Assembly (NCBI GenBank): GCA_017551505.1
Contig: JAFZLL010000008.1
Location: 1 to 64,000 of the forward strand
DNA from: Eubacteriaceae bacterium
GTDB lineage: Bacteria > Bacillota > Clostridia > Eubacteriales > Anaerofustaceae
Direction: 5' to 3'
DNA length: 64,000 bases
Below, piece after piece: positions 1 to 64,000 of the stretch. The position numbers and the translations under genes were made by a program. How positions within the stretch are numbered: the stretch's first letter is position 1; every line of letters begins with the position of its first letter. The notes below the pieces were generated by a model. It was not told the DNA's origin. It was given only the letters and a program-made list of their open reading frames with translations, and did not search any database.

Positions 1-312
1 ATGCTTTGACTTGAACTTGGGGGCTCCCTGTTTCCTGTCAAAGAAGTTCTTAAAGGCATCGTTAAGATGCCTGAGCGACTGCTGGAGAGCTATGGAATCG
101 ACTTCCCTGAGCCAGGGCAGCTCTTCCTTCAAATGGGTGAGCCATTCCGAAAGCTTGCTGTAGCTGACAGAAACTCGCTCATTCTGATATATAATGTTCC
201 TGTACTCCAGGGCTTTGTTATAGACATAGCGGCAGGAACCGACTGTTTTCACGGCGAGTTCGAACTGATCCTCTGTCAGATACGCTCTGTATCTGTATGC
301 CCTGTTGCCCAT
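1..312 (-). CDS. tnpB: TnpB/OrfB (IS200/IS605 family), N-terminal part, cut by window edge
   Basis: Reading the minus strand from the ATG at 312 gives 104 uninterrupted codons that run off the window start. The protein opens MGNRAYRYRAYLTEDQ and continues with the conserved N-terminal pattern of OrfB (SCRYVYNKALEYRN, then LPWLREVDSIALQQSLRHL and a run of basic residues). AGAGAGGAG lies just upstream as ribosome-binding site. TnpB proteins are RNA-guided nucleases (the ancestors of Cas12) encoded by IS200/IS605 and IS607 elements. The RuvC-like catalytic part would lie outside the window, so activity cannot be judged. No TnpA is visible on this side. Confidence 0.85.
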   Translation of the reverse strand, partial: MGNRAYRYRAYLTEDQFELAVKTVGSCRYVYNKALEYRNIIYQNERVSVSYSKLSEWLTHLKEELPWLREVDSIALQQSLRHLNDAFKNFFDRKQGAPKFKSKH

Positions 313-488
313 GGCGGTGCTCCTCTCTGTACTGTTATTGTAGCACAGGAAGAAGTATTTCGCAAACATATGTTCGATTTTCTGTTTTGAAAGAGACGAG
401 ATGAACACACATAGAAGAACTCAGGCAATGTTTGTTAAGCACTCAGAATCACTGCTCAGCTTTCAGCAAGACTCTGATGCGATTCATC

Positions 489-711
489 TCACCGCTTACA
501 GAAGCGGGAGTATTCTCGCTGAAGCTTGATAAACGCCGCAAGTATCCCCAAGCAGTTGAACACCTGCCCGGTAAGAGCGTGTTGTGAGATTAATCCCCAA
601 TAGTTTGGCATCATCATGCCGCTACCTGTTCCGACGAATCCAGTAACAAAGCCGATCGGAATACCGCACAGAATATAAGTGAGAACATCTTCATCTTTAT
701 ACTCCCGTGCA
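489..711 (-). pseudogene. Relic containing a TauE/SafE-like permease segment
   Basis: The minus strand encodes a short stretch with REYKDEDVLTYILCG followed by a glycine-rich helix (GIPIGF, then GFVGTGSGMMM). This resembles the start of the second half of TauE/SafE anion exporters. After GMMM the sequence no longer follows the family, and it stops at 489. There is no start codon with a ribosome-binding site, and most membrane helices are missing. I read it as a decayed fragment, perhaps joined to unrelated DNA. Confidence 0.45.
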
Positions 712-719
712 TTAATTGT

Positions 720-845
720 TTAAGAGCCAATAGGAACAACATATACACCATCAGGCCGAGGGTATACATAACCACCAACGCCTGCAAGTACCATCATGAA
801 GGATGGATTCATCATCTTTGAAGCATCGATCTTGCCATCACGGGT
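720..845 (-). pseudogene. Relic of a protein C-terminus, possibly a DUF4143-type ATPase
   Basis: The minus strand encodes DGKIDASKMMNPSFMMV followed by LAGVGGYVYPRPDGVYVVPIGS and a stop. The pattern looks like the C-terminus of ATPases common in Clostridia, but the family is uncertain. A single-base loss after PIG would explain why a following L-K pair lies out of frame. No start or upstream body is present. It sits among other decayed fragments. Confidence 0.3.
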
Positions 846-909
846 CCCCTTGTATGAATCTGTACTTTTCCGCTCTCAGACATATTTGCATCAATCATAC
901 CGGATGCTG

Positions 910-1593
910 TCACGTATCCATGCTGATATCGTACCAATCTGCTTCGTCGGAAAAAATCCATTCAAGTCCTCTGCGGCGTTCAGCGACTACATCGGCATTG
1001 AGATTGCCTGTAAGAGTCGCTGGATTCAGCCGCTTTTCGGTGACAGCCCAGTCATAACGATAATACAGATCCAGCGCTTCCAGGAGCTCGCTGTTGCTGC
1101 GCAGAGTACATCTGCCGATGAAATCCTTCAGAGTTGGGCTGGAATTGACCGTTCTTATCACGGCGTAGCTGTCGCAGACCGTACCGGCGTTCCTGATATC
1201 ATCAACGAAGCCGAGGGCGTATAGCAAGCTGTAAAGAGCTTCGTAAGCCCAGTCCATATCCACGGCGTCTTGCATGGTATATGTACCGTCCAGAAACCGC
1301 TTTTCCTTTGCATTCAGATATCCCATCAGGCCTCTCTCCTCCAGAATCGGCTTGAAATAGTCGACGGAGTCCTCATAGACGCCGTTATTCACGTCGCAGG
1401 CGATCTGTATCACCCAAAAGCAGGAGTACGCCCGTGCGGCGATCTCTTCGAGACTTTTGGGCTTTGCTTCTTCCGCATCGAACGTCACTGGCAGTGCTTC
1501 AAAGCATTTGATACCCTGGCTTTTGATATATTCGTTATTCTTTTCACGCCTCTGTTCAGGCGAGTCCGGCTTTCCTCCGGTCAGACCGCTCAT
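910..1593 (-). CDS. DUF4272 domain-containing protein
   Basis: This encodes a 227-aa soluble protein. The N-terminal part (RREKNNEYIKSQGI ... LPVTFDAEEA) and the C-terminal motif RRRGLEWIFSDEADWYDISMDT-like ending (a W-x6-DW-D-I pattern) match the DUF4272 family. The family is of unknown function and widespread in Firmicutes and Proteobacteria. AGGAGGAA precedes two close ATGs. The second (1593) has 8-nt spacing and was chosen over 1599, which is only 2 nt away. There are no membrane segments. It is a single gene, convergent with decayed DNA on one side and divergent from corA on the other. Confidence 0.8.
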   Translation of the reverse strand: MSGLTGGKPDSPEQRREKNNEYIKSQGIKCFEALPVTFDAEEAKPKSLEEIAARAYSCFWVIQIACDVNNGVYEDSVDYFKPILEERGLMGYLNAKEKRFLDGTYTMQDAVDMDWAYEALYSLLYALGFVDDIRNAGTVCDSYAVIRTVNSSPTLKDFIGRCTLRSNSELLEALDLYYRYDWAVTEKRLNPATLTGNLNADVVAERRRGLEWIFSDEADWYDISMDT

Positions 1594-1735
1594 CTTCATT
1601 TCCTCCTCAAACCACGCGGCGGCGTGTCATTGTCTGAACACAGTATATCGCTTATAGAACAGGAATGATTCCGTTATAAAGAGAATATTCTGGATCCCGC
1701 CTTATTTTGCTTTATAAATACTGAATTTCTAACGA

Positions 1736-1763
1736 TTGACAGATGACTTATCTGGAGTATAAT
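1736..1763 (+). promoter_or_regulatory. corA promoter
   Basis: TTGACA (1736-1741) and TATAAT (1758-1763) are separated by 16 bp, a near-consensus sigma-A promoter. The expected start of transcription is about 1770, leaving a leader of about 170 nt before corA. Confidence 0.8.
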
Positions 1764-1765
1764 AA

Positions 1766-1941
1766 CCTTATCTGTCGGATACGCAGAGTTTTCTGTGTCT
1801 TCCGTCGGGAAAGGATTTTCATGGAACCCTGTCGAAGTCAGGAAACAGCTCCCGCGGCAGATAAGGAGCCTCACAGTACCAAACTAACAATTAAATAAAG
1901 GCGCCTGTTTCGCGGCGGGTGCCGCGAAAGGATGCCCGAAA
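1766..1941 (+). promoter_or_regulatory. Structured 5' leader of corA, candidate riboswitch
   Basis: The leader can fold into a closed domain. CCTTATCTGTC near 1766 pairs with GGCAGATAAGG near 1858, enclosing at least two hairpins (a GGA-ACGCAGA/TCTGTGT-TCC stem and a CCTG/CAGG stem). Just before the gene a 9-bp perfect stem (TTTCGCGGC ... GCCGCGAAA, about 1909-1931) runs directly into the AAAGGA ribosome-binding site. That arrangement suits translational control. The element does not match the M-box or another riboswitch class I know. Ligand and class are unknown. Confidence 0.5.
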
Positions 1942-2874
1942 ATGGTGAATTACTACATTTCCGAAGGCGGGGAACTCAGACATTTATCAGCCCCGCAGAA
2001 CAGATGCTGGATTTCCCTCATTTCCCCCAGCGAAGAAGAACTTGACCAGATTTCAGCCAAATACCAGCTCGACATGGATGTGCTCAAGGCCGCACTTGAC
2101 CTCGACGAACGTTCCCGCGTAGAAATCGATGACAACTTCAGCATGGTACTGGTCAATGTCCCCAATGTCGCGGAAGAAGGCCGCGAGCTTTACGACACGA
2201 TCCCTCTGTCCATCATAGTAACAGGAGATGTGGTAATCACGGTACTCAGCAAGTCATCACCTATCATTGAAGAGTTTTCTTCCGGCAGGGTAAAGGATTT
2301 TAAGACATTTATGCGTTCCCGCTTTATCCTCCAGATACTCTATAATACAGCCCAGCTGTACTTAAAATACCTTCACAACGTGGACAGGAAGAGCGATATG
2401 CTGGAGGAGCAGCTGCTGCGTTCCCAGCACAACAAGGAGCTCACCGAGCTGCTGAAGCTGCAGAAGAGCCTTGTCTATTTCACTACCGCCCTGCGCTCCA
2501 ATGAAACTGTTCTCGAGAAGATCTCACGCCTGGACCTGATCAGGAAATACGAAGACGACCAGGAGCTGCTCGAGGATGTTATCGTCGAGAACAAACAGGC
2601 TATCGAGATGGCCAACATCTATCAGGGAATCAGCACTAATATGATGGATGCCTTTGCCTCGATAATCTCCAACAACCTGAATATCGTGATGAAGATACAG
2701 GCAACGATAACCATCGTGCTCTCCATCCCAAATATGATCTATTCCGCCTATGGGATGAACGTTGATATTCCTGCCGCTCACAGCCCCAATATGTTTTCCC
2801 TGATAATCTGGGTATCTCTCGCGCTGTCCGGAGTGACGACACTGATACTGAAGAAATTCAAGATGTTCGAATAG
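1942..2874 (+). CDS. corA: CorA family divalent metal ion transporter
   Basis: This 310-aa protein is full length for CorA. It has an acidic N-terminal cytoplasmic domain, a long helical region with several KxLxE heptads (about 120-230), and two C-terminal membrane helices. The signature YGMN follows the first helix (IYSAYGMNVDIP), which in CorA lines the pore mouth. A short basic tail (LKKFKMFE) closes it. CorA pentamers import Mg2+, or sometimes Co2+ or Ni2+; the sequence does not fix the ion. The ATG follows AAAGGA. It is transcribed alone, from the promoter at 1736 to the terminator at 2883. Confidence 0.92.
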   Translation: MVNYYISEGGELRHLSAPQNRCWISLISPSEEELDQISAKYQLDMDVLKAALDLDERSRVEIDDNFSMVLVNVPNVAEEGRELYDTIPLSIIVTGDVVITVLSKSSPIIEEFSSGRVKDFKTFMRSRFILQILYNTAQLYLKYLHNVDRKSDMLEEQLLRSQHNKELTELLKLQKSLVYFTTALRSNETVLEKISRLDLIRKYEDDQELLEDVIVENKQAIEMANIYQGISTNMMDAFASIISNNLNIVMKIQATITIVLSIPNMIYSAYGMNVDIPAAHSPNMFSLIIWVSLALSGVTTLILKKFKMFE

Positions 2875-2882
2875 ACATTTTT

Positions 2883-2908
2883 CCCTCCGAAAGGAGGGAT
2901 TTTTTATT
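2883..2908 (+). terminator. Rho-independent terminator of corA
   Basis: The stem CCCTCC-gaaa-GGAGGG is followed by ATTTTTTATTT, nine bases after the corA stop. Confidence 0.85.
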
Positions 2909-3062
2909 TCGCTCAAACCCCGTATCTCCGCCTGCGCTATATCCAGAGCCATCAGGCCGAAATAAATAGAAGCCATTGAAGTTGAATGTTTCCCAATGGC
3001 TTATTAATTATTGCTCAGGGTATGATATAATCATATCAATAATCTACTATCCGGAGAATTAT

Positions 3063-3542
3063 ATGTACATTGTAAAAAGACTGACCGCAGACGACGAAAA
3101 AGGAAAAAGAGACGCCGCAGAGCTGCTCTATATGTGGTGGGGAGACAGGATGCACCCGAAGAAGGAACTTGAGGAATTCTGCATGCACGCTGTTGTGGAT
3201 GGCGGGCTGCCTCAGACTATCATTGCTTACGATGAGGATGGGACTACCCCGCTGGGCATGTGCCAGTTCCTTTTATCCGAAGCATGGTCCCGCCCGGATC
3301 TTTCACCCTGGCTGTCCGACGTATTCGTCCGTGAGGACAGACGCGGCCAGGGGGTATGCAGGGCGATGATGGACAAAGTCGAAGGATATGCAAAGGAACT
3401 CGGGATCCACGATATGTATCTATTTACGCCCCACGTCGGTCTCTATGAGAAATGGGGCTGGGAATACTTTGATGATCTGATAAGGTACCGCGGCGACCAG
3501 GAATACAAGATCCGCCTGATGAGACGGCATTTCGATTTCTGA
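3063..3542 (+). CDS. GNAT family N-acetyltransferase
   Basis: This encodes a 159-aa single-domain protein. The acetyl-CoA binding motif A is visible as VFVREDRRGQGVCRAMM (R/Q-x-x-G-x-G/A type), followed by LYEKWGWEYFDDL, the beta-6/alpha-4 region usual in GNATs. The start at 3063 has GGAG at the right distance. A longer reading frame from 2976 lacks a ribosome-binding site and overlaps an extended -10 promoter (TGATATAAT, 3023-3031). The substrate is unknown. It is a single gene with its own terminator. Confidence 0.85.
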   Translation: MYIVKRLTADDEKGKRDAAELLYMWWGDRMHPKKELEEFCMHAVVDGGLPQTIIAYDEDGTTPLGMCQFLLSEAWSRPDLSPWLSDVFVREDRRGQGVCRAMMDKVEGYAKELGIHDMYLFTPHVGLYEKWGWEYFDDLIRYRGDQEYKIRLMRRHFDF

Positions 3543-3554
3543 CGAACATATGAG

Positions 3555-3582
3555 AAGGACGCTGTAAAACGTCCTTTTTTAT
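3555..3582 (+). terminator. Rho-independent terminator after the GNAT gene
   Basis: The stem AAGGACG/CGTCCTT has an 8-nt loop and runs into six T residues. Confidence 0.85.
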
Positions 3583-3658
3583 TAAAGCGATATTACGCTG
3601 CTGTTTCAAAAATGGTAATATATAATATAAGATATAATTCAATTAAGGCGGAACTGTT

Positions 3659-4327
3659 TTGAAAAGAGCGATAATCTGCTGCGGCATCATATATCAGGAC
3701 ATCGAGGACGTGTTGAAAAGCCTTCCTTATGAGGCTGACATAATACAGCTGCCGCCAAAGCTGCACAACCACCCTGACCAGCTGACATCGCAGCTGCAGG
3801 AAGAGATAGACAAACTAAGCGGAAAAGGGTACGACGAGATCGTGCTGACTTATTTCCTGTGCGGCAACGGCCTGATCGGCATAACAGCACGCGACACTCC
3901 TGTTGCCTTCGGCCGATGCGAGGATTGCATAGATGCCTGCGTGGGCTATCACAGCGAGTATAAGGACTGGCGGAGGAATTCGATATTCGAGAGCCGCGGC
4001 TGGCTCAACAACGGCGATGACCAGACCGCTGAAGTGCGCGCAATGAGACAGCGCTACGATGAAGAGACCGTCAAAGAGCTGTATTCCGAGATGTACGTCA
4101 ATTATAAAAAAGTAATTTATATGAAAATGGAAGACACCATCGATCCGGAGGATCTCACTAAGGCCAAGGATTTCGCCGATCTGGTAGACCTTGATTTCAT
4201 GGTCACCGATGGCACGCTGGACGTCTATAAAGACCTGCTTGCGGTCGAACACAGCGATAACGTCTGCGTGCTTGCTCCGGGAGAAAAAGTGGAGCTTTCC
4301 ATGTTCAATCTAATGAGGAGGATATAA
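3659..4327 (+). CDS. DUF1638 domain-containing protein
   Basis: This 222-aa cytoplasmic protein carries the DUF1638 hallmarks: an N-terminal cysteine pair (AIICCGI), a central FLCGNGLIGI motif, and FGRCEDCIDACVGYHSEY. The last corresponds to the family's HDCI-like segment, here with cysteines in place of the usual histidine. The family has no firmly assigned function. It occurs in anaerobes, often near corrinoid or UroD-like methyltransferase genes, and the cysteines suggest metal binding (inference). TTG at 3659 was chosen because AAGGCGG lies just upstream. The stop overlaps the next start (TAATG), so it is co-translated with the Fe-S aldo/keto reductase. Confidence 0.75.
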   Translation: MKRAIICCGIIYQDIEDVLKSLPYEADIIQLPPKLHNHPDQLTSQLQEEIDKLSGKGYDEIVLTYFLCGNGLIGITARDTPVAFGRCEDCIDACVGYHSEYKDWRRNSIFESRGWLNNGDDQTAEVRAMRQRYDEETVKELYSEMYVNYKKVIYMKMEDTIDPEDLTKAKDFADLVDLDFMVTDGTLDVYKDLLAVEHSDNVCVLAPGEKVELSMFNLMRRI

Positions 4328-5472
4328 TGCAGTACAACGATTTTAAGGGAGAAAAAATCTCCGCCCTCGGCTTCGGCTTGATGAGACTGCCTGTAATCGG
4401 CGGTGAAGAGAACCAGAGCGACGTAGACATCGAAAAGGTGCGCGAACTGATTAAGTATGCTGTTGACGCCGGCATCAACTATTTCGACACAGCCTATGTC
4501 TATCACAATGGTTTTTCAGAAAAGGTCCTCGGACAGATTCTCGAGGAAGAAGGACTTAGGGACAAGGTCAATATAGCGACTAAGATGTTCACTTTAGGTG
4601 TTGACAGGCCTGGATTTTCCCCTCAGGCCATGTTCGATGAACAGCTGGAGAGACTCAGGACAGACTGTATCGATTTTTACCTGATCCACGGCCTTCAGGG
4701 CACAAAGTGGGATCTTCTCCGCGATAAATTCGATATAGTCAACCACATGGACAGGCTGAAGGCAGAAGGTAAAGTCCGTTATATGGGATTTTCTTTCCAT
4801 GACAACCTTCCCGCTTTTAAGCACATCATCGACGAGTACGACTGGGATTTCTGCCAGATACAGTTCAACTACATCGACTATCAGACCCAGGCCGGGGAAG
4901 AAGGGCTGGCCTATGCCAGAGAGAAGGGCGTAAAAGTTGCCATTATGGAACCGATCAAAGGCGGAAGCCTGGTCTTCCCGGACAACCCGGATGTCGACCG
5001 GATCATGGCAGATGCGGGACTTTCAGGAGAGACACCTGCAGAGCTCGCTTTCAGATATGTTGCCGACCAGGAAGGACTGCTCACGATCCTTTCAGGCATG
5101 AACGCCATGAATCAGCTTACCGAGAACATCGCCACTTTTGACAAAGCCGTTCCCGGATGCCTGACAGATGCCGAGAAAAAGGCAGTTGATGGCATCAGAG
5201 AGTATATCAACCGCGCTGATGAGATACCCTGCACGACCTGCCGTTACTGTACGAGGGAGTGCCCTAACGAGATAAACATCCCTGCGGCATTCTCCGTATA
5301 CAACAACTCAAAGCGCTACGGCAACCCGAAGTCAGGACTGCGCAATTACAACCGCTCCTGCGCCAATATCAAGGAATGCGTGGAGTGCGGCAGCTGCATA
5401 GATGCATGCCCGCAGAAGCTGAACATTCCGGAGCTTCTAAAACAGGTCCGCGAATATTTCGAAAATGCGTAA
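4327..5472 (+). CDS. Aldo/keto reductase with C-terminal ferredoxin domain
   Basis: The 381-aa protein begins with an aldo/keto reductase barrel (residues 1 to about 290). Asp and Tyr of the active site are seen in FDTAYVYHNG, Lys in ATKMF and His in LIHGLQ. The C-terminal 90 residues hold two cysteine clusters (CTTCRYCTRECP and CVECGSCIDACP), the pattern of a two-[4Fe-4S] ferredoxin-like module. Proteins of this architecture are common in anaerobes and probably link NAD(P)H or a carbonyl substrate to electron transfer through the clusters. The substrate is unknown. It forms an operon with DUF1638 by one-base overlap. Confidence 0.9.
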   Translation: MQYNDFKGEKISALGFGLMRLPVIGGEENQSDVDIEKVRELIKYAVDAGINYFDTAYVYHNGFSEKVLGQILEEEGLRDKVNIATKMFTLGVDRPGFSPQAMFDEQLERLRTDCIDFYLIHGLQGTKWDLLRDKFDIVNHMDRLKAEGKVRYMGFSFHDNLPAFKHIIDEYDWDFCQIQFNYIDYQTQAGEEGLAYAREKGVKVAIMEPIKGGSLVFPDNPDVDRIMADAGLSGETPAELAFRYVADQEGLLTILSGMNAMNQLTENIATFDKAVPGCLTDAEKKAVDGIREYINRADEIPCTTCRYCTRECPNEINIPAAFSVYNNSKRYGNPKSGLRNYNRSCANIKECVECGSCIDACPQKLNIPELLKQVREYFENA

Positions 5473-5499
5473 CGCCGCATAGCCGAACCTGATATAAAT

Positions 5500-5581
5500 A
5501 ATCCCCGTCCAATGAGGTGACCTCCAAAAGTCAGATCAAGAAGCATACCGGAGGAGGTCAGTTCATGAACGGGGATTTTTT
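5500..5581 (+). terminator. Long imperfect hairpin terminator, IS-end-like
   Basis: AATCCCCGT (5500 on) pairs with ACGGGGATT (about 5568-5577), followed by TTTTT. Inside, GAGGTGACCTCC faces GGAGGAGGTCA. The inner part (TGACCTCC, AAAAGTCAGATCAAGAA, then GGAGG and ATG) looks like the left end of an IS3-type element with its first start codon. A related block lies at 27440. It probably terminates the aldo/keto reductase transcript today. Confidence 0.6.
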
Positions 5582-5658
5582 GATTTATTGCAGACCCGCC
5601 TTTTCCTGGCCCAGGATCAATGCATACGTACAGGCGCAGTATAAGATTGTATAATAAG

Positions 5659-5685
5659 AAAAAAAACAAGCCCATCAGGACTTGT
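5659..5685 (-). terminator. Terminator of the SRP RNA gene
   Basis: On the minus strand CAAGTCC-TGAT-GGGCTTG is followed by eight T residues, directly after the 3' end of the SRP RNA. Confidence 0.85.
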
Positions 5686-5691
5686 ATGGAT

Positions 5692-5963
5692 GCCGCGCAC
5701 CCCGGCTTCGAACTTGATTTTAAGCGCAGACCTGACGGGGCTTTGCTCCGGCCAGGCACCTTCGCGGCACGTCTGCATTTCCGTATGCCGCTGCTTTCTT
5801 CCGAACCTGACGGGGTTTGCGGAAGCCGACTGCACGAAACCCAACCATCAATACAAAGTATTCCGCCGCTCTTGACGCCAAAACAGCTTCTCAGCCGGGG
5901 GATCGGGCCCCGATATAGCGGATTTCGGGTACAGGGCGCCGCTAGTTCCCCGCTTGGCGCGGC
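5692..5963 (-). ncRNA. ffs: Signal recognition particle RNA, large (Bacillus-type)
   Basis: On the minus strand this 272-nt RNA has matching ends (GCCGCGC at 5', GCGCGGC at 3'). The Alu-domain features of Gram-positive SRP RNAs follow (AAGCGGGGAACTAGCGGCGCCC, split by a CCCGAAATCCGCTATA-like segment). The S-domain apical region holds GGTTCGGAAGAAAGCAGC, close to the highly conserved GGTCCGGAAGGAAGCAGC Ffh-binding core, with the later GGTGCCTGGC. The RNA binds Ffh and directs membrane proteins to FtsY and SecYEG. Promoter and terminator fit exactly. Overlapping reading frames on both strands here are spurious. Confidence 0.95.
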
Positions 5964-5970
5964 TAAACTG

Positions 5971-5998
5971 ATTATACTGATTTGAGCCTGTATGTCAA
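5971..5998 (-). promoter_or_regulatory. SRP RNA promoter
   Basis: On the minus strand TTGACA (5993-5998) and TATAAT (5971-5976) are 16 bp apart. Transcription would start at about 5963-5964, the first base of the SRP RNA. Confidence 0.9.
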
Positions 5999-6084
5999 GG
6001 GAGAACGGGACAGCCGGACTCTCCGGAAGGATATACCGCATGCCGCCCGCCCTTCGTCAGGGCTGGGCGCATCAAATATTCAAT

Positions 6085-6112
6085 GAAAAATCCCCGGCCT
6101 TGCGGACGGGGA
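6085..6112 (-). terminator. Terminator of the first UroD-like gene
   Basis: On the minus strand CCCCG and CGGGG flank a 10-nt loop and are followed by ATTTTTC, 27 bases past the stop of the gene at 6139. A further GC-rich hairpin (GCCC-GCCCT/AGGGC-TGGGC, about 6047-6070) lies beyond it. Confidence 0.75.
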
Positions 6113-6138
6113 AATGATAATCATTGATCGTGTAAGTA

Positions 6139-7200
6139 TCAGAGGCTTCCGCCGAATTTCTTGCGTGAATACACATAGACCTCTTCCTTAAAGGCAGGGG
6201 TCAGCATTACGCCGGCATAATGGCCGAGGGTCGAGACCTTGCCCGGTCTGCAGAATTTGTCCACGTGTGCTCTTGCGCGGGCTCTCTGCTCTTCCAGAGA
6301 TGTCGTCTCCGGATCGAAGGGGTCGGGCACTACGCCCAGGATGATGCCTTCGCCGTACTGCTCGTACATTGCCTGGGTGTCGTTCATGACCTGAGGATCC
6401 CATTCATCGAAGCCGCCGTCGATGAAGCACTGCGTCCTCTTCTCGTTATTGCCGCAGGAGTGGAGCGTTACGTAGCGTCCGTATGAATGGATGTGGTCGG
6501 TGAGATCCCTCATGAAGGGTACGAACATGTCATAGGCGATGTCCAGGGAGAAGAACGGGTTCTTCTGTGCGCCCCAGTCGTCATGGATATTGATCCCGTC
6601 AAGGAACGGGAAATAGTGGAAGACCTTGTCCACCAGTTTGCAGGCGAAGTCTGTGGAAGCGCGGAACAGCGCCTTGACAGCGTCCTGCTGATCCTCGTCT
6701 ACCAGAGCCGTGGCGGCAGGGGCGAAGTCCATGAATGAGATCAGGCGTTCGAACCAGAATCCGTTCGTGAATGTCGTCTGCTGAGAGAAACGGAGATCAG
6801 GCTTGGCTGCCGTTTTCACTTCATTTTCCCAGTCGATCTCGTCCAGATCGGGGAAGTGTATCTTGTCGGGCCACTCATTGGCGTTGGAAAGGAAAGGTGC
6901 TCCGGGATGCACGATCGATCCTCTCGCGGAGGGCACGTATTCCCACTGTATGCCGAACGCGTCGACGGTCCCTTCAGGACCTCCTCTTCCGAGCAGTTTG
7001 TTGTAGAACGGGATGTTGAAGCCCGCGATCTCGCCCGGCATGCTCAGCCAGTACGGATCCTTGTCCCAGAACATCGCAGAAACGTTTTCTCTGGGGGTCA
7101 CGGCGGTGTTGAGGATGTCCGCGCCGGGGCGTCCGAAGAATTCGGGGCCCTTATCCACTACGCGGAGCTCTTCTTCCGAAAACGGAATTTTTCTGTTCAT
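6139..7200 (-). CDS. Uroporphyrinogen decarboxylase-family protein (methyltransferase-like)
   Basis: This 353-aa protein belongs to the UroD/MtaA fold family. Visible features are TPRENVSAMFWDK near the N-terminus, INIHDDWGAQKNPFFS in the middle, LHSCGNNEK (the H-x-C motif that binds zinc in MtaA/MtbA methyltransferases), and a C-terminal GHYAGVMLTPAF segment. True haem-pathway UroD lacks HxCGN, so a corrinoid-linked demethylase or methyltransferase role is more likely (inference). No corrinoid protein gene lies nearby. The start at 7200 follows GGGAGGAAAC; a longer frame to 7257 has no such site. A 347-aa relative is encoded at 27650. Confidence 0.85.
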   Translation of the reverse strand: MNRKIPFSEEELRVVDKGPEFFGRPGADILNTAVTPRENVSAMFWDKDPYWLSMPGEIAGFNIPFYNKLLGRGGPEGTVDAFGIQWEYVPSARGSIVHPGAPFLSNANEWPDKIHFPDLDEIDWENEVKTAAKPDLRFSQQTTFTNGFWFERLISFMDFAPAATALVDEDQQDAVKALFRASTDFACKLVDKVFHYFPFLDGINIHDDWGAQKNPFFSLDIAYDMFVPFMRDLTDHIHSYGRYVTLHSCGNNEKRTQCFIDGGFDEWDPQVMNDTQAMYEQYGEGIILGVVPDPFDPETTSLEEQRARARAHVDKFCRPGKVSTLGHYAGVMLTPAFKEEVYVYSRKKFGGSL

Positions 7201-7379
7201 GTTTCCTCCCTTGCGGCAATGCCGCGATAAAATAAAACTGTTTGATTGATAATTCAATTGTAAATCATAATATGCAGTATAGCAATATCATATCGACTCA
7301 AATCAAAAGAAGCCGGTCGCCTGCTGCAAGTGACCGGCAAAACATCTTCTCCGTTATTTCCTCTGCTGAGAATACCTGC

Positions 7380-7808
7380 TTATTTAAGTATGAAGCCTTC
7401 CTCGAACTTTGCTCCCGGCGCACTGGCCTTAAGGCTGTCGTTCGAGGTACCGTAACCGCTTCCGCCTGAGGTCGCGAAGGGGCGGATGGTCTTGCCTGTA
7501 AAATCGTAGGCCTCCAGGAAGGTGTTCACGACGTGCGGCGCCACCCCCCACCAGATCGGGAAGCCGACGAATACTTCGTCATAAGGCGCTATATCCAGCT
7601 CATCCCCTCCCAGCGCGGGACGGGAAGAGGGATCCTTCATCTCGATCGATGAACGCGACTGTCGATCCCTCCAGTTGAGATCGGCATCGGTGTACAGCTC
7701 TTGGGGAACGATCTCGTACAGATCGGCCCCTTCCTTTTCGGCGAGCCTGGTTGCCGCGGCCTTCGTCACGCCGCTGGCGCTGAAATATGCCACAAGTTTA
7801 TTTGACAT
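7380..7808 (-). CDS. Flavodoxin
   Basis: This encodes a 142-aa flavodoxin-fold protein. The FMN phosphate loop is YFSASGVTKA at the N-terminus, GFPIWWGVAPHVV provides the aromatic residues at the isoalloxazine, and a glycine/serine-rich TSGGSGYGTS loop follows. It belongs to the group used as small electron carriers or quinone reductases in anaerobes. ATG 7808 has AAAGGAG 5-6 nt upstream; a longer frame to 7946 has none. It is transcribed toward the UroD-like gene but separated from it by about 180 bases. Confidence 0.85.
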   Translation of the reverse strand: MSNKLVAYFSASGVTKAAATRLAEKEGADLYEIVPQELYTDADLNWRDRQSRSSIEMKDPSSRPALGGDELDIAPYDEVFVGFPIWWGVAPHVVNTFLEAYDFTGKTIRPFATSGGSGYGTSNDSLKASAPGAKFEEGFILK

Positions 7809-7946
7809 CAATGTCTCCTTTGTTTGGATTCTGTTCCTGACGATCATATTATAGCGCCCGGACCTTCCGATCCAATATGCCTGTACACCGCGCGGGCCTT
7901 TTCGTCTTATTCCGGAGGTTGTGCTATAATGAGCCGGGAGGATCAC

Positions 7947-8507
7947 ATGAGAGAGATACTGTATTCACAGGACGGGTGGGACTACGGGGTGACCGACGTG
8001 TTCGATCCTGCGATGCTCCGTCCGATCATCGAGAACCTCAAATACAAACAGGAACATGAATGGGACGATTACGACGAGGTAAAGCATGCGGGGAGTCTGA
8101 TCTTATCCGTGCTCACCCACGGCGGCATGCAGATGGATTTCCATTTCATGATAAAAGATGATGTATACTGCGGTATCGCGCTGTGCACTACGGGACAGCT
8201 GGACGAGACGCTTTTCTTCGGGTCAAAACTGCCGGTAATAAAGGAAGAAGAGGGGGAATATCTATTCTTCAACTATTTCCATATAGCCCCCGACAGCCGG
8301 GGGCACGGCGAGATGTGGCTGAGGGATGTCATCATGCCGTATTACGGCATGGTCGGCTACAAGGCGATGTACCTTAAGACCTCCCATCCCCGTTCGTGGA
8401 GCCTGTATTCAAGGCTGGGCCGCACAGTCGGAACATATACGACTTATTCGGACAACAGGCTGTACAAGAGGAAAGGCCGCATCTACCGTCTTCCTATAGG
8501 CCAATAG
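7947..8507 (+). CDS. GNAT-like acetyltransferase
   Basis: This is a 186-aa protein. The C-terminal half has FHIAPDSRGHGEMWL (acetyl-CoA loop R-G-x-G), then YLKTSHPRSWSLYSRLGR and YSDNRLYKRKGRIYRLPI, typical of a GNAT subgroup in Clostridia. The start at 7947 follows GGGAGG. The extended -10 TGCTATAAT (7922-7930) sits only 16 bases upstream, so the leader is very short and upstream in-frame starts are excluded. The substrate is unknown. Confidence 0.75.
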   Translation: MREILYSQDGWDYGVTDVFDPAMLRPIIENLKYKQEHEWDDYDEVKHAGSLILSVLTHGGMQMDFHFMIKDDVYCGIALCTTGQLDETLFFGSKLPVIKEEEGEYLFFNYFHIAPDSRGHGEMWLRDVIMPYYGMVGYKAMYLKTSHPRSWSLYSRLGRTVGTYTTYSDNRLYKRKGRIYRLPIGQ

Positions 8508-8630
8508 CAGATGGCCCGCAGGGCCTGAACGGCATTCGTCCGTTTATACCGAACTTATAATCGGAGGAATGCCTTGGACTTGACCTATATGATATAATAA
8601 CCACATGTATAAATAAAACAGGAGAACAAT

Positions 8631-9185
8631 ATGGCAAAGATCAAAGAAGGAGAGATCTTCCCCGATTTCGAATATGTCACACCGTTCACGGGGATCAAGA
8701 ATTTAAAGGATGCTGTCAGCGGAAAGACCGCGCTGGTGTTCCTGAGATACATCGGCTGCCCGCTGTGTCAGTATGACCTGCACGAGTACGGGGTGAACTA
8801 CAAAGAGATCACTGACAAGGGAGGTAAGCTTCTCGTCGTCCTGCAGTCGGACCCCGAATATCTGGCGACACAGATCAAAGAGGATTCATTCCCCTATGAG
8901 ATCATCTGTGACCCGACCTGCGCGCTTTATGACCGTTTCGAGATAGAGGCTCCCGAGCGCCCGAAAGAAGAACAGCCCAAGGAGCCCCAGAAGCCCAGCC
9001 CGAAAGCCGAAAAGATCTTCGCAGGCATAAAGGAACTGGGATACCAGCACGGGAAATATGAGGGAAGGGAAGCGCAGCTGCCTGCCTTCTTCCTGCTCGA
9101 TAAGGATATGAAGGTCCTCAAGGCCGACTACTGCACTTCCGCCATCGACCTTCCGAACGCCTTAGAGATAGCAGAGATGCTCTGA
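8631..9185 (+). CDS. Peroxiredoxin-like (AhpC/TSA superfamily) protein
   Basis: This 184-aa protein has a thioredoxin fold. RYIGCPLCQYDL holds a C-x2-C pair at the position of the peroxidatic cysteine, and FLLDKDMKVLKADYC follows the cis-Pro-like QLPAFF. A proline/lysine-rich insert (about residues 105-125) is unusual. The CPLC pair resembles the redoxin-like AhpC/TSA_2 group rather than a classical 2-Cys peroxiredoxin. An extended -10 (TGATATAAT, 8590-8598) lies upstream. Two bases separate its stop from the SDR gene, so they form an operon. Confidence 0.8.
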   Translation: MAKIKEGEIFPDFEYVTPFTGIKNLKDAVSGKTALVFLRYIGCPLCQYDLHEYGVNYKEITDKGGKLLVVLQSDPEYLATQIKEDSFPYEIICDPTCALYDRFEIEAPERPKEEQPKEPQKPSPKAEKIFAGIKELGYQHGKYEGREAQLPAFFLLDKDMKVLKADYCTSAIDLPNALEIAEML

Positions 9186-9187
9186 GT

Positions 9188-9949
9188 ATGGGCATTGCGA
9201 TAATTACCGGTGCCTCCTCAGGAATGGGGAGGCAGTTTGCGTTACAGATAGCCAGGAAGTATGCACCGGATGAGCTGTGGCTGATAGCCCGCCGCGAGGA
9301 CCGGCTGAATTCCCTCGCCGGCGAACTCGGCGTAAAGAGCCGTGTGATACCGCTGGATCTGTCAAAAAGGGAATTCATAGACACTGTAAAGGACATGCTC
9401 GCGGACGAGGCCCCGAAAGTCGATATCCTGGTAAATGCCTCCGGTTTCGGGAAATACGGCGGATCCATGGACCTCACCGAGGACGAGATCGATTCGATGA
9501 TCAACGTCAACGACAAGGCTGTCGTCTTCATGAGCAATGCGGTGCTCCCGTATATGGACAGGGGCAGCAGGATCATAACTATGGGATCGGGCTCCTCTTT
9601 CCAGCCCCTGCCGTTCTTCTGCATGTACGCATCCACCAAGGCATTTATCCTGAGCTACTGCAGGGCCCTGAATTACGAGCTTAAGGAAAAAGGCATAACG
9701 GTCACATGCGTATGCCCGGGATATGTCAATACGGAATTCTTTGCCGTGGCAAAAGACACCGCCAATCCCGACGCGTGCAATAATTTCACGCCGCTCTACG
9801 AACCTGAAGACGTGGTAAGGAAAGCTCTGAAGGATTCGGAAAAAGGACGGGACCTTTCGGTACTGGGCCTTAACACCAAGCTGCGCCGCCTTGCAGGCAA
9901 GCTGCTGCCGGCAAAGATGGTGATGGACGGCTGGATGAAAATGAAATGA
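9188..9949 (+). CDS. Short-chain dehydrogenase/reductase
   Basis: This 253-aa classical SDR has the nucleotide loop TGASSGMG (residues 8-15), the NASGFG equivalent of NNAG, serine in MGSGSS, and the catalytic pair in YASTKAF (Y-x3-K). PGYVNTEFF follows, as in many lipid- or ketone-active SDRs. The N-terminal residues favour NADP(H), but this is not certain. The substrate is unknown. It directly follows the peroxiredoxin-like gene with two-base spacing. Confidence 0.9.
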   Translation: MGIAIITGASSGMGRQFALQIARKYAPDELWLIARREDRLNSLAGELGVKSRVIPLDLSKREFIDTVKDMLADEAPKVDILVNASGFGKYGGSMDLTEDEIDSMINVNDKAVVFMSNAVLPYMDRGSRIITMGSGSSFQPLPFFCMYASTKAFILSYCRALNYELKEKGITVTCVCPGYVNTEFFAVAKDTANPDACNNFTPLYEPEDVVRKALKDSEKGRDLSVLGLNTKLRRLAGKLLPAKMVMDGWMKMK

Positions 9950-9989
9950 TCAAGGAATAAACCACGCAAGCGTATACTCAAAAGAACAA

Positions 9990-10020
9990 GGCAGCCGCTG
10001 ATAGCCGGCGGCTGCCTGTT
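9990..10020. terminator. Bidirectional hairpin terminator
   Basis: GGCAGCCGC (9990-9998) pairs with GCGGCTGCC (10008-10016). On the minus strand it is followed by TTGTTCTTTT, after the TIR gene; on the plus strand it follows the SDR gene with a weaker T run. Confidence 0.65.
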
Positions 10021-10129
10021 GCATTCCCGGATAATCCTGTCAGTCATCCGGCATCAGACCCATTCCCGTTTGCGATCCATCCGTATCGGTGAGCTGCCGC
10101 ATGGCATGCGGCGAGCTGTACTGCAGGAT

Positions 10130-13100
10130 CTACCTGATCCCCCAGTATCTTTCCATATCCTCTTTGCTCTGTCGGGTACTCAGCAGAGTTTTTGCGCGGG
10201 CGATGAGTTCGCTCAACGTGTCCTCCGGGAAGAACTCGTAGAGCAGGGCGCTGCCCCTCCCGTTCGGTGCTGTGCCGTAAGTAGAACCCATACTGATGAG
10301 CTTGTGCCCTTTAAAGGATATCACGCAGTCGCCTGCGTCGGCATAGCGGGAGAGGCTTCCGTCCCTGAAGGAGAATACCGTCACATCGTAGCGGATCCAC
10401 TGGTGATCGATAAAGACGCTGCGGCGCATCCCGATATATCCTGGCTCCTCATCGGTTATGAAGCGTTCCACGTCCGAATAGATCTCATCGCCGATAAAGA
10501 CAGCCACGCCCTTTTTTACATCCCAGACGGTCACCGTTCCCGCGTCCCCCCAGGCGACAAGGTATCTGTCATCACCGGAAAAGTCGAAAGCGCACTGCTT
10601 CGTGCAGCTGAAAGGCAATTCCCATAATACCTTCTTCTCCGTGATATCCGCGATCACCAGCCCGTCGTCGGCGTGCAGGGCGAAGAGATCTCCCGCGTGG
10701 GATACTGCGATGTTTTCATGTCTGCTGTAGCCGCGCTTTTCAAGTCCTTCGAAATTGAACCCAAAGGTCAAAGTCTCGCTGAGGTCTGTCATCTCCTCTG
10801 GAAGGGCGAGCCAGCTTCCTTCCTGGATATCATAGACAGAAAGACATCCGGTCAGGTCGCTCATTCTGACAGTATCAAAACACGCATAGCGTCCGTTGCT
10901 GGAAAGCGCATTGTCCCGATAGGCATTGGCCAGTCCTTCGGGATATGGGATATGTCCGCCTGCCGAGCCTTCCCTCAGATCAACCGCTACAAAGCCGGTC
11001 ATATCGGCGGCTATGAGAGTGAAGTTCCTTATGTCGGTGGAAAGAATCGCTCCTTGAACAGGAAGACTCAGCTCGTATCTCACAGCCCCCGTAGTAAGAT
11101 CCGCGGCCCTGAGGATCACCCCGGCCCCGCTCTCAAAGAGGTAGTAGAACACACTGCCGTCCGGTTCGATGGCAAAGTCCCAGAAAGTCTCCCCTGACCC
11201 GGTCACTTTCATCAGCGGCTGGTCATCCGGTGTCAGCAGCTCGATGGAATTTTCCCCGTCGTGGTCCGCGCCAGTGCGTATGACTGTATACACGCCCCTG
11301 TCGCTGTTAAGGAAGGTATGATTGAAATCACTGTCTGTATTGAACTGGAGCCCGGGCCAGACAGCATATTTATATGTCTCGTCCACCTGCATCCTCAATA
11401 CGCTCAGGTACTTTTTCCCCAAAGGGAGAAGAACTACCGCGTCTTCGTCAGTATCCATATATCCTTCGGAGAATGTGCCTGTGAGGGAAGTATAGCGCCT
11501 GGTATCGTCGTAACCCGGTGTCCATGAGTAAACCAGCCCGTCCCCCAGGACGGCGGTAAAGCTCCAGTGGGAATAATTCGTCAGTCCCACCACCGGTGCC
11601 CCGAAGTTATATTCGAACAGGGTGACCCCGTCTTTTACATCGCTCATGAATACTTTTTCATTGACCGTGCAGCACACCGTATCGAACGTGTTCTCCCCCA
11701 GTTCGTAGATCTCGTGTGAGATCTCCATGGGCTCGCTGTAGGCAGTATAGCCGTACTTTTCTTTTTTATACAGCAGCTTTCCGCTCTCCCCGTCGTAGGA
11801 TATAAGAAAATAGCTCTCTACCCCGGCCTTGTTGACGCCGAAGCAGGATTCGGCCTTGGCTGCGAGGGTAGCGAATTTTCTTCCGCCTATGGAAGCGATG
11901 CGCCGGGTATCCATCGGATCCTTGTCCGCTGCCGCGAGGGTGATCTCGCCGCTGGCCATGTCCATAAAGAACAGATTGCTCTTATAAGTATTCTTTGGGA
12001 GGATGACGCCTTCGGTATCCACATTCACCAACCCCTCGAAGCAGGCGGCGAGCAGTGCGGAATCCTCGGAGAAGGCCATATCCAGACAGTCGCAGAAAGA
12101 GCTGTCCGCGAATTCGAAAGGAACGGCTTTCGCGTACAGCATGGCTCCATCGGCCATGTCGAAGATCTCCAGTTCCTTCGGAAAACCGTTGTTGTAGAAA
12201 ACAAGGCGGCTCTCGTCTGGCCCGAGGGCATAGTTGTTCTCTCCCGTGTCGATACCGTGCAGATTCGGCAGATCGGTCTGCCAGACGGCCTTTCCCGCAT
12301 TTGGATCATAGCGGGCTATGACACTGTCGGTGAGCAGGAGCAGATCGCCGTCACTGAAGAATCTCCCTCCGTAGAAAGCCCTTCCCTTTATCCCGATATC
12401 CCCCGGGAGGATCCTCAGCGGTTTTTGAGGCTCGATAGAGATATCGAAGATGCCAATCACGCCGGCGGAGTCAAGGCACATCACCTTTTCACCCTCCGTA
12501 TGATCAAGGATGGACGCTATGGTGTGGTCCATCATAAGGTCATTGTCCGGATAGACATAGACGCCGGAAAAGTCATATTTGTATACGTAAAGAGCTTCGT
12601 TCAGCGCATATGCGGCTTCAGGCACGACAGGCCTGTCGTTGTCTTCCGAAGGCAGGGCGGACAGGGCGGTAGCTATGGCCCCTATGCGGTCCCCCTGGCT
12701 GAGCATATCGGAGGATACCTCTGAAAGATAGCGTGACTGGTTGATAAGCGCCGCCTGATACTGCTCGTTTATCTGACGGGCCTTGACCCATGCGTAAATA
12801 CCGAAAGCTGCGGACAGGGCTGCCGCTCCTGCGGCGATGGTAAGGCGCCTGCGGGTCTCGTATTCTCTGTGGCGCTGTTTCAGGTCGTCATAGGAACAGT
12901 GGAGCATAGGCGCGGCAAGACGCAGAAAATCCGCCTTGAGGTTCTTCTTCCTTTCGGCGTTGGTCCTGCCCTTGGCATTGACATAGAGCGGCTCGATGAG
13001 GCGCGTGATCTCCTTCATTTCGCCGTTTTCGTATATCTGACGTTTTTCCTCGCGCATCAGGGCAGGGGGCAGGGAATCCTTTGCCTCTCCCGAGATCATC

Positions 13101-13453
13101 ACTGCCATAACCTTGGATCTGTCATGATATTCGAGGAACGTAAGGATCTCCTTATTCACCCATTCGGATTCTGCAGCCTCCGGAGAGCAAATGACTATCA
13201 GGAATTCAGCACTTTTCAGTGCCTCCGTGATATCCGCCTCCAGATCGTCCGTGATGGTCAGCTCTTCTTTATCGCGGAAGATGCGGTTGATACGCTTCTT
13301 TCCGCTCAGCTGCTGTATCTTCTTAGGCACCCGGTAATGCTCCAGCATCTTCTGAAGCGTTGATGCCACGAAAGTATCGTCGGGTTTATGGCGGTAGCTG
13401 ATGAAGCCGTCGTAAACAGGTGCTGTCTGGACGGCGGGGGAAGTGTCCTGCAT
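10130..13453 (-). CDS. TIR domain, membrane helix and beta-propeller protein
   Basis: This is a 1107-aa protein. Residues 13-190 form a TIR domain: YDGFISYRHKPDD, then a D-E-E box (FRDKEELTITDDL) and SPEAAESEWVNKE, where Glu102 is the likely NADase-type catalytic position. Residues about 204-223 are one membrane helix. From about 290 to the end come repeated beta-strand units (VYDIQEGSW, VTVWDVKKG, IADITEKKVLW) typical of WD40/PQQ-like propellers. Bacterial TIR enzymes consume NAD+ in defence or act in protein interactions. TIR-propeller proteins of this type are common in Clostridia with unknown role. The start was placed at 13453 (AAGGAA upstream). Confidence 0.8.
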   Translation of the reverse strand: MQDTSPAVQTAPVYDGFISYRHKPDDTFVASTLQKMLEHYRVPKKIQQLSGKKRINRIFRDKEELTITDDLEADITEALKSAEFLIVICSPEAAESEWVNKEILTFLEYHDRSKVMAVMISGEAKDSLPPALMREEKRQIYENGEMKEITRLIEPLYVNAKGRTNAERKKNLKADFLRLAAPMLHCSYDDLKQRHREYETRRRLTIAAGAAALSAAFGIYAWVKARQINEQYQAALINQSRYLSEVSSDMLSQGDRIGAIATALSALPSEDNDRPVVPEAAYALNEALYVYKYDFSGVYVYPDNDLMMDHTIASILDHTEGEKVMCLDSAGVIGIFDISIEPQKPLRILPGDIGIKGRAFYGGRFFSDGDLLLLTDSVIARYDPNAGKAVWQTDLPNLHGIDTGENNYALGPDESRLVFYNNGFPKELEIFDMADGAMLYAKAVPFEFADSSFCDCLDMAFSEDSALLAACFEGLVNVDTEGVILPKNTYKSNLFFMDMASGEITLAAADKDPMDTRRIASIGGRKFATLAAKAESCFGVNKAGVESYFLISYDGESGKLLYKKEKYGYTAYSEPMEISHEIYELGENTFDTVCCTVNEKVFMSDVKDGVTLFEYNFGAPVVGLTNYSHWSFTAVLGDGLVYSWTPGYDDTRRYTSLTGTFSEGYMDTDEDAVVLLPLGKKYLSVLRMQVDETYKYAVWPGLQFNTDSDFNHTFLNSDRGVYTVIRTGADHDGENSIELLTPDDQPLMKVTGSGETFWDFAIEPDGSVFYYLFESGAGVILRAADLTTGAVRYELSLPVQGAILSTDIRNFTLIAADMTGFVAVDLREGSAGGHIPYPEGLANAYRDNALSSNGRYACFDTVRMSDLTGCLSVYDIQEGSWLALPEEMTDLSETLTFGFNFEGLEKRGYSRHENIAVSHAGDLFALHADDGLVIADITEKKVLWELPFSCTKQCAFDFSGDDRYLVAWGDAGTVTVWDVKKGVAVFIGDEIYSDVERFITDEEPGYIGMRRSVFIDHQWIRYDVTVFSFRDGSLSRYADAGDCVISFKGHKLISMGSTYGTAPNGRGSALLYEFFPEDTLSELIARAKTLLSTRQSKEDMERYWGIR

Positions 13454-13587
13454 AGCTGTTTCCTTGAGGATGGATTTGCGGCGCGTCCGATGCGTCCGCA
13501 CTATTATTATTATAAAGGGGAACAGGCAAATTGGCAACAAGACTCTTTTATAAGGAACTGAGGCGGCCAGTTCCGCGAAAGATTACA

Positions 13588-13610
13588 AAGGTACCTTCTA
13601 TTATTAACAT
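13588..13610 (+). repeat. Operator-like direct repeat, copy 1
   Basis: AAGGTACCTTCTATTATTAA and three further bases nearly repeat the block at 13656-13678 (about 19 of 23 positions). Each copy contains the palindrome AGGTACCT. It lies upstream of the marR promoter in the divergent region shared with the TIR gene. Confidence 0.5.
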
Positions 13611-13655
13611 CCGATTAAAAGGCTTGAGGTCTCGTCGATATGTGATATATTTATT

Positions 13656-13678
13656 AAGGTACCTGTTATTACTAATAT
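13656..13678 (+). repeat. Operator-like direct repeat, copy 2, overlapping the marR promoter
   Basis: AAGGTACCTGTTATTACTAA and three further bases repeat the block at 13588. This copy covers the -35/-10 spacer and runs into the TATAAT at 13676-13681, so a protein bound here would block transcription of the MarR gene. Confidence 0.5.
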
Positions 13679-13697
13679 AATCCAAGGAGGTAAATAT

Positions 13698-14372
13698 ATG
13701 ATGAATAAAGAAATAACGGACAAAAAAGAAATGAATACGGACGAAAGGCTGGCTGTAAGGATCGACCGTCTGTCCATGCTTATCAGAAGGGCACGGACCG
13801 GAGTAGAACCGAAAAGAGCGCTGAGCCAGGAGAGGGTATTGAAGCTTCTTAATACGAGCGGGAACCTCACCATCTCTGATATCGCGTTTTTGACCGGGAT
13901 ACGCCCGCAGTCTGCTGGAGAGATCGTCGCAAAGCTCGAAGAAAAGGGATTGCTGGTGAAATCCCCTGACGAGAACGACAAACGCTCCGCCACCGTTTCC
14001 CTGACTCAGGAGGGCAAGGACGCCACAGCCGAAATTGAAAAGGGAAACGATGCCGGTGAAAGTCTTTTCTCCTCCCTTTCCGAGGAAGAGAAGCAACAGT
14101 TCATCAGTCTCTCGGACAAAGCCATAGATGGCTTCGCCTCTGTGCAGGACGGATTTGTGCCCGGAGACACGGAAGGCGAGTATTTCAGGCACAGAATGCG
14201 TGATTTCAAGCCCGGGGATTCCCGGCGCATCAGGCAGGAGCTTCGCCAAGGCAGGCGTCCATGCGAAAATGATTGCGACGGCAGGCACCATCGTTCCGGA
14301 CGCAACATGGGACCGACGAAAGACGGCAGGCTCATTGTGCACAATGTCAATAGGAAAGGCAGAAATAAGTAA
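13698..14372 (+). CDS. MarR family transcriptional regulator
   Basis: This is a 224-aa protein. The winged helix is seen as LTISDIAFLTGIRPQSAGEIVAKLEEKGLL followed by the wing KSPDENDKRSATVSLTQEG, the MarR D-x-R-D/S signature. The C-terminal 70 residues are unusually basic and low in hydrophobic residues (RRIRQELRQGRR ... GRHHRSGRNMG) and longer than usual for MarR. This could be a frame-altered or disordered tail. ATG 13698 follows AAGGAGG with 7-nt spacing. It is divergent from the TIR gene; two operator-like repeats in its promoter suggest autorepression. Confidence 0.85.
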   Translation: MMNKEITDKKEMNTDERLAVRIDRLSMLIRRARTGVEPKRALSQERVLKLLNTSGNLTISDIAFLTGIRPQSAGEIVAKLEEKGLLVKSPDENDKRSATVSLTQEGKDATAEIEKGNDAGESLFSSLSEEEKQQFISLSDKAIDGFASVQDGFVPGDTEGEYFRHRMRDFKPGDSRRIRQELRQGRRPCENDCDGRHHRSGRNMGPTKDGRLIVHNVNRKGRNK

Positions 14373-14405
14373 AACAGATAACAAAGATTTCTGCGATATA
14401 ATGAA

Positions 14406-14427
14406 ATGTGCCCGGGATCCCGGGCAC
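14406..14427. repeat. Perfect inverted repeat after marR
   Basis: TGTGCCCGGGATCCCGGGCA plus two bases forms a perfect palindrome 34 bases after the MarR stop. It lacks a T run, so it may assist the terminator that follows. Confidence 0.5.
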
Positions 14428-14456
14428 ATTCATTCAGTGGCGGTTAAGCTTCGACA

Positions 14457-14497
14457 AAAGGACGTTACCGGTAATGTGCCGGAGACGTCTTTTTTTA
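14457..14497 (+). terminator. Terminator after the MarR gene
   Basis: AAAGGACGT pairs with ACGTCTTTT around an inner CCGG-containing loop, ending in seven T residues. Confidence 0.7.
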
Positions 14498-14545
14498 TTG
14501 GATCTTTCAGATTTGTCCATGGCAGGAACGCCGCAAACGCGGTTC

Positions 14546-15526
14546 CTATAATGAAGCCGCGATGGATTCGGTAAGAGCTCTCGGAGCATATCCGAATTCT
14601 CTGTATGCTTTTTCATGGGAAAACCTGCCGTTCGTATTAAGGGTATATACGGAATAGGGCGTAAACACTGGTTTGCCGTTCCCGAATATATAAGAGAGCT
14701 TCTCGGCGGCAGGCGCAATCGCTTTGGCGAATCCATACGGCAGTTCAATCCGAACCGGTTTTTTCCCTCTCATTTCACGGATAGTGTTCAAAAGATCCAG
14801 GACAGTGATATAGTGGCCGTTCAGAATGTAGCACTCCCCACGCCTCCCGTGTGATTCGCATCCAAGGATACCGTCCGCAACATCCCTTGAATCAACGAAA
14901 TCATACCCTCCTTCAATGGCGATGGAGATCTTTCCCGCAGCCATCGCTCGGAGCGTAAGTATCATATGGTTCCTGTTCATCATGTCGCCGGGACCGATGA
15001 TCCCTGACGGATGCACGATACTGGCATTCAAGCCCCTCGCAGCGCAGTCGAGCACTATCTGCGCCGCAGCCGCTTTTGATTTTGCATACTGCCCCTGAAC
15101 AAGTTCCGGGGAAAAAGAATCTGTTTCCGTGATAATTTCGGGTTCCGGCCGTTCCGGGATCGCATGGACGGAGCTGACATATACTACCCTGTCCACACCA
15201 TACAAGGAGGCAAGCCCCATGATGTTTTTCGTGCCGTTAACGTTAGTGTCCCAGACAGAAAGATCCTCTCTGGAGGCGATCGTGATAAGGGCTGCGCAAT
15301 GGACCAATGTCAGGTAATCGTACCCTCCACGGTCGAAGAAAGGCTTCAGCGAATCTATATCAGTTATATCCCCCCGGCATGCTTCGGCACCGGCTGGCAG
15401 CGTTCCGGGATATCCTCCGCGGACGAGCAGACGGCAGTGTTCCCCGTTTTTCAGCAGTTTATCGACAAGGACCGTACCGACATGCCCTGTAGCACCCGTG
15501 ATCAGATACAGCTTTTTCATGAGCAT
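14546..15526 (-). CDS. NAD-dependent epimerase/dehydratase family protein
   Basis: This encodes a 326-aa extended SDR. The Rossmann loop TGATGHVG lies at the N-terminus, VYVSSVHAIPE holds the catalytic serine, and YAKSKAAAAQ gives the Y-x3-K pair. VHPSGIIGPGD is typical of dihydroflavonol-reductase-like enzymes. A nucleotide-sugar or hydroxysteroid/ketone substrate is possible; none can be fixed. GGAG lies upstream of two close ATGs (15526 and 15520); the first was chosen. It is transcribed away from the uncharacterised gene at 15600 in the same direction, with about 70 bases between. Confidence 0.85.
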   Translation of the reverse strand: MLMKKLYLITGATGHVGTVLVDKLLKNGEHCRLLVRGGYPGTLPAGAEACRGDITDIDSLKPFFDRGGYDYLTLVHCAALITIASREDLSVWDTNVNGTKNIMGLASLYGVDRVVYVSSVHAIPERPEPEIITETDSFSPELVQGQYAKSKAAAAQIVLDCAARGLNASIVHPSGIIGPGDMMNRNHMILTLRAMAAGKISIAIEGGYDFVDSRDVADGILGCESHGRRGECYILNGHYITVLDLLNTIREMRGKKPVRIELPYGFAKAIAPAAEKLSYIFGNGKPVFTPYSVYTLNTNGRFSHEKAYREFGYAPRALTESIAASL

Positions 15527-15599
15527 CAGTACTCCTTCTGTATACATTTAGCTACAGTCGTTACCGTGACGGTTTCCCTGATGCAAAGGCGAACTGCGC

Positions 15600-16784
15600 T
15601 TATTTCTTCAGTTCCACCCAGTTAAGCTTGCTCAGCAGTTCGTTATCCAGGGCGTTCCCGGAAACACCGTACACATCACCGTACTGGTTCTGGTAGACAT
15701 GATCTGAAGATACGTTAACGTCCACATTCTGTCCGTAGCTGTTTGTATATACATCGACTCCGCGGATAGCCTCGCTTCTTGCCTGACTGATCCTGCTGTC
15801 TGAAGCCATTTTCTTATTCCAGCTGTCCATGATGCCTGCACTCATCGCCGCGCTGTTTTCCGCCAGTGTCTGGGCGAGCCTTCGCTGGGATGCCTGCAGA
15901 TTCAGAGCAGACTGATGCGCCATCTGCTGCAGCTGCTGCGCCTGATTGATCATCATCTGCGAGCGCTCGGCATTCCTTAAATAGAACTGCTGACGCAGAG
16001 CATCATCCATATGGAAGGATGCGACGAATTCGAGGAAGTCGACGGTCGCATCATCGACGTATTCGTCAGGCGCTATCATGAGGAATTTGTTTGCCGCACC
16101 CCAGTCGATGGCGGAACACGGACTCCCGTGTCCGAGACGGTTCGATGCGCCTTCCGGCTCCTTCTTTTTCGTCAATGCGCCCAGAAGTCCTCCGAACAGG
16201 GCCGTTGGAGATGCCGAAGTGTAATACTCTATACCCTTATAGTCCATCCCTGCGAGAACCGTGACGGGGCTGCCGTCCGCAGCAACCGCCTTGTATTTGA
16301 CCAGCATGGATTTCATCAGCGAATTGTTGGGATAGGTCGGTGTCCCGAGCTGGTTCTCTATATCAAAGTACGACTGGTATTCGTTCATGAAATTCGCGTA
16401 GCTGGCCTGGATGTTCTGCCCGATGATGCTCGGCAGATCCGACTGAGCCACCGGTGTCAGCCTCATCTGGGAAAGCGCCGACGCGAACTGGAAAAGATAT
16501 TCCTCAGGTTCTATGAAATCCCTGACCGAAGTCAGGATAGCGTTCGGCACTGCCTTGATGGTCATCTTGAGCAGAGGATCCTTATACGTGGTGAACATTT
16601 CGTCAGTCAGGCCGTAGATCATCACCTTTCGTGCCTGGTCGATTGCAAAAGCCGTCACGAAAAAGGGGACTTTTTCATGCTGGATCTGATTATAAAGTGC
16701 CGCCCCGCTCATATAGTTGTCTTTGACCGCCGCATGCGCGAGCAGCTGTCCCTGCGGGCTCCTCAATTCTTTGATCTCTGCCAT
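15600..16784 (-). CDS. Conserved hypothetical protein
   Basis: I do not recognise this 394-aa protein. It has no signal peptide or clear membrane helix. The centre (about 285-340) is a glutamine/alanine-rich coiled-coil-like helix (QMMINQAQQLQQMAHQSALN). The C-terminus repeats N-Q-Y-G units (YTNSYGQNVDV, VYQNQYGDVYGVSG) and ends LSKLNWVELKK. A CSAIDWGAANKF segment lies before the coil. AGGAG is 11 nt from the ATG at 16784. It could be a scaffold or stress protein, but that is only a guess. Confidence 0.7.
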   Translation of the reverse strand: MAEIKELRSPQGQLLAHAAVKDNYMSGAALYNQIQHEKVPFFVTAFAIDQARKVMIYGLTDEMFTTYKDPLLKMTIKAVPNAILTSVRDFIEPEEYLFQFASALSQMRLTPVAQSDLPSIIGQNIQASYANFMNEYQSYFDIENQLGTPTYPNNSLMKSMLVKYKAVAADGSPVTVLAGMDYKGIEYYTSASPTALFGGLLGALTKKKEPEGASNRLGHGSPCSAIDWGAANKFLMIAPDEYVDDATVDFLEFVASFHMDDALRQQFYLRNAERSQMMINQAQQLQQMAHQSALNLQASQRRLAQTLAENSAAMSAGIMDSWNKKMASDSRISQARSEAIRGVDVYTNSYGQNVDVNVSSDHVYQNQYGDVYGVSGNALDNELLSKLNWVELKK

Positions 16785-17130
16785 AGTATTGCGTTCTCCT
16801 TTCGGTATAAACCTCCGGCCGATTATGCGGCCATAAGGCATTCGTCTTTATTTCGTCCGGATCTCATGCATAGTGATCCGGATAGGATAGAGCTTATGAT
16901 GCGCCGTTGACTTCCTGTTCAAGATCATCCTAAGACATGCATACGGTCCTGTCGATTCGATTATACATTTTATCCGCTTTTTTTCAATAAAGACAGCCAA
17001 ATCAGGGATATGCCTCATCTCTGCAGCCGGACATGTGCCCGCAAGAGATAAAAGAAGAAATATGCGCTGAGGCCATAAACATAGTCGTCGCCCGACTTTC
17101 TGCTGTATAATATCTTCAGGAGTCAAAGAG

Positions 17131-17619
17131 ATGAAATCTACAACAAGAAAAACAGACGAAGAACAAACCGAACTCGGCGAACTTCTCGAGTTCAGCTATA
17201 GCCCGGGGTACAGCGATATGGCCGGAGGCTATCACAATGAAGATCTCCACAGGGATGAGAACGGACAGTGGGTGATAATCAGCAGGGATCGTCCGGTCTT
17301 CAGCGATCCTACGACAATAAAAACATACGCCGTCACAGAAGAAGCGGTCAGGGATTTCCTTTCCTTCATCACAGAAAAAAAGTTCCTTGAGCTCCAGGAT
17401 CGTGAGGAAAGCGATCTTTTCGCCACAGACTACAGTCCATGGAGCTTTACCTTCATTTTCCGCAGTACTTCCGAAACGGATTTCAGACCCAAAAGATACC
17501 GTATTACCGAATATAAGGAATATTCGAAAAATGACCGCAGTCTGATACAGGATACGGTAAAACAGTTTGTTGCCATGTACGGAGAATTGCTGTCTGAAAC
17601 GACCGAAGATGACCGATGA
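17131..17619 (+). CDS. Hypothetical protein
   Basis: This is a 162-aa soluble protein I cannot assign. The N-terminal half has FSYSPGYSDMAGGYH followed by an acidic/polar segment; the C-terminal half has SPWSFTFIFRSTSETDF and a helical end. The start at 17131 has AGGAG, and TATAAT (17106-17111) is close upstream. It is a single gene. Its composition matches its neighbours, so there is no sign of recent transfer. Confidence 0.7.
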   Translation: MKSTTRKTDEEQTELGELLEFSYSPGYSDMAGGYHNEDLHRDENGQWVIISRDRPVFSDPTTIKTYAVTEEAVRDFLSFITEKKFLELQDREESDLFATDYSPWSFTFIFRSTSETDFRPKRYRITEYKEYSKNDRSLIQDTVKQFVAMYGELLSETTEDDR

Positions 17620-17933
17620 GCACCTCCGGCAAACGGCCATATTCTATGACAGCCCAAACAAATTAGGCGGGCTGCTTCTTAATGACTCAATGATATCTCG
17701 CTAATCCCAGATCACCAAGGATCCCGCGATATCGATATGTATGCCTTTCCACTTCTGTCTTTATTGAGTTATCCGCTTTCCAAAAACTATGCTCCGGACA
17801 CCACCGCACATGATATTCCCATCATTAGGTTTTGGAGCTATCGTTTTATTCATGCAAATTATGCAAAGAACTGAATCAGATCAAATGTCTGGATCTGATA
17901 TCATATCTGATATGCTTTATTCGGAGTGATCAT

Positions 17934-18503
17934 ATGGATGAATTTTTAGATGAATTCAAACGTTTAGAAAAGCTATGCAATGAAATATATGACCAGCAGC
18001 ATGGAGTTACCCTGTATATAGATGAAATGGAGCAGAGATCTTCGGTTGCTTCAAAGGTTATTTATGATTGGGACAACGATCTGAGAAAACTGAAGCGGGT
18101 AAGACACATTCGAAATAACCTGGTTCATGAGCCAGGTTATTTAGGTGATTACGACTGGTCGGATATCGCCTTCATGAAGGAATTCTGCCACAGGATCCTT
18201 GATCAGCAGGATCCTCTTGTGTCGCTGCGGAGACTGACACAACGGATCGCCCAAAATAGGCGCCGTTCCTGTTGGGAAGCAACGCATCAGTCGTCTTCAC
18301 TGCCAAGACAGCACGAACAAACCAAGCAGACAAAACCAAGCTCCAACGATGCGAAAAGAACGCAACGACCGTCTTCTCACGGCAGCCGCTGGAAAGGCAA
18401 TTCCGGCAGGATCCTTATAAAAACGTTTCTGATCGGTCTAGCCGCACTTTTGATCAGATTATTGTGGTTTTTCGCCAAGCTGATCAGCGAGACGCCCCAA
18501 TAG
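17934..18503 (+). CDS. Membrane-anchored protein with HEPN-like R-x4-H motif
   Basis: This is a 189-aa protein. The N-terminal helical domain contains RHIRNNLVHEPG, where Arg60 and His65 form the R-x4-H motif of HEPN ribonucleases, followed by FCHRILDQQDPL. It may belong to the DUF6548 group (from memory, unchecked). A polar, lysine/serine-rich linker (about 110-158) leads to one C-terminal membrane helix (ILIKTFLIGLAALLIRLLWF). ATG 17934 has GGAG at 7 nt; an extension to 17832 has none. HEPN function is inference from one motif. No nucleotidyltransferase partner is adjacent. Confidence 0.6.
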   Translation: MDEFLDEFKRLEKLCNEIYDQQHGVTLYIDEMEQRSSVASKVIYDWDNDLRKLKRVRHIRNNLVHEPGYLGDYDWSDIAFMKEFCHRILDQQDPLVSLRRLTQRIAQNRRRSCWEATHQSSSLPRQHEQTKQTKPSSNDAKRTQRPSSHGSRWKGNSGRILIKTFLIGLAALLIRLLWFFAKLISETPQ

Positions 18504-18862
18504 ATCAAATGACTTATAGTCCGACAAAGGATGGCGGTTGATATTAAGATCTTCCGTCGTTTTTTCCATCTTTTCACAATAAGGGATCTCATAAACAAAA
18601 CCCTAATGATAATACGGGAGGCAGCCTAAGGTACTTTTGCGGTCTGAAGAAAAGATGCTGATACAACCGTCGGAAATTCCCTTGACCAAAAGAAAGAGCA
18701 TGAAGCATTCCATGGCATCCCGTATTCCTAAAGGTCTTTCTGTCTTTCCCAACAAAACGAATTAGCATTTTCATGCAGGTAATAACCGCGATACTCTGCC
18801 GAATAGGCTGAGATTCAATATAATGGGCTTATTGTCTCGATATCTCATCCCGAAGAGGTCTA
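18504..18862. other. Intergenic region with no identified feature
   Basis: These 359 bases hold no reading frame with a ribosome-binding site. A TATAAT (about 18819-18824) near the end may serve the GtrA gene. I see no repeats or hairpin of note. Confidence 0.4.
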
Positions 18863-19408
18863 TTGGAGGAACTGAAAGATAAACTCACCTCCCTCCTGTA
18901 TATACACCGCCGATTTCTCGCATACGGCTTCTTTGGCACGGTCGCTATTGTGCTTTACATAGCCGTCTGTGTCCTTTCGTATAAACTGCTCGGCTTTACG
19001 AATGCCGTGAGCAACATTATCTCCTGGACAGTGACAGTCTTTGTTTCATTCATCACCACAAAGCTCTATGTTTTTGAAAGCAAAAGCATGGAGAAGGCGG
19101 TCTTTTTCATAGAGCTTGCCAAGTTCACCTGTGCAGGGATTCTGACAGGCATGATCGATCTTGCCTGCATGTACATCGCAGTCGACGTGATGGACGGACC
19201 GGCCGTGATTGTAAAAGCCGTCTTCAACGTCATCGTGATCGTATTGAGCTATGTGTTCTCCAGGCTCGTCGTCTTCAGAAGGCACCATGAACAAAAAGAC
19301 AGAACCGACGAAAGCGGCCTCCTCATAAGACAGTTTTATAGTTTTCAGGAATGGCATGATCTTCGGGTCATGCCATTTCCTGTGTCATCAGTTCACTCAG
19401 CGGGATGA
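18863..19408 (+). CDS. GtrA family membrane protein
   Basis: This 181-aa protein has four membrane helices spanning residues about 15-135: FLAYGFFGTVAIVLYIAV, a second with NIISWTVTVFVSFITTKLYVF, a third with FTCAGILTGMIDLACMYIAV, and a fourth ending VLSYVFSRLVVF. That order and the K/R-YVF motif are typical of GtrA, thought to flip or supply lipid-linked sugars. The start is TTG 18863 behind GAGG. The last 40 residues or so are probably not native: they read into the end of a decayed recombinase on the other strand (19368 onward), so the original C-terminus may have been lost. Confidence 0.75.
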   Translation: MEELKDKLTSLLYIHRRFLAYGFFGTVAIVLYIAVCVLSYKLLGFTNAVSNIISWTVTVFVSFITTKLYVFESKSMEKAVFFIELAKFTCAGILTGMIDLACMYIAVDVMDGPAVIVKAVFNVIVIVLSYVFSRLVVFRRHHEQKDRTDESGLLIRQFYSFQEWHDLRVMPFPVSSVHSAG

Positions 19409-19740
19409 ACCCGATCAGATCATAGCAGATATGGATGCTCTGACGGCGTTTTCCGCTGCTTTTATCAGGAGCCCCCACATAGATTGCCTTAATCAGCTCG
19501 TGAGCCGCAAAAGGCGTTAATTCCGTCAATTCTGCGTACTTTCTGACCTTCTGAATGAACTGTTCAAGATTCTGGTTCTGTTGTTCCTGTGTTTCGATTT
19601 CCTGCCGTAAGACTTCCACATCAGCTTTCAGATCACGTTGCTCGTTTTCATAGGCCTGACTCATCATAGTGAAGCGGTCATCACTGACCCGTGAAGAAGA
19701 CCTTAATGGCAGAACGCTTATGGTCGTCGGCGGATCACCG
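19368..19740 (-). pseudogene. Serine recombinase C-terminus relic (DUF4368 type)
   Basis: The minus strand encodes SDDRFTMMSQAYENEQRDLK, a coiled coil, then FIQKVRKYAELTELTPFAAHELIKAIYV and DKSSGKRRQSIHICYDLIGFI. This matches the C-terminal end of large serine recombinases with DUF4368 from clostridial mobile elements. The catalytic N-terminal domain and zinc ribbon are absent. Between 19740 and 20057 the frame is open but has no family likeness. It marks a lost mobile element just upstream of rplM. Confidence 0.7.
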
Positions 19741-20315
19741 CCCGCACTCCGTGCCGTACAGCACCGGCTCATTGCTTCAAGCCGGATAGAATACTTCAAT
19801 AGTGCCGCATGATACGATATTGACCAACGTCGTAGCCGGACGAGGGATATGTCTTGATACTGGCTTTTTGAACGACCATAGCGGACAGTTCGCATGGTTC
19901 CCCTTTGACTGCAAGGAGAGTTTTTCCTGCGTGCTTTGTACACACAAGGATGATCAACGAGAGTCGTTGTATTCATTTCTTGATCTTTTGAAAAGACTGT
20001 ACAAAGAGGCCGTGGTGTTCCCGTTGTAAGCTTCCCATATGATTCCGTATTAAACAACAGCGCCTCTGAACCATCATCGGCTCAAAGGCGCTATGTATAA
20101 TCTATCGTATCAGAATAATCGTCAGCAAAAAACGGATTGCTGTAATATATACAACAATCCATTTTTGCTTGCCATCCCGGTCAGACAGATATCCAAATCA
20201 TTCTGATGTAAAACTCTCTTATGAGCATCCGCCTAATAAAGGGCACTCCTCGGAGATGCCTTCATCTCGAACCATACCTTGTGTTCGCTCCGCTGCAAAA
20301 GACCGCGGGGTTTTC

Positions 20316-20338
20316 TTTTTGACCGGAAGGTCAAAAAA
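20316..20338. terminator. Bidirectional terminator upstream of rplM
   Basis: TTTTTGACC-ggaa-GGTCAAAAA is a symmetric hairpin with A and T tails, ending four bases before the rplM -35 box. It insulates the ribosomal operon from upstream DNA. Confidence 0.7.
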
Positions 20339-20341
20339 AAG

Positions 20342-20370
20342 TTGACAGAATACTTTATTTTTTGTATGAT
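20342..20370 (+). promoter_or_regulatory. rplM-rpsI promoter
   Basis: TTGACA (20342-20347) and TATGAT (20365-20370) are separated by 17 bp. The leader to rplM is about 66 nt and could carry ribosomal-protein autoregulation, but no known leader motif was recognised. Confidence 0.85.
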
Positions 20371-20442
20371 TACCTTCGGCTGTTCTCCTTCTTCGTTAGC
20401 CCCGGGATCGAGACGCCCCACAATTTAATACGGAGACATTTT

Positions 20443-20901
20443 ATGCTGAAAAAAACGACCGCGATCGCAAAGCCCGAAGATATCGATCGCAAATGGTACG
20501 TTATAGATGCGGAAGGCGCAGTCCTCGGAAGACTCGCCACTGTTGCTGCCGTACTGCTTCGCGGCAAGAACAAACCGTGCTATACAGCCAATATCGATAC
20601 GGGCGATTATGTTATTATAGTCAATGCCGATAAGATCGTCCTTACCGGCAAAAAGCTGGAGGAGAAGACCTACTTTACTCACAGCGGATATGCGGGAAAC
20701 GAAAAATTTCGCAAATACAAGGATCTTATGAAGACCAAACCCACCTTCGTAGTGGAAAAGGCCATTAAGGGAATGCTTCCGCACAATAAGCTCGGTGACG
20801 CCCAGTTTAAGAAACTCCACGTCTACGCTGGACCTGAGCACGAGCAGCAGGCGCAGAAACCTATAAAGTATGAACTCGCGAAGGAGGCTTACAATGGCTG
20901 A
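20443..20901 (+). CDS. rplM: 50S ribosomal protein L13
   Basis: The 152-aa protein has family hallmarks: [17 protein letters not shown] at the N-terminus, [25 protein letters not shown], and the conserved [28 protein letters not shown] segment (shown in part). It is an assembly-initiating protein of the 50S subunit. The ATG at 20443 lies behind CGGAGA; a longer upstream frame overlaps the promoter and is rejected. The last eight bases overlap rpsI, a classic coupled L13-S9 operon. Confidence 0.97.
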
Positions 20902-21283
20902 TCAGGTAATGGCAACAGGCAGAAGAAAGACTTCGGTAGCCAGGGTCATCGTCAAGGCCGGAAACGGAGCCTTCAAGATCAATGGCAAGACGATCGAGGA
21001 TTACCTGCCCACAGAGATCCTCAGGCTCGTAGCCAGGCAGCCTCTGACTCTTACAGGGACAACGACCAAGTACGATGTTGTAGTTAATGTATTCGGCGGC
21101 GGTCTCGCAGGACAGGCAGGCGCTATTCGCCACGGCGTAGCCAGGGCGCTCGTGCTGGCAGACGGCGATCTCAAAAAGGAGATCAAAAAAGCCGGACTGC
21201 TCACCAGAGACGCAAGAATGGTCGAAAGAAAGAAGTACGGACTCAAAAAAGCCCGTAGGGCTCCGCAGTTCAGCAAGCGCTGA
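20894..21283 (+). CDS. rpsI: 30S ribosomal protein S9
   Basis: The 129-aa protein has [12 protein letters not shown] at the N-terminus, [38 protein letters not shown], and the universal C-terminal RRAPQFSKR tail that reaches the ribosomal P site. AAGGAGG lies within the end of rplM. The 3' end appears to have served as an insertion site: a second copy of its last codons lies at 22400-22447. Confidence 0.97.
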
Positions 21284-21302
21284 TCGGGAGATGCAAACAT
21301 GG

Positions 21303-21338
21303 AAGACCCCGGAACCGTACGGTTCCGGGGTCTTTTGA
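21303..21338 (+). terminator. Terminator of rplM-rpsI
   Basis: A 14-bp perfect stem (AAGACCCCGGAACC-gtac-GGTTCCGGGGTCTT) is followed by TTG, 19 bases past rpsI. The next 260 bases, up to the gene at 21603, show no feature other than the ribosome-binding site. Confidence 0.85.
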
Positions 21339-21602
21339 TGCGTACTAGCGGGTCGGGCTGTCGGAAGCCTGATGGCGTTATGTGGCAGTTAAGACGGTAA
21401 CTTTTGCAGTTTTCAAGATCTACCGGAGTAAGCGGCCTGTTTCGGGAAGTTAATACATCCATTGAGAATTTCATTAAGAAATCGTGCAGGTTATCAACCA
21501 GATTGGATCACCCTGTGTCCCCGGACTTGAATACAGGGCTGTCCTACGATAAGATAAACAAACAAGTACGGCTTTATAAAGGCAAGGATAAGGAGGTTCT
21601 CT

Positions 21603-22235
21603 ATGCTTAGAACAGACACGGTTACTCTGACGACCATACCTGCGACCGCTTACAGGCATAAGCTTCCGGCAGGAGGTTCCGGTATAGTCATTTTGCGCGA
21701 AGGTGCAAGGCAGCCGGGGATCGCATCTCTCAGCAAAACGTCCGGCGAAGCCATCCCGACAGCGAATACCTCGGCAAAGCTTTATCCAAAGAAGGCCTTT
21801 GATGAGGCGATAGCTCTTACCGCGGGCATGCCCTACAGCAAGCGCGGCGGGCCTACACCGACAGAACCGGAGCCCGCAGATCCCAAAGCAGCCGCAAAAG
21901 CAGCCGCAATGGAGAGCTTGGCTGAGAGCGCGGAGTACGGAAATATCGTAGAACACTATACCGATAAGAACGGCAAGCTTTCTTATGATCTGTTGAACAA
22001 GGAACTGATCCAGTTGGCACACAGGAGCAGCAAGGTCCGCGAGATGATCGAAGAAAAAGCCACCCTCGACAGGCTGCGCATCTATGTAGCTGGCGCTAAG
22101 TTCAGGACCATCTCCGGGAATCACGATCTGTCGAACAATAAGATCCGCATGCTGATCGAGTTGCTGGACGGCGTCTATCCGAAGAGCGTCCTTAAAGAGC
22201 TTACCGAAGACCTAAAGCAACGCCTGAAACGATAA
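21603..22235 (+). CDS. Conserved hypothetical protein
   Basis: This is a 210-aa protein I cannot assign. It begins with a beta-rich segment (TDTVTLTTIPATAYRHKLP), has a proline/alanine-rich middle (PTPTEPEPADPKAAAKAAA), and ends in helices containing KVREMIEEKATLDRLRIYV and a lysine/arginine-rich tail. AAGGAGG precedes the ATG. It lies between the real rpsI end and the displaced rpsI end fragment, so it may be cargo of an old insertion. The proline/alanine hinge suggests two separate domains. Confidence 0.7.
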   Translation: MLRTDTVTLTTIPATAYRHKLPAGGSGIVILREGARQPGIASLSKTSGEAIPTANTSAKLYPKKAFDEAIALTAGMPYSKRGGPTPTEPEPADPKAAAKAAAMESLAESAEYGNIVEHYTDKNGKLSYDLLNKELIQLAHRSSKVREMIEEKATLDRLRIYVAGAKFRTISGNHDLSNNKIRMLIELLDGVYPKSVLKELTEDLKQRLKR

Positions 22236-22399
22236 AAATCTTCGCATCCCCGATCACCTTTCCGCGCTCAGCTCCCGGTACAATTATCCAGGCAGGATCC
22301 GTCGGGAAATAGCTTTTGTCTTACCGGTGTGTTAATAACAGACTCAGTTTCGTAAACAGAAGCATGAATAACAAGCTGTTTGGATGACTTTTATTCTGG

Positions 22400-22447
22400 T
22401 ACGGCCTCAAGGCTGCGAGTCGTGCACCTCAGTTCAGCAAGAGATAA
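22400..22447 (+). pseudogene. Displaced rpsI 3'-end fragment
   Basis: In frame, these bases read [15 protein letters not shown] and stop, against [15 protein letters not shown] at the end of rpsI. No homology to rpsI extends upstream. Such a stub is what site-specific integration into the 3' end of rpsI leaves behind: the element rebuilds the gene at one junction and the old end remains at the other. The fragment shares the 12-base run CAGTTCAGCAAG with rpsI. Confidence 0.8.
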
Positions 22448-22458
22448 GGAAATTCTGC
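22437..22458 (+). repeat. att-like direct repeat, copy 1
   Basis: The 22 bases beginning GCAAGAGATAAGGAAATT are repeated exactly at 26736-26757. With flanks, 22430-22458 matches 26729-26757 in 26 of 29 positions, including the end of the displaced rpsI fragment. The repeats enclose 4.3 kb. Confidence 0.75.
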
Positions 22459-22623
22459 AAGCGATAATTGGAGTTGTTTTGAAAGATGACCGGGATTATT
22501 AAAATGAGCAGTTCAACTTTTGTAGATTCAACAACAGTTCGTCAAGTAGAATTGGGCAGATGGTTTTATCTGCGTTAAAACGGTTAAAGGCTGCCCCGCT
22601 AAGGATCCAATGTGCAAAACAGC

Positions 22624-22650
22624 ATTCCAACGCGTTTAACGCGTTGGAAT
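22624..22650. repeat. Palindrome upstream of the AlbA_2 gene
   Basis: ATTCCAACGCGTT and AACGCGTTGGAAT form 13-bp arms around one base. The palindrome ends two bases before the -35 box of the following gene. A nearly identical palindrome lies just after that gene (24358-24382). It is likely an operator or an element boundary. Confidence 0.75.
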
Positions 22651-22652
22651 GA

Positions 22653-22681
22653 TTGACTTTAACGCAAACTTGTGATAGAAT
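22653..22681 (+). promoter_or_regulatory. Promoter of the AlbA_2 gene
   Basis: TTGACT (22653-22658) and TAGAAT (22676-22681) are 17 bp apart. The spacer contains TTTAACGC, a half-site of the adjoining palindrome. Confidence 0.75.
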
Positions 22682-22699
22682 GCGTTCGGAGGTGATATA

Positions 22700-24349
22700 A
22701 TGCTGCCTAAAAAAGAGACCTTAACCATTGAATTCAAAAGTGATCAAAAGAAACTATCTGATTCAGAGATATTTGAAGCTGTCGTCGCCTTTGCCAATAC
22801 TGAGGGAGGCGAGCTTTACCTTGGTATCGAGGATAACGGTGAAGTGACCGGCGTCCATAAAGCACACGAAAACACTGCAACGGTATGTGCTTTCATTGCA
22901 AATAACACAATTCCTCCTGTATCTGTTAGAGCAGAAATAGTTGATGATATTCTTCCGGTCTTAAAGATTTCTGTGCCTAAAACCTACAGTGGTATTACTG
23001 CTACGGTTGCAGGAAAAACGCTTCACAGACAGTTGAAAGCAGATGGAGAACCCGAGAATGTCCCAATGTATCCTACTGCTTTTGCAACAAGACTATCAGA
23101 CCTTCGGCTTTTGGATTATTCTGCAATGCCTGTGCTTCAGAGTGGCATTGAAGATTTTGATCCTATAGAGGTGCAGCGCTTACGGCAATTAGTCACATCT
23201 TATAACGGAGAAAAGAATCTTTTAGATCTTACTGACGAGGATCTTTTTAAGGCGCTTGGATTGGTTCGCGAGCAAAACAATACCTTATATCCCACAATAA
23301 CGGGTATCCTCCTGATCGGTAAGGTTGAGGCTATAAAGCGTCATATTCCCACCCATGCCACAGTATTCCAGGTATTGGAAGGAACTGAAGTCAGAAATAA
23401 TGATGATTATGTTTTACCCTTGCTTCAGACAATAGAGCGTCTGAATAACAGCCTCGAAGCCCGTAATCCTGAACAGGAAATTGAAATGGGATTGTTTAGG
23501 TATGCAATACCGGAGTTTGATAAACGGGCTATTAGAGAAGCCTTGGTCAACGCATTTAGTCATCGGGATTATTCAAAGATGGGCCGTGTGAGGGTAACGA
23601 TCAACGATGAAGGCCTGACAATTGCTAACCCCGGGGGCTTTATTGAGGGTGTTTCCATTAACAATCTTCTGACGGCTGAACCTCACGGAAGAAATCCTCA
23701 GTTGGCAGATGCGTTGAAGCGAATTGGCCTTGCAGAGAGAACAGGAAGAGGTATTGATAGAATATATGAAGGGTCGCTAATCTTTGGAAGACCCTTGCCG
23801 GATTACTCGGCAAGCACATCGGTAACAGTCTCCTTATTTATTCAGCGCAGTAAACCTGACAGGCAAATCGCCCAACTGGTAGCCAATGAGCAGAATCGAC
23901 TTGGGCGACCTCTTTCACTTAATACTTTATTAGTGCTGAACACACTAAAAGATATTCCGAAATCTACGGTAAGCCAGATTGCTGAAGCAATAAACATCTC
24001 AGATACGGCAGTTAAAGGAATCCTGGACACTTCAGTAGAAGCTGGTATAGTCGACGGATTCGGAAATGGCAAAAATAGAACCTATATTTTGTCGCCGAAG
24101 GTCTACAGGACACAAGCTGGAAGGATTGGCTATGTCCGGCAAGCCGATATTGACGAGACACGGTATCCGGAACTAATTATCAACCTTGCGAAGAATACAG
24201 ATTTTCTGTCCAGAGCGGATGTCGTTCAATTATTGCATGTTAGTCCGTCGAAAGCATACACCCTATTGAAAAAACTGGTTTCACAAGGAGTATTAGAGCC
24301 TGTTAACAAGGGACACTATGCTAAATATCGATATGTCGGGAAACGTTAA
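22700..24349 (+). CDS. AlbA_2/Schlafen-type ATP-binding protein with winged helices
   Basis: This is a 549-aa protein. Residues about 5-120 are an AlbA_2 (divergent AAA_4, Schlafen-like) domain: LTIEFKSDQKKLSDSEI, then VVAFANTEGGELYLGIEDNGEV. Residues about 270-370 are a GHKL-type ATPase-like part (REALVNAFSHRDYS, ITINDEGLTIANPGG-like, RTGRGIDRIYEG). Two helix-turn-helix units follow (KSTVSQIAEAINISDTAVKGIL and RADVVQLLHVSPSKAYTLLKKL). Such proteins are often called RecG-like or transcriptional regulators and occur on mobile elements. The gene is more AT-rich than its neighbours and is bracketed by palindromes. Autoregulation is inferred. Confidence 0.85.
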   Translation: MLPKKETLTIEFKSDQKKLSDSEIFEAVVAFANTEGGELYLGIEDNGEVTGVHKAHENTATVCAFIANNTIPPVSVRAEIVDDILPVLKISVPKTYSGITATVAGKTLHRQLKADGEPENVPMYPTAFATRLSDLRLLDYSAMPVLQSGIEDFDPIEVQRLRQLVTSYNGEKNLLDLTDEDLFKALGLVREQNNTLYPTITGILLIGKVEAIKRHIPTHATVFQVLEGTEVRNNDDYVLPLLQTIERLNNSLEARNPEQEIEMGLFRYAIPEFDKRAIREALVNAFSHRDYSKMGRVRVTINDEGLTIANPGGFIEGVSINNLLTAEPHGRNPQLADALKRIGLAERTGRGIDRIYEGSLIFGRPLPDYSASTSVTVSLFIQRSKPDRQIAQLVANEQNRLGRPLSLNTLLVLNTLKDIPKSTVSQIAEAINISDTAVKGILDTSVEAGIVDGFGNGKNRTYILSPKVYRTQAGRIGYVRQADIDETRYPELIINLAKNTDFLSRADVVQLLHVSPSKAYTLLKKLVSQGVLEPVNKGHYAKYRYVGKR

Positions 24350-24356
24350 TGCAATG

Positions 24357-24382
24357 ATTCCAACGCGTTGAACGCGTTGGAA
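24357..24382. repeat. Palindrome downstream of the AlbA_2 gene
   Basis: TTCCAACGCGTT and AACGCGTTGGAA form perfect 12-bp arms around G, starting eight bases after the stop codon. It differs from the upstream copy only at the centre and edges. It has no T run on the plus strand, so it is not an ordinary terminator. The following 130 bases, read on the minus strand, encode a hydrophobic stretch (FYGVMVSVAALFPVMIVLMIM), possibly part of a broken membrane protein. Confidence 0.7.
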
Positions 24383-24516
24383 ATTAAAAGAATTATACCG
24401 TCGTTCATGATCATGAGCACAATCATTACCGGGAAGAGGGCAGCCACGGACACCATCACTCCATAAAAGAACTGGAGCAGGAGCTGCAGACTCACAGCTG
24501 AAAAGGAAGGAAAATC

Positions 24517-24843
24517 ATGGCTATCACAGTGAATCTTAGATATACCGGCCAAAACGGCGCTGCCCGGAAGTTTGCCGAAGAGATGACCGCCGGCGGAACG
24601 GTTGCAGCCATCCGGGCTGAAGCCGGGAATCTGCGCTATGAGTATTATCAGCCGCTTGACGATCCGGAGACCATATTGCTGATCGACAGTTGGACGGATC
24701 AGGAAGCGATCGATGTTCATCACGCTTCTCCGATGATGGCGACGATTGCAGCACTCAGGGAGAAGTACGATCTACATATGACCGTGGAACGGTTTGTGAG
24801 TGTGGAAGAAAACATTGAAGACGAGAGGTTTGTCAGAAGATGA
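24517..24843 (+). CDS. Putative quinol monooxygenase (ABM domain)
   Basis: The 108-aa protein has one antibiotic-biosynthesis-monooxygenase fold: ITVNLRYTGQNGAARKFAEEM, LRYEYYQPLDDPETILLIDSWTD, then DVHHASPMM. The paired ferredoxin-like strands and the HH-x2-SP motif match the YgiN group, which may oxidise quinols without a cofactor. AAGGAAGG lies upstream. Its stop overlaps the start of the broken GNAT gene, so they formed one operon with the flavodoxin that follows. Confidence 0.85.
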   Translation: MAITVNLRYTGQNGAARKFAEEMTAGGTVAAIRAEAGNLRYEYYQPLDDPETILLIDSWTDQEAIDVHHASPMMATIAALREKYDLHMTVERFVSVEENIEDERFVRR

Positions 24844-25378
24844 TCGAGCTAAAACCGTTGGCTCCCTCGGACCGAGAGCAGTTTATCAAAGACAACCAGG
24901 AAGCCTTCAACTATGGCGCCCTGGAGGAATTCGGCCGCCGGGATGATCACTTCGAAGAAGAAGGCGAGATCATCTCCCGTGAGACGATCGAAGCATCCAT
25001 CGACCGCGGTGAGGCTTACCGGATTATGCAGGAGATGAGCCGGTCGGAGGCGTGATCATCAAAGTGGATGGAGAGCGCGGAGATTTGGATATCCTCTTTG
25101 TGTCTCCCCGTGTTCACAGCAAGGGCATCGGTTATGCGGTCTGGTGCGCTGTAGAGCAGCTCCATCCGGAGGTGACCGTCTGGGAGACCGTCACGCCGTA
25201 TTTTGAGAAGCGGAATATCCATTTCTATGTGAACCGCTGTGGGTTCCATATCGTAGAGTTTTTTAACAGCCATCATCCTGATCCGAACGATCCCGATATG
25301 GCAGAGCAAATGGACGAGCAGTTCCCGGACGGAATGTTCCGATTTGAGAAGTGGATCGAAAGAAAGGACGAGAAATGA
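24840..25378 (+). pseudogene. GNAT acetyltransferase, frameshifted
   Basis: Two overlapping frames together make one GNAT. 24840-25055 gives MIELKPLAPSDREQFIKDNQ to GEAYRIMQ, and 25052-25378 continues with VIIKVDGERGDLDILFVSP, VHSKGIGYAVW (acetyl-CoA loop), and NRCGFHIVEFF. Between them, near 25028-25031, one lost base turns a D-E-P-V-G-G-type segment into MSRSEA and a stop. The rest is intact and in register, so decay is recent or a sequencing error is possible. Confidence 0.8.
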
Positions 25379-25860
25379 GCAAGAGTCTGATCATCTATTT
25401 CAGCAGGGCTGACGAGAACTATGCAGTGGGCTGGATCGACAAGGGCAACACCGAGATCGTAGCGGAATTCGTGCAGGAGCTGACCGGCGCGGACATGTTC
25501 AAGGTCGAACCGGCCGTGCCTTATGCCAGGGACTACAACACCTGCATCAAGGAGGCAAAGCAGCGGATCGGCAACGCGCCGATCAAGGAAAAGCTGACGG
25601 ACATTTCCGCCTACGATACCGTATTCATCATGAGCCCGATCTACTGGGGCACTTATGCGCCGGAGATGGAGACGGCTCTGGCCGGACTGGACTTCACCGG
25701 AAAGACGGTACGCGTCATCAGCACCCACGAAGGCTCCGGCCTTGCGGGCATGCTTTCCGACGTAAAGAGAATGTGCAAGGGAGCAAACGTGAAGCCGGGA
25801 CTTGCCATCAAGGGCTCGCAGGCGAAGAAGTCGAAGCAGAAAGTGGCTGAATGGCTGTAA
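25375..25860 (+). CDS. Flavodoxin
   Basis: The 161-aa protein has flavodoxin features: LIIYFSRADENYAVG at the phosphate loop, MSPIYWGTYAPEMETAL over the flavin ring, and STHEGSGLAGML. It is of the same broad group as the proteins at 7380 and in other Clostridia (flavodoxin_4). The start overlaps the end of the broken GNAT gene (ATGA). The context of a quinol monooxygenase suggests a small flavin/quinone redox set; the exact partner is unknown. Confidence 0.9.
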   Translation: MSKSLIIYFSRADENYAVGWIDKGNTEIVAEFVQELTGADMFKVEPAVPYARDYNTCIKEAKQRIGNAPIKEKLTDISAYDTVFIMSPIYWGTYAPEMETALAGLDFTGKTVRVISTHEGSGLAGMLSDVKRMCKGANVKPGLAIKGSQAKKSKQKVAEWL

Positions 25861-25864
25861 AGAT

Positions 25865-26161
25865 ATGAAACGATATGAATTTGACGCAGCCCTTCATGAA
25901 ATGCGCGACAGCGGCGGAGCCTATGTGGTTTTCCCTTGGGATATTCGTCAGGAATTCGGGAAGGGCCGTGTGAAGGTACATGCATTTTTTGACGGCATCC
26001 CATATACAGGCAGCATCGTCAATATGGGACTGAAAAATGAAGATGGATCAATATGCTATATCATCGGTGTACTGAAGGCGATCAGAAAACAACTGAACAA
26101 ATTCGACGGCGAGACGATCCACGTCGTCATCGAACCGGTACAGACGAAGGATACTGAATAA
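25865..26161 (+). CDS. DUF1905 domain-containing protein
   Basis: The 98-aa protein is one DUF1905 domain: YEFDAALHEMRDSGGAYVVFP, VHAFFDGIPYTGSI, and YIIGVLKAIRKQLNKFDG with IHVVIEP. The family is a small beta-barrel of unknown function, often linked with YdeI-type proteins. It starts four bases after the flavodoxin stop in the same operon. No YdeI domain follows. Confidence 0.85.
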   Translation: MKRYEFDAALHEMRDSGGAYVVFPWDIRQEFGKGRVKVHAFFDGIPYTGSIVNMGLKNEDGSICYIIGVLKAIRKQLNKFDGETIHVVIEPVQTKDTE

Positions 26162-26735
26162 TTGAAAACACCTCTTTGGGTGATCACCACGTCATATGCA
26201 GCAAAACAGGCTCGCTGCAATATGGTGAAATTCACCATTCAAAGGGGCAGTTCTACTTGAAGCGCTCAAGTATCAGCGACGTGTCCGATGCGGCTGAAAG
26301 CATTGCAAATATAATGTATTTTTGCGGCTCACATTCTTAAAAACGTTTTTCTCGCGAATTTCTGGAGCCTTGAAAAAAGCTGCCTTTGCGCTATATAATG
26401 AAGTGTACAGGCTTACTGTTATGCAGCAATCTGATTTTTGACATCGATTCTTATCAAGACCGTTGTGCTCCTTTTTGCTCGTGCTGCATACAGCCGTCAT
26501 CATAAACGCCATCATAAGGGAAAAATAGTGAGGATCCCTGCACGGTATGCAGCAGTCCGCCGCCCTGGGATGCGGTAGGCATGAAGCACTTATACAGCAG
26601 ATCCTCACTCCATACAGGGTTTGAGTTGTAACCAGGGATCACGATTTTTGCTTACTGAAACCGCCAGAATCAAGCAAAACCGAAAAACCATCTCAGTCAT
26701 TTTAGTAGGGTTTTCGGAAGTGTCTGGCAGTCTTG
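26162..26735. other. Non-coding region with possible protein relic
   Basis: No gene with a ribosome-binding site was found. ATGGTGAA-A-TTCACCAT (26222-26238) is a perfect 8-bp-arm palindrome. On the minus strand 26500-26642 reads GYNSNPVWSEDLLYKCFMP and SLFFPYDGVYDDG, which looks like a piece of a real protein, but I cannot name it. AT content rises here compared with the operon before it. Confidence 0.4.
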
Positions 26736-26757
26736 CAAGAGATAAGGAAATTCTGCT
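26736..26757 (+). repeat. att-like direct repeat, copy 2
   Basis: This is an exact 22-base copy of 22437-22458. Read in frame it still ends CKR and stop, like the rpsI C-terminus (SKR and stop), so both copies seem to derive from the rpsI 3' end. Confidence 0.75.
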
Positions 26758-26785
26758 AGTGTTAATCGAGTCTTACAAGAATGCG

Positions 26786-26821
26786 AAAACCTTGGAAATT
26801 CAACGTTTCCAAGGTTTTTTC
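26786..26821 (+). terminator. Rho-independent terminator-like hairpin
   Basis: AAAACCTTGGAAA pairs with TTTCCAAGGTTTT around a 7-nt loop and ends in a T run. No gene directly precedes it, so it may belong to lost DNA. From here to 27320 I see no supported gene. Confidence 0.6.
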
Positions 26822-27320
26822 TTTTATATTAGATCTGAAAAAATCATACTAAACCCGATGAGAAAAGGCAGCTGATGCTGAGGGAACCGCCTTTTAGAAC
26901 CGTTTCAGTTGAAACTGAGGGAAAATAAGCGGATGACTTAGCGTAAGAAATTCGTTTGATCTCATTTTTCGAACTCCGATTTCGATTGCAAGGAGCCATT
27001 TCTCTAAAACCATACTGACTATTTTTGTTTGACTGGAATGAAAGGTTCTGACTGAATTTGATATTATGTATCCTCGTTAATCCTTTTGCAACATTCACTA
27101 AAAAGCTCTCCTAGTGAACACCATTGTCTTTTCAAAAACCTCCTTACATAGTCCGGTTTGAAAATGAATACATAAAATAATCGGATTGGTCATACATTTA
27201 AGGACAATACGTCCTAAGTTTTCGATGAAAGAGTATTTGCTATTGAGATTACCCAAAGAGAATGGTGCTATTACCTCTAACTTAAGGCGTATACGTCCAA
27301 AGTAAGAGGCAAAAAGGAGA

Positions 27321-27380
27321 TTAACCGAGATCGTTATCTGAGCCGGCTGATCCACAACATGTGGAACTGTTCTGATTGAA
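27321..27380 (+). pseudogene. N-terminal relic of a DUF4143-type AAA ATPase
   Basis: The codons read INRDRYLSRLIHNMWNCSD and stop, preceded by AAAAAGGAG. This matches the opening of DUF4143-type ATPases (compare IERNLYLNQLIDRMHNG at 29267). The Walker A loop expected about 10 residues later is missing. Confidence 0.5.
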
Positions 27381-27439
27381 GAATCACCGTGCAATAACGA
27401 AAGAAGATCATCGTCAAGGATTTAATTCGGATATAGCGC

Positions 27440-27516
27440 CAGGGAATGAGGTGATCTAAAAAGTCAGACTAGGAAACAGACAGTAGGACGTCAGTTCAAG
27501 AACTGGCGGGGACAAT
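27440..27516 (+). mobile_element. IS-end-like block related to 5511-5573
   Basis: The block AATGAGGTGATCTAAAAAGT, then CAGACTAGGAAACAGACAG and GTCAGTTCAAGAACTGGCGG, follows the same order as at 5511: AATGAGGTGA-CT, AAAAGTCAGA, AGGA-GTCAGTTCA-GAAC. It looks like the left end of an IS3-like element. No transposase follows, so both would be solo ends. Confidence 0.4.
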
Positions 27517-27590
27517 GGTGAACGATGTATTCGTTCAATAATACGGCTTAAGGTGGTTTGAACTCTGGGAATAGATTCGGAATGATGAGT

Positions 27591-27624
27591 AATCCCCGGA
27601 ATCCTGACGATTCCGGGGATTTTA
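27591..27624. terminator. Hairpin terminator beyond the second UroD-like gene
   Basis: AATCCCCGGAAT and ATTCCGGGGATT are perfect 12-bp arms. The T run is on the plus strand (ATTTTATG); on the minus strand it lies 26 bases after the gene at 27650 and may still end that transcript. Confidence 0.6.
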
Positions 27625-27649
27625 TGTATCTATCGTTTTTGAGTGAATA

Positions 27650-28693
27650 TTACAGAATAGCCTTTCCCTCCGCCACCAGGCGGTCATAGTTCAAGCGGGA
27701 AGCTTCATAAAGCTTCTTGCGGAAGCGTTCGTCACGGCCGCCGTAGTAGCCACGGTTGTCGTAGCCGAACTCCTCCATGAATTTGGCTACCGCCTTATCC
27801 ACTTCCTCATCGGAAGCATCGGGGGCCACATCGACGCTGTGGGTGAAGATGAAGCTGCCCGGATACATCCTCTTCAGCTTGGGCTTGTCGTTGAGCGGCT
27901 GGCCGCCCCAGCTGTTGAAGCCCTCCTCGATGAAGAAGGGAACAAAGTTCTCCACAAAACCGCAGCAGTGTAGATCGGCATACATGCCCAGGGAGTGGGC
28001 AAAAGCAATCGCTTCCTTCACATAGGGAACCAGCATCTCCTTTGCAGTCTCTGTGCTGAAAAATTCCGCTTTCTGGCTGCCCCAGTCATCGTTGAAATTC
28101 ACACAGTCCACGTTGAACCACTTTTTGCAGTTCGCGTAGTACTTCTTACGGTAATCGGTGATTGCCCTGAAGAACCGATGAACGTCCTCCTTCTGCTCAT
28201 CATCGATCAGAGCTACGGCAGCGTTCTCAAAATCCATCACCGCTATCAGACGCTCAAACAGGCAACTGCCGAAAGTGATGCCGTGCATCAGCGTGGGGTC
28301 GGAAAAAGCTTCGCTCTGCCGCGCAACGCTGCCTTCCCAATCCCATGTATCGGGGTCGGGAACGGTCACGCAGTTCTCCCATTCGGCGATGTCCTTTACT
28401 TTGGGATTGCCGGGCCTGACCATTGCCCCGCCGGCGGATTCCACGAAGATCCACTCCACGCCGTAACCGTCGATGCCGCCGGTACGGCTGCGGGCGATGT
28501 TCTCAGGGTCACAATCCACTTTGATCGAAGCCATCTCACTGGGAGAGGGGATCCACATGGGCGTTTTGCCCTCGTATAAACGCAAAAGATTCTCTCTGGG
28601 GGTGATGGGGGTGTTGTATCTTGCAACCCTTCCGAAGCCCGGGAATTGTCCGACGACTTCCAACTCGTCTGAGGTGAATTTCTCAACAGACAT
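27650..28693 (-). CDS. Uroporphyrinogen decarboxylase-family protein, second copy
   Basis: The 347-aa protein is a diverged relative of the one at 6139: TPITPRENLLRLYEGKTP near the start, VNFNDDWGSQKAEFFS in the middle, and DLHCCGFVENFVPFF, where the H-x-C zinc motif is kept but the following Asn is Phe. It ends with GYYGGRDERFRKKLYE. The fold suggests zinc-dependent methyl or decarboxylase chemistry; the substrate is unknown. ATG 28693 was chosen because AAGGAG is 8 nt away; ATG 28699 is only 2 nt away. It has its own promoter and no corrinoid gene nearby. Confidence 0.85.
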   Translation of the reverse strand: MSVEKFTSDELEVVGQFPGFGRVARYNTPITPRENLLRLYEGKTPMWIPSPSEMASIKVDCDPENIARSRTGGIDGYGVEWIFVESAGGAMVRPGNPKVKDIAEWENCVTVPDPDTWDWEGSVARQSEAFSDPTLMHGITFGSCLFERLIAVMDFENAAVALIDDEQKEDVHRFFRAITDYRKKYYANCKKWFNVDCVNFNDDWGSQKAEFFSTETAKEMLVPYVKEAIAFAHSLGMYADLHCCGFVENFVPFFIEEGFNSWGGQPLNDKPKLKRMYPGSFIFTHSVDVAPDASDEEVDKAVAKFMEEFGYDNRGYYGGRDERFRKKLYEASRLNYDRLVAEGKAIL

Positions 28694-28745
28694 AGTCATT
28701 TCTCCTTGTATAGATGTTATTGTATTTAATTTTTTTTATAATATT

Positions 28746-28773
28746 ACTATATCATATTGACCGCCATCGTCAA
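28746..28773 (-). promoter_or_regulatory. Promoter of the second UroD-like gene
   Basis: On the minus strand TTGACG (28768-28773) and TATAGT (28746-28751) are 16 bp apart. A second AT-rich block follows before the ribosome-binding site. Confidence 0.65.
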
Positions 28774-28844
28774 CAGTCAGTCCCATCGAATTTCAACAGC
28801 CGTTACAGGGAAACGAAAATAAAGCGTCTTGACAACTGAATAGA

Positions 28845-28985
28845 CATTCATCAGATACGAACCTGTGATGAGGAGCCGCATCAGCAGTAAACGCGAAGAC
28901 GGTCAAAAGACCAGAGCGGAAGCTGGCCTGTAAGAGCCGGGCGGCACCCGGATTACGACGAAGATTCACACCGCATAATGAAACT
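28845..28985 (+). other. GC-rich structured block, possible mobile-element relic
   Basis: This GC-rich block stands between AT-rich flanks. It holds GGTC-aaaa-GACC and CCGGG-cggca-CCCGG hairpins and the run GATGAGGAGCCGCATCAG. The wording recalls non-coding DNA of clostridial conjugative transposons or a group II intron 3' region, but I could not confirm either. No reading frame is supported. From 28986 to 29263 nothing else was seen. Confidence 0.3.
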
Positions 28986-29263
28986 TGATCTGTATCCAAG
29001 CAAGATTACGGAAATGGTCCATTTTGGGCCTTCCCCCCATTATTAAGTCAGAGGACGGAATTCTTTCGCCTCGGTATCAAAATCACCAATCGTCGGAATA
29101 CAAATGAAAATGGTAATTGATAACGATAAAATAGCAAAGCCGGATAAATTCAATCGATATAATTGCAAAAATATCGAACAGGCCTGGCGCTGATGGCTTG
29201 TTTTTTATAATATAATCGATAAAAATGCGAGAATTGAATTTATATCGTTTTGAGGTTGCTGTG

Positions 29264-29682
29264 GTGATTGAAAGAAACCTGTATCTTAATCAGCTAATAG
29301 ATCGAATGCATAATGGAATGATAAAAGTTATTACCGGATTGAGAAGGTCTGGAAAGTCATAGAATTAAAACGGAGAGGGTATAGCATTGATATTGGCGTA
29401 GTTGAAATCAATGAGAAAAAGGATGACAGATACATCCGCAAGCAGTTGGAAGTTTATTTTATCGCTTCTAAAGGAAATAAGAAGTATTATATTCAGGTTG
29501 CACAAAGCCTTTCAGATCCAGGAAAGCAACAACAGGAATCAGCTTCTCTGAGCAACATTCGTGATGGGTTCCAAAAAATTATAATCAGAAAAGACAATTC
29601 TGTGTCGTACATTGACGATAATGGAATCTATAACCTGTTTCTTTATGATTTTCTTTTGGATAAAAAAAGAATAGATTTCTAA
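29264..29682 (+). pseudogene. DUF4143-type AAA ATPase with internal deletion
   Basis: GTG 29264 opens VIERNLYLNQLIDRMHNGM and KVITGLRRSGKS, the Walker A loop, then a stop. One frame over, the C-terminal third follows: ELKRRGYSIDIGVVEINEK, KQLEVYFIASKGNKKYYIQVAQS, and NLFLYDFLLDK with stop at 29682. About 250 residues between the Walker A loop and the DUF4143 nuclease-like end are missing. Both ends are well preserved, so the deletion is probably recent. Confidence 0.8.
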
Positions 29683-29825
29683 TTTGAAACTTTACGGAGG
29701 CTGCCAGAATAATAAGCACGTATGCAGCACAACAATCAAGTGCAGTGCGAATGGTGTGAGTACTGCATTCGCGAGCTGGAAAAGTTTCAGCGCATACAAG
29801 GAACTGCAGCTCAGGAGGAAGAGGA

Positions 29826-30314
29826 ATGAAAGTGATATTGCACGATCTGGATAGCGGGTACGATGAACTGCTTGAATCCATGTGTGACCGTGTGCTCGCA
29901 GCAGACGGAAAATATGCACCATGCCAAGGATGCTTCGGTTGCTGGACCAAGCATCCTGCCGAATGCTTTATGAAAGATAAACTGAAGCAGGCATGCCGCA
30001 TCATTGGACATGCGGATGATCTGGTGATCATCACAAAGAACCTTTACGGCGAATACAGCCCGGCTGTTAAGAATGTGCTGGACCGTTCGATCGGAACATC
30101 CACTCCATTTTCCACATATCGCGGGAGGCAGATGCATCACACGCTGCGCTACGGAAAACACGACCTCTGGAAGGTGATCGTCTATGGTGAGATCAGCGAT
30201 GCTGAAAAAGAGACTTTCAGGTTTCGCGCGGAACGAAATGCGATAAATGATGGCTATTCGCGATCCGAAGTCGTGTTCCTTACGGATCTTGACGAATTGG
30301 AGGGTCAGCTATGA
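29826..30314 (+). CDS. Flavodoxin family protein (NADPH-dependent FMN reductase-like)
   Basis: The 162-aa protein has CQGCFGCWTKHPAECFMKD, the cysteine-rich loop of this flavoprotein group, followed by ADDLVIITKNLYGEYSPAVKNVLDRS, the usual substrate or flavin segment. It lacks the N-terminal phosphate loop of a standard flavodoxin, since it begins at the first strand with LHDLDSGYDELL. AGGAGGAAGAGGA precedes the ATG. Its stop overlaps the start of the next gene. Confidence 0.8.
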   Translation: MKVILHDLDSGYDELLESMCDRVLAADGKYAPCQGCFGCWTKHPAECFMKDKLKQACRIIGHADDLVIITKNLYGEYSPAVKNVLDRSIGTSTPFSTYRGRQMHHTLRYGKHDLWKVIVYGEISDAEKETFRFRAERNAINDGYSRSEVVFLTDLDELEGQL

Positions 30315-31057
30315 AGACGGTATTCATCAACTGCAGTCCAAAAGAACGTTTCTGCGCCTCGGCTTATTTTCTTTCTTTGCAGCGTATATTCGTCAGCGGA
30401 AAAAAAGTGACGGTAAAGCTGCGTACTCCGGCGGATCATGAACCCATCCTGACGGAGCTTGCGGATGCTCAGTCTGTGGTGTTCTGCCTTCCCCTTTATG
30501 TAGACGGCATCCCTTCCCATGTGCTGCGTTTCATGGAGAAAATGGAAGCGTTCTGCAGAGAGAACAGTCTTCATCCGAGCCTCTACTGTATTGTCAACAA
30601 CGGATTTATCGAAGGCAAGCAAAATGAACCGTTGATGCAGAGCTTTGAACACTTCTGCAACCGTGCCGGGCTGACCTGGGGCGGTGGCGTCGGTATCGGA
30701 GGCGGTGTCATGCTGAATGTGACCCGTATCCTGTTTGCGGTGGATATTGCCCTGCTGCTGCTGAATACAGTGTTGAGCATTATCAATACCGGGAGCTTAT
30801 TTCCCAAAAGTGCCTGGATCAGCTTTGGAGAAAATGCTGTTCTTCTGCTGTATTTTAACCTTGGTGTATTGTTCTATCTTGCGCGCATGGGATCCTTTAT
30901 CCGTAAAAGGGCTCATGCTGGGAAGAAGTACACGCGGATACTGATCCCTTCGTTCGTCTTCATTCTTTTTGCAGATGTTTTCTTTATCGTGATCTCTTTG
31001 TTCGAGGGAGGTCTCTTCCGGGGATGGCTGGCGGAGAAGGAATTAAAGGAAGAGTAG
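30311..31057 (+). CDS. Flavodoxin-like protein with C-terminal membrane domain
   Basis: The 248-aa protein opens with a flavodoxin-like half (TVFINCSPKERF, SVVFCLPLYVDGIPSHVLRFMEKM, IVNNGFIEGKQN). From residue about 128 it has hydrophobic segments (ILFAVDIALLLLNTVL, NAVLLLYFNLGVLFYLA, ILIPSFVFILFADVFFIVI), likely three membrane helices. It may be a membrane-bound partner to the preceding flavoprotein (overlap ATGA). The flavin-binding loop is shortened, so it may not bind FMN. Confidence 0.7.
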   Translation: MKTVFINCSPKERFCASAYFLSLQRIFVSGKKVTVKLRTPADHEPILTELADAQSVVFCLPLYVDGIPSHVLRFMEKMEAFCRENSLHPSLYCIVNNGFIEGKQNEPLMQSFEHFCNRAGLTWGGGVGIGGGVMLNVTRILFAVDIALLLLNTVLSIINTGSLFPKSAWISFGENAVLLLYFNLGVLFYLARMGSFIRKRAHAGKKYTRILIPSFVFILFADVFFIVISLFEGGLFRGWLAEKELKEE

Positions 31058-31354
31058 GAACAATATATAGACGGACAATTACGGAAAGGCCGAATGTACT
31101 AATATGACTGCGGAGCATACTGAGGCTGAGAAAGGTGCACTGAATCCTCATAGAGACAGTAATGAATCCAAGAGCAAACCGATGGAGAAGATCCTGAGAA
31201 AACCGTAAGAAAATGATTCCTGAAAATCATACTATTTCAGAAAGGTGCAATCGTATGCTGAATAATATAAAAAAGAGATTCCTTGCTCACCCGGAGCGGC
31301 ATCCTGACGTATCAAGGGAGGTCGGCACCCACGGCTGAACGGAGAGAAGAGCAT
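31058..31354. other. Intergenic region with two tiny frames
   Basis: 31104-31208 could encode 34 residues (MTAEHTEAEKGALNPHRDSN...), and 31255-31338 could encode 27 residues (MLNNIKKRFLAHPERHPDVS...), the latter resembling the start of a longer broken protein. Neither has a convincing ribosome-binding site. I do not call them genes. Confidence 0.3.
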
Positions 31355-31894
31355 ATGAAAAAAGCGACGAGAGAATATCTTGCCTATGTAGCGAAGCGAC
31401 TGGGGAACGTTCCGTTTCACGGATCTGTCGACGGTCTGGTGTCCAATCTTGAACCGATTGTGGAATCATTTCCAACATGGAGCGTAGAAGAAGCGGACGG
31501 ATTATGGTGCGCAGGATTTGTATATCTTTGCTGCAGAGAGGCTGACTTCGGGATTCCGTACAGACCGACTGGATGTAAAACCTGCCATCTGGCAGCGTGC
31601 CTCGGTTGGGAGGAGTTCGCATTAAACGATCCCCGGATAGAATACTGGCGAGGAGCGGAAGGCTTTCTTCCGGAACCGGGAGACATTGTCATCTATGACA
31701 GAGTGTTCGAGAACAAGGCGCACGATCATATGGGGATCGTTCTTAAGAATCGGGAACATACGATTATTGTCGCGGAAGGAAATGTCAACAACTATTCCTG
31801 CGTGATCGAGCGTCCTGTAGACGAGCATATCCGAGCTTATATCCGAATTCCGGACGGATATCGATACAGTGCAGGAGATGCCGGCACTCTTTGA
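31355..31894 (+). CDS. CHAP/NlpC-P60-like domain protein
   Basis: The 179-aa protein has a papain-like amidase layout: LWCAGFVYLCCREADFG with the nucleophile cysteine, EPGDIVIYDRVFENKAHDHMGIVL with the histidine, and VAEGNVNNYS with the polar third residue. No signal peptide or wall-binding domain is seen, so it is predicted cytoplasmic unless exported otherwise. ATG 31355 has GGAGAGAAGA upstream; an extension to 31283 does not. The role could be peptidoglycan-fragment or other amide hydrolysis. Confidence 0.75.
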   Translation: MKKATREYLAYVAKRLGNVPFHGSVDGLVSNLEPIVESFPTWSVEEADGLWCAGFVYLCCREADFGIPYRPTGCKTCHLAACLGWEEFALNDPRIEYWRGAEGFLPEPGDIVIYDRVFENKAHDHMGIVLKNREHTIIVAEGNVNNYSCVIERPVDEHIRAYIRIPDGYRYSAGDAGTL

Positions 31895-31998
31895 ACAAGA
31901 TCCTTTGTGATGAGAGAGATTAGCTGGGAGGGTTCTGGCTGACCAGTTTTCCAGAGCAAAACCGCAAAATAGTAATAAGTCTAAACCTCAAAGAGAAA

Positions 31999-32033
31999 GC
32001 CCTCTCGGGAACCATGGTTCCATACGAGAGGGC
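31999..32033. terminator. Long hairpin between convergent genes
   Basis: GCCCTCTCG pairs with CGAGAGGGC, and inside GGAACC-AT-GGTTCC is a perfect palindrome. On the minus strand it is followed by TTTCTCTTT, so it can end the XRE operon transcript. Confidence 0.6.
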
Positions 32034-32073
32034 ACAGACAACAGATACGGCAACAAACACGGAGTTGCCTGTC

Positions 32074-32235
32074 TCATCCTGCAGACTTCCTGTTCATGAT
32101 CATGCCTTTGATGTTCATGATACATGCGAGCACTAACAGTACAATCGCCAACCGATTGGGCAGCTTATAAAAATACCGATCGACAACGATCATCCCGCCG
32201 CCAAGGACGATGCCGATGACGCTCATTTTATTCAT
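32074..32235 (-). CDS. Small membrane protein, 53 aa
   Basis: The frame encodes MNKMSVIGIVLGGGMIVV, then LPNRLAIVLLVLACIMNIKGMIM and a short basic tail, giving two membrane helices. Its ATG overlaps the XRE gene stop (ATGA), and GGAGGAGGACAG lies upstream, so translation is coupled. I know no family for it. It probably forms a membrane pair with the XRE protein. Confidence 0.65.
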   Translation of the reverse strand: MNKMSVIGIVLGGGMIVVDRYFYKLPNRLAIVLLVLACIMNIKGMIMNRKSAG

Positions 32236-32753
32236 CTGTCCTCCTCCTTGACTTTGCCAAGAAGCCGGAGCTTTGACTCCCTGATCTTTACAGCATTTCG
32301 GCTTGTAAAGATGACTCCGAGTACGATCATTCCAAAGGCAATGCCAAGTCCGAAACTCCCGATTCCTTCATAAGGTGAAGTCGAGTCCAGCCCAAGAAAA
32401 ATGATCAACAGAAATACGGCAAATCCTGCGAGCCCGGCGATGAACAGCCAGTGCATCCTTCGCAGAAGCCTCCCTTTTTCCTCATTACTGTAATCCGCGA
32501 CCTGCAATACGGTCTCTTTCAGTTCCTGATCCATACGCTCACTTTTCCTTTCTCCACTTAAGATCTCACGGAGGTCGACCTCATAGAAATCGGACAGATC
32601 GATCAGGATATCCATATCAGGCATGTTGCTGCCAGTTTCCCAGCGTGAGACCGTCCTGCGGGCTACACCCATCTGCTCTGCAAGCTGCTCCTGTGTAAGC
32701 CCATGCTGCTTGCGGAGTTCCTGAAGAAACTTTCCGATTTTTACAAGATCCAT
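32232..32753 (-). CDS. XRE family regulator with two membrane helices
   Basis: The 173-aa protein has an XRE helix-turn-helix at residues about 5-60 (LRKQHGLTQEQLAEQMGVARRTVSRWETG). After a helical link come two membrane helices (LFIAGLAGFAVFLLIIFLGL and IGSFGLGIAFGMIVLGVIF) and a basic end. Membrane-tied XRE proteins are frequent in Firmicutes and may sense envelope or membrane state. The start at 32753 has AAAGGAGG; an upstream start at 32840 lacks one. It is co-translated with the 53-aa membrane protein. Confidence 0.85.
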   Translation of the reverse strand: MDLVKIGKFLQELRKQHGLTQEQLAEQMGVARRTVSRWETGSNMPDMDILIDLSDFYEVDLREILSGERKSERMDQELKETVLQVADYSNEEKGRLLRRMHWLFIAGLAGFAVFLLIIFLGLDSTSPYEGIGSFGLGIAFGMIVLGVIFTSRNAVKIRESKLRLLGKVKEEDR

Positions 32754-32843
32754 GGTTCGATAACCTCCTTTACGGCCATAGCATAGTCCGTATCCCATAA
32801 AAACTACAGGACACAAAGTGAGCAAACGCCCTGTCTTCAATAT

Positions 32844-32862
32844 TGAGACATGCCGTGTCTCA
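32844..32862. promoter_or_regulatory. Inverted repeat upstream of the XRE gene, operator candidate
   Basis: TGAGACATGCCGTGTCTCA has perfect 7-bp arms. It lies 91 bases upstream of the XRE start and 22 bases after the small membrane gene at 32885, so it could be the XRE operator or part of a weak terminator. Confidence 0.45.
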
Positions 32863-32884
32863 CGGATAACGGGAATTTGTATGC

Positions 32885-33094
32885 CTACTGCTTATCGTCT
32901 GTATCCTCTTCGTTATCATCTTCAGTGTTGCGGCTCAACACAAGGCCGAGGCACATACCGACAGACAGTCCGATCGACATCCACAGTCCCATGTTATGGG
33001 TTGCCGAGCCGATAGCCGTACCGATCGCGATCCCTATGCACATACCGATCGGAAGACCGGATGAGCCATTATTCTTCTTGTTATTATCGTTCAT
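32885..33094 (-). CDS. Small glycine-zipper-like membrane protein
   Basis: The 69-aa protein has an Asn/Lys-rich N-terminus (MNDNNKKNNGSSG), two glycine-rich helices (IGMCIGIAIGTAIGSA and MSIGLSVGMCLGLVL) with small-residue spacing, and a strongly acidic C-terminus. GGAGG precedes the ATG at 33094. Similar proteins occur in Clostridia without known function. Confidence 0.7.
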   Translation of the reverse strand: MNDNNKKNNGSSGLPIGMCIGIAIGTAIGSATHNMGLWMSIGLSVGMCLGLVLSRNTEDDNEEDTDDKQ

Positions 33095-33149
33095 CAGAAA
33101 ACACCTCCGCAGATTCATATTGACCGACTCGTCTCACGAAGACCTCCGG

Positions 33150-33899
33150 TCAAATCCTCTCAACTATGCCTAGTGCGATACTGAATTTATCCATATTGTG
33201 GTTTGCGTCTGAAAGATCGTCGATCGTATAGTTTCCCTCGGCTAAAACATCACCCGCCGCAAGAAAATCATACAGTTCGAATCCGAAGAAATCGCATACT
33301 GCCTGCACTCCGGCCACTTCCATCTCTACCGCGATGCATCCTTCACTCTTTCTCCTGTTCACTAGATTGACGGTCTCCCGGAGCATGGAGTCCGTTGTCC
33401 AAATTCTCCCCTGTACATAAGGGATCGACAGTTCCGTAAAGATCCTCGCGACTTCGCCTGAATTCCTGATCGTTATATAATCCTGTGCTTCTGCAAAGTA
33501 ATAGGAAAGTCCTTCTCCTCGATAGGCCTCAGTAGGGATAATAAACTTACCTGAGGTCGTTTGAGCATCCAAACTCCCGCATGAGCCGAACATGACAAAC
33601 TGAGTCGCTCCGGTAATGTGGTTGATCTCAGCCACAGTGCCTCCGGCTAACGCAGATCCGATCGGTGTCAGATAAAAAGCGACTTTCTCGCCTCTGTGAT
33701 CGAATGACCATACGGGAATATCTCCGTTGCAGGCACTTATCTCAGCTATCTGCGTGCATGAATAATTCTGCAAAATATGATCATGTATAACTTTGGAGAA
33801 AACCACGATGCATTTATCGACCAGGTGTTTCTTCGGTCCATAAAATGCCTCTAAATTTACTATCGGTTCACTTTTAACATCATAAAAATCTTCGATCAT
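33150..33899 (-). CDS. Nucleoside phosphorylase family protein
   Basis: The 249-aa protein belongs to the PNP/UDP phosphorylase superfamily: TPIGSALAGGTVAEINHITGA, FVMFGSCGSLDAQ (the GS-CG-L signature), and GCIAVEMEVAGVQAV, the E-M-E nucleoside site. A phosphate-binding Arg in the usual GTxR spot is not evident. It probably cleaves purine or pyrimidine nucleosides for salvage. The permease at 34361 and the purine genes downstream fit this. It has its own promoter at 34102. Confidence 0.85.
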   Translation of the reverse strand: MIEDFYDVKSEPIVNLEAFYGPKKHLVDKCIVVFSKVIHDHILQNYSCTQIAEISACNGDIPVWSFDHRGEKVAFYLTPIGSALAGGTVAEINHITGATQFVMFGSCGSLDAQTTSGKFIIPTEAYRGEGLSYYFAEAQDYITIRNSGEVARIFTELSIPYVQGRIWTTDSMLRETVNLVNRRKSEGCIAVEMEVAGVQAVCDFFGFELYDFLAAGDVLAEGNYTIDDLSDANHNMDKFSIALGIVERI

Positions 33900-34129
33900 T
33901 GTTCCAATCTCCCATGTTTTTCCAAAGACTGATAACTATGTCAGACATCTCTTTGCCGGGTGCAATTCGATCGCCGAAGCGGCTCGTTCTCCCGCTCTGA
34001 GTCTTTCCGTCCTGATCGGCGTATGCCCCCTCATTTTGATGTGAGCGCAGCGGTTCCGAGCGAAGCGCGCTCCATGCTTTCGGCCCGGAAAATGTGAGAA
34101 TATTATACATATATTCGAGCTTTTTTCAA
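33900..34129 (-). promoter_or_regulatory. Promoter and long leader of the nucleoside phosphorylase gene
   Basis: On the minus strand TTGAAA (34124-34129) and TATAAT (34102-34107) have a 16-bp spacer. The leader of about 195 nt is GC-rich and contains several possible stems. It does not match the purine riboswitch or another class I know. From 34130 to 34303 nothing was identified. Confidence 0.55.
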
Positions 34130-34303
34130 GTGTAATGGGAAGCCGCGTCTCGGCACTCGCAATGAAATGAAAAGGCTTTAAACATGGGAACGAAACTGGA
34201 GAGAAAATGCCCTGCGTTCTTGACATATCCCGCATCTTTACACGAGTTAATATATCGATTCATTTCATCGCTTAAGAGGGAGAGGAATTGAGATTTCGAT
34301 ATG

Positions 34304-34333
34304 TAAAAAAACGCCCCGTCGCAGGACGGGGCG
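34304..34333 (-). terminator. Terminator of the NCS2 permease gene
   Basis: On the minus strand CGCCCCGTC-ctgc-GACGGGGCG is followed by seven T residues, 27 bases past the stop of the gene at 34361. Confidence 0.85.
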
Positions 34334-34360
34334 GGATCAAGCTATTTCCGATCTGTAAGA

Positions 34361-35716
34361 TTACATGACAGCAAGAATCACAAAGTTGATGATAAAGAGC
34401 ACGGAGGCGACCCACATGATCGGGTGGACATCCTTTGCTTTGCGCTGGCAGATCTTTACTACACAGTAGAAAATGAATCCTGCGGCAATGCCGTCTGTGA
34501 TGCTGTACGCAAAAGCCATGAATACAGAAGCGAAGAAAGCAGGAACGGCTTCATCGAAATTCGTCCAGTCAATAGCTTTGAAGTCTGCGAGCATCATGAT
34601 GCCGACGATTACAAGGGCGGGGGCTGTGGCTGCTGTAGGAACAGCGGAAACAGCGCCTGCAAAGAATGCGGAGAGAATGAAACAAATTGCGGTGACGACG
34701 GAGGTGAGTCCGGTACGTCCGCCTGCTCCGATACCTGCTGCGCTTTCAACGTATGTCGTGGTATTCGATGTGCCGAAGATAGCTCCGATGGATGAGGCTA
34801 TGGAATCGGCAAAGAGAGCTTTGTCCATCTTTGTTTTGAATCCTGTGCTGGTCTCCATTGCCTTTTCATCTTCCTCAGAGAAGATGCCTGTGTGACGTCC
34901 GGTGCCGATAAAAGTACCGATGGTGTCGAACGTGTCGCAGAGGCTGAATGAGAAGATCGTCATGATTGTGACGAGCAGTTTAGAGCTGTCGGCGAAGAGT
35001 GACGGGATCCCTGCAGGAGTGAAGATGACTCCGAACGCAGAAGGAAGGGCTTTCAGGCACTCGCTGAAGGAGATGGTATCTCCTAGCTTGGTGACTCCCA
35101 TGGGGATGCCGATGAGCGTGCCTGCGATGATGCCGATGAGGATGGCACCTTTTACTTTAAGCACAAGAAGGATTATCGTCATGAACAGAACGATAAGGAA
35201 CAGCCAGAGCTGAGGAGTGTTGAGCGGTGTGATATCAGGAACGGTGGCTCCGAAGTTGACGACACCCGCATCAACGAAACCGAGGAATGCGAGGAATGCG
35301 CCGATACCGCCGCCGATCGCGCTCTGCAGGCTCTTCGGGATGGATTTGATGATCTGCTTGCGGAGCTTGGTAACGGTAATTACTATGTTGATGATACCGC
35401 AGATAAAAACCATTGAAAGACCCTGCTGCCATGTGTAGCCGAAGCCCAATACCACGGTGTACACGAAGAAAGTGTTCAGCCCCATTCCAGGTGCCTGTGC
35501 GTAAGGAACATTGGCGAAAAGACCCATGACAAGCGTTCCGATAACGGCTGCGATGATGGTGGCGAGGAATACAGCGCCCCATTCGATCCCGGCCTGGCTC
35601 AGATACATCGGATTGACTGCGATGATGTAAGCCATCGTGAAGAAGGTGGTCAGCCCTGCCACTACTTCTGTGGAGACCGTGGTGCCGTTCTCTTTAAGCT
35701 TAAAGAACTTGTCCAT
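34361..35716 (-). CDS. pbuG: NCS2 family purine permease (AzgA/PbuG type)
   Basis: The 451-aa protein has about 12-14 membrane segments. The N-terminus (EVVAGLTTFFTMAYIIAVNP), the APGMGLNTFFVY loop, IGGGIGAFLAFLGF and FATSNTTTYVESAAGIGAGG-like substrate-binding region (here GTSNTTTYVESAAGI) are hallmarks of the AzgA-like subfamily, which imports hypoxanthine, guanine or adenine with protons. Its position near a nucleoside phosphorylase suggests purine salvage. It is expressed from the promoter at 35844. Confidence 0.92.
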   Translation of the reverse strand: MDKFFKLKENGTTVSTEVVAGLTTFFTMAYIIAVNPMYLSQAGIEWGAVFLATIIAAVIGTLVMGLFANVPYAQAPGMGLNTFFVYTVVLGFGYTWQQGLSMVFICGIINIVITVTKLRKQIIKSIPKSLQSAIGGGIGAFLAFLGFVDAGVVNFGATVPDITPLNTPQLWLFLIVLFMTIILLVLKVKGAILIGIIAGTLIGIPMGVTKLGDTISFSECLKALPSAFGVIFTPAGIPSLFADSSKLLVTIMTIFSFSLCDTFDTIGTFIGTGRHTGIFSEEDEKAMETSTGFKTKMDKALFADSIASSIGAIFGTSNTTTYVESAAGIGAGGRTGLTSVVTAICFILSAFFAGAVSAVPTAATAPALVIVGIMMLADFKAIDWTNFDEAVPAFFASVFMAFAYSITDGIAAGFIFYCVVKICQRKAKDVHPIMWVASVLFIINFVILAVM

Positions 35717-35872
35717 AAATAATTAGACCTCCAAAAAAAATATTGCGGAAAGCCTGTCTGCTGCCGGAAAACAAAAAATACACCCATAATCCATCTGCGC
35801 AGAAAACCCGCGCCTTTTCGGCATGAGTGGCTCTCTACGCTTTATTATACTAATTCGTCAGTCAAAATGCAA
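35717..35872 (-). promoter_or_regulatory. Promoter and structured leader of the purine permease gene
   Basis: On the minus strand TTGCAT (35867-35872) and TATAAT (35844-35849) are 17 bp apart. The leader of about 120 nt has a CACTCAT/ATGGGTG stem enclosing GCC-gaaaa-GGC and GCGC/GCGC hairpins. The purine riboswitch core is not present. The next 220 bases (35873-36095) hold no gene. Confidence 0.5.
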
Positions 35873-36095
35873 ATGAATAATGCGATGTAAATGGATTTTT
35901 GAGTATTTCGATCCATCACAGCGATCCGGATCGCTGTTTCGGGATGTGCCCTGTTCAATTTTAAGTGAAAAAAGAATAATAAAAAAGACAGGTCCATGAA
36001 CTGGCTTAGAAAGGGTAACTTTTTGTTCGCCTCATGTGCGCCTGTCCTTAGTATTTTGCAGCCTGACAACCGGAGAGGGTCATTCTGCCCAATAG

Positions 36096-36452
36096 TTATT
36101 TTTGGAAGTCTTTTTCAAATTCATCCAGGCAAGGCATTAAGGTTGCGGCCGTATAAGCCTGGGTAGGTCCTCCGCCATAGATCATTGCGGTTGCGGCAGC
36201 ATCCAGTATCTCAGCTCTGGTTGCCCCGCTTTTGAAAGCATTGTAAGTATGATAAACAATGCAGTATTCACATCTGCAGTAAACAGAAATAGCGATAGCG
36301 ATTAATTCCTTAGTCTTTTCATCAAGAACTCCGTTTCCTTCGATCGTTCCCATAAAGTTACGGAAAGCGCCCATGACCTCAGGCCTTTCTTTGGCCAGTT
36401 CGACAGTTCCTTCTGATAATGCCTTTAACATTCCTCTAACATCTTTAGCCAT
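36096..36452 (-). CDS. Carboxymuconolactone decarboxylase family protein
   Basis: The 118-aa protein has the AhpD/CMD motif: IAISVYCRCEYCIVYHTYNAFKSGAT (E-Y-C-x2-Y-H after a preceding cysteine), then GGGPTQAYTAATL. The C-x2-C pair with the following His is typical of AhpD-like disulfide reductases. It may act against hydroperoxides or on a small substrate. GAAAGGAG precedes the ATG. It is a single gene between the permease and the zinc-ribbon cluster. Confidence 0.9.
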   Translation of the reverse strand: MAKDVRGMLKALSEGTVELAKERPEVMGAFRNFMGTIEGNGVLDEKTKELIAIAISVYCRCEYCIVYHTYNAFKSGATRAEILDAAATAMIYGGGPTQAYTAATLMPCLDEFEKDFQK

Positions 36453-36519
36453 TATATTACTCCTTTCATGATGCTCGATGGCTGAAATAACAAACCTCTC
36501 CGGCCCTGTTTACATTATC

Positions 36520-37374
36520 CTACCAGAGCGGGTACCAAACCCCGCCGATCTTGTAGCAGTATATCGAAATATAATATGAAACTATGCTCCCGTCCACTTT
36601 GAATGCACACTGATACTGTTCGATGGCAGCGTCCTCTACTTCAAAGCCGCAGTCCTCGGGCAGCCCCTCGTTTATCAGCTGGGCTTCCATGGATGCACTC
36701 CCGACGTAGAAGAGCTGTACGTTCGAAGCATCCTGCAGCTTCATACCCCTGTAGTCGCTTTCGATATATCTGCAGTATCCGTCAAAGGAGTCGAATTCTT
36801 CAAAATCTTCGTCTTCACCGTCTGCTTTGCCGTAGAATGCCCAGAAAGTCTCGGGCAGGTCTTCGCTCATTTCGGCAGCAGCATCGGTTTCTCCGGTGAA
36901 GAAGAAGCTGAGGAATTCATCGGCTACCGTACGGCTCTCGGTAATCTCGCCGGGGTCATCTATGACAGGCGGTTCGATCGGAGGTACTACGGGGTCTTCC
37001 TTTTTTCCGAAAATATCCTTGAGGCTCTTTGATGCACCGGTGGCTATTATGATGATGCAGATCACAAGCGCGAACACCGCCAGAACTGCCATCAGTACAG
37101 GGGCTTTGCTCCTGAATCCTGATCTCTTTTCATAGTCTGAACGGTAAAGGGTGCCTGCAGGCAGGTTGTTCTCCTGTATACGGGCTTTGAGTGAAGGCGT
37201 GGTGTCCTTGGCCTCTTCCTGTTCTTCAGACCCGTATTCCGGGATGTGCGGGCTGTTCTGGAATTGCGGGTATTCGATCTGCTTATCCGGATCCAGACTT
37301 GCGCCGCAGTGTCTGCAGAAAACAGCGTGTTCGTCGTTTTCTGCACCGCAGTTAGGACAAATATTCTTACTCAT
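36520..37374 (-). CDS. Zinc-ribbon membrane protein
   Basis: The 284-aa protein starts with a zinc ribbon (CPNCGAENDEHAVFCRHCG), has a polar linker, one membrane helix at about 97-122 (APVLMAVLAVFALVICIIIIA), and an outside domain of about 150 residues (TVADEFLSFFFTGETDAAAE) resembling DUF4878-like folds. The ribbon would face the cytoplasm. It is the last gene of a three-gene minus-strand set with the same plan (37384 and 38257). Confidence 0.75.
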   Translation of the reverse strand: MSKNICPNCGAENDEHAVFCRHCGASLDPDKQIEYPQFQNSPHIPEYGSEEQEEAKDTTPSLKARIQENNLPAGTLYRSDYEKRSGFRSKAPVLMAVLAVFALVICIIIIATGASKSLKDIFGKKEDPVVPPIEPPVIDDPGEITESRTVADEFLSFFFTGETDAAAEMSEDLPETFWAFYGKADGEDEDFEEFDSFDGYCRYIESDYRGMKLQDASNVQLFYVGSASMEAQLINEGLPEDCGFEVEDAAIEQYQCAFKVDGSIVSYYISIYCYKIGGVWYPLW

Positions 37375-37383
37375 TTGTTTAGG

Positions 37384-38235
37384 TTATCTGTAACTGTACA
37401 GGACGGGATACCATTTGCCGCCCTGTTTGTAAAGGTTGACGATCAGGATATCTTCATAGGGCTTTGAGTTATACTCGCAGTGCACCGTGAATTCCATCTG
37501 CCTGAAAGTGTCGGTGTTCTGGATATCGCTGGTCACTTCGTAGGAGATGTTCTCACAGTAATCATAGTAGAGATAATCATAAGCGCTCTTGAGAAAATCC
37601 GCGTATTCATCACTGTCGGAAAAACCGCATTCGGAAAGGGAGCTTTGACTGATCCCTTTTGACAAGCCTGCGACTTTCTCCAGATTCCCGTCCAGGAAGT
37701 ATTCTACGCAGTTTTCGGCTTTCCTTTTATAATTGCCTCCTCCGCCGATCCCGCCGAACAGCAGGCTGCCTCCTGTCAGGAAGTATTCAGCCACGAGGAG
37801 CGCGATAAAAGCCGCGAGCACGGAGAGTATCGTGATAATAAGATTTTTCCTGCTCCCCCTGCCGGAAGAAGGGCGCTGGGAAGTATTCGTATAATTCGAC
37901 GGTGTGTAGGGAATCTGATATCCGGTGCTGTTGTTTCTGTTAGTGGCAAAACCGGTCTGATTAGGCTGGCCGTATCCGGCATTGGTGCCTCTGCCTGTAT
38001 TGGAGATGCTTCCGAGGGAGGATGCATAGGTACGGTTGTCGGTATTTCCCGCTCCGATGATATTTACTTTCGGTGTGTAACCCGAGCTCTGGCTGCCTCT
38101 GGAGACCGGAATATTACTCGTTCCGGGTGCGGTGAAGCTGTTTGCACCGGACTGTATGGGGCTGAGCTTTGCGCCGCAGTTCTCGCAGAATCTGGCGTCA
38201 TCGTCGTTAACGGCGCCGCATATAGGGCATTTCAT
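37384..38235 (-). CDS. Zinc-ribbon membrane protein, second
   Basis: The 283-aa protein has a zinc ribbon (CPICGAVNDDDARFCENCG), a long Ser/Thr/Asn/Gly-rich linker (about 25-125), one membrane helix (ILSVLAAFIALLVAEYFL), and an outside domain beginning AENCVEYFLDGNLEKVAGL. The outside domain is a counterpart of the one at 36520, so the pair probably arose by duplication. The nine bases to the next gene indicate an operon. Confidence 0.75.
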   Translation of the reverse strand: MKCPICGAVNDDDARFCENCGAKLSPIQSGANSFTAPGTSNIPVSRGSQSSGYTPKVNIIGAGNTDNRTYASSLGSISNTGRGTNAGYGQPNQTGFATNRNNSTGYQIPYTPSNYTNTSQRPSSGRGSRKNLIITILSVLAAFIALLVAEYFLTGGSLLFGGIGGGGNYKRKAENCVEYFLDGNLEKVAGLSKGISQSSLSECGFSDSDEYADFLKSAYDYLYYDYCENISYEVTSDIQNTDTFRQMEFTVHCEYNSKPYEDILIVNLYKQGGKWYPVLYSYR

Positions 38236-38256
38236 GTTCGTATACTCCTTTCTGAG

Positions 38257-39237
38257 TTAAAGTTTTCTTCCGCAGTTAGGGCAGAAAAGCGCCTTTTCAG
38301 GTACCTTTTCACCGCATTCAGGGCAGAGTCTGTCCTGTCTGGTAACATTCGGGTCGATGGCAAAGTGCTGCTCTTCGGTAGCCCTTGACGCTTCAGCCAT
38401 AAGTTCCTCGGCAGCTGCCTGGAATTCAGCGTGGTCGCCGTTGGTCGAAAAGTCATCGAGTTTCAATTCAGGCATCTCATCGGTTGGCTCATCATCGACC
38501 GGCACATTCGTGAGGGTCATGTCTACTGGGGCGACTTCTTTTTCCTCGGGAGCGGCAAGGGCGCTTGCAGTGTTCATTATGGATTCCCTCAGTATCTCGG
38601 AAGAGACCTTCAGTTCGTCCCTGATGGAAGCTGCGGTCTTATCCTCGCCCTCCACCACGACGTCGGAGTTTTCCCTGAGCTCCAGTGTGGGAACTGCCTC
38701 GTCCTCTGCCTGTTTTGCTTCCGGCTCCGTCTCCTGGGCCGCAGGAACACCATCGAGCCGGGTCCCGCATTCGGCGCAGAACATAGCCATTTTGGGAAGT
38801 ACCTTTCCGCATTTGGGGCAACGCTTCTCATCTGGGCCTAGAGTATCGGCTGTGGTTTCCGGTACGGGCTGTTCCTGAACTGGAACGGGCGTCGTTTCAG
38901 GAACGGAGGAAACCGGTGTCCCAAGGGGCTTCAGAGCGTGTCCGCAGTATTTGCAGAAAAGTGCCTGTGCCTTGATCTGCTTGCCGCATTCGGGGCAGTA
39001 TCTCATTGTCTGGTCGTCATTTGTACGGACCGGGGAGGGTCGCGGCGTCGGCGCGGGAGCAAGGGCTGTCTTGCGGGCTTTGACCTTTCCCATCAGTTCG
39101 GCAAAATCGCTGTCGAAGGTGCCGGACGAGAATTTTTCAGCGTATTTTTTTCCTATTGCGCGGTAGAGCTCATTGAGCTCCGTGTCATTTTCCTCCGCCG
39201 GGTTCGTTGCCGTGAAAAGAGGCCTGTAATTGTTCAT
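38257..39237 (-). CDS. Protein with three zinc ribbons
   Basis: The 326-aa protein has C-x2-C/C-x2-C ribbons at about 79-100 (CPECGKQIKAQALFCKYCG), 140-160 (CPKCGKVLPKMAMFCAECG) and the C-terminus (CPECGEKVPEKALFCPNCG). Between them are acidic and Ala/Pro-rich linkers without membrane helix. It may act as a soluble scaffold for the two ribbon membrane proteins that follow. The start at 39237 was set by GGAG; the longer frame to 39318 has no ribosome-binding site. Confidence 0.7.
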   Translation of the reverse strand: MNNYRPLFTATNPAEENDTELNELYRAIGKKYAEKFSSGTFDSDFAELMGKVKARKTALAPAPTPRPSPVRTNDDQTMRYCPECGKQIKAQALFCKYCGHALKPLGTPVSSVPETTPVPVQEQPVPETTADTLGPDEKRCPKCGKVLPKMAMFCAECGTRLDGVPAAQETEPEAKQAEDEAVPTLELRENSDVVVEGEDKTAASIRDELKVSSEILRESIMNTASALAAPEEKEVAPVDMTLTNVPVDDEPTDEMPELKLDDFSTNGDHAEFQAAAEELMAEASRATEEQHFAIDPNVTRQDRLCPECGEKVPEKALFCPNCGRKL

Positions 39238-39520
39238 GATCGCATAATCTCCGTCTTTTATTTCAGTAAGATCATTATCCCGGCTGCTGCGCCGGCAAAT
39301 GATAATACAATTATACATAAAAGAAACATGATATATATTTTTTTTTGAGCTTTAATCATGAAGGAAGGATTAAAAAAACATGGTCGGAAAAGAACATATA
39401 ACTACTCACCGCCACTTTATGCGGACAGCGGCTGAAAGATGATTAATAATACGTTATTTTGTTATGAAAAAGCCAAATAATCTGATATATTCCATATATA
39501 TTAGTGAAAAGAGGTATGAT

Positions 39521-40228
39521 ATGTTCACACCGATCGATAACAGATCAATAAAGCAATGGGCAAAGAGCGTCCTCTCTGACCAGAAAGGCAATTATACGAT
39601 ATGGTATGCCGGAGCCATCATTGCGCTCGTATCTTTTCTTTCGACCCGCGCTACCAGTCAACAGCAGTACGTTGAAGCGTTAGGAGAGTACATGACCGTA
39701 GCAAAGCCTACTCTAATAGCTTCCCTGGTCTCTACTTTCATCGTTCCTGCTGTCAATGTTGGAGCCGCCAGATTTTTCATGAACGTGGCTTACAATAAGG
39801 AGTATTCGCTCTACGATATGGCATTCGGCTTCTTTAATTACATAAAGGTAATGCTGACTCAGGCGTTGACGGGGCTGTGCATCGCTCTGTGGAGCCTGTT
39901 GTTTTTAGTTCCGGGTATCATCAAGGCGATCGCCTGGAGCTTCGTGCCTCAGATACTGGCAGAAAATCCCAACGTAGGCGTAACGGAAGCCATGAAGATC
40001 TCCGCCGTGCTGACTGACGGCCGTAAAGGAGAGCTCTTTAAGTTCTATCTGTCCTTCTTTGGATGGTTCCTGCTTCAGGCCATCACTTTCTTCGCCGCTG
40101 GTGTGTATGTTCAGCCGCTCCTGCTTACAGCCAAATCTGCCGTATACGATATCATGAAAGGAGATGCGATCAACCAGGGACGCATAACCGAAGACGTCTT
40201 CATCCCGAACAACTTCATGTCGATGTAG
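39521..40228 (+). CDS. DUF975 family membrane protein
   Basis: The 235-aa protein has about five to six membrane helices. The DUF975 traits are visible: an N-terminal KQWAKSVLSDQKGNY segment, LVPGIIKAIAWSFVPQILAENP, and GELFKFYLSFFGWFLL. The family has unknown function. The start at 39521 has AGAGGT upstream; the longer frame from 39464 has none. It is divergent from the zinc-ribbon genes and may be functionally linked to them (inference from position). Confidence 0.85.
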   Translation: MFTPIDNRSIKQWAKSVLSDQKGNYTIWYAGAIIALVSFLSTRATSQQQYVEALGEYMTVAKPTLIASLVSTFIVPAVNVGAARFFMNVAYNKEYSLYDMAFGFFNYIKVMLTQALTGLCIALWSLLFLVPGIIKAIAWSFVPQILAENPNVGVTEAMKISAVLTDGRKGELFKFYLSFFGWFLLQAITFFAAGVYVQPLLLTAKSAVYDIMKGDAINQGRITEDVFIPNNFMSM

Positions 40229-40243
40229 CTTTGATCCGAAGTC

Positions 40244-40270
40244 AAAGAGCCGCTCTGGCGGCTCTTTTTT
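40244..40270 (+). terminator. Terminator of the DUF975 gene
   Basis: AAGAGCCGC-tctg-GCGGCTCTT is followed by TTTT. Confidence 0.9.
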
Positions 40271-40342
40271 ATTGGGTTTAGCTGTCGGACTATCCTAATG
40301 GAAAAGCTCACGTATAGTTCGCCTAGTATTAGTTGCTGTATG

Positions 40343-40372
40343 TAAAAAAGCCATACCCGGTGTGTATGGCTT
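40343..40372 (-). terminator. Terminator of pyrG-glmS
   Basis: On the minus strand AAGCCATAC-acaccgg-GTATGGCTT runs into TTTT, 83 bases after the glmS stop. Confidence 0.85.
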
Positions 40373-40454
40373 ATGTCTTTATCTGACGCAGATATCCTGT
40401 GTCATCGCCGGTCAGATATTACGGCGGCCGATATGGTCCACGGGGAGGCGCAGC

Positions 40455-42293
40455 TTATTCAACTGTCACTGATTTTGCCAGATTGCGCGGCTTGTCGATA
40501 TCGCAGCCGCGGTTCAACGCAACGTAATATGCGAAAAGCTGCAGCGGGATTATGTTGAGGTTCATCTGAAGAAGCTCGTTCGTAGACGGCACAGGCAGTA
40601 TCGCGCTTGATTGTTCTCTGAAGCGGGATACGTTGTCCTGAGTGGTCAGCGCCAGTACGTCTGCTCCTCTCGTGGTCACCTCCACCATGTTGGACCAGGT
40701 CTTTTCTATCAGGGAAGAGCATGTAGCCAGTGTCACAACCAGCACTCCCGGCTCCATCAGCGATATCGTGCCGTGCTTAAGCTCTCCGGCCGCGTAGGAT
40801 TCGGAATGTATATAGGATATCTCTTTCAGCTTCAGGCTGCCTTCCAGGCCGAGCGCGTAATCGAGGTTGCGGCCTATGAAGAATACGCTGTCATGGTTGA
40901 AGGAGAGCGAAGCGGTCTTCTGGATGTGGCCGATCTCGCTGAGCGTATCCTCCATCTTCCCGGGCAGTTCCGAGAGATCATCGACGTACCTGCCGTAAGC
41001 CTCGCTGCTTATCTTTCCGAGTTTATCCGAGAAATACACTGTCAGCATGGACAGGAGCACAAGCTGTGTGCTGTAGGCCTTGGTAGTCGCCACGGCGATC
41101 TCCGGGCCTGCCCATGTGTAGAGCACTATATCGGCCTCCCTTGCAATGGAGCTGCCGATCACGTTGACCACCGCGAGAACGGTTGCCCCGCGTCTTTTTG
41201 CTTCCCTGAGGGCCGCCATGGAATCCAGTGTTTCTCCCGACTGGCTAATTACGATCACCAGGGTGTCAGGCCCGACTATCGGGTCGCAGTAGCGGAATTC
41301 GGAAGCAAGGACCGCTTCAGCGGGTATCCTCAGGAGCTTTTCCATCATGTATTTGCCGACCACCCCGACATGGTATGCGCTCCCGCAGCCGACCAGGTAG
41401 ACGCGCGAGATTTTTTTGATGATATCCGGGAAATCAGCGAGTTCCTCGAACTCGATGCGTTTGTCCTGGAGACGGGGGGAGAAGGTGCGCCGGACAGCTT
41501 CCGGCTGCTCCATGATCTCCTTGAGCATGAAATGGGCGTAGCCGCCCTTTTCCGCAGAGGAAACGTCCCATTCCACCACGTGCTTTTCCTTTGTCACAGG
41601 AAGCCTTCCGGCGTCGTAGACACAAACGCTCTCAGGAGTGATCACTGCCACCTCGTCATCGTCCAGATAGCTTACCGTGCGGGTATGGGACAGCAGTGCC
41701 GTCACGTCAGAGGCAATGAAGTTCTCTCCTTCACCGTAGCCGATGAGCAGAGGTGCATCCTTTCTCGCTGCGATTATCTGTCCAGGCGCGTCCGCGCTCA
41801 GTATCCCCAGCGCGTATGAACCGCGTATGCGCGACAGCATCGCGTATACGGCGTCCATCAGGTCATGATACATATCGTAATAGTATTCCATCAGCTGGGC
41901 AACGACCTCTGTATCTGTTTCGGACTTGAATACCCTTCCGCTTCTCTCCAGAGACTGCTTCAGTTCGCGGTAGTTTTCTATGATGCCGTTGTGCACGACA
42001 GCCACTATCCCTTCCTGCCCTATCTGAGGATGGGCATTTATGTCACTGGGCTCGCCATGGGTCGCCCAGCGCGTGTGGCCTATGCCGGTGGTCCCGGTGA
42101 TCGGGGCTCCTTCACCGGTCTTCTCGCGCAGGACCGCGATGCGGCCTTTGCATTTTTCCACGCGCAGCGTCCCGTCATCACTTATGACGGCAACTCCCGC
42201 CGAGTCGTAGCCTCTGTATTCCAGCTTCTCCAGACCGTCCAGCAAGACCGGGACAGCCTGCCTTTTCCCCGTGATACCTATTATTCCGCACAT
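40455..42293 (-). CDS. glmS: Glutamine-fructose-6-phosphate aminotransferase
   Basis: The 612-aa protein makes glucosamine-6-phosphate from fructose-6-phosphate and glutamine, the first step to UDP-GlcNAc. It has the class II glutaminase domain (MCGIIGITGKRQAVP with nucleophile Cys2, then EYRGYDSAGVAV, HTRWATHGEPS) and two SIS isomerase domains (GCGSAYHVGVVGKYM, SQSGETLDSMAAL), ending with the conserved LAKSVTVE. It lies 4 bases after pyrG in the same operon, so no room exists for a glmS ribozyme directly upstream. Confidence 0.97.
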   Translation of the reverse strand: MCGIIGITGKRQAVPVLLDGLEKLEYRGYDSAGVAVISDDGTLRVEKCKGRIAVLREKTGEGAPITGTTGIGHTRWATHGEPSDINAHPQIGQEGIVAVVHNGIIENYRELKQSLERSGRVFKSETDTEVVAQLMEYYYDMYHDLMDAVYAMLSRIRGSYALGILSADAPGQIIAARKDAPLLIGYGEGENFIASDVTALLSHTRTVSYLDDDEVAVITPESVCVYDAGRLPVTKEKHVVEWDVSSAEKGGYAHFMLKEIMEQPEAVRRTFSPRLQDKRIEFEELADFPDIIKKISRVYLVGCGSAYHVGVVGKYMMEKLLRIPAEAVLASEFRYCDPIVGPDTLVIVISQSGETLDSMAALREAKRRGATVLAVVNVIGSSIAREADIVLYTWAGPEIAVATTKAYSTQLVLLSMLTVYFSDKLGKISSEAYGRYVDDLSELPGKMEDTLSEIGHIQKTASLSFNHDSVFFIGRNLDYALGLEGSLKLKEISYIHSESYAAGELKHGTISLMEPGVLVVTLATCSSLIEKTWSNMVEVTTRGADVLALTTQDNVSRFREQSSAILPVPSTNELLQMNLNIIPLQLFAYYVALNRGCDIDKPRNLAKSVTVE

Positions 42294-42297
42294 GGAT

Positions 42298-43956
<1,659 letters not shown>

Positions 43957-44114
43957 CTAATATTGTTTCCTCTTTTATTGCATTGCAGGTCCGTCTGCCT
44001 TTGGATAGAAGGCTTTTATGTGTGATATCTGTTTTCCTTTTTTATCCATTATTGCGCGGCAGGATTTGCCGCAAAACGGGAAATGGACAGTAACCGGCGT
44101 CTTACATGCAGCAG

Positions 44115-44999
44115 TCAGCGGATATTGTCGGATGCATCCGGGCGATACCATGCGGGGATCGGATCTGTCATGTCGGCGTACCAGGCCAGCACTTCTTCAG
44201 CCTGATCAAGCATCGTCTGCACTTCAGATTCTCCGAAAGGGACAGCCCAGCAGACAGATGAAAGGGTATTGCTCGAAATATACAAGGCAAGAAGCTTCCA
44301 GAAATCCATCGGCACCTGACAGTCAAAATAGCCGTCCACTATACCGGAGGCGAACCGGTAGGATCTCTGGGCGCACCAGACGATCCTGTTGAATTCCTCC
44401 CACGGGTCCCCAAAGCCGCACCGGTCGAAATCGATGATATATAGCTTACCGCTGCGGTCGATCATCATGTTCCCTATATGGTAATCTCCGTGCTGAAATA
44501 CCTGGGGCCTCCCCTCCAGCAGATCTCGGTTGGCATCTATACAGTCGATGAAAGCCTGGCCATTTGGATACTTTATCGGGCATTCCTCATACATTCTGAT
44601 TTTTCTGTCCATCTTTCGATTGAACCGGGCCGCCCAGTCATCCTGCGCAGACGGTGCAGGAACAGAGTGGATTTTTCGGAGGATCCCCCCTGCTTCCAAG
44701 CCGTAGTCATACTGCTCCCTGTCAGTGAGCTGAGGGATGACTTCTTCAGCGCTTTGTCCGTCGATCCAGCTTTGGATGGAGTACGCTCCTTCCTCGCAGA
44801 TCCCGAATTCGACCGGCAGACACATCGGTATTCCAAGTTCCGCAACGCGCCGCATCATCTCAAATCCTGCCTGCTTTGCATCATGTTCCGCGATGTCGGA
44901 AATACGTAAAAGGAACCGTGTGCCATTCTCATCTGTAACACAGTACTTTTTATCGTTTGACCATCCTGCAGTTATCGGTTCTATGTTTACAATATCCAA
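44115..44999 (-). CDS. Aminoglycoside phosphotransferase (APH)-fold kinase
   Basis: The 294-aa protein has the kinase-like APH fold: TRFLLRISD with the ATP-binding lysine replaced by Arg in this stretch, the catalytic motif HGDYHIGNMM and the metal site IIDFDRCGFGDP. It resembles phosphotransferases of unknown substrate rather than a known resistance enzyme, so I do not call it a resistance gene. The start is TTG 44999 behind AGAGG. A hairpin (45020-45053) lies between it and guaA. Confidence 0.8.
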   Translation of the reverse strand: MDIVNIEPITAGWSNDKKYCVTDENGTRFLLRISDIAEHDAKQAGFEMMRRVAELGIPMCLPVEFGICEEGAYSIQSWIDGQSAEEVIPQLTDREQYDYGLEAGGILRKIHSVPAPSAQDDWAARFNRKMDRKIRMYEECPIKYPNGQAFIDCIDANRDLLEGRPQVFQHGDYHIGNMMIDRSGKLYIIDFDRCGFGDPWEEFNRIVWCAQRSYRFASGIVDGYFDCQVPMDFWKLLALYISSNTLSSVCWAVPFGESEVQTMLDQAEEVLAWYADMTDPIPAWYRPDASDNIR

Positions 45000-45047
45000 A
45001 GCAGCCTCTAAATATATTGGAAGACTGCCTGGCCTGACGGCAGCCAG

Positions 45048-46592
45048 TCATTCCCACTCCACTGTGGCAGGAGGTTTTGAAGTGATGTCGTATACGACGC
45101 GCGTCACTTCGGGTATCTCATCAGCGATGCGCCGGCTCGCGGTCGCAAGTACATCATAGGGCAGGCGCGTCCATTCTGCGGTCATGAAGTCGTCTGTGCT
45201 CACTGCCCGCAGGGCCACTGTGGCGCCGTAGGCTCTGGAATCGCCTTTGACTCCGACGCTTTTGGTATCCGTGAGCACTGCGAAGTATTGGTCGGGATAA
45301 TCGGCCCCGGCTTTGTCTACTTCCTGGCGGAAGATTGCGTCGGCCTCTCTGAGTATCCTCAGTTTATCCCCGGTTATCTCTCCGCTTACCCGCACGGCCA
45401 GTCCCGGACCCGGGAACGGCTGACGCTTTACGAGCTCGTCCGGCAAGCCCAGCATGCTGCCTGCTCTGCGGACTTCGTCCTTGAACAAATCCCTGAGCGG
45501 CTCAACTATGGATCCAAAGGATATGTTCTCAGGCAGTCCGCCCACGTTGTGGTGGCTCTTTATAGTGTCCGCTCCGCCTTTTCCGCTCTCCACCACGTCC
45601 GGATAGATCGTTCCCTGAGCCAGCACATCGATGTGTCCGAGCTTTAAGGCTTCTTCCTCGAAAACGCGTATGAATTCCTCCCCGATGATCTTTCTCTTCT
45701 TTTCCGGGTCCGTTACGCCCTTGAGTTTTCCCAGAAACCTGTCTGCGGCGTTGACGCGGATGAAATGCGCACCATAGTGATCCTTGAAGATGTTTTCGAC
45801 GTAATCCCCTTCATCCTTGCGCATCATGCCGTGATCGACGAAGACCATATGGAGTCCGCTTCCGATTGCGCGGGAGAGGAGTGCGGCCGTGACAGAGGAA
45901 TCCACCCCGCCTGACAGAGCCAGGAGGACTTTCTTCCCCTTGAGCTGTTCGGAATACTTTGCGACCGATTCAGATATGAAATCATCCATCTGCCAGCGGC
46001 CGGTGCAGCCGCAGATCCCGAAGAGGAAGTTGCTGAGTATCTTTTCACCGTATTCCGTGTGCTCAACTTCAGGGTGGAACTGCACTCCGTACAGTTTTTT
46101 ATCATTATTGGCTATGGCAGCTATTGGGCAGCTGTCTGTATGCGCAATGGCCTCGAACCCGCCGGGGACCGAGACTATCCTGTCCCGGTGGTTCATGAAA
46201 CATATACTCGTTACGGGCACGCCGGCAAAAAGGGCGTTTTCTGTGACTGTGACTTTTGTACTTCCATATTCGCCTTCTTCCGCGCTGGCCACTTTCGCCC
46301 CTGTAAGGTATGCCATCAGCTGCACGCCGTAGCATATGCCGAGTATCGGGATGCCGAGATCAAATACCGCAGGATCGAAGCTCGGTGAGCCGGCGGCGTA
46401 CACGCTCGCAGGCCCGCCCGTGAAGATTATTCCGGCGTATCCTTCATTTCTTATCTCTTCCGCCGTGATCCTTCTGTAGTCCTTTATCTCGGCGTAGACG
46501 TGCTGGTCACGCACGCGGCGGGCTATCAGCTGGTCATACTGTCCGCCGAAATCAAGAACGAGTATCTTTTCCGCGGCATCCTCTGATGTCAT
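45048..46592 (-). CDS. guaA: GMP synthase (glutamine-hydrolysing)
   Basis: The 514-aa enzyme makes GMP from XMP. The N-terminal glutaminase has [12 protein letters not shown] with nucleophile Cys and [14 protein letters not shown]; the C-terminal ATP pyrophosphatase has [16 protein letters not shown] and the dimerization tail ending KPPATVEWE. It overlaps purB by four bases (ATGA). It is the last gene of the purA-purB-guaA operon. Confidence 0.97.
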
Positions 46593-48004
46593 ATCGTGAT
46601 ATCCTCCACTTTTCTGTCAGCATCTTTTATAATGGGCTGTATCATTTCCACAAAGCGCTCTACCTGTTCTTCGCTCCTGCCCGTGAATTTTTCCGGGCTC
46701 ATCAGAGCCTTCATCTCGTCCGCAGTCATCCCGAATTCCCCGGTGGCGGCAAGCATGTCTATCAGATTGCAGTCCTTGCCGTCGCGCAGGGCTCTGGTGG
46801 CCTCCATCGAGCATGAGCGTATGATCTCGTGAAGATGCTGCCTGTCGCCCCCGCGGCGAACACCTTCCATCAAAAGGTTCTCCGTCGACAGGAAAGGCAT
46901 GTAATCCTCTACGGCTTTGCGGGTGAGCTTCTCGTTGACGATGAGCCCGTCCGTCACATATGCTGCCAGGCGGAGGATCGCATCCGCAGCCAGGAAGCCT
47001 TCGGGCATCGAGATGCGGCGGTTGGCGGAATCGTCCAGCGTCCTTTCGAGCCACTGCAGCGACGCCGTATCTGAGGCGTTGCCCGCGTTGTTCATAAGGT
47101 ACCTGGCCAGAGAACACATACGCTCGCAGTGCATGGGGTTCCTCTTGTAAGCCATGGCGGAGGACCCGACCTGCCCGGAGGCAAAAGGCTCTTCGATCTG
47201 CCCGTCGTGCTGCAGCAGCCTGATATCACCTGCCATCCGGTAGCAGCTCTGAGCGACGGAGGACAGCGCGTTGAGTATTCTGCTGTCCTGTTTGCGCGGA
47301 TATGTCTGGCCGCATACGGGGAAGATCTCCTTAAAGCCGAAGTCTTCGGCAATCATCTGATTCATCTGGTCGATCTTGGCGGTATCTCCCTCGAAAAGAT
47401 CGAGGAAGCTCGCCTCGGTGCCCGTGGTCCCGCGGCAGCCGAGGAACTTCATGCTGCTCAGGACGAAATCGACTTCCTCCAGATCGGCCAGGAAATCCTG
47501 CATCCAGAGCGTGGCCCTTTTCCCCACGGTCACGGGCTGGGCCGGCTGGAAATGGGTATAGCCCAGCGTCGGCATCCCTTTGTATCTGGTCGCGAAATCG
47601 GCCAGCACCGCCAGTACCTTCACCAGCCCTGCGCGTATATGCTCCAGCGCGCTGCGGTAGATTATCAGGTCGGCGTTATCGGTCACATAGCAGCTGGTCG
47701 CCCCCAGGTGGATGATGCCTGCGGCATTGGGTGCCGCGACGCCGAAGGTGTAGATGTGGGCCATCACGTCGTGGCGCACCTCCGCCTCTCTTTGGGCTTC
47801 CAGCTCGTAATCTATATCGTTTATATGCGCTTCCAGCTCCTTGACCTGCTCTTCGGTTATCGGAAGCCCCAGTGCGCTCTCCGCTTTGGCCAGGGACACC
47901 CACAGCCTGCGCCATGTGGTATAGCGGGCATCGTCGGAAAAAAGGCGGAGCATTTGATCGGAAGCGTATCTCTTTGACAGAGGAGATTCAAATATATCGT
48001 GCAT
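46589..48004 (-). CDS. purB: Adenylosuccinate lyase
   Basis: The 471-aa enzyme splits adenylosuccinate and SAICAR to fumarate plus AMP or AICAR. The fumarase/aspartase signature is [16 protein letters not shown], and [17 protein letters not shown] and [10 protein letters not shown] hold catalytic histidine and threonine/serine regions. The helical core is full length. It serves both the de novo pathway encoded at 53.5-59.8 kb and the AMP branch. Confidence 0.97.
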
Positions 48005-48007
48005 GGC

Positions 48008-49285
48008 TCAGTCCTTTATCAGATAGCTTTCCCTTTCGGCGCCGACGGAAACGTAGGTCACCCTGCAACCTGCGGTCTTTTCGATGAAATCGACATAGTC
48101 CTGAGCGGCCTTCGGCAGGTCTGACCACCTGCGCGCGCCTGAGATGTCGCAGTTCCAGCCGTCCATGTATTCGATCACGGGTGCGGCGCTGTCCAATAGT
48201 GTCGGGAATGGGAACTTGTCCGTCTGCTTTCCTTCCGAGACATATGCTGTGCATACTGGGATCTTTTCCATATAGCTCAGGACGTCAAGCTTAGTTACGG
48301 CGATCTCGGTAGCCCCCTGCTTTTCCACGCCGTAGGCCGTGGCAGGCGCGTCGTACGCCCCGACCCTTCTTGCGCGGCCGGTAGTGGCTCCGTATTCCCC
48401 GCCGGCTTCCCTCAGCCTGTCGGCTTCATCGCCGAACATCTCGGAGACGAAGGCCCCTTCTCCCACGCATGTGGAGTAGGCTTTTACTACGCCCATTATC
48501 CTGTCTATCTTTACCCCGGGATAGCCCGACCCGATCGGCGCATAAGCCGCCAGCGTATTGGATGAAGTCGTGAAGGGCACGATTCCGAAATCAACGTCCT
48601 TCAACGCGCCGAGCTGTGCTTCAAAGAGGATGTTCTTACCCGCCCTGTCGGCATCCTTCAGGAATTCACCGGTATCGCAGACGAACGGGGAGAGCTTAAC
48701 GGCGTAATCTGCGATCCACCTGTCCAGCATCTCCTCTGTATAGGGTTCAGCCCCGTATACGTTCTTTATCGTCAGGTTCTTCCATTCCATGATTTCCATG
48801 AGGTGCTCCTTAAGAGCCTTCAGATCCCTGACCTCGCCGGCGAGGGCGGTTTTTTTCTGATATTTGTCGGAATAGAAGGGTGCGATGCCCTGCTTTGTGG
48901 AGCCGTACTGCTTATCTTTCAGGCGTGCCTCCTCCAGCCCGTCCTGCTCGCGGTGCCAGGGCAGCAACAGGGAAGCCCTTTCGCTTACTTTAAGGTTTTC
49001 CGGCGTGATCTTCACGCCCTTTCCCATGACGGCGGCCATCTCGGAAGCAAGGCTCTCCGCATCCAGGGCAACTCCGTTCCCGATTACGTTCACTATCCCG
49101 TCGCTCAGGATCCCGGAGGGCAGCAGATGCAGGGCGAATTTCCCTTTCTCGTTCACTACGGTATGGCCGGCGTTGGCCCCTCCTTGATAGCGGACAACGA
49201 CGTCGTATTCCTTCGTGAGAAGATCCACCATACGTCCTTTCCCTTCATCTCCCCAGTTGATTCCCACTATCGCGCAGTTTGACAT
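48008..49285 (-). CDS. purA: Adenylosuccinate synthetase
   Basis: The 425-aa GTP-dependent enzyme makes adenylosuccinate from IMP and aspartate. Signatures are GINWGDEGKGRMVDLL (P-loop with catalytic Asp), QGGANAGHTV, and GATTGRARRVGAYD. GGAGG lies before ATG 49285. An extended -10 (TGATATAAT, 49326-49334 on the minus strand) next to the glnN stop gives it its own promoter; no terminator separates it from glnN. Confidence 0.97.
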   Translation of the reverse strand: MSNCAIVGINWGDEGKGRMVDLLTKEYDVVVRYQGGANAGHTVVNEKGKFALHLLPSGILSDGIVNVIGNGVALDAESLASEMAAVMGKGVKITPENLKVSERASLLLPWHREQDGLEEARLKDKQYGSTKQGIAPFYSDKYQKKTALAGEVRDLKALKEHLMEIMEWKNLTIKNVYGAEPYTEEMLDRWIADYAVKLSPFVCDTGEFLKDADRAGKNILFEAQLGALKDVDFGIVPFTTSSNTLAAYAPIGSGYPGVKIDRIMGVVKAYSTCVGEGAFVSEMFGDEADRLREAGGEYGATTGRARRVGAYDAPATAYGVEKQGATEIAVTKLDVLSYMEKIPVCTAYVSEGKQTDKFPFPTLLDSAAPVIEYMDGWNCDISGARRWSDLPKAAQDYVDFIEKTAGCRVTYVSVGAERESYLIKD

Positions 49286-49331
49286 GATTGATCCTCCATA
49301 GACATCAAAAATATAATTACGTTATATTATA

Positions 49332-51422
49332 TCACGTTGTCCAGAACATAAGCTCGCCGTAAGACGGAAGAGGCCAGAAAGAAGAAGCTGTTGATACTTC
49401 CGCGCTGTCGCACTGTCTTCTCAGCTCGTCCATTAAGGGAATGACCTCGTCCCTGACTGCAGCGGCTTCGGACAGTGCATCCTTCTGCGTGACCAGTTTT
49501 ACCGCTTCTCCCAGCGCGCGGGAAGCTTCATATATAGAGTCTGCCTCTTCAGAGAGCTCCTTGACCATAGCCTTTTCAAAGCGGCAGTCGAGGCCTTCGA
49601 GCACATCCATCTTTGCTGCGGCGCCTTGCGCAAGGTCCGCGGCGTATCCTTCGACCGCAGGTATGATGAGCTTCATGGCCATGTCCTCCATGGTCCTTGC
49701 CTCGATGAGCACGGTCTTGCAGTAATTCTCCAGAAGGATCTCGTAGCGGGACTTCAGTTCGGTCTCGGTATATACCTTCATGGAAGTCAGCATCTTTACG
49801 TTCTTTTCGTCCAACAGGTGAGGGAGCGCGTCGGGAGTTGTGCGGTAATTCGACAGCCCGCGTTTTACGGCCTGTTCCGGCCAGGATGCATCGTATCCGT
49901 TTCCGTTGAAGATTATCCTCTTGTGCGCTTTTACGGCCTCCACGATGACGTTGTGGATCTCAGTTGCCTTGTCCGGTGCGGCTTCGATGCGGTCTGCGAA
50001 TTCTTTTAAGGTGGCTGCAACGGCGCTGTTGAGCATGGTGTTGGCTGCGGCTATGCTCTGGGATGAACCAGGCATGCGGAATTCGAATTTGTTGCCTGTA
50101 AAAGCGAAGGGGGACGTGCGGTTGCGGTCTGTCGTGTCGCGGCGTATACTGGGCAGTACGTCAGTTCCGAGGCTCATGGTGCGCTTGAGGCTCTTGGCAT
50201 CCGGCGCGGCGTCGGCCAGCGAATCGAGAAGGGCAGTCAGGTCTTCTCCCAAAAAGACAGAGACCACAGCGGGAGGCGCTTCGTTGGCGCCGAGCCTGTG
50301 GTCATTTTCAGCCGATGCTACAGATATCCTGAGAAGGTCCTGATAGTCGTCCACGGCCTTTATGACTGCCGTGAGGAAAAGCAGGAACTGCAGATTTTCT
50401 TTCGGGGTGTCCCCAGGGGAAAGGAGATTTATCCCTGTATCCGTAGCCAGGGACCAGTTGTTGTGCTTGCCTGAGCCGTTCACTCCGTTGAATGGTTTTT
50501 CGTGCAGAAGGCATACCAGACCGTGCTTTTCCGCGGTTTTTTTCATCACATCCATCACCAGCTGGTTCTGATCCGAAGCCAGATTGGCGGTGGAATATAT
50601 GCAGGCAAGTTCGTGCTGGGACGGCGCCACTTCATTGTGCTCCGTCTTTGCTGCTATGCCCAGCTTCCAGAGCTCCACGTTTACCTCTTCCATGAAGGAT
50701 GCCACGCGGGATTTGATAGCTCCGAAGTAATGATCGTCCATTTCCTGCCCTTTCGGCGCGGGAGCCCCGAAGAGGGTTCTGCCGGTGTAGCGGAGGTCCG
50801 GCCTTTTTTTATATGCTTCGAGCGGGACCAGGAAGTATTCCTGTTCGGCACCTGCCATCGGACGAACGTTTTTGACGCTCCTGTTTCCCATGAGCTTAAG
50901 TATCCTGACGGCCTGTTTAGAAACTGCGCTCATCGATCTGAGGAGGGGCGTTTTCTTGTCCAGAGCTTCGCCGGTGTATGCACAGAACGCGGTGGGAATG
51001 AACAGTGTCTTACCGCGTATGAATGCGTAAGAGGTGGGGTCCCATGCGGTATAGCCTCTGGCTTCAAAGGTCGCCCTAAGACCACCGGAAGGGAACGAAG
51101 ACGCGTCAGGCTCGCCCTGTATGAGCTTGCTGCCGGAAAAATCCATTATAGCTTCCCCTTCCGAAGAAAGCTCGATAAAGGAATCATGTTTTTCCGCGGT
51201 AAGGCCGGTCATCGGCTGGAACCAGTGGGTAAAGTGAGTGGCGCCTTTTTCAATAGCCCAGTTCTTCATCGCGAAAGCTACGGCGTTTGCCACGTCTATG
51301 TCCAGTTTTTCCCCGTGTTCGATCGTTCTCATGAGGGAAACGTAGATCTCCGGAGAAAGGCTCTTTTTCATTTCCTTTTCTCCGAACAGGCTGCATCCAA
51401 AATAGTCTGGTAACTTTTTCAT
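49332..51422 (-). CDS. glnN: Glutamine synthetase type III
   Basis: The 696-aa protein is the large GSIII form: [15 protein letters not shown] at the N-terminus, [20 protein letters not shown] (metal site), [10 protein letters not shown], and the [12 protein letters not shown] active-site segment. GSIII is typical of Bacteroides and Clostridia. It makes glutamine from glutamate, ammonia and ATP. ATG 51422 was chosen because AAGGAAGG is 8 nt away; 51428 is too close. A LysR gene is divergent from it. purA-purB-guaA follow in the same direction. Confidence 0.95.
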
Positions 51423-51481
51423 TCTCATTTCCTTCCTTATTATTCTGATGGTCTTTTTCTTCCGGAAAAAAAACAAGAAAC

Positions 51482-51510
51482 ATTGTACTGCGTACAGATG
51501 TTATTGTAAA
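51482..51510 (-). promoter_or_regulatory. glnN promoter
   Basis: On the minus strand TTTACA (51505-51510) and TACAAT (51482-51487) have a 17-bp spacer. The palindrome TGTAC-tgc-GTACA (51484-51496) covers the -10 side and could be the site of the divergent LysR protein. Confidence 0.65.
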
Positions 51511-51565
51511 ATACATATAATAATATAATTACCATATATAATATGTATAGTAAAAGGATGTGGAT

Positions 51566-52465
51566 ATGGAACTGCGGACGCTCTCCTATTTTGTAACTGT
51601 AGCCGAAGAGCTCAACATCTCCAGGGCGGCTGAAAAGCTCAATATGAGCCAGCCTCCTTTAAGCCTCACGATACGCAATCTCGAGGAGGAGCTGAACACG
51701 GAGCTGTTTATCAGAGGCAAAAGGAAGCTCGCAATCACGGAAGCAGGGGAGCTGCTGTACCGAAGGGCAAAGGAGATCCTGGATCTGTCAGGGAAAGCGG
51801 CTGAGGAGATACGCTCCATGAAGGACGGCATGACAGGTACCATCGCTTTGGGGCTGGTTGAAGGTATGGCCCCGGATTTCGCCGGGGCATGGTTCGCGGG
51901 ATTTTCCCGGGAATATCCCAAGGCGCGCTTCCGCATCCTGGACGGCAACAGTGATGATCTGATCGAAAAGCTCAGGAGCGGAATAATATCCCTGGCAGTC
52001 ATCACCGCTCCCTACGATTCGTCACTGTTGAACAGTTTCTCGGTCGGGACCGGAGACATGTACGCAATGATGAGCAAGGACCACCCGCTTGCCAGAGAGG
52101 CCGGCGAGAGCGTGACGATAAGGCAGCTTGCCGATCAGCCTCTCATCGTGCCGAGCCGCAGAGCCACGATAGATATGATATTGAAATGGTTCCGCGAGAT
52201 AAAATGCGAGCCAAACATAGTCTGCGAAATGGACAGCTATCTGGACGCAGCGGCGCTGGCTGGAAGAGGGATGGGCGTATCGATCTTCCCCCAGACTTCG
52301 TACATAGGCAACACTTCCCTGGTGTTCAAGAAGATAGGGGGTGCCGGAAGGAACGTGGACTACCTTTTCGTGTGGCGAAAGGGCCATCCCCTGCCAACCA
52401 TAGAGGAAAAGTTCATCGATTATGTGAGACAGGCGGCACAGGGGCAGGCGCGGATGACCCCGTAA
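51566..52465 (+). CDS. LysR family transcriptional regulator
   Basis: The 299-aa protein has the LysR N-terminal helix-turn-helix (LRTLSYFVTVAEELNISRAAEKLNMSQPPLSLTIRNLEEELNT in part) and a periplasmic-binding-like effector domain beginning TIALGLVEG. The ATG at 51566 was preferred over GTG 51560 for its spacing to AAAAGGA. Its divergence from glnN suggests that it regulates glnN, the usual LysR layout, but this is inference. The effector is unknown. Confidence 0.9.
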   Translation: MELRTLSYFVTVAEELNISRAAEKLNMSQPPLSLTIRNLEEELNTELFIRGKRKLAITEAGELLYRRAKEILDLSGKAAEEIRSMKDGMTGTIALGLVEGMAPDFAGAWFAGFSREYPKARFRILDGNSDDLIEKLRSGIISLAVITAPYDSSLLNSFSVGTGDMYAMMSKDHPLAREAGESVTIRQLADQPLIVPSRRATIDMILKWFREIKCEPNIVCEMDSYLDAAALAGRGMGVSIFPQTSYIGNTSLVFKKIGGAGRNVDYLFVWRKGHPLPTIEEKFIDYVRQAAQGQARMTP

Positions 52466-52551
52466 CCCGTCTTGCCCTGCGGTATAATAAAGTATCCTGT
52501 ATCCCGCTTCTGCCGTCAGGCAGGCGGGAGAAAAAATGAAAGGAGGAAGCT

Positions 52552-53304
52552 ATGGGCGTATTGTCAAATGAGGTATTAGATCAGTTAAGGGAAAGGAAAT
52601 CGGTGAGGGTGTTCACCGGCCAGGAGGTGAGCGCCGAGGTGAAGCAAACCCTTTTGGCCAGCGCTGTGGAGGCTCCTACTGCCGGGAATCAGCAGCTTTA
52701 TACGATCCTGGATATTACCGATGAAGAACTGAAAAAGAGGCTTTCCGTGCTTTGCGACAATCAGGCTTTCATTGCCTCGGCACCCCTCGTGCTGATTTTC
52801 TGTGCGGATATGCTCAAATGGCTCGACGCATACAGGGAGGCAGGGCTCGAACCCAGGCCTGCCGGAGCAGGCGACCTGTTCATCTCTCTGGATGACGCGC
52901 TGATCGCCGCTCAGAACGTAGTCACGGCGGCTCAAAGTCTTGGCCTTGGCTCCTGCTATATAGGTGACATCATGGAAAACTGCGAGGCTGTCCGGGAGGC
53001 GCTGTGCCTGCCGGAAATGATCTTTCCTGCGGCGATGCTGGTGATAGGATACCCTACGCAGCAGCAACTCAACAGGACAAAGCCAGCACGTTTCCCGATG
53101 GATTATGTCGTCATGGAAAACACATACAGGCGCAGGACCGGGCAAGATCTGAGGGAGATGTTCAGGAAGGATACCGAGCCGGCGGGCAAAAGCTTTGAGG
53201 AATGGATCGAAGCCTTCTGCAAGAGGAAGTATGAATCAGGGTTCTCCTGCGAGATGACCCGCTCGGTGGAGAAGTATCTGGAAGATTACCGGAGCAGGGG
53301 ATAG
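52552..53304 (+). CDS. Nitroreductase family protein (NfsA-like)
   Basis: The 250-aa FMN enzyme has the N-terminal R-x2-R-x-F segment (RERKSVRVFTGQEV), APTAGNQQLYTI, SLDDALIAAQNVVTAAQSLGLGSCYIGDI (flavin-binding region) and a C-terminal helical part typical of NfsA/FRP-type oxidoreductases. It probably reduces quinones, nitro compounds or flavins with NAD(P)H. AAAGGAGGA precedes the ATG. It follows the LysR gene by 86 bases and may be co-regulated. Confidence 0.9.
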   Translation: MGVLSNEVLDQLRERKSVRVFTGQEVSAEVKQTLLASAVEAPTAGNQQLYTILDITDEELKKRLSVLCDNQAFIASAPLVLIFCADMLKWLDAYREAGLEPRPAGAGDLFISLDDALIAAQNVVTAAQSLGLGSCYIGDIMENCEAVREALCLPEMIFPAAMLVIGYPTQQQLNRTKPARFPMDYVVMENTYRRRTGQDLREMFRKDTEPAGKSFEEWIEAFCKRKYESGFSCEMTRSVEKYLEDYRSRG

Positions 53305-53406
53305 GACCGCTCAGAAAATGCCTCGCGGAACAAGCCGCCATAAGCCGGCCCCGCCGATATACTTCGAATTTTTTAAATTTCCAGCCGGGGCGGGAGACAT
53401 AATTTA

Positions 53407-53435
53407 TTGATAACCTACCGCTCATTTGCTATATT
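53407..53435 (+). promoter_or_regulatory. purE operon promoter
   Basis: TTGATA (53407-53412) and TATATT (53430-53435) are 17 bp apart. The leader of about 85 nt shows no purine riboswitch core and no clear PurBox pair. Confidence 0.55.
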
Positions 53436-53524
53436 ATTAGTATGATCGGCAATCGGGGCAGCAGTTCCTTCAGGGGGATTACAGCTGCACTTTTATATTT
53501 CCGTTGCCGTTACGGAGGTCACTT

Positions 53525-54016
53525 ATGAAAAAAGTAGCCGTTATCATGGGCAGTGACAGCGATCTTCCGGTCGCACAGAAAGCTATAGATGTATTGAAGG
53601 CTTTCGGCGTGCCCTTTGAGGCAAGGGTCATGTCTGCCCATAGGACTCCCGATGCTGCCGCGGCATTTGCCGATAAAGCTGAGGAGAACGGATTCGGAGT
53701 CATAATCGCCCTGGCGGGTATGGCCGCGCATCTGGCCGGAGCTTTCGCCGCGAGGACCGTCATCCCCGTCATCGGAGTGCCTGTGAAATCCTCATTCGAA
53801 GGAATGGATGCACTGCTGTCAACTGTACAGATGCCTTCGGGCATACCTGTTGCCTCCGTAGCTGTTGACGGAGCCAAGAATGCCGCGTATCTCGCTGTTG
53901 AGATACTCGCATTATCAGACAGCAAACTGCACGACGGACTTGTTTCATACAGAAAGCAAGCCAGTGAGGAAGTGGCCGCCAAGGACGCCAAGGTGTCCTC
54001 GATGTTCAAAGACTGA
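53525..54016 (+). CDS. purE: N5-carboxyaminoimidazole ribonucleotide mutase
   Basis: The 163-aa protein carries MGSDSDLPVAQKAIDVL, the AHRTPDAAA catalytic histidine region, and the IGVPVKSS and QMPSGIPVASVAVDG segments. No purK is adjacent, so it may use CO2 directly (class II activity) or rely on a purK elsewhere; the sequence around AGMAAHLAG looks like class I. ATG 53525 has GGAGG. It is the first gene of the operon purE-C-F-M-N-PurO-AICAR formyltransferase. Confidence 0.93.
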   Translation: MKKVAVIMGSDSDLPVAQKAIDVLKAFGVPFEARVMSAHRTPDAAAAFADKAEENGFGVIIALAGMAAHLAGAFAARTVIPVIGVPVKSSFEGMDALLSTVQMPSGIPVASVAVDGAKNAAYLAVEILALSDSKLHDGLVSYRKQASEEVAAKDAKVSSMFKD

Positions 54017-54065
54017 CCTGGACAGGGTATCATCATATTTTATTTTTTAATCAGGGGGATCTAAA

Positions 54066-54749
54066 ATGACCAGAAAGCTCGTTTACACGGGAAAAACGAA
54101 GGATGTGTTCGCTCTTGACAACGGACATTACCTGCTGAAATTCAAGGATGACGTCACAGGCACCGACGGCAAGTTCGATCCTGGCGCCAATACGGTCGGC
54201 CTCTCCATAGAAGGAGTCGGCAAGGTCAATATCAGGATGTCCGTCTATTATTTCGAGAAGCTTATCGCCGCAGGGGTAAAGACGCACTACATCAGCGCCG
54301 ACGTCGACAACGCCGAAATGGAAGTAGTCCCTGCCAAACCTTTCGGACACGGGCTGGAGGTCGTCTGCCGCCGCAAGGCAGTGGGCAGCTTCTACCGCCG
54401 TTACGGCGAGTACTGCGAGCTGGGCCAGGATCTCCCGTATTACGTAGAGACGACCTTTAAGAATGACGAGAAGGATGACCCCCTGGTCACCCCCGACGGG
54501 CTCGTGGTGCTGGGCATCATGGATATGGCTCAGTATGAATCCCTCAAGGAATCCACCCAGAAGATCACGGCCATCATCGCTGACGATATGGCTTCCCGCG
54601 GGCTGGAGCTCTACGACATAAAGTTCGAGTTCGGCGTGGCCGACGGTCAGGTCATCCTCATCGACGAGATCGCTTCAGGCAATATGAGGGTATATAAGGA
54701 CGGCGAATACATCGAGCCGATGGAGCTGTCCAGGCTTTTCTTCGAGTAA
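54066..54749 (+). CDS. purC: SAICAR synthetase
   Basis: The 227-aa enzyme joins CAIR and aspartate with ATP. Signatures are [39 protein letters not shown], and [21 protein letters not shown] with the SAICAR synthetase pattern 2-like region. It is slightly short but complete at both ends. The spacing to purE is 49 bases with GGGGG upstream. Confidence 0.95.
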
Positions 54750-54774
54750 AAGAAGAGACATAAGGGGAAAATCT

Positions 54775-56211
54775 GTGGGAGAGAACATTCATGAGGAGTG
54801 CGGGGTCTTCGGCGTATTCGCGGACAAGCAGTTCGACGCCGCGAATTACTGCTACTACGGCCTTTTCGCGCTCCAGCACAGGGGGCAGGAGTCCTGCGGC
54901 ATCGTTGTGAACGATGACGGGGTCTTCAACGCCCATATAGACAAAGGCATAGTGGATGACGTCTTTACATCCAGGGTCATGGAATCATTTGACAACGGCA
55001 GGATGGCAGTGGCCCACGTGCGCTACGGGACCAAGGAGACTGCCGGAAAGCGCGACGCACAGCCGATCGTCGTCAGCCATCATAAGGGAAACATCGCTCT
55101 ATGCTACAACGGGGCGATCAACAATGCCTATGAGCTGAGGATAGAGATGGAAGAGACCGGCAGCATGTTCCATACCAATTCCGAAGCCGAGATCATCACC
55201 AACGTAATCGCCAGGGAGAGGTTGACCAGCGCTTCCACCGAGGATGCGGTCTACCGCGCCATGGACAAGATCAAAGGGGCATACTGCGTAGTCATGATGT
55301 CCCCCACGAAGATGATCGCTTTCAGGGACGAGCACGGCTTCCATCCGCTGTGCTACGGCATCACCGATGACGGCGTATATGTGGTCGCCTCCGAGACCTG
55401 CGCTCTGGACGCAGTCGGCGCCCGCCTGATACGCGATGTAAGGCCTGGAGAGATAATCGTCTTTGAAAAGAACGGGGTCAGGAGCCTCACCGGGCACTGC
55501 GGCAAGTCTCCAAGGGCACTGTGCATTTTCGAATATATCTATCTGGCACGTCCGGACAGCGTGATCGAAGGCTGTTCCGTCCACAAGGCAAGAAGGAAGG
55601 CCGGAGAGATGCTGGCCAAGCTCTTCCCCGTGGATGCGGACGTGGTCATAGGCGTGCCTGATTCGGGCCTGGACGCGGCTATCGGATACGCCAAGGAAAG
55701 CGGCATCCCCTACGGTATCGGATTTGTCAAGAACAAATACATAGGGCGCACTTTCATCGTGCCCGGCCAGCACCTCAGGGAGGACAGGGTAAAGATAAAG
55801 CTCAATCCCATATCGGATACGGTGGATGGGAAAAGGATCGTGCTTATAGACGACTCCATCGTCAGGGGCACGACCAGCACCCGCATCGTCCGCATGCTCA
55901 GGGAAGCAGGGGCTAAGGAGATACATATGAGAGTGTCCGCGCCGCTGTTCGTCAATCAGTGCTTCTACGGTACCGATATAGAGTCCCGTGAAGCTCTCAT
56001 TGCCAACCGTTTCCCGGTAGAGCAGATACCGGAGGTCATCGGGGTGGACTCGCTGGGATTCCTGCCTCTGGAGAACGTGAGGGACATCGTCGTCGACGGC
56101 GACAACAAGGGCTTCTGCACCGCATGCTTCGACGGTAAGAACCCCACAGAGATAGACCAGACCGTAAAGGGCTTCAAGTATTCTAAAAAAATCAAGCAGG
56201 GAGATGATTGA
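54775..56211 (+). CDS. purF: Amidophosphoribosyltransferase
   Basis: The 478-aa enzyme makes phosphoribosylamine from PRPP and glutamine, the committed step. It starts with a short propeptide (MGENIHEE) before the nucleophile Cys9 (ECGVFGVF), as in the Bacillus type that holds an Fe-S cluster. LQHRGQESCGI and the PRPP loop VLIDDSIVRGTTSTRIV are present, and further cysteines near the end (GFCTACFDG) could ligate the cluster. The GTG start follows GGGGAAAA. The stop overlaps purM (TGATG). Confidence 0.96.
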   Translation: MGENIHEECGVFGVFADKQFDAANYCYYGLFALQHRGQESCGIVVNDDGVFNAHIDKGIVDDVFTSRVMESFDNGRMAVAHVRYGTKETAGKRDAQPIVVSHHKGNIALCYNGAINNAYELRIEMEETGSMFHTNSEAEIITNVIARERLTSASTEDAVYRAMDKIKGAYCVVMMSPTKMIAFRDEHGFHPLCYGITDDGVYVVASETCALDAVGARLIRDVRPGEIIVFEKNGVRSLTGHCGKSPRALCIFEYIYLARPDSVIEGCSVHKARRKAGEMLAKLFPVDADVVIGVPDSGLDAAIGYAKESGIPYGIGFVKNKYIGRTFIVPGQHLREDRVKIKLNPISDTVDGKRIVLIDDSIVRGTTSTRIVRMLREAGAKEIHMRVSAPLFVNQCFYGTDIESREALIANRFPVEQIPEVIGVDSLGFLPLENVRDIVVDGDNKGFCTACFDGKNPTEIDQTVKGFKYSKKIKQGDD

Positions 56212-57233
56212 TGGTCAAAAACAGCGAATCCGAGAGCTACAAGGCTGCGGGGGTGGATGTTACTGCGGGCTATAAGGCAGTAGAACTGATGAAGGAGCAT
56301 ATCGCCAGGACCAAGACATCCGGCGTTCTTGACGAGATAGGCGGCTTCGGCGGGCTTTTCAGGCCTGATTTCACCGGCATGAAAGAGCCGGTCCTTGCCA
56401 GCGGCACCGACGGGGTTGGAACCAAGCTTATGATAGCTTTCAACCTGGATAAGCATGATACAGTGGGCATAGACTGCGTAGCGATGTGCGTAAACGACGT
56501 CATCTGCTGCGGGGCTTCGCCCATTTTCTTTTTGGATTACATCGCCTGCGGGAAGAACTATCCGGAGAGGATAGCACAGATAGTAAAGGGAGTGGCCGAC
56601 GGTTGCGTCGCTGCGGAGTGTGCGCTGATCGGCGGGGAGACCGCGGAGATGCCCGGATTCTATCCTGAAAACGAATATGACCTGGCAGGCTTTGCCGTAG
56701 GGATCGGCGATAAGTCCAGGCTCCCGGATAAGGAGACGATCAAGCCGGGCGACGTCATAATCGGGCTGCCTTCCTCCGGCGTGCACTCAAACGGGTTTTC
56801 GCTGGTGAGAAAGGTATTCGGCATAAAGCCTGATTCCTCTGATGTGGGAAAGGACGTACTGGAGGAACTGCTTACGCCCACAGTCATATATGTCAAGCCA
56901 ATGAAGGAGCTCTTCAAGGCGGTGACGGTAAAATCCGTCTCGCATATAACCGGGGGCGGATTCTACGAGAACGTCCCGAGATCCCTTCCCGAAGGCATAA
57001 CGGCCAGGATCGACAAGGATTCCTTCAGAGTGCCCGATATCTTCAGGGAGATACAGAAAGCGGGCGGCATCCCCGAGAGAGATATGTACAATACCTTCAA
57101 CATGGGGATCGGCATGGCCGTTACCCTGGATAAAAACGAGGCCGACAAAGCCCTGCAGGTGCTCAGAAGCTGCGGAGTAGCTGCCTCGGTCATAGGCGAG
57201 ACCGTGGCCGGAGAGAGCGGGGTGATCTTCTGA
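56211..57233 (+). CDS. purM: Phosphoribosylformylglycinamidine cyclo-ligase (AIR synthetase)
   Basis: The 340-aa enzyme has YKAAGVDVTAGYKAVELMK, GGFGGLFRP, ASGTDGVGTKLMIA, GGETAEMPGFY and the SSGVHSNGFSLVRKV segment, all AIR synthetase signatures. The ATG at 56211 overlaps the purF stop. Its stop overlaps the purN start, so F, M and N are coupled in translation. Confidence 0.96.
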   Translation: MVKNSESESYKAAGVDVTAGYKAVELMKEHIARTKTSGVLDEIGGFGGLFRPDFTGMKEPVLASGTDGVGTKLMIAFNLDKHDTVGIDCVAMCVNDVICCGASPIFFLDYIACGKNYPERIAQIVKGVADGCVAAECALIGGETAEMPGFYPENEYDLAGFAVGIGDKSRLPDKETIKPGDVIIGLPSSGVHSNGFSLVRKVFGIKPDSSDVGKDVLEELLTPTVIYVKPMKELFKAVTVKSVSHITGGGFYENVPRSLPEGITARIDKDSFRVPDIFREIQKAGGIPERDMYNTFNMGIGMAVTLDKNEADKALQVLRSCGVAASVIGETVAGESGVIF

Positions 57234-57856
57234 TGAAGGCATTTGAACCTGCCAGGATCGTCGTTCTGGTCTCCGGAGGAGGCACCAACCTCCAGGCGCT
57301 CATCGACGCGCAGAAGAGCGGGAAACTCAAGCACGGCAGGATCGTGCTGGTAATAAGCAACGTGAAGGACGCGTATGCCCTGACGAGGGCGGCGGAAAAC
57401 GGCATCCCCGCAATGACGATCACAAGGAAGGCTTCCGGAGGGAAAGAGGGCTTCGAGAAGAACCTTATGGCGGCGATAGACGAAGCCGGTGCCGACCTTA
57501 TCGTTATGGCGGGATTCCTTGCCATCCTCTCTGAGAACTTCACGAGCAGGTATCCGGAAAAGATCATCAACATACACCCGTCGCTCATCCCATCCTTCTG
57601 CGGAGAAGGCTATTACGGGCTGAAGGTGCACGAGGAAGCGCTGAATTACGGCGTCAAGGTGACCGGTGCGACTGTGCATTTCGCCAACGAGATACCCGAC
57701 GGCGGGAGGATAATCATGCAGAAAGCCGTGAGGATCAGGGACGACGATACGCCCGAGATCCTGCAGAAAAGGGTAATGGAGCAGGCGGAGTGGAAGATAC
57801 TGCCTGCGGCAGCTGAAAAGGTTTGTAGGGATATCGTAAAAAACAGGAAACAGTGA
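57233..57856 (+). CDS. purN: Phosphoribosylglycinamide formyltransferase
   Basis: The 207-aa enzyme transfers formyl from 10-formyl-THF to GAR. VLVSGGGTNLQALID is the phosphate loop, and INIHPSLIPSFCG plus the PDGGRI segment give the N-H-D catalytic set of the family. A C-terminal helix region completes the fold. It starts within the purM stop. Confidence 0.95.
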   Translation: MKAFEPARIVVLVSGGGTNLQALIDAQKSGKLKHGRIVLVISNVKDAYALTRAAENGIPAMTITRKASGGKEGFEKNLMAAIDEAGADLIVMAGFLAILSENFTSRYPEKIINIHPSLIPSFCGEGYYGLKVHEEALNYGVKVTGATVHFANEIPDGGRIIMQKAVRIRDDDTPEILQKRVMEQAEWKILPAAAEKVCRDIVKNRKQ

Positions 57857-57884
57857 TATATAATAAGCCCAAGGAGGAATCAAA

Positions 57885-58607
57885 ATGGAGACTTACAGAA
57901 CTTATACCGCGGCAGAACTGCTGAGCAGCAACGTCTATCCCGGACGCGGTATCATGATCGGCATGAGCGAGGACGGGAAAAGCGCGGTGACCGCTTATTT
58001 CATCATGGGCCGCAGCGACAACAGCCGCAACAGGATATTCAGGGAAGAGGGCGAAACATTGATGATATACCCCTTCGACGCTTCCAAGGTAAGCAACCCC
58101 GAGCTGATCATCTACGCACCGGTCAGGGTCTTCGACAACAATCTCGTAGTAACTAACGGCGACCAGACCGACACTATTGTAGAGTACCTGCAGAAGGGGC
58201 TGCGTTTCGAGGACGCCCTGGCAACCAGGACCTTCGAACCGGACGAACCCAACTTTACGCCGAGGGTAAGCGGTATCATCAAGTTCCACGGCCATGACTT
58301 CAATTATAAACTCAACATACTAAAGAGCATCGACGAAAAAGGCACTGAATGCGTACGGTATACCTTCTGCTATGAGCCGGTCGCAGGTCTGGGCCATTTT
58401 ATCCACACCTATGACGGTGACGGCGCACCGATCCCCTCCTTTACCGGAGAGCCTGAAAGGGTGAAGATCCCCAATGACATCGACGGATTCACTTCCGAAC
58501 TCTGGGACAACCTTAACGAAGCCAACAAGGTATCCTTATATGTGCGCTATGACAACTTGACAGACAACACCCACGAGATCAGGGTGAAAAATAAACACGT
58601 TAATTGA
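57885..58607 (+). CDS. purO: PurO-like IMP cyclohydrolase (archaeal-type family)
   Basis: The 240-aa protein matches the IMP_cyclohyd (PurO) family: VYPGRGIMIGMSEDGKSAVTAYF, FIMGRSDNSRNRIF (the SRS-x-N-R region), YAPVRVFDNNLVVTNGDQTD, and the FEPDEPNFTPRVSGII segment. Archaeal PurO closes FAICAR to IMP. Here it sits directly before a stand-alone AICAR formyltransferase, so together the two replace bifunctional PurH (inference). GGAGG precedes the ATG at 57885. Confidence 0.85.
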   Translation: METYRTYTAAELLSSNVYPGRGIMIGMSEDGKSAVTAYFIMGRSDNSRNRIFREEGETLMIYPFDASKVSNPELIIYAPVRVFDNNLVVTNGDQTDTIVEYLQKGLRFEDALATRTFEPDEPNFTPRVSGIIKFHGHDFNYKLNILKSIDEKGTECVRYTFCYEPVAGLGHFIHTYDGDGAPIPSFTGEPERVKIPNDIDGFTSELWDNLNEANKVSLYVRYDNLTDNTHEIRVKNKHVN

Positions 58608-58621
58608 TCAAGGAGAGAAGA

Positions 58622-59806
58622 ATGAAAGAATTTGAACTGAAATACGGCTGCAACCCGAACCAGAAGCCTGCCAAGATATTCATGGCAGACGGGAGCGATC
58701 TGCCCGTAGAGATCCTGGGAGGCAGACCGGGCTACATCAACTTCCTCGACGCTTTCAATTCATACCAGCTCGTACGTGAATTGAAGGAGCAGCTGCATAC
58801 CACTGCCGCGGCCTCATTCAAACATGTTTCACCGACCAGTGCCGCTTTGGCGATCCCTATGAGCAAGGAGCTGAAAAAGGCAGTTTTTGCAGACGATATC
58901 GAGGGCGTTGACGATTCTCCGCTGGCTACGGCGTACGCCAGGGCGAGAGGGACCGACAGGATGAGCTCCTTCGGTGACTGGATAGCCCTTTCCGATACCT
59001 GTGACGCGACGACTGCGAAGATCATCCGCAGGGAGGTCTCCGACGGCGTCATCGCTCCAGGATATACGCCTGAAGCGCTTGAGATCCTGCACCGCAAGAA
59101 GAGCGGCAATTACCCGATCATCCGCATCGAGGAGGGCTATACCCCCGATCCGGTGGAGATGAAGCAGGTATACGGCGTTACCTTCTCCCAGATCAGGAAC
59201 AATTTCGTGATCAACGCCGACCTTCTGAAGAACATCGTCACAAAGAATAAGGATCTGCCCGAATTTGCAGTCAGAGACATGATAGTGGCTCTCCTGACGC
59301 TCAAATACACTCAGTCCAACTCAGTGTGCTTCGCGGAAGACGGACAGGCGATCGGTGTAGGCGCCGGACAGCAGAGCCGTATCCACTGCACGAGGCTCGC
59401 CGGCGGGAAAGCCGACAACTGGCACCTGAGACAGACCGAAAAAGTCCTGAATCTTCCGTTCAAGGAAGGACTGGGACGTCCTGACAGGGACAACGCGATC
59501 GACGTTTATCTCTCAGACGATTATGATGACGTGATCGGCGATGATGTCTGGGAAAAAACATTCACCCGCAAGCCCGAGCCCTTCACCAAGGAAGAGAAGA
59601 GAGCATATCTCAACTCTCTCGACAAGACCACCTGCGGTTCGGACGCTTTCTTCCCGTTCGAGGATAACATCGTGCGCGCCAGAAGAAGCGGAGCGAAATA
59701 CGTCGCCGAACCGGGCGGAAGCGTACGCGACAAACAGGTCACGGAAAAGGCTGACGAGTACGGAATGGTCATGGCTTTCACCGGCATGAGGCTGTTCCAT
59801 CATTAA
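58622..59806 (+). CDS. AICAR formyltransferase (stand-alone PurH-like)
   Basis: The 394-aa protein is the transformylase half of PurH without the N-terminal MGS-like cyclohydrolase: ELKYGCNPNQKPAKIF, ASFKHVSPTSAALAIP (K-H catalytic pair), SSFGDWIALSD, QSNSVCFAEDGQAIGVGAGQQSRIHC and SDAFFPFEDNI. It formylates AICAR with 10-formyl-THF (or possibly formate-linked in related forms). The start at 58622 follows AAGGAG. It is the last gene of the operon. purD, purL, purQ and purK are not in this window. Confidence 0.93.
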   Translation: MKEFELKYGCNPNQKPAKIFMADGSDLPVEILGGRPGYINFLDAFNSYQLVRELKEQLHTTAAASFKHVSPTSAALAIPMSKELKKAVFADDIEGVDDSPLATAYARARGTDRMSSFGDWIALSDTCDATTAKIIRREVSDGVIAPGYTPEALEILHRKKSGNYPIIRIEEGYTPDPVEMKQVYGVTFSQIRNNFVINADLLKNIVTKNKDLPEFAVRDMIVALLTLKYTQSNSVCFAEDGQAIGVGAGQQSRIHCTRLAGGKADNWHLRQTEKVLNLPFKEGLGRPDRDNAIDVYLSDDYDDVIGDDVWEKTFTRKPEPFTKEEKRAYLNSLDKTTCGSDAFFPFEDNIVRARRSGAKYVAEPGGSVRDKQVTEKADEYGMVMAFTGMRLFHH

Positions 59807-59830
59807 GATTCCTTCAAAAGCCACATATAA

Positions 59831-59862
59831 TGATCCCCCTCATACGAGGGGGATCATTTTTA
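59831..59862 (+). terminator. Terminator of the purine operon
   Basis: TGATCCCCCTC-atac-GAGGGGGATCA is followed by TTTTT. A second hairpin (AGCCTCG/CGAGGCT, 59892-59914) lies after it and may serve the minus-strand gene at 59930. Confidence 0.9.
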
Positions 59863-59929
59863 GATATACAGACAGTATAAGACGAACTGAAGCCTCGCCG
59901 CAATGACGAGGCTTTATGATCATGTCGCT

Positions 59930-60307
59930 TTATCTTCCTCTTCCGGAGCCGCCGCCGTGTGTGCTTCCTCCGCCGGAAGAACTGCTGCCGCCATTGGGCG
60001 CTTCCGGTGTGCGGTAGGTGTTGCCGGGATTTCCATGCATGGGATGCGCGCCTGAAGGCCTCGTCGGGCGGTAACTATTCCCCGTGGGATGCGAATCTCT
60101 TCCCGTAGGACGAGAGTGCTGGGGGCTGCCGGGATTCAGAATCTCCGTCGGTCTGTGCGAAGCATTCCCGAAACCCCCGTGATTATTGCTGTCCGATGAA
60201 GGGCGGGAATAAATGTCGTGACTTCCGCTCCGGTAGGATGGCCTGTTCGCAGACGATAGAAGCCCTTTGCCCAGCAGGATCAGAAGTATGATTCCTAGTA
60301 CAGTCAT
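59930..60307 (-). CDS. Small membrane-anchored low-complexity protein
   Basis: The 125-aa protein has one N-terminal membrane helix (VLGIILLILLGKGLL) and a tail rich in Ser, Gly, His, Pro and Arg (SHRPTEILNPGS, GGSSSSGGGSTHGGG). It may be a lipid- or membrane-tied disordered protein. AAGGAG precedes the ATG. The family is unknown; the composition alone gives no function. Confidence 0.65.
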   Translation of the reverse strand: MTVLGIILLILLGKGLLSSANRPSYRSGSHDIYSRPSSDSNNHGGFGNASHRPTEILNPGSPQHSRPTGRDSHPTGNSYRPTRPSGAHPMHGNPGNTYRTPEAPNGGSSSSGGGSTHGGGSGRGR

Positions 60308-60330
60308 GTATTTCTCCTTTTCGGAATAAC

Positions 60331-61404
60331 CTAGAATGTCTCAAATATATTCTCGTTGAGCTCTGTCAATATCCTGACAGTCAGCTCAACAGCGTTCTCG
60401 AAGTCTTCCTCGGCGGTGATGCCGTTGGCTGAGTGTGCGTATCTGACCGGTATGCCCATTACGATGGTGGGTATTCCCTGATTGGCCACGTGATACTTCA
60501 TGCCGTTGGTCCCGCTGCCTTCCCTTACGCCCGCCTGCCATTTGATGCCGTATTTTTTCGCTGTATCCAGAGCGAACTTCTGGAATCTGGGGTGGGAGAT
60601 CATGCTCCCGTCCATATGTCTGAGGAAAGGACCGTGCTTGAGTCTTGTCTGGATGTCGCTGCCGGAGGCTATGGTGTCGTCCGCAGGGCATCCTTCAAAG
60701 CAGATGACCAGGTCGGGCTTGACGGTCTGGGCTGCTATCTGGGCGCCTCCCGCGTTGAACTCCTCCATAATGGCCAGCACGCCCGAAACGTCGACGCCGA
60801 GGTCCATATCCTTTATCCGGTTAAGGGTGGTTATGACCGCTGCGCAGCCTACTCTGCAGTCGAAAGCCTTGCCGAAGATCAGCCCGTGTTCCTCATCGTA
60901 TTCGCACGTGGTATCGAAGGTGGCCGGCTCGCCCATAGTGATCGCGAATTCTTCCTCGGCTTCCTTATCGCTCGTCGCGCCTACGTCCATCGAGAGCTGG
61001 TTGATCTGTGTAATGGCGCCTGCATTGGCTGATGAGGTCTTGGCGTAGTGCGGGGAAACGGAGCTGATTATTCCGGGAATGTATTCGCCTCTGTCGTTCC
61101 GTATTCTGACCTTATCCGAGGCGAGAGTTGCCAGCGTCGGGCTGCCCAGGTTCGTGAATCTGAGAGAACCGTCGGGACGTACTGAATGGACCATGAATCC
61201 CACTTCGTCGCTGTGGGCATCGAGCAGCACATGGAGCTTCTTGCCTGAGAAATTTTTCGGCTTCATGTAGAAGTTCCTCATATGGTCTTCGTAGACATCC
61301 AGATCCTTGGTGTAGCGTCTGGCTGTATTGACTACTTCGTCTTCAAAGCCAGAGGGCCCGAAGGCGTCGGCAAGCTCGGTGATGAGCTCAACATTTTTAT
61401 TCAT
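60331..61404 (-). CDS. M42 family metallopeptidase
   Basis: The 357-aa protein is an M42 glutamyl-aminopeptidase-like enzyme with two zinc ions. The ligands are visible: His and Asp in LDAHSDEVG, Asp in FGKAFDCRVGC, Glu in MEEFNAGG (here E-E-F-N rather than the usual E-E-x-G), Glu in FEGCPADD, and His in RYAHSANG. The fold is complete. It is cytoplasmic and cleaves peptides from the N-terminus. An extended -10 (TGTTATAAT, 61460-61468 on the minus strand) precedes it. Confidence 0.92.
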   Translation of the reverse strand: MNKNVELITELADAFGPSGFEDEVVNTARRYTKDLDVYEDHMRNFYMKPKNFSGKKLHVLLDAHSDEVGFMVHSVRPDGSLRFTNLGSPTLATLASDKVRIRNDRGEYIPGIISSVSPHYAKTSSANAGAITQINQLSMDVGATSDKEAEEEFAITMGEPATFDTTCEYDEEHGLIFGKAFDCRVGCAAVITTLNRIKDMDLGVDVSGVLAIMEEFNAGGAQIAAQTVKPDLVICFEGCPADDTIASGSDIQTRLKHGPFLRHMDGSMISHPRFQKFALDTAKKYGIKWQAGVREGSGTNGMKYHVANQGIPTIVMGIPVRYAHSANGITAEEDFENAVELTVRILTELNENIFETF

Positions 61405-61487
61405 TTTTTCTCTCCGTATTAATGCTTTTGACTTTTAAGCAAAGCCCTTTTTACGCTGTATTATAACACAGCTTTAATCAATTTCGC

Positions 61488-61517
61488 TTGACTTGTCTTG
61501 AATTTCCGTTTTATAAT
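61488..61517 (+). promoter_or_regulatory. xpaC-telA promoter
   Basis: TTGACT (61488-61493) and TATAAT (61512-61517) have an 18-bp spacer, 65 bases upstream of the xpaC start. Confidence 0.7.
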
Positions 61518-61581
61518 TTGTCTTAGTGAAAATTATGTCTAAATTTCAACGAAAAACGTATATTGAAAGAGGTTTTGTTCA

Positions 61582-62322
61582 ATGGTAAAAAAGCTCAGGG
61601 AATCCGTGATGCCGATATACGCTATCGGAGCAGCCTGGCTGTTATACGCCCTCTTTTTCCCGCTGTACAAAGGGGTGCATTTCCTGGCAGCCGCCGCTCT
61701 TTCCGCCGCGGCATATTTTGCGGCGAAAATGATCTTCCCGCCCAAGGAGGTGCTGGTGGAAAAAGGGCTTATGGAGCTCACCGGTGATGAAAAAGCCGAT
61801 AAGATGATCGAAGAAGCCAACGAATACATCAGACAGATGAGAGCTGCGGTGAAGGGTCTTCCTTCCGGCAACAGTGTTGCCGCCGACGAGGAAAAGATCG
61901 AGGAAGTCACCGAGAAGATATTCGGATATCTTAAGGATCATCCGGACGAGTCCTTCGACATCCATCGCTTCACGTCATATTACCTGCCTACGACCGTAAA
62001 ACTGCTGGAGACATATCAGAACCTGAATTCCAAGAACGTTTCAGCGCAGAACGTCACCTCCACCATGAAGAAGATCGACGACATGCTGGATAAAGTCATA
62101 GCTGCATTCGAGAACCAGCTCAACGGCCTGTACGCCTATCAGGCAATGGACGTTTCCGCGGAGATAAACGTCATGCAGGATATACTTAAGACAGAAGGGC
62201 TGCTAACTGAGGATGCGATCGACACCGTCAAGGCGGGGGTCACCGGGGCTTCCGCAGTAAGGGATTTTGAGAAGGATGCCCCGTCTGACGGGATCACCCT
62301 CTCACTGAACGAGAAAAAATAA
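61582..62322 (+). CDS. XpaC-like (5-bromo-4-chloroindolyl phosphate hydrolysis) protein
   Basis: The 246-aa protein has two N-terminal membrane helices (IYAIGAAWLLYALFFPLY and FLAAAALSAAAYFAAKMIF) and a long helical cytoplasmic part with LPTTVKLLETYQNL, the XpaC signature region. XpaC is paired with TelA in Firmicutes. The name is historical; the enzymatic role is unproven. AAAGAGG precedes the ATG. Confidence 0.85.
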   Translation: MVKKLRESVMPIYAIGAAWLLYALFFPLYKGVHFLAAAALSAAAYFAAKMIFPPKEVLVEKGLMELTGDEKADKMIEEANEYIRQMRAAVKGLPSGNSVAADEEKIEEVTEKIFGYLKDHPDESFDIHRFTSYYLPTTVKLLETYQNLNSKNVSAQNVTSTMKKIDDMLDKVIAAFENQLNGLYAYQAMDVSAEINVMQDILKTEGLLTEDAIDTVKAGVTGASAVRDFEKDAPSDGITLSLNEKK

Positions 62323-62356
62323 CAATTCAATACAGATATAAACGAAAGGATATACA

Positions 62357-63544
62357 ATGAGCGAAGAAATCAAGATCGAGACAGAACAGACCCCGGAGCT
62401 TGTCTTCGGAAGCGAGCCCGCCATCGAGATAGAAACAGTTTTAGAGGATGCCTCTAGAGCTCTCGAAGCGGCTGAGACCGGCAATAAGGAACTGACCACC
62501 CCCAAATTCACCGAGAAGGAGATGCAGGTGATCACAGACTTCGCCGATAAGATCGATATCACCAATGCCACCCAGGTGCTGCAGTACGGCAGCGGCGCCC
62601 AGAAGCACATTGCAGGCTTTTCCGAGAGCGCCCTCGACAAAGTCCGCAATAAGGACATGGGTTCCATAGGCAACGATCTCTCCAACCTGGTGCTGACACT
62701 GAAGGGCTTTGACGGCTCTGACAAAAAGGGCATAGCCAAATGGTTCCAGAGCACCCGCAGGACGCTGGCTAAGATGAAGAAGAATTACGAGAGAGTGGAA
62801 GTCAATGTCGACCAGGTCGTAAAGGTACTGGAAGGCCATCAGGTCACGCTTTACAAGGATATCAATATGTTCAACCAGATGTACGAGCTGAACGCAAAGT
62901 ACTACAAGGAGCTCTCAATGTACATCGAGGCTGGCAAGATCTCTCTTGAAAAGGCTGACGCACACCTTAAGGAACTCAGAGCCAAGGCTGCTGAGACCGG
63001 TGCCACGGAAGATGCGCAGGCTGCCAATGATTTCGCCAATCAGATCACACGCTTTGAAAAGAGGATCTACGATCTTGAACTGACCAAGACCATCTCCCTG
63101 CAGATGGGCCCGCAGATCAGGCTCCTGCAGAACAATGACTCCCTCATGGCTGAGAAGATCAATTCCTCCATCGTCAATACCATTCCTCTCTGGAAGAGCC
63201 AGATGGTTCTCGCCCTCGGACTTGAGAATGCAAGGGCTGCCACCGAAGCTCAGAGACAGGTGACCGATATGACCAACAAACTGCTCAAAGAGAACAGTGA
63301 AAAGCTGAAGATGGGCACCATCGAAGCGGCCAAGGAAGGCGAGAGGGGCATTGTCGAGATCGATACCCTGAAGAAGACCAACGAAGACCTCATCAGCACC
63401 ATCGACACCGTACTTCAGATTCAGAAGGATGGCAAGGCCAAGAGAGCCGATGCGGAAAAAGAACTTATTGCCATCGAGAACCAGCTCAAGCAGAAGCTGC
63501 TTGAAGTCGCCACAAATGCTCAGAAAGACAACGCCAACGCGTAA
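62357..63544 (+). CDS. TelA family toxic-anion resistance protein
   Basis: The 395-aa helical protein has the TelA features: ITNATQVLQYGSGAQKHIAGFSESAL, GIAKWFQSTRRTLAKMKKNYERVEV, coiled coils, and SQMVLALGLENARAATEAQRQVTDMTNKLLKENSEKLKMGT-like region (given here in parts). The family is named for tellurite resistance, yet it more probably acts at the membrane in stress. It follows xpaC by 34 bases in the same operon. Confidence 0.9.
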   Translation: MSEEIKIETEQTPELVFGSEPAIEIETVLEDASRALEAAETGNKELTTPKFTEKEMQVITDFADKIDITNATQVLQYGSGAQKHIAGFSESALDKVRNKDMGSIGNDLSNLVLTLKGFDGSDKKGIAKWFQSTRRTLAKMKKNYERVEVNVDQVVKVLEGHQVTLYKDINMFNQMYELNAKYYKELSMYIEAGKISLEKADAHLKELRAKAAETGATEDAQAANDFANQITRFEKRIYDLELTKTISLQMGPQIRLLQNNDSLMAEKINSSIVNTIPLWKSQMVLALGLENARAATEAQRQVTDMTNKLLKENSEKLKMGTIEAAKEGERGIVEIDTLKKTNEDLISTIDTVLQIQKDGKAKRADAEKELIAIENQLKQKLLEVATNAQKDNANA

Positions 63545-63546
63545 AA

Positions 63547-64000
63547 ATGAAAGAAACTGCAGATAAAAAGAAACAAAACAATACGGAAAAGCCGTTGAAG
63601 GCCATAGGCAGGGGTAAAGCGATATTCATCGTGATCCTGTGCATCATTCTGGCCGTATTCGTCGGAGGCCGCCGCGGGCTGATGAACGAGAGGAGAGAAG
63701 CCCTTTCGTATTTCACCGGGGAGGACTACAAAGGCGGTCAGAGTGACCACCACAGCGGGAAGGACTGCGTGCGCTACTATATCGACGAACGCCTCAGCTG
63801 TGCCAACAACCTTATTACCCTCGCCTCATACTACATACCTAACGACTCGCTGGTCAAGAATGTCAAGTCGGAGATCGATGACCTGATCGACAACGACAAC
63901 CCTTCCAGCTGCTACAAGCACAACGAAAAGCTGACATCCGCATGCAATTCCCTCTTTGAGAAGCTCAAGAACGTTATCCCGGAGGGGGATGAGTATCTGG
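63547..64000 (+). CDS. LemA-like membrane protein, N-terminal part, cut by window edge
   Basis: The frame begins at 63547, two bases after the telA stop, and is open to the window end (151 codons). After a basic start there is one membrane helix (AIFIVILCIILAVFVGG), then a LemA-like helical part (CANNLITLASYYIPNDSLVKNVKSEIDDL). It probably continues the XpaC-TelA operon. The C-terminus is outside the window. Confidence 0.6.
   Translation, partial: MKETADKKKQNNTEKPLKAIGRGKAIFIVILCIILAVFVGGRRGLMNERREALSYFTGEDYKGGQSDHHSGKDCVRYYIDERLSCANNLITLASYYIPNDSLVKNVKSEIDDLIDNDNPSSCYKHNEKLTSACNSLFEKLKNVIPEGDEYL

Follow-up and report, generated by a model that had tools for sequence, protein, structure and literature searches.

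A probable anti-virus Schlafen gene with matching putative operator sites at both ends: a candidate one-gene unit of horizontal spread

The Schlafen-GHKL-winged-helix architecture is already known. A Schlafen RNase fused to a minimal histidine kinase and a winged helix-turn-helix (wHTH) was described in association with BREX and proposed to act as an abortive-infection RNase (PMC12839542), while TrlG of Photorhabdus, a homologue, restricts growth at 36°C (PMC7554251). The RNase active site of Schlafen13 is formed by E205, E210 and D248 (PMC5862951). Stand-alone genes of the Schlafen-GHKL-wHTH type are widespread and poorly understood. A stand-alone unit of this kind that is marked at both ends appears to be undescribed in open-licence papers, preprints excluded, and one class with which such a unit can be compared is that of the tRNA-targeted integrative elements and satellites.

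The gene analyzed here (Table 1) is located in a 64-kb stretch of DNA, hereafter the window, and lies within a unit of 1.76 kb. Our data suggest that this package, likely an anti-virus gene carrying its own switch and borders, moves between unrelated gut bacteria. The earlier note had described a gene of the AlbA_2/Schlafen type, AT-rich against its surroundings and bracketed by two palindromes, and this description proved accurate: a Pfam match confirms the domain, both palindromes are exact (with one central base between the TTCCAACGCGTT and AACGCGTTGGAA arms), three bases separate the left one from the -35 box, a gap of eight bases lies between the stop codon and the right one, and the G+C content of the gene is 43.2% vs. 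51.0% for the window, a value as low being found in 2.4% of equal-sized windows. The TTCCAACGCGTT arm occurs four times in 64 kb vs. 0.25 occurrences expected (at most one mismatch), and the 25-mer palindrome was found in two places in the whole 1.56-Mb genome, i.e., at the two ends of the gene and nowhere else.

Table 1. Location of the unit and its features in the window.
Feature	Position	Strand	Basis or remark
Single-gene unit, left to right palindrome	22624..24382	+	DNA similarity borders with close relatives
Left palindrome TTCCAACGCGTT-T-AACGCGTTGGAA	22625..22649	.	Exact; 27 bp counting A/T at 22624/22650
Promoter TTGACT-17-TAGAAT	22653..22681	+	17-bp-spaced promoter found again in most relatives
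-35 box TTGACT	22653..22658		Spacer of 17 bp to TAGAAT
TAGAAT	22676..22681		
Second, degenerate putative operator AACGC-N6-GTGAT	22661..22676	.	Alignment of upstream regions
Ribosome-binding site GGAGGTG	22688..22694	+	Read from sequence
Gene of the 549-aa Schlafen-GHKL-winged-helix protein	22700..24349	+	Stop codon 24347-24349
SLFN_AlbA_2 domain, residues 6-108	22715..23023	+	Pfam, E 9e-16
HATPase_c_4 (GHKL-like) domain, residues 296-377	23585..23830	+	Pfam
Winged HTH 1, residues 408-451	23921..24052	+	Pfam, AlphaFold model
Winged HTH 2, residues 491-541	24170..24322	+	Pfam, AlphaFold model
Right palindrome TTCCAACGCGTT-G-AACGCGTTGGAA	24358..24382	.	Exact

A hydrophobic minus-strand frame, previously thought to be interrupted at the right palindrome, continues through it (ORF 24346-24723); it overlaps the plus-strand gene 24517-24843, the homologue of which in a family member is 70% identical, and is probably spurious. 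A His-rich frame, VHDHEHNHYREEGSHGHHHSIKELEQELQTHS followed by a stop codon, occupies 24388-24501 on the plus strand; it has no start, the next gene begins 16 bases further on, and the frame is possibly the tail of a gene severed at the right end of the unit. A pair of GNAT and flavodoxin-like genes is present twice in the source genome (window 24835-25863 and G000:C24:1685-2716, locus L055; 84% identical DNA), both copies being followed by a non-coding repeat of ~190 bp; a candidate empty site on contig C24, where the right flank recurs, was dismissed as being this paralogous gene pair. A 32-bp piece to the left of the unit (22437-22468) resembles a region downstream of the window copy (26735-26766).

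The AlbA_2, HATPase_c_4, HTH_24 and HTH_IclR matches all exceeded the Pfam cut-offs, giving the domain order AlbA_2, HATPase_c_4, winged HTH. Residues E6, E11 and E44 do not vary among 33 aligned sequences. A profile search aligned them with E205, E210 and D248 in the ES....EFK...GVDD segment of SLFN13, the third residue being E here instead of D. The AlphaFold model (mean pLDDT 87) found its best fold match in 3LMM, followed by Schlafen13 and other Schlafens. The N-terminal domain is probably a Schlafen-type RNase used in phage defence. Inside the unit, the Pfam search revealed no transposase, recombinase or integrase domain above its cut-off.

Comparison with 46 retrieved relatives revealed putative recognition sites throughout the family. 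Half-sites AACGC, AACAC and AATGC are enriched in 37 members both upstream of the gene (mean 4.7 per 110 bp, the controls having 0.57) and in the 60 bp past the stop codon (mean 2.9 vs. 0.31). Many members possess two upstream inverted repeats 31–32 bp apart, one before the -35 box and the other, with the family consensus AACGC-N6-GTGTT at about -39, between -35 and -10; the window copy has kept the first, while its second one is degenerate. Half-sites were also observed as direct repeats and within the promoter. Past the stop codon of L043, a 37%-identical relative from a Methanothrix bin, there is an array of 8–10 copies of AATGCACGGA (L043 3670-3790). The motif variants track the clade of the protein at both ends: L018 and L019 fall into one group in the tree, and in both AACTC replaces AACGC on either side of the gene. 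Moreover, the left and right ends of the same unit are more alike than the ends of different units (mean 12.3 vs. a maximum of 10.4 in 5000 permutations with 32 units, a few of which drive much of the effect). A recognisable right-hand site is absent in about a quarter of the relatives, including the Alloscardovia member discussed below, hence this site is not required. As in autoregulated repressors, the promoter thus contains the gene's own putative operator, which follows the clade of the protein. Autoregulation by the winged helices acting on repeated half-sites in their own promoter is an inference with good support, and very likely these helices bind the half-sites and repress that promoter. 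The family-wide recognition sequence provides an immediate handle for binding and induction assays, and the clade-specific switches of the motif at both ends offer a natural set for reading winged-helix specificity.

The palindrome itself was searched for in 80 genomes with up to two mismatches, in its CCAACGCGTT motif form only. It was present in 11 of the 45 genomes reached through the gene and in none of the 35 others, and all its places but one were at the gene's ends; the remaining one, in G027, has two mismatches and is a coding coincidence, located inside a coding sequence. Palindromes unconnected with this gene family, named in the earlier note as grounds for abandoning the association, were looked for across these 80 genomes, and the linkage withstood the search.

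The same sites lie close to the limits of DNA similarity. Similarity of the window copy starts at about 22625–22627 with L004, L005, L006, L008 and L021 and at about 22586 with L003, i.e., ~40 bp further to the left, and ends at 24381–24382 with close relatives. In many pairs with 74–89% identity, the similar stretch reaches from about -73 to +33–55 relative to the gene and is lost at, or close to, the outer site edges; for close pairs the border is mostly offset from the sites by no more than about 45 bp, and in a few by more. Similarity is ~30 bp longer on the right in the pair L041 and L048; for L034 and L035 (98.7% identical), the left flanks differ from -84 outwards, but ~220 bp outside the right sites are in common; longer common flanks, reaching the 3' end of tRNA-Met, are seen in L033 and L037. 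Flanks are unrelated even in pairs with 82–89% identical DNA, and no Pfam family was represented by more than 3 of the 71 neighbours, i.e., the gene has no recurrent partner. In the phylogenetic tree, members from Synergistota and Planctomycetota nest with those of Bacillota, and an Actinomycetota isolate (Alloscardovia) is placed among Bacillota, its own fork being less well supported. Most hosts are metagenome bins, in which a wrongly assigned contig can look like transfer, but those from Pyramidobacter and Alloscardovia are isolates. A single copy is present in each of the 42 matching genomes (split hits counted as one). Neither a close relative nor the palindrome was found on plasmids (E limit 1e-40), in phage records or on viral contigs at the limits used. 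An integrase gene lies beside L035, outside the unit. Of the attributes of insertion sequences, the window copy displays matching terminal repeats, in the form of the palindromes at both ends; an ordinary insertion sequence was rejected as a candidate, there being no transposase and a single copy per genome instead of several.

Several loci retain traces of how the gene may have arrived. In Alloscardovia macacae (L022), the gene, together with an AbiEi-like gene, is located between two genes that are directly adjacent in four congeners, which represents an empty site. The suggestion that empty sites would keep one palindrome failed here, as none was found in the four Alloscardovia empty junctions. 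For L036, L014 and L019, candidate empty sites were dismissed, the searches having returned only rearranged or partial flanks. For the window copy no empty site was found in one other genome of the genus (the family members were too distant), and no flanking duplication adjoins it, the only repeat shared by its flanks being of 22 bp at -263 and +2385. In L025, copies of the tRNA-Thr 3' end form direct repeats on both sides of the gene, the right palindrome abutting one tRNA copy. The region L025 2047-4800 consists of tandem intervals, one with a RelB/YefM-YoeB-like pair and the other with the Schlafen gene, each ending in a copy of the tRNA 3' end; no integrase was found inside these intervals. 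Direct repeats of 67 bp occur on both sides of the gene in L026. In L032 (Pyramidobacter sp. C12-8) the Schlafen gene is flanked by galE copies (1724-2809 and 4755-5841; 97% identity over 1.09 kb, with 981 bp identical), a duplication which may have other causes. The tRNA 3'-end pattern was limited to L019, L025, L033 and L037, with a tmRNA near L011; a general association with tRNA genes was accordingly rejected, most copies, that of the window included, not being located at a tRNA. With respect to islands and satellites, the unit has direct att-type repeats in L025 and L026 and none at the window copy, and no integrase of its own. Internally deleted copies with retained ends were found at L006 and L045: in the latter (2900-3480) the palindrome and promoter are fused to the last ~160 codons, and the former is an internally deleted mini-copy and not a tandem full copy.

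The earlier note had offered self-repression and a one-gene mobile unit as alternatives; the evidence favours their combination. We consider it reasonably probable that this is an autoregulated Schlafen-RNase gene spreading horizontally as a one-gene unit, with putative operator sites at both ends, and recombined in trans. The Schlafen nuclease domain would then be a growth-arrest effector in phage defence, probably cutting tRNA or rRNA. The winged helices, in dimeric or tetrameric form, would occupy AACGC-type half-sites on the promoter, where the site before the -35 box and that between -35 and -10 are 31–32 bp apart, and would also occupy the matching site past the stop codon; bound to the promoter, the protein would repress its own transcription until released by a signal. 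Since both borders consist of such sites, the gene and its switch would travel together in any transfer spanning them. For some copies, tRNA 3' ends or direct repeats of another kind may have served as the places of recombination, the enzyme for which would act in trans. The combined reading is favoured by the sites in both flanks family-wide, their linkage to the gene, the sharp borders with unrelated flanks, the cross-phylum nesting, the empty site in four Alloscardovia species, the direct repeats bounding L025 and L026 and the lack of a transposase. It is weakened by the missing right-hand sites and variable borders, by a copy number unlike that of ordinary transposons, by the AbiEi-like gene inserted along with it in Alloscardovia, by the lack of an empty site or target duplication at the window copy, and by the many hosts that are bins. 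If correct, it illustrates a way for a probable defence gene to spread by itself across phyla, taking its switch along and encoding no recombinase.

Autoregulation without a specialised unit, in which the palindromes are operators (the downstream one serving looping or cooperative repression) and the gene spreads by ordinary horizontal transfer, is the most serious of the rival explanations, yet doubtful. It accounts for operators that overlap the promoter, for ends alike in sequence, for the persistence of members devoid of right-hand sites, for the single copy and for the missing recombinase; similarity would end at the operators because nothing further out is under selection. However, at the 82–89% DNA identity of the window with L003 and L004, unconstrained flanks should still align, while similarity in fact ends sharply at the palindromes or close to them, and the direct repeats around the gene in L025 and L026 are left aside. 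Alternatively, the palindromes could have nothing to do with the protein and be hairpins acting in RNA or in transcription termination. They are strong predicted hairpins, and the left one was called terminator-like on both strands, but the right one was rejected as an intrinsic terminator because no T-run follows it, and such hairpins explain neither the half-sites found as direct repeats and inside the promoter nor motif variants that track the clade of the protein at both ends; this makes the explanation improbable. The Rfam search gave only a sub-threshold chance match. Slighter still is the chance that the unit moves itself, the winged helices guiding the Schlafen nuclease to cut or join its own palindromic hairpin ends, with one copy per cell allowed. 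The acidic triad is kept, sites are present at both ends, internally deleted copies retain their ends, and predicted folding is strong; moreover, the palindrome reaches 37 bp in close relatives, with covariation of its outer arms: of 150 outer pairs, 121 form, against at most 116 in 20,000 shuffles, a count which relatedness can inflate, while strand-switch copying can perfect palindromes without selection. In the window, on the other hand, only the inner arms are kept, the outer ones being degenerate beyond 12–14 bp, as they are in several relatives; no transposase or recombinase domain, no second copy in a genome and no terminal target duplication was seen in the searches described above; and relatives of the same architecture are located in multi-gene defence loci. 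That the protein moves its own gene is thus unlikely, although a self-mobilising Schlafen protein, if real, would represent a transposase-like family unrelated to known ones.

Compared with known systems, the protein has its N-terminal domain and three acidic positions in common with Schlafen13 (5YD0; PMC5862951), but the third of these is E here and D there, and Schlafen13 is an animal protein with a two-lobed N-domain, the alignment covering only profile residues 1-69. The best match in both sequence and fold, with a similar domain order, is 3LMM (DIP2311 of Corynebacterium diphtheriae, from structural genomics), which is 19% identical and was deposited as uncharacterised. Like tRNA-targeted integrative elements and satellites, the L025 copy is bounded by repeats of a tRNA 3' end, whereas the unit has no integrase and most of its copies, including that of the window, lie elsewhere than at a tRNA. 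TrlG resembles the window protein in combining AlbA_2 with HATPase_c_4, is growth-restricting and has a patchy distribution; it belongs, however, to a three-gene operon with trlF and trlR, and palindromes are unmentioned in the text of that report (PMC7554251), whereas the gene described here is alone. Finally, the BREX-associated Schlafen RNase has the same domain order, Schlafen/AlbA_2, GHKL-type ATPase and winged helix, but its genes adjoin BREX genes (PMC12839542), while the present gene, with no recurrent neighbour, stands by itself with sites at both ends.
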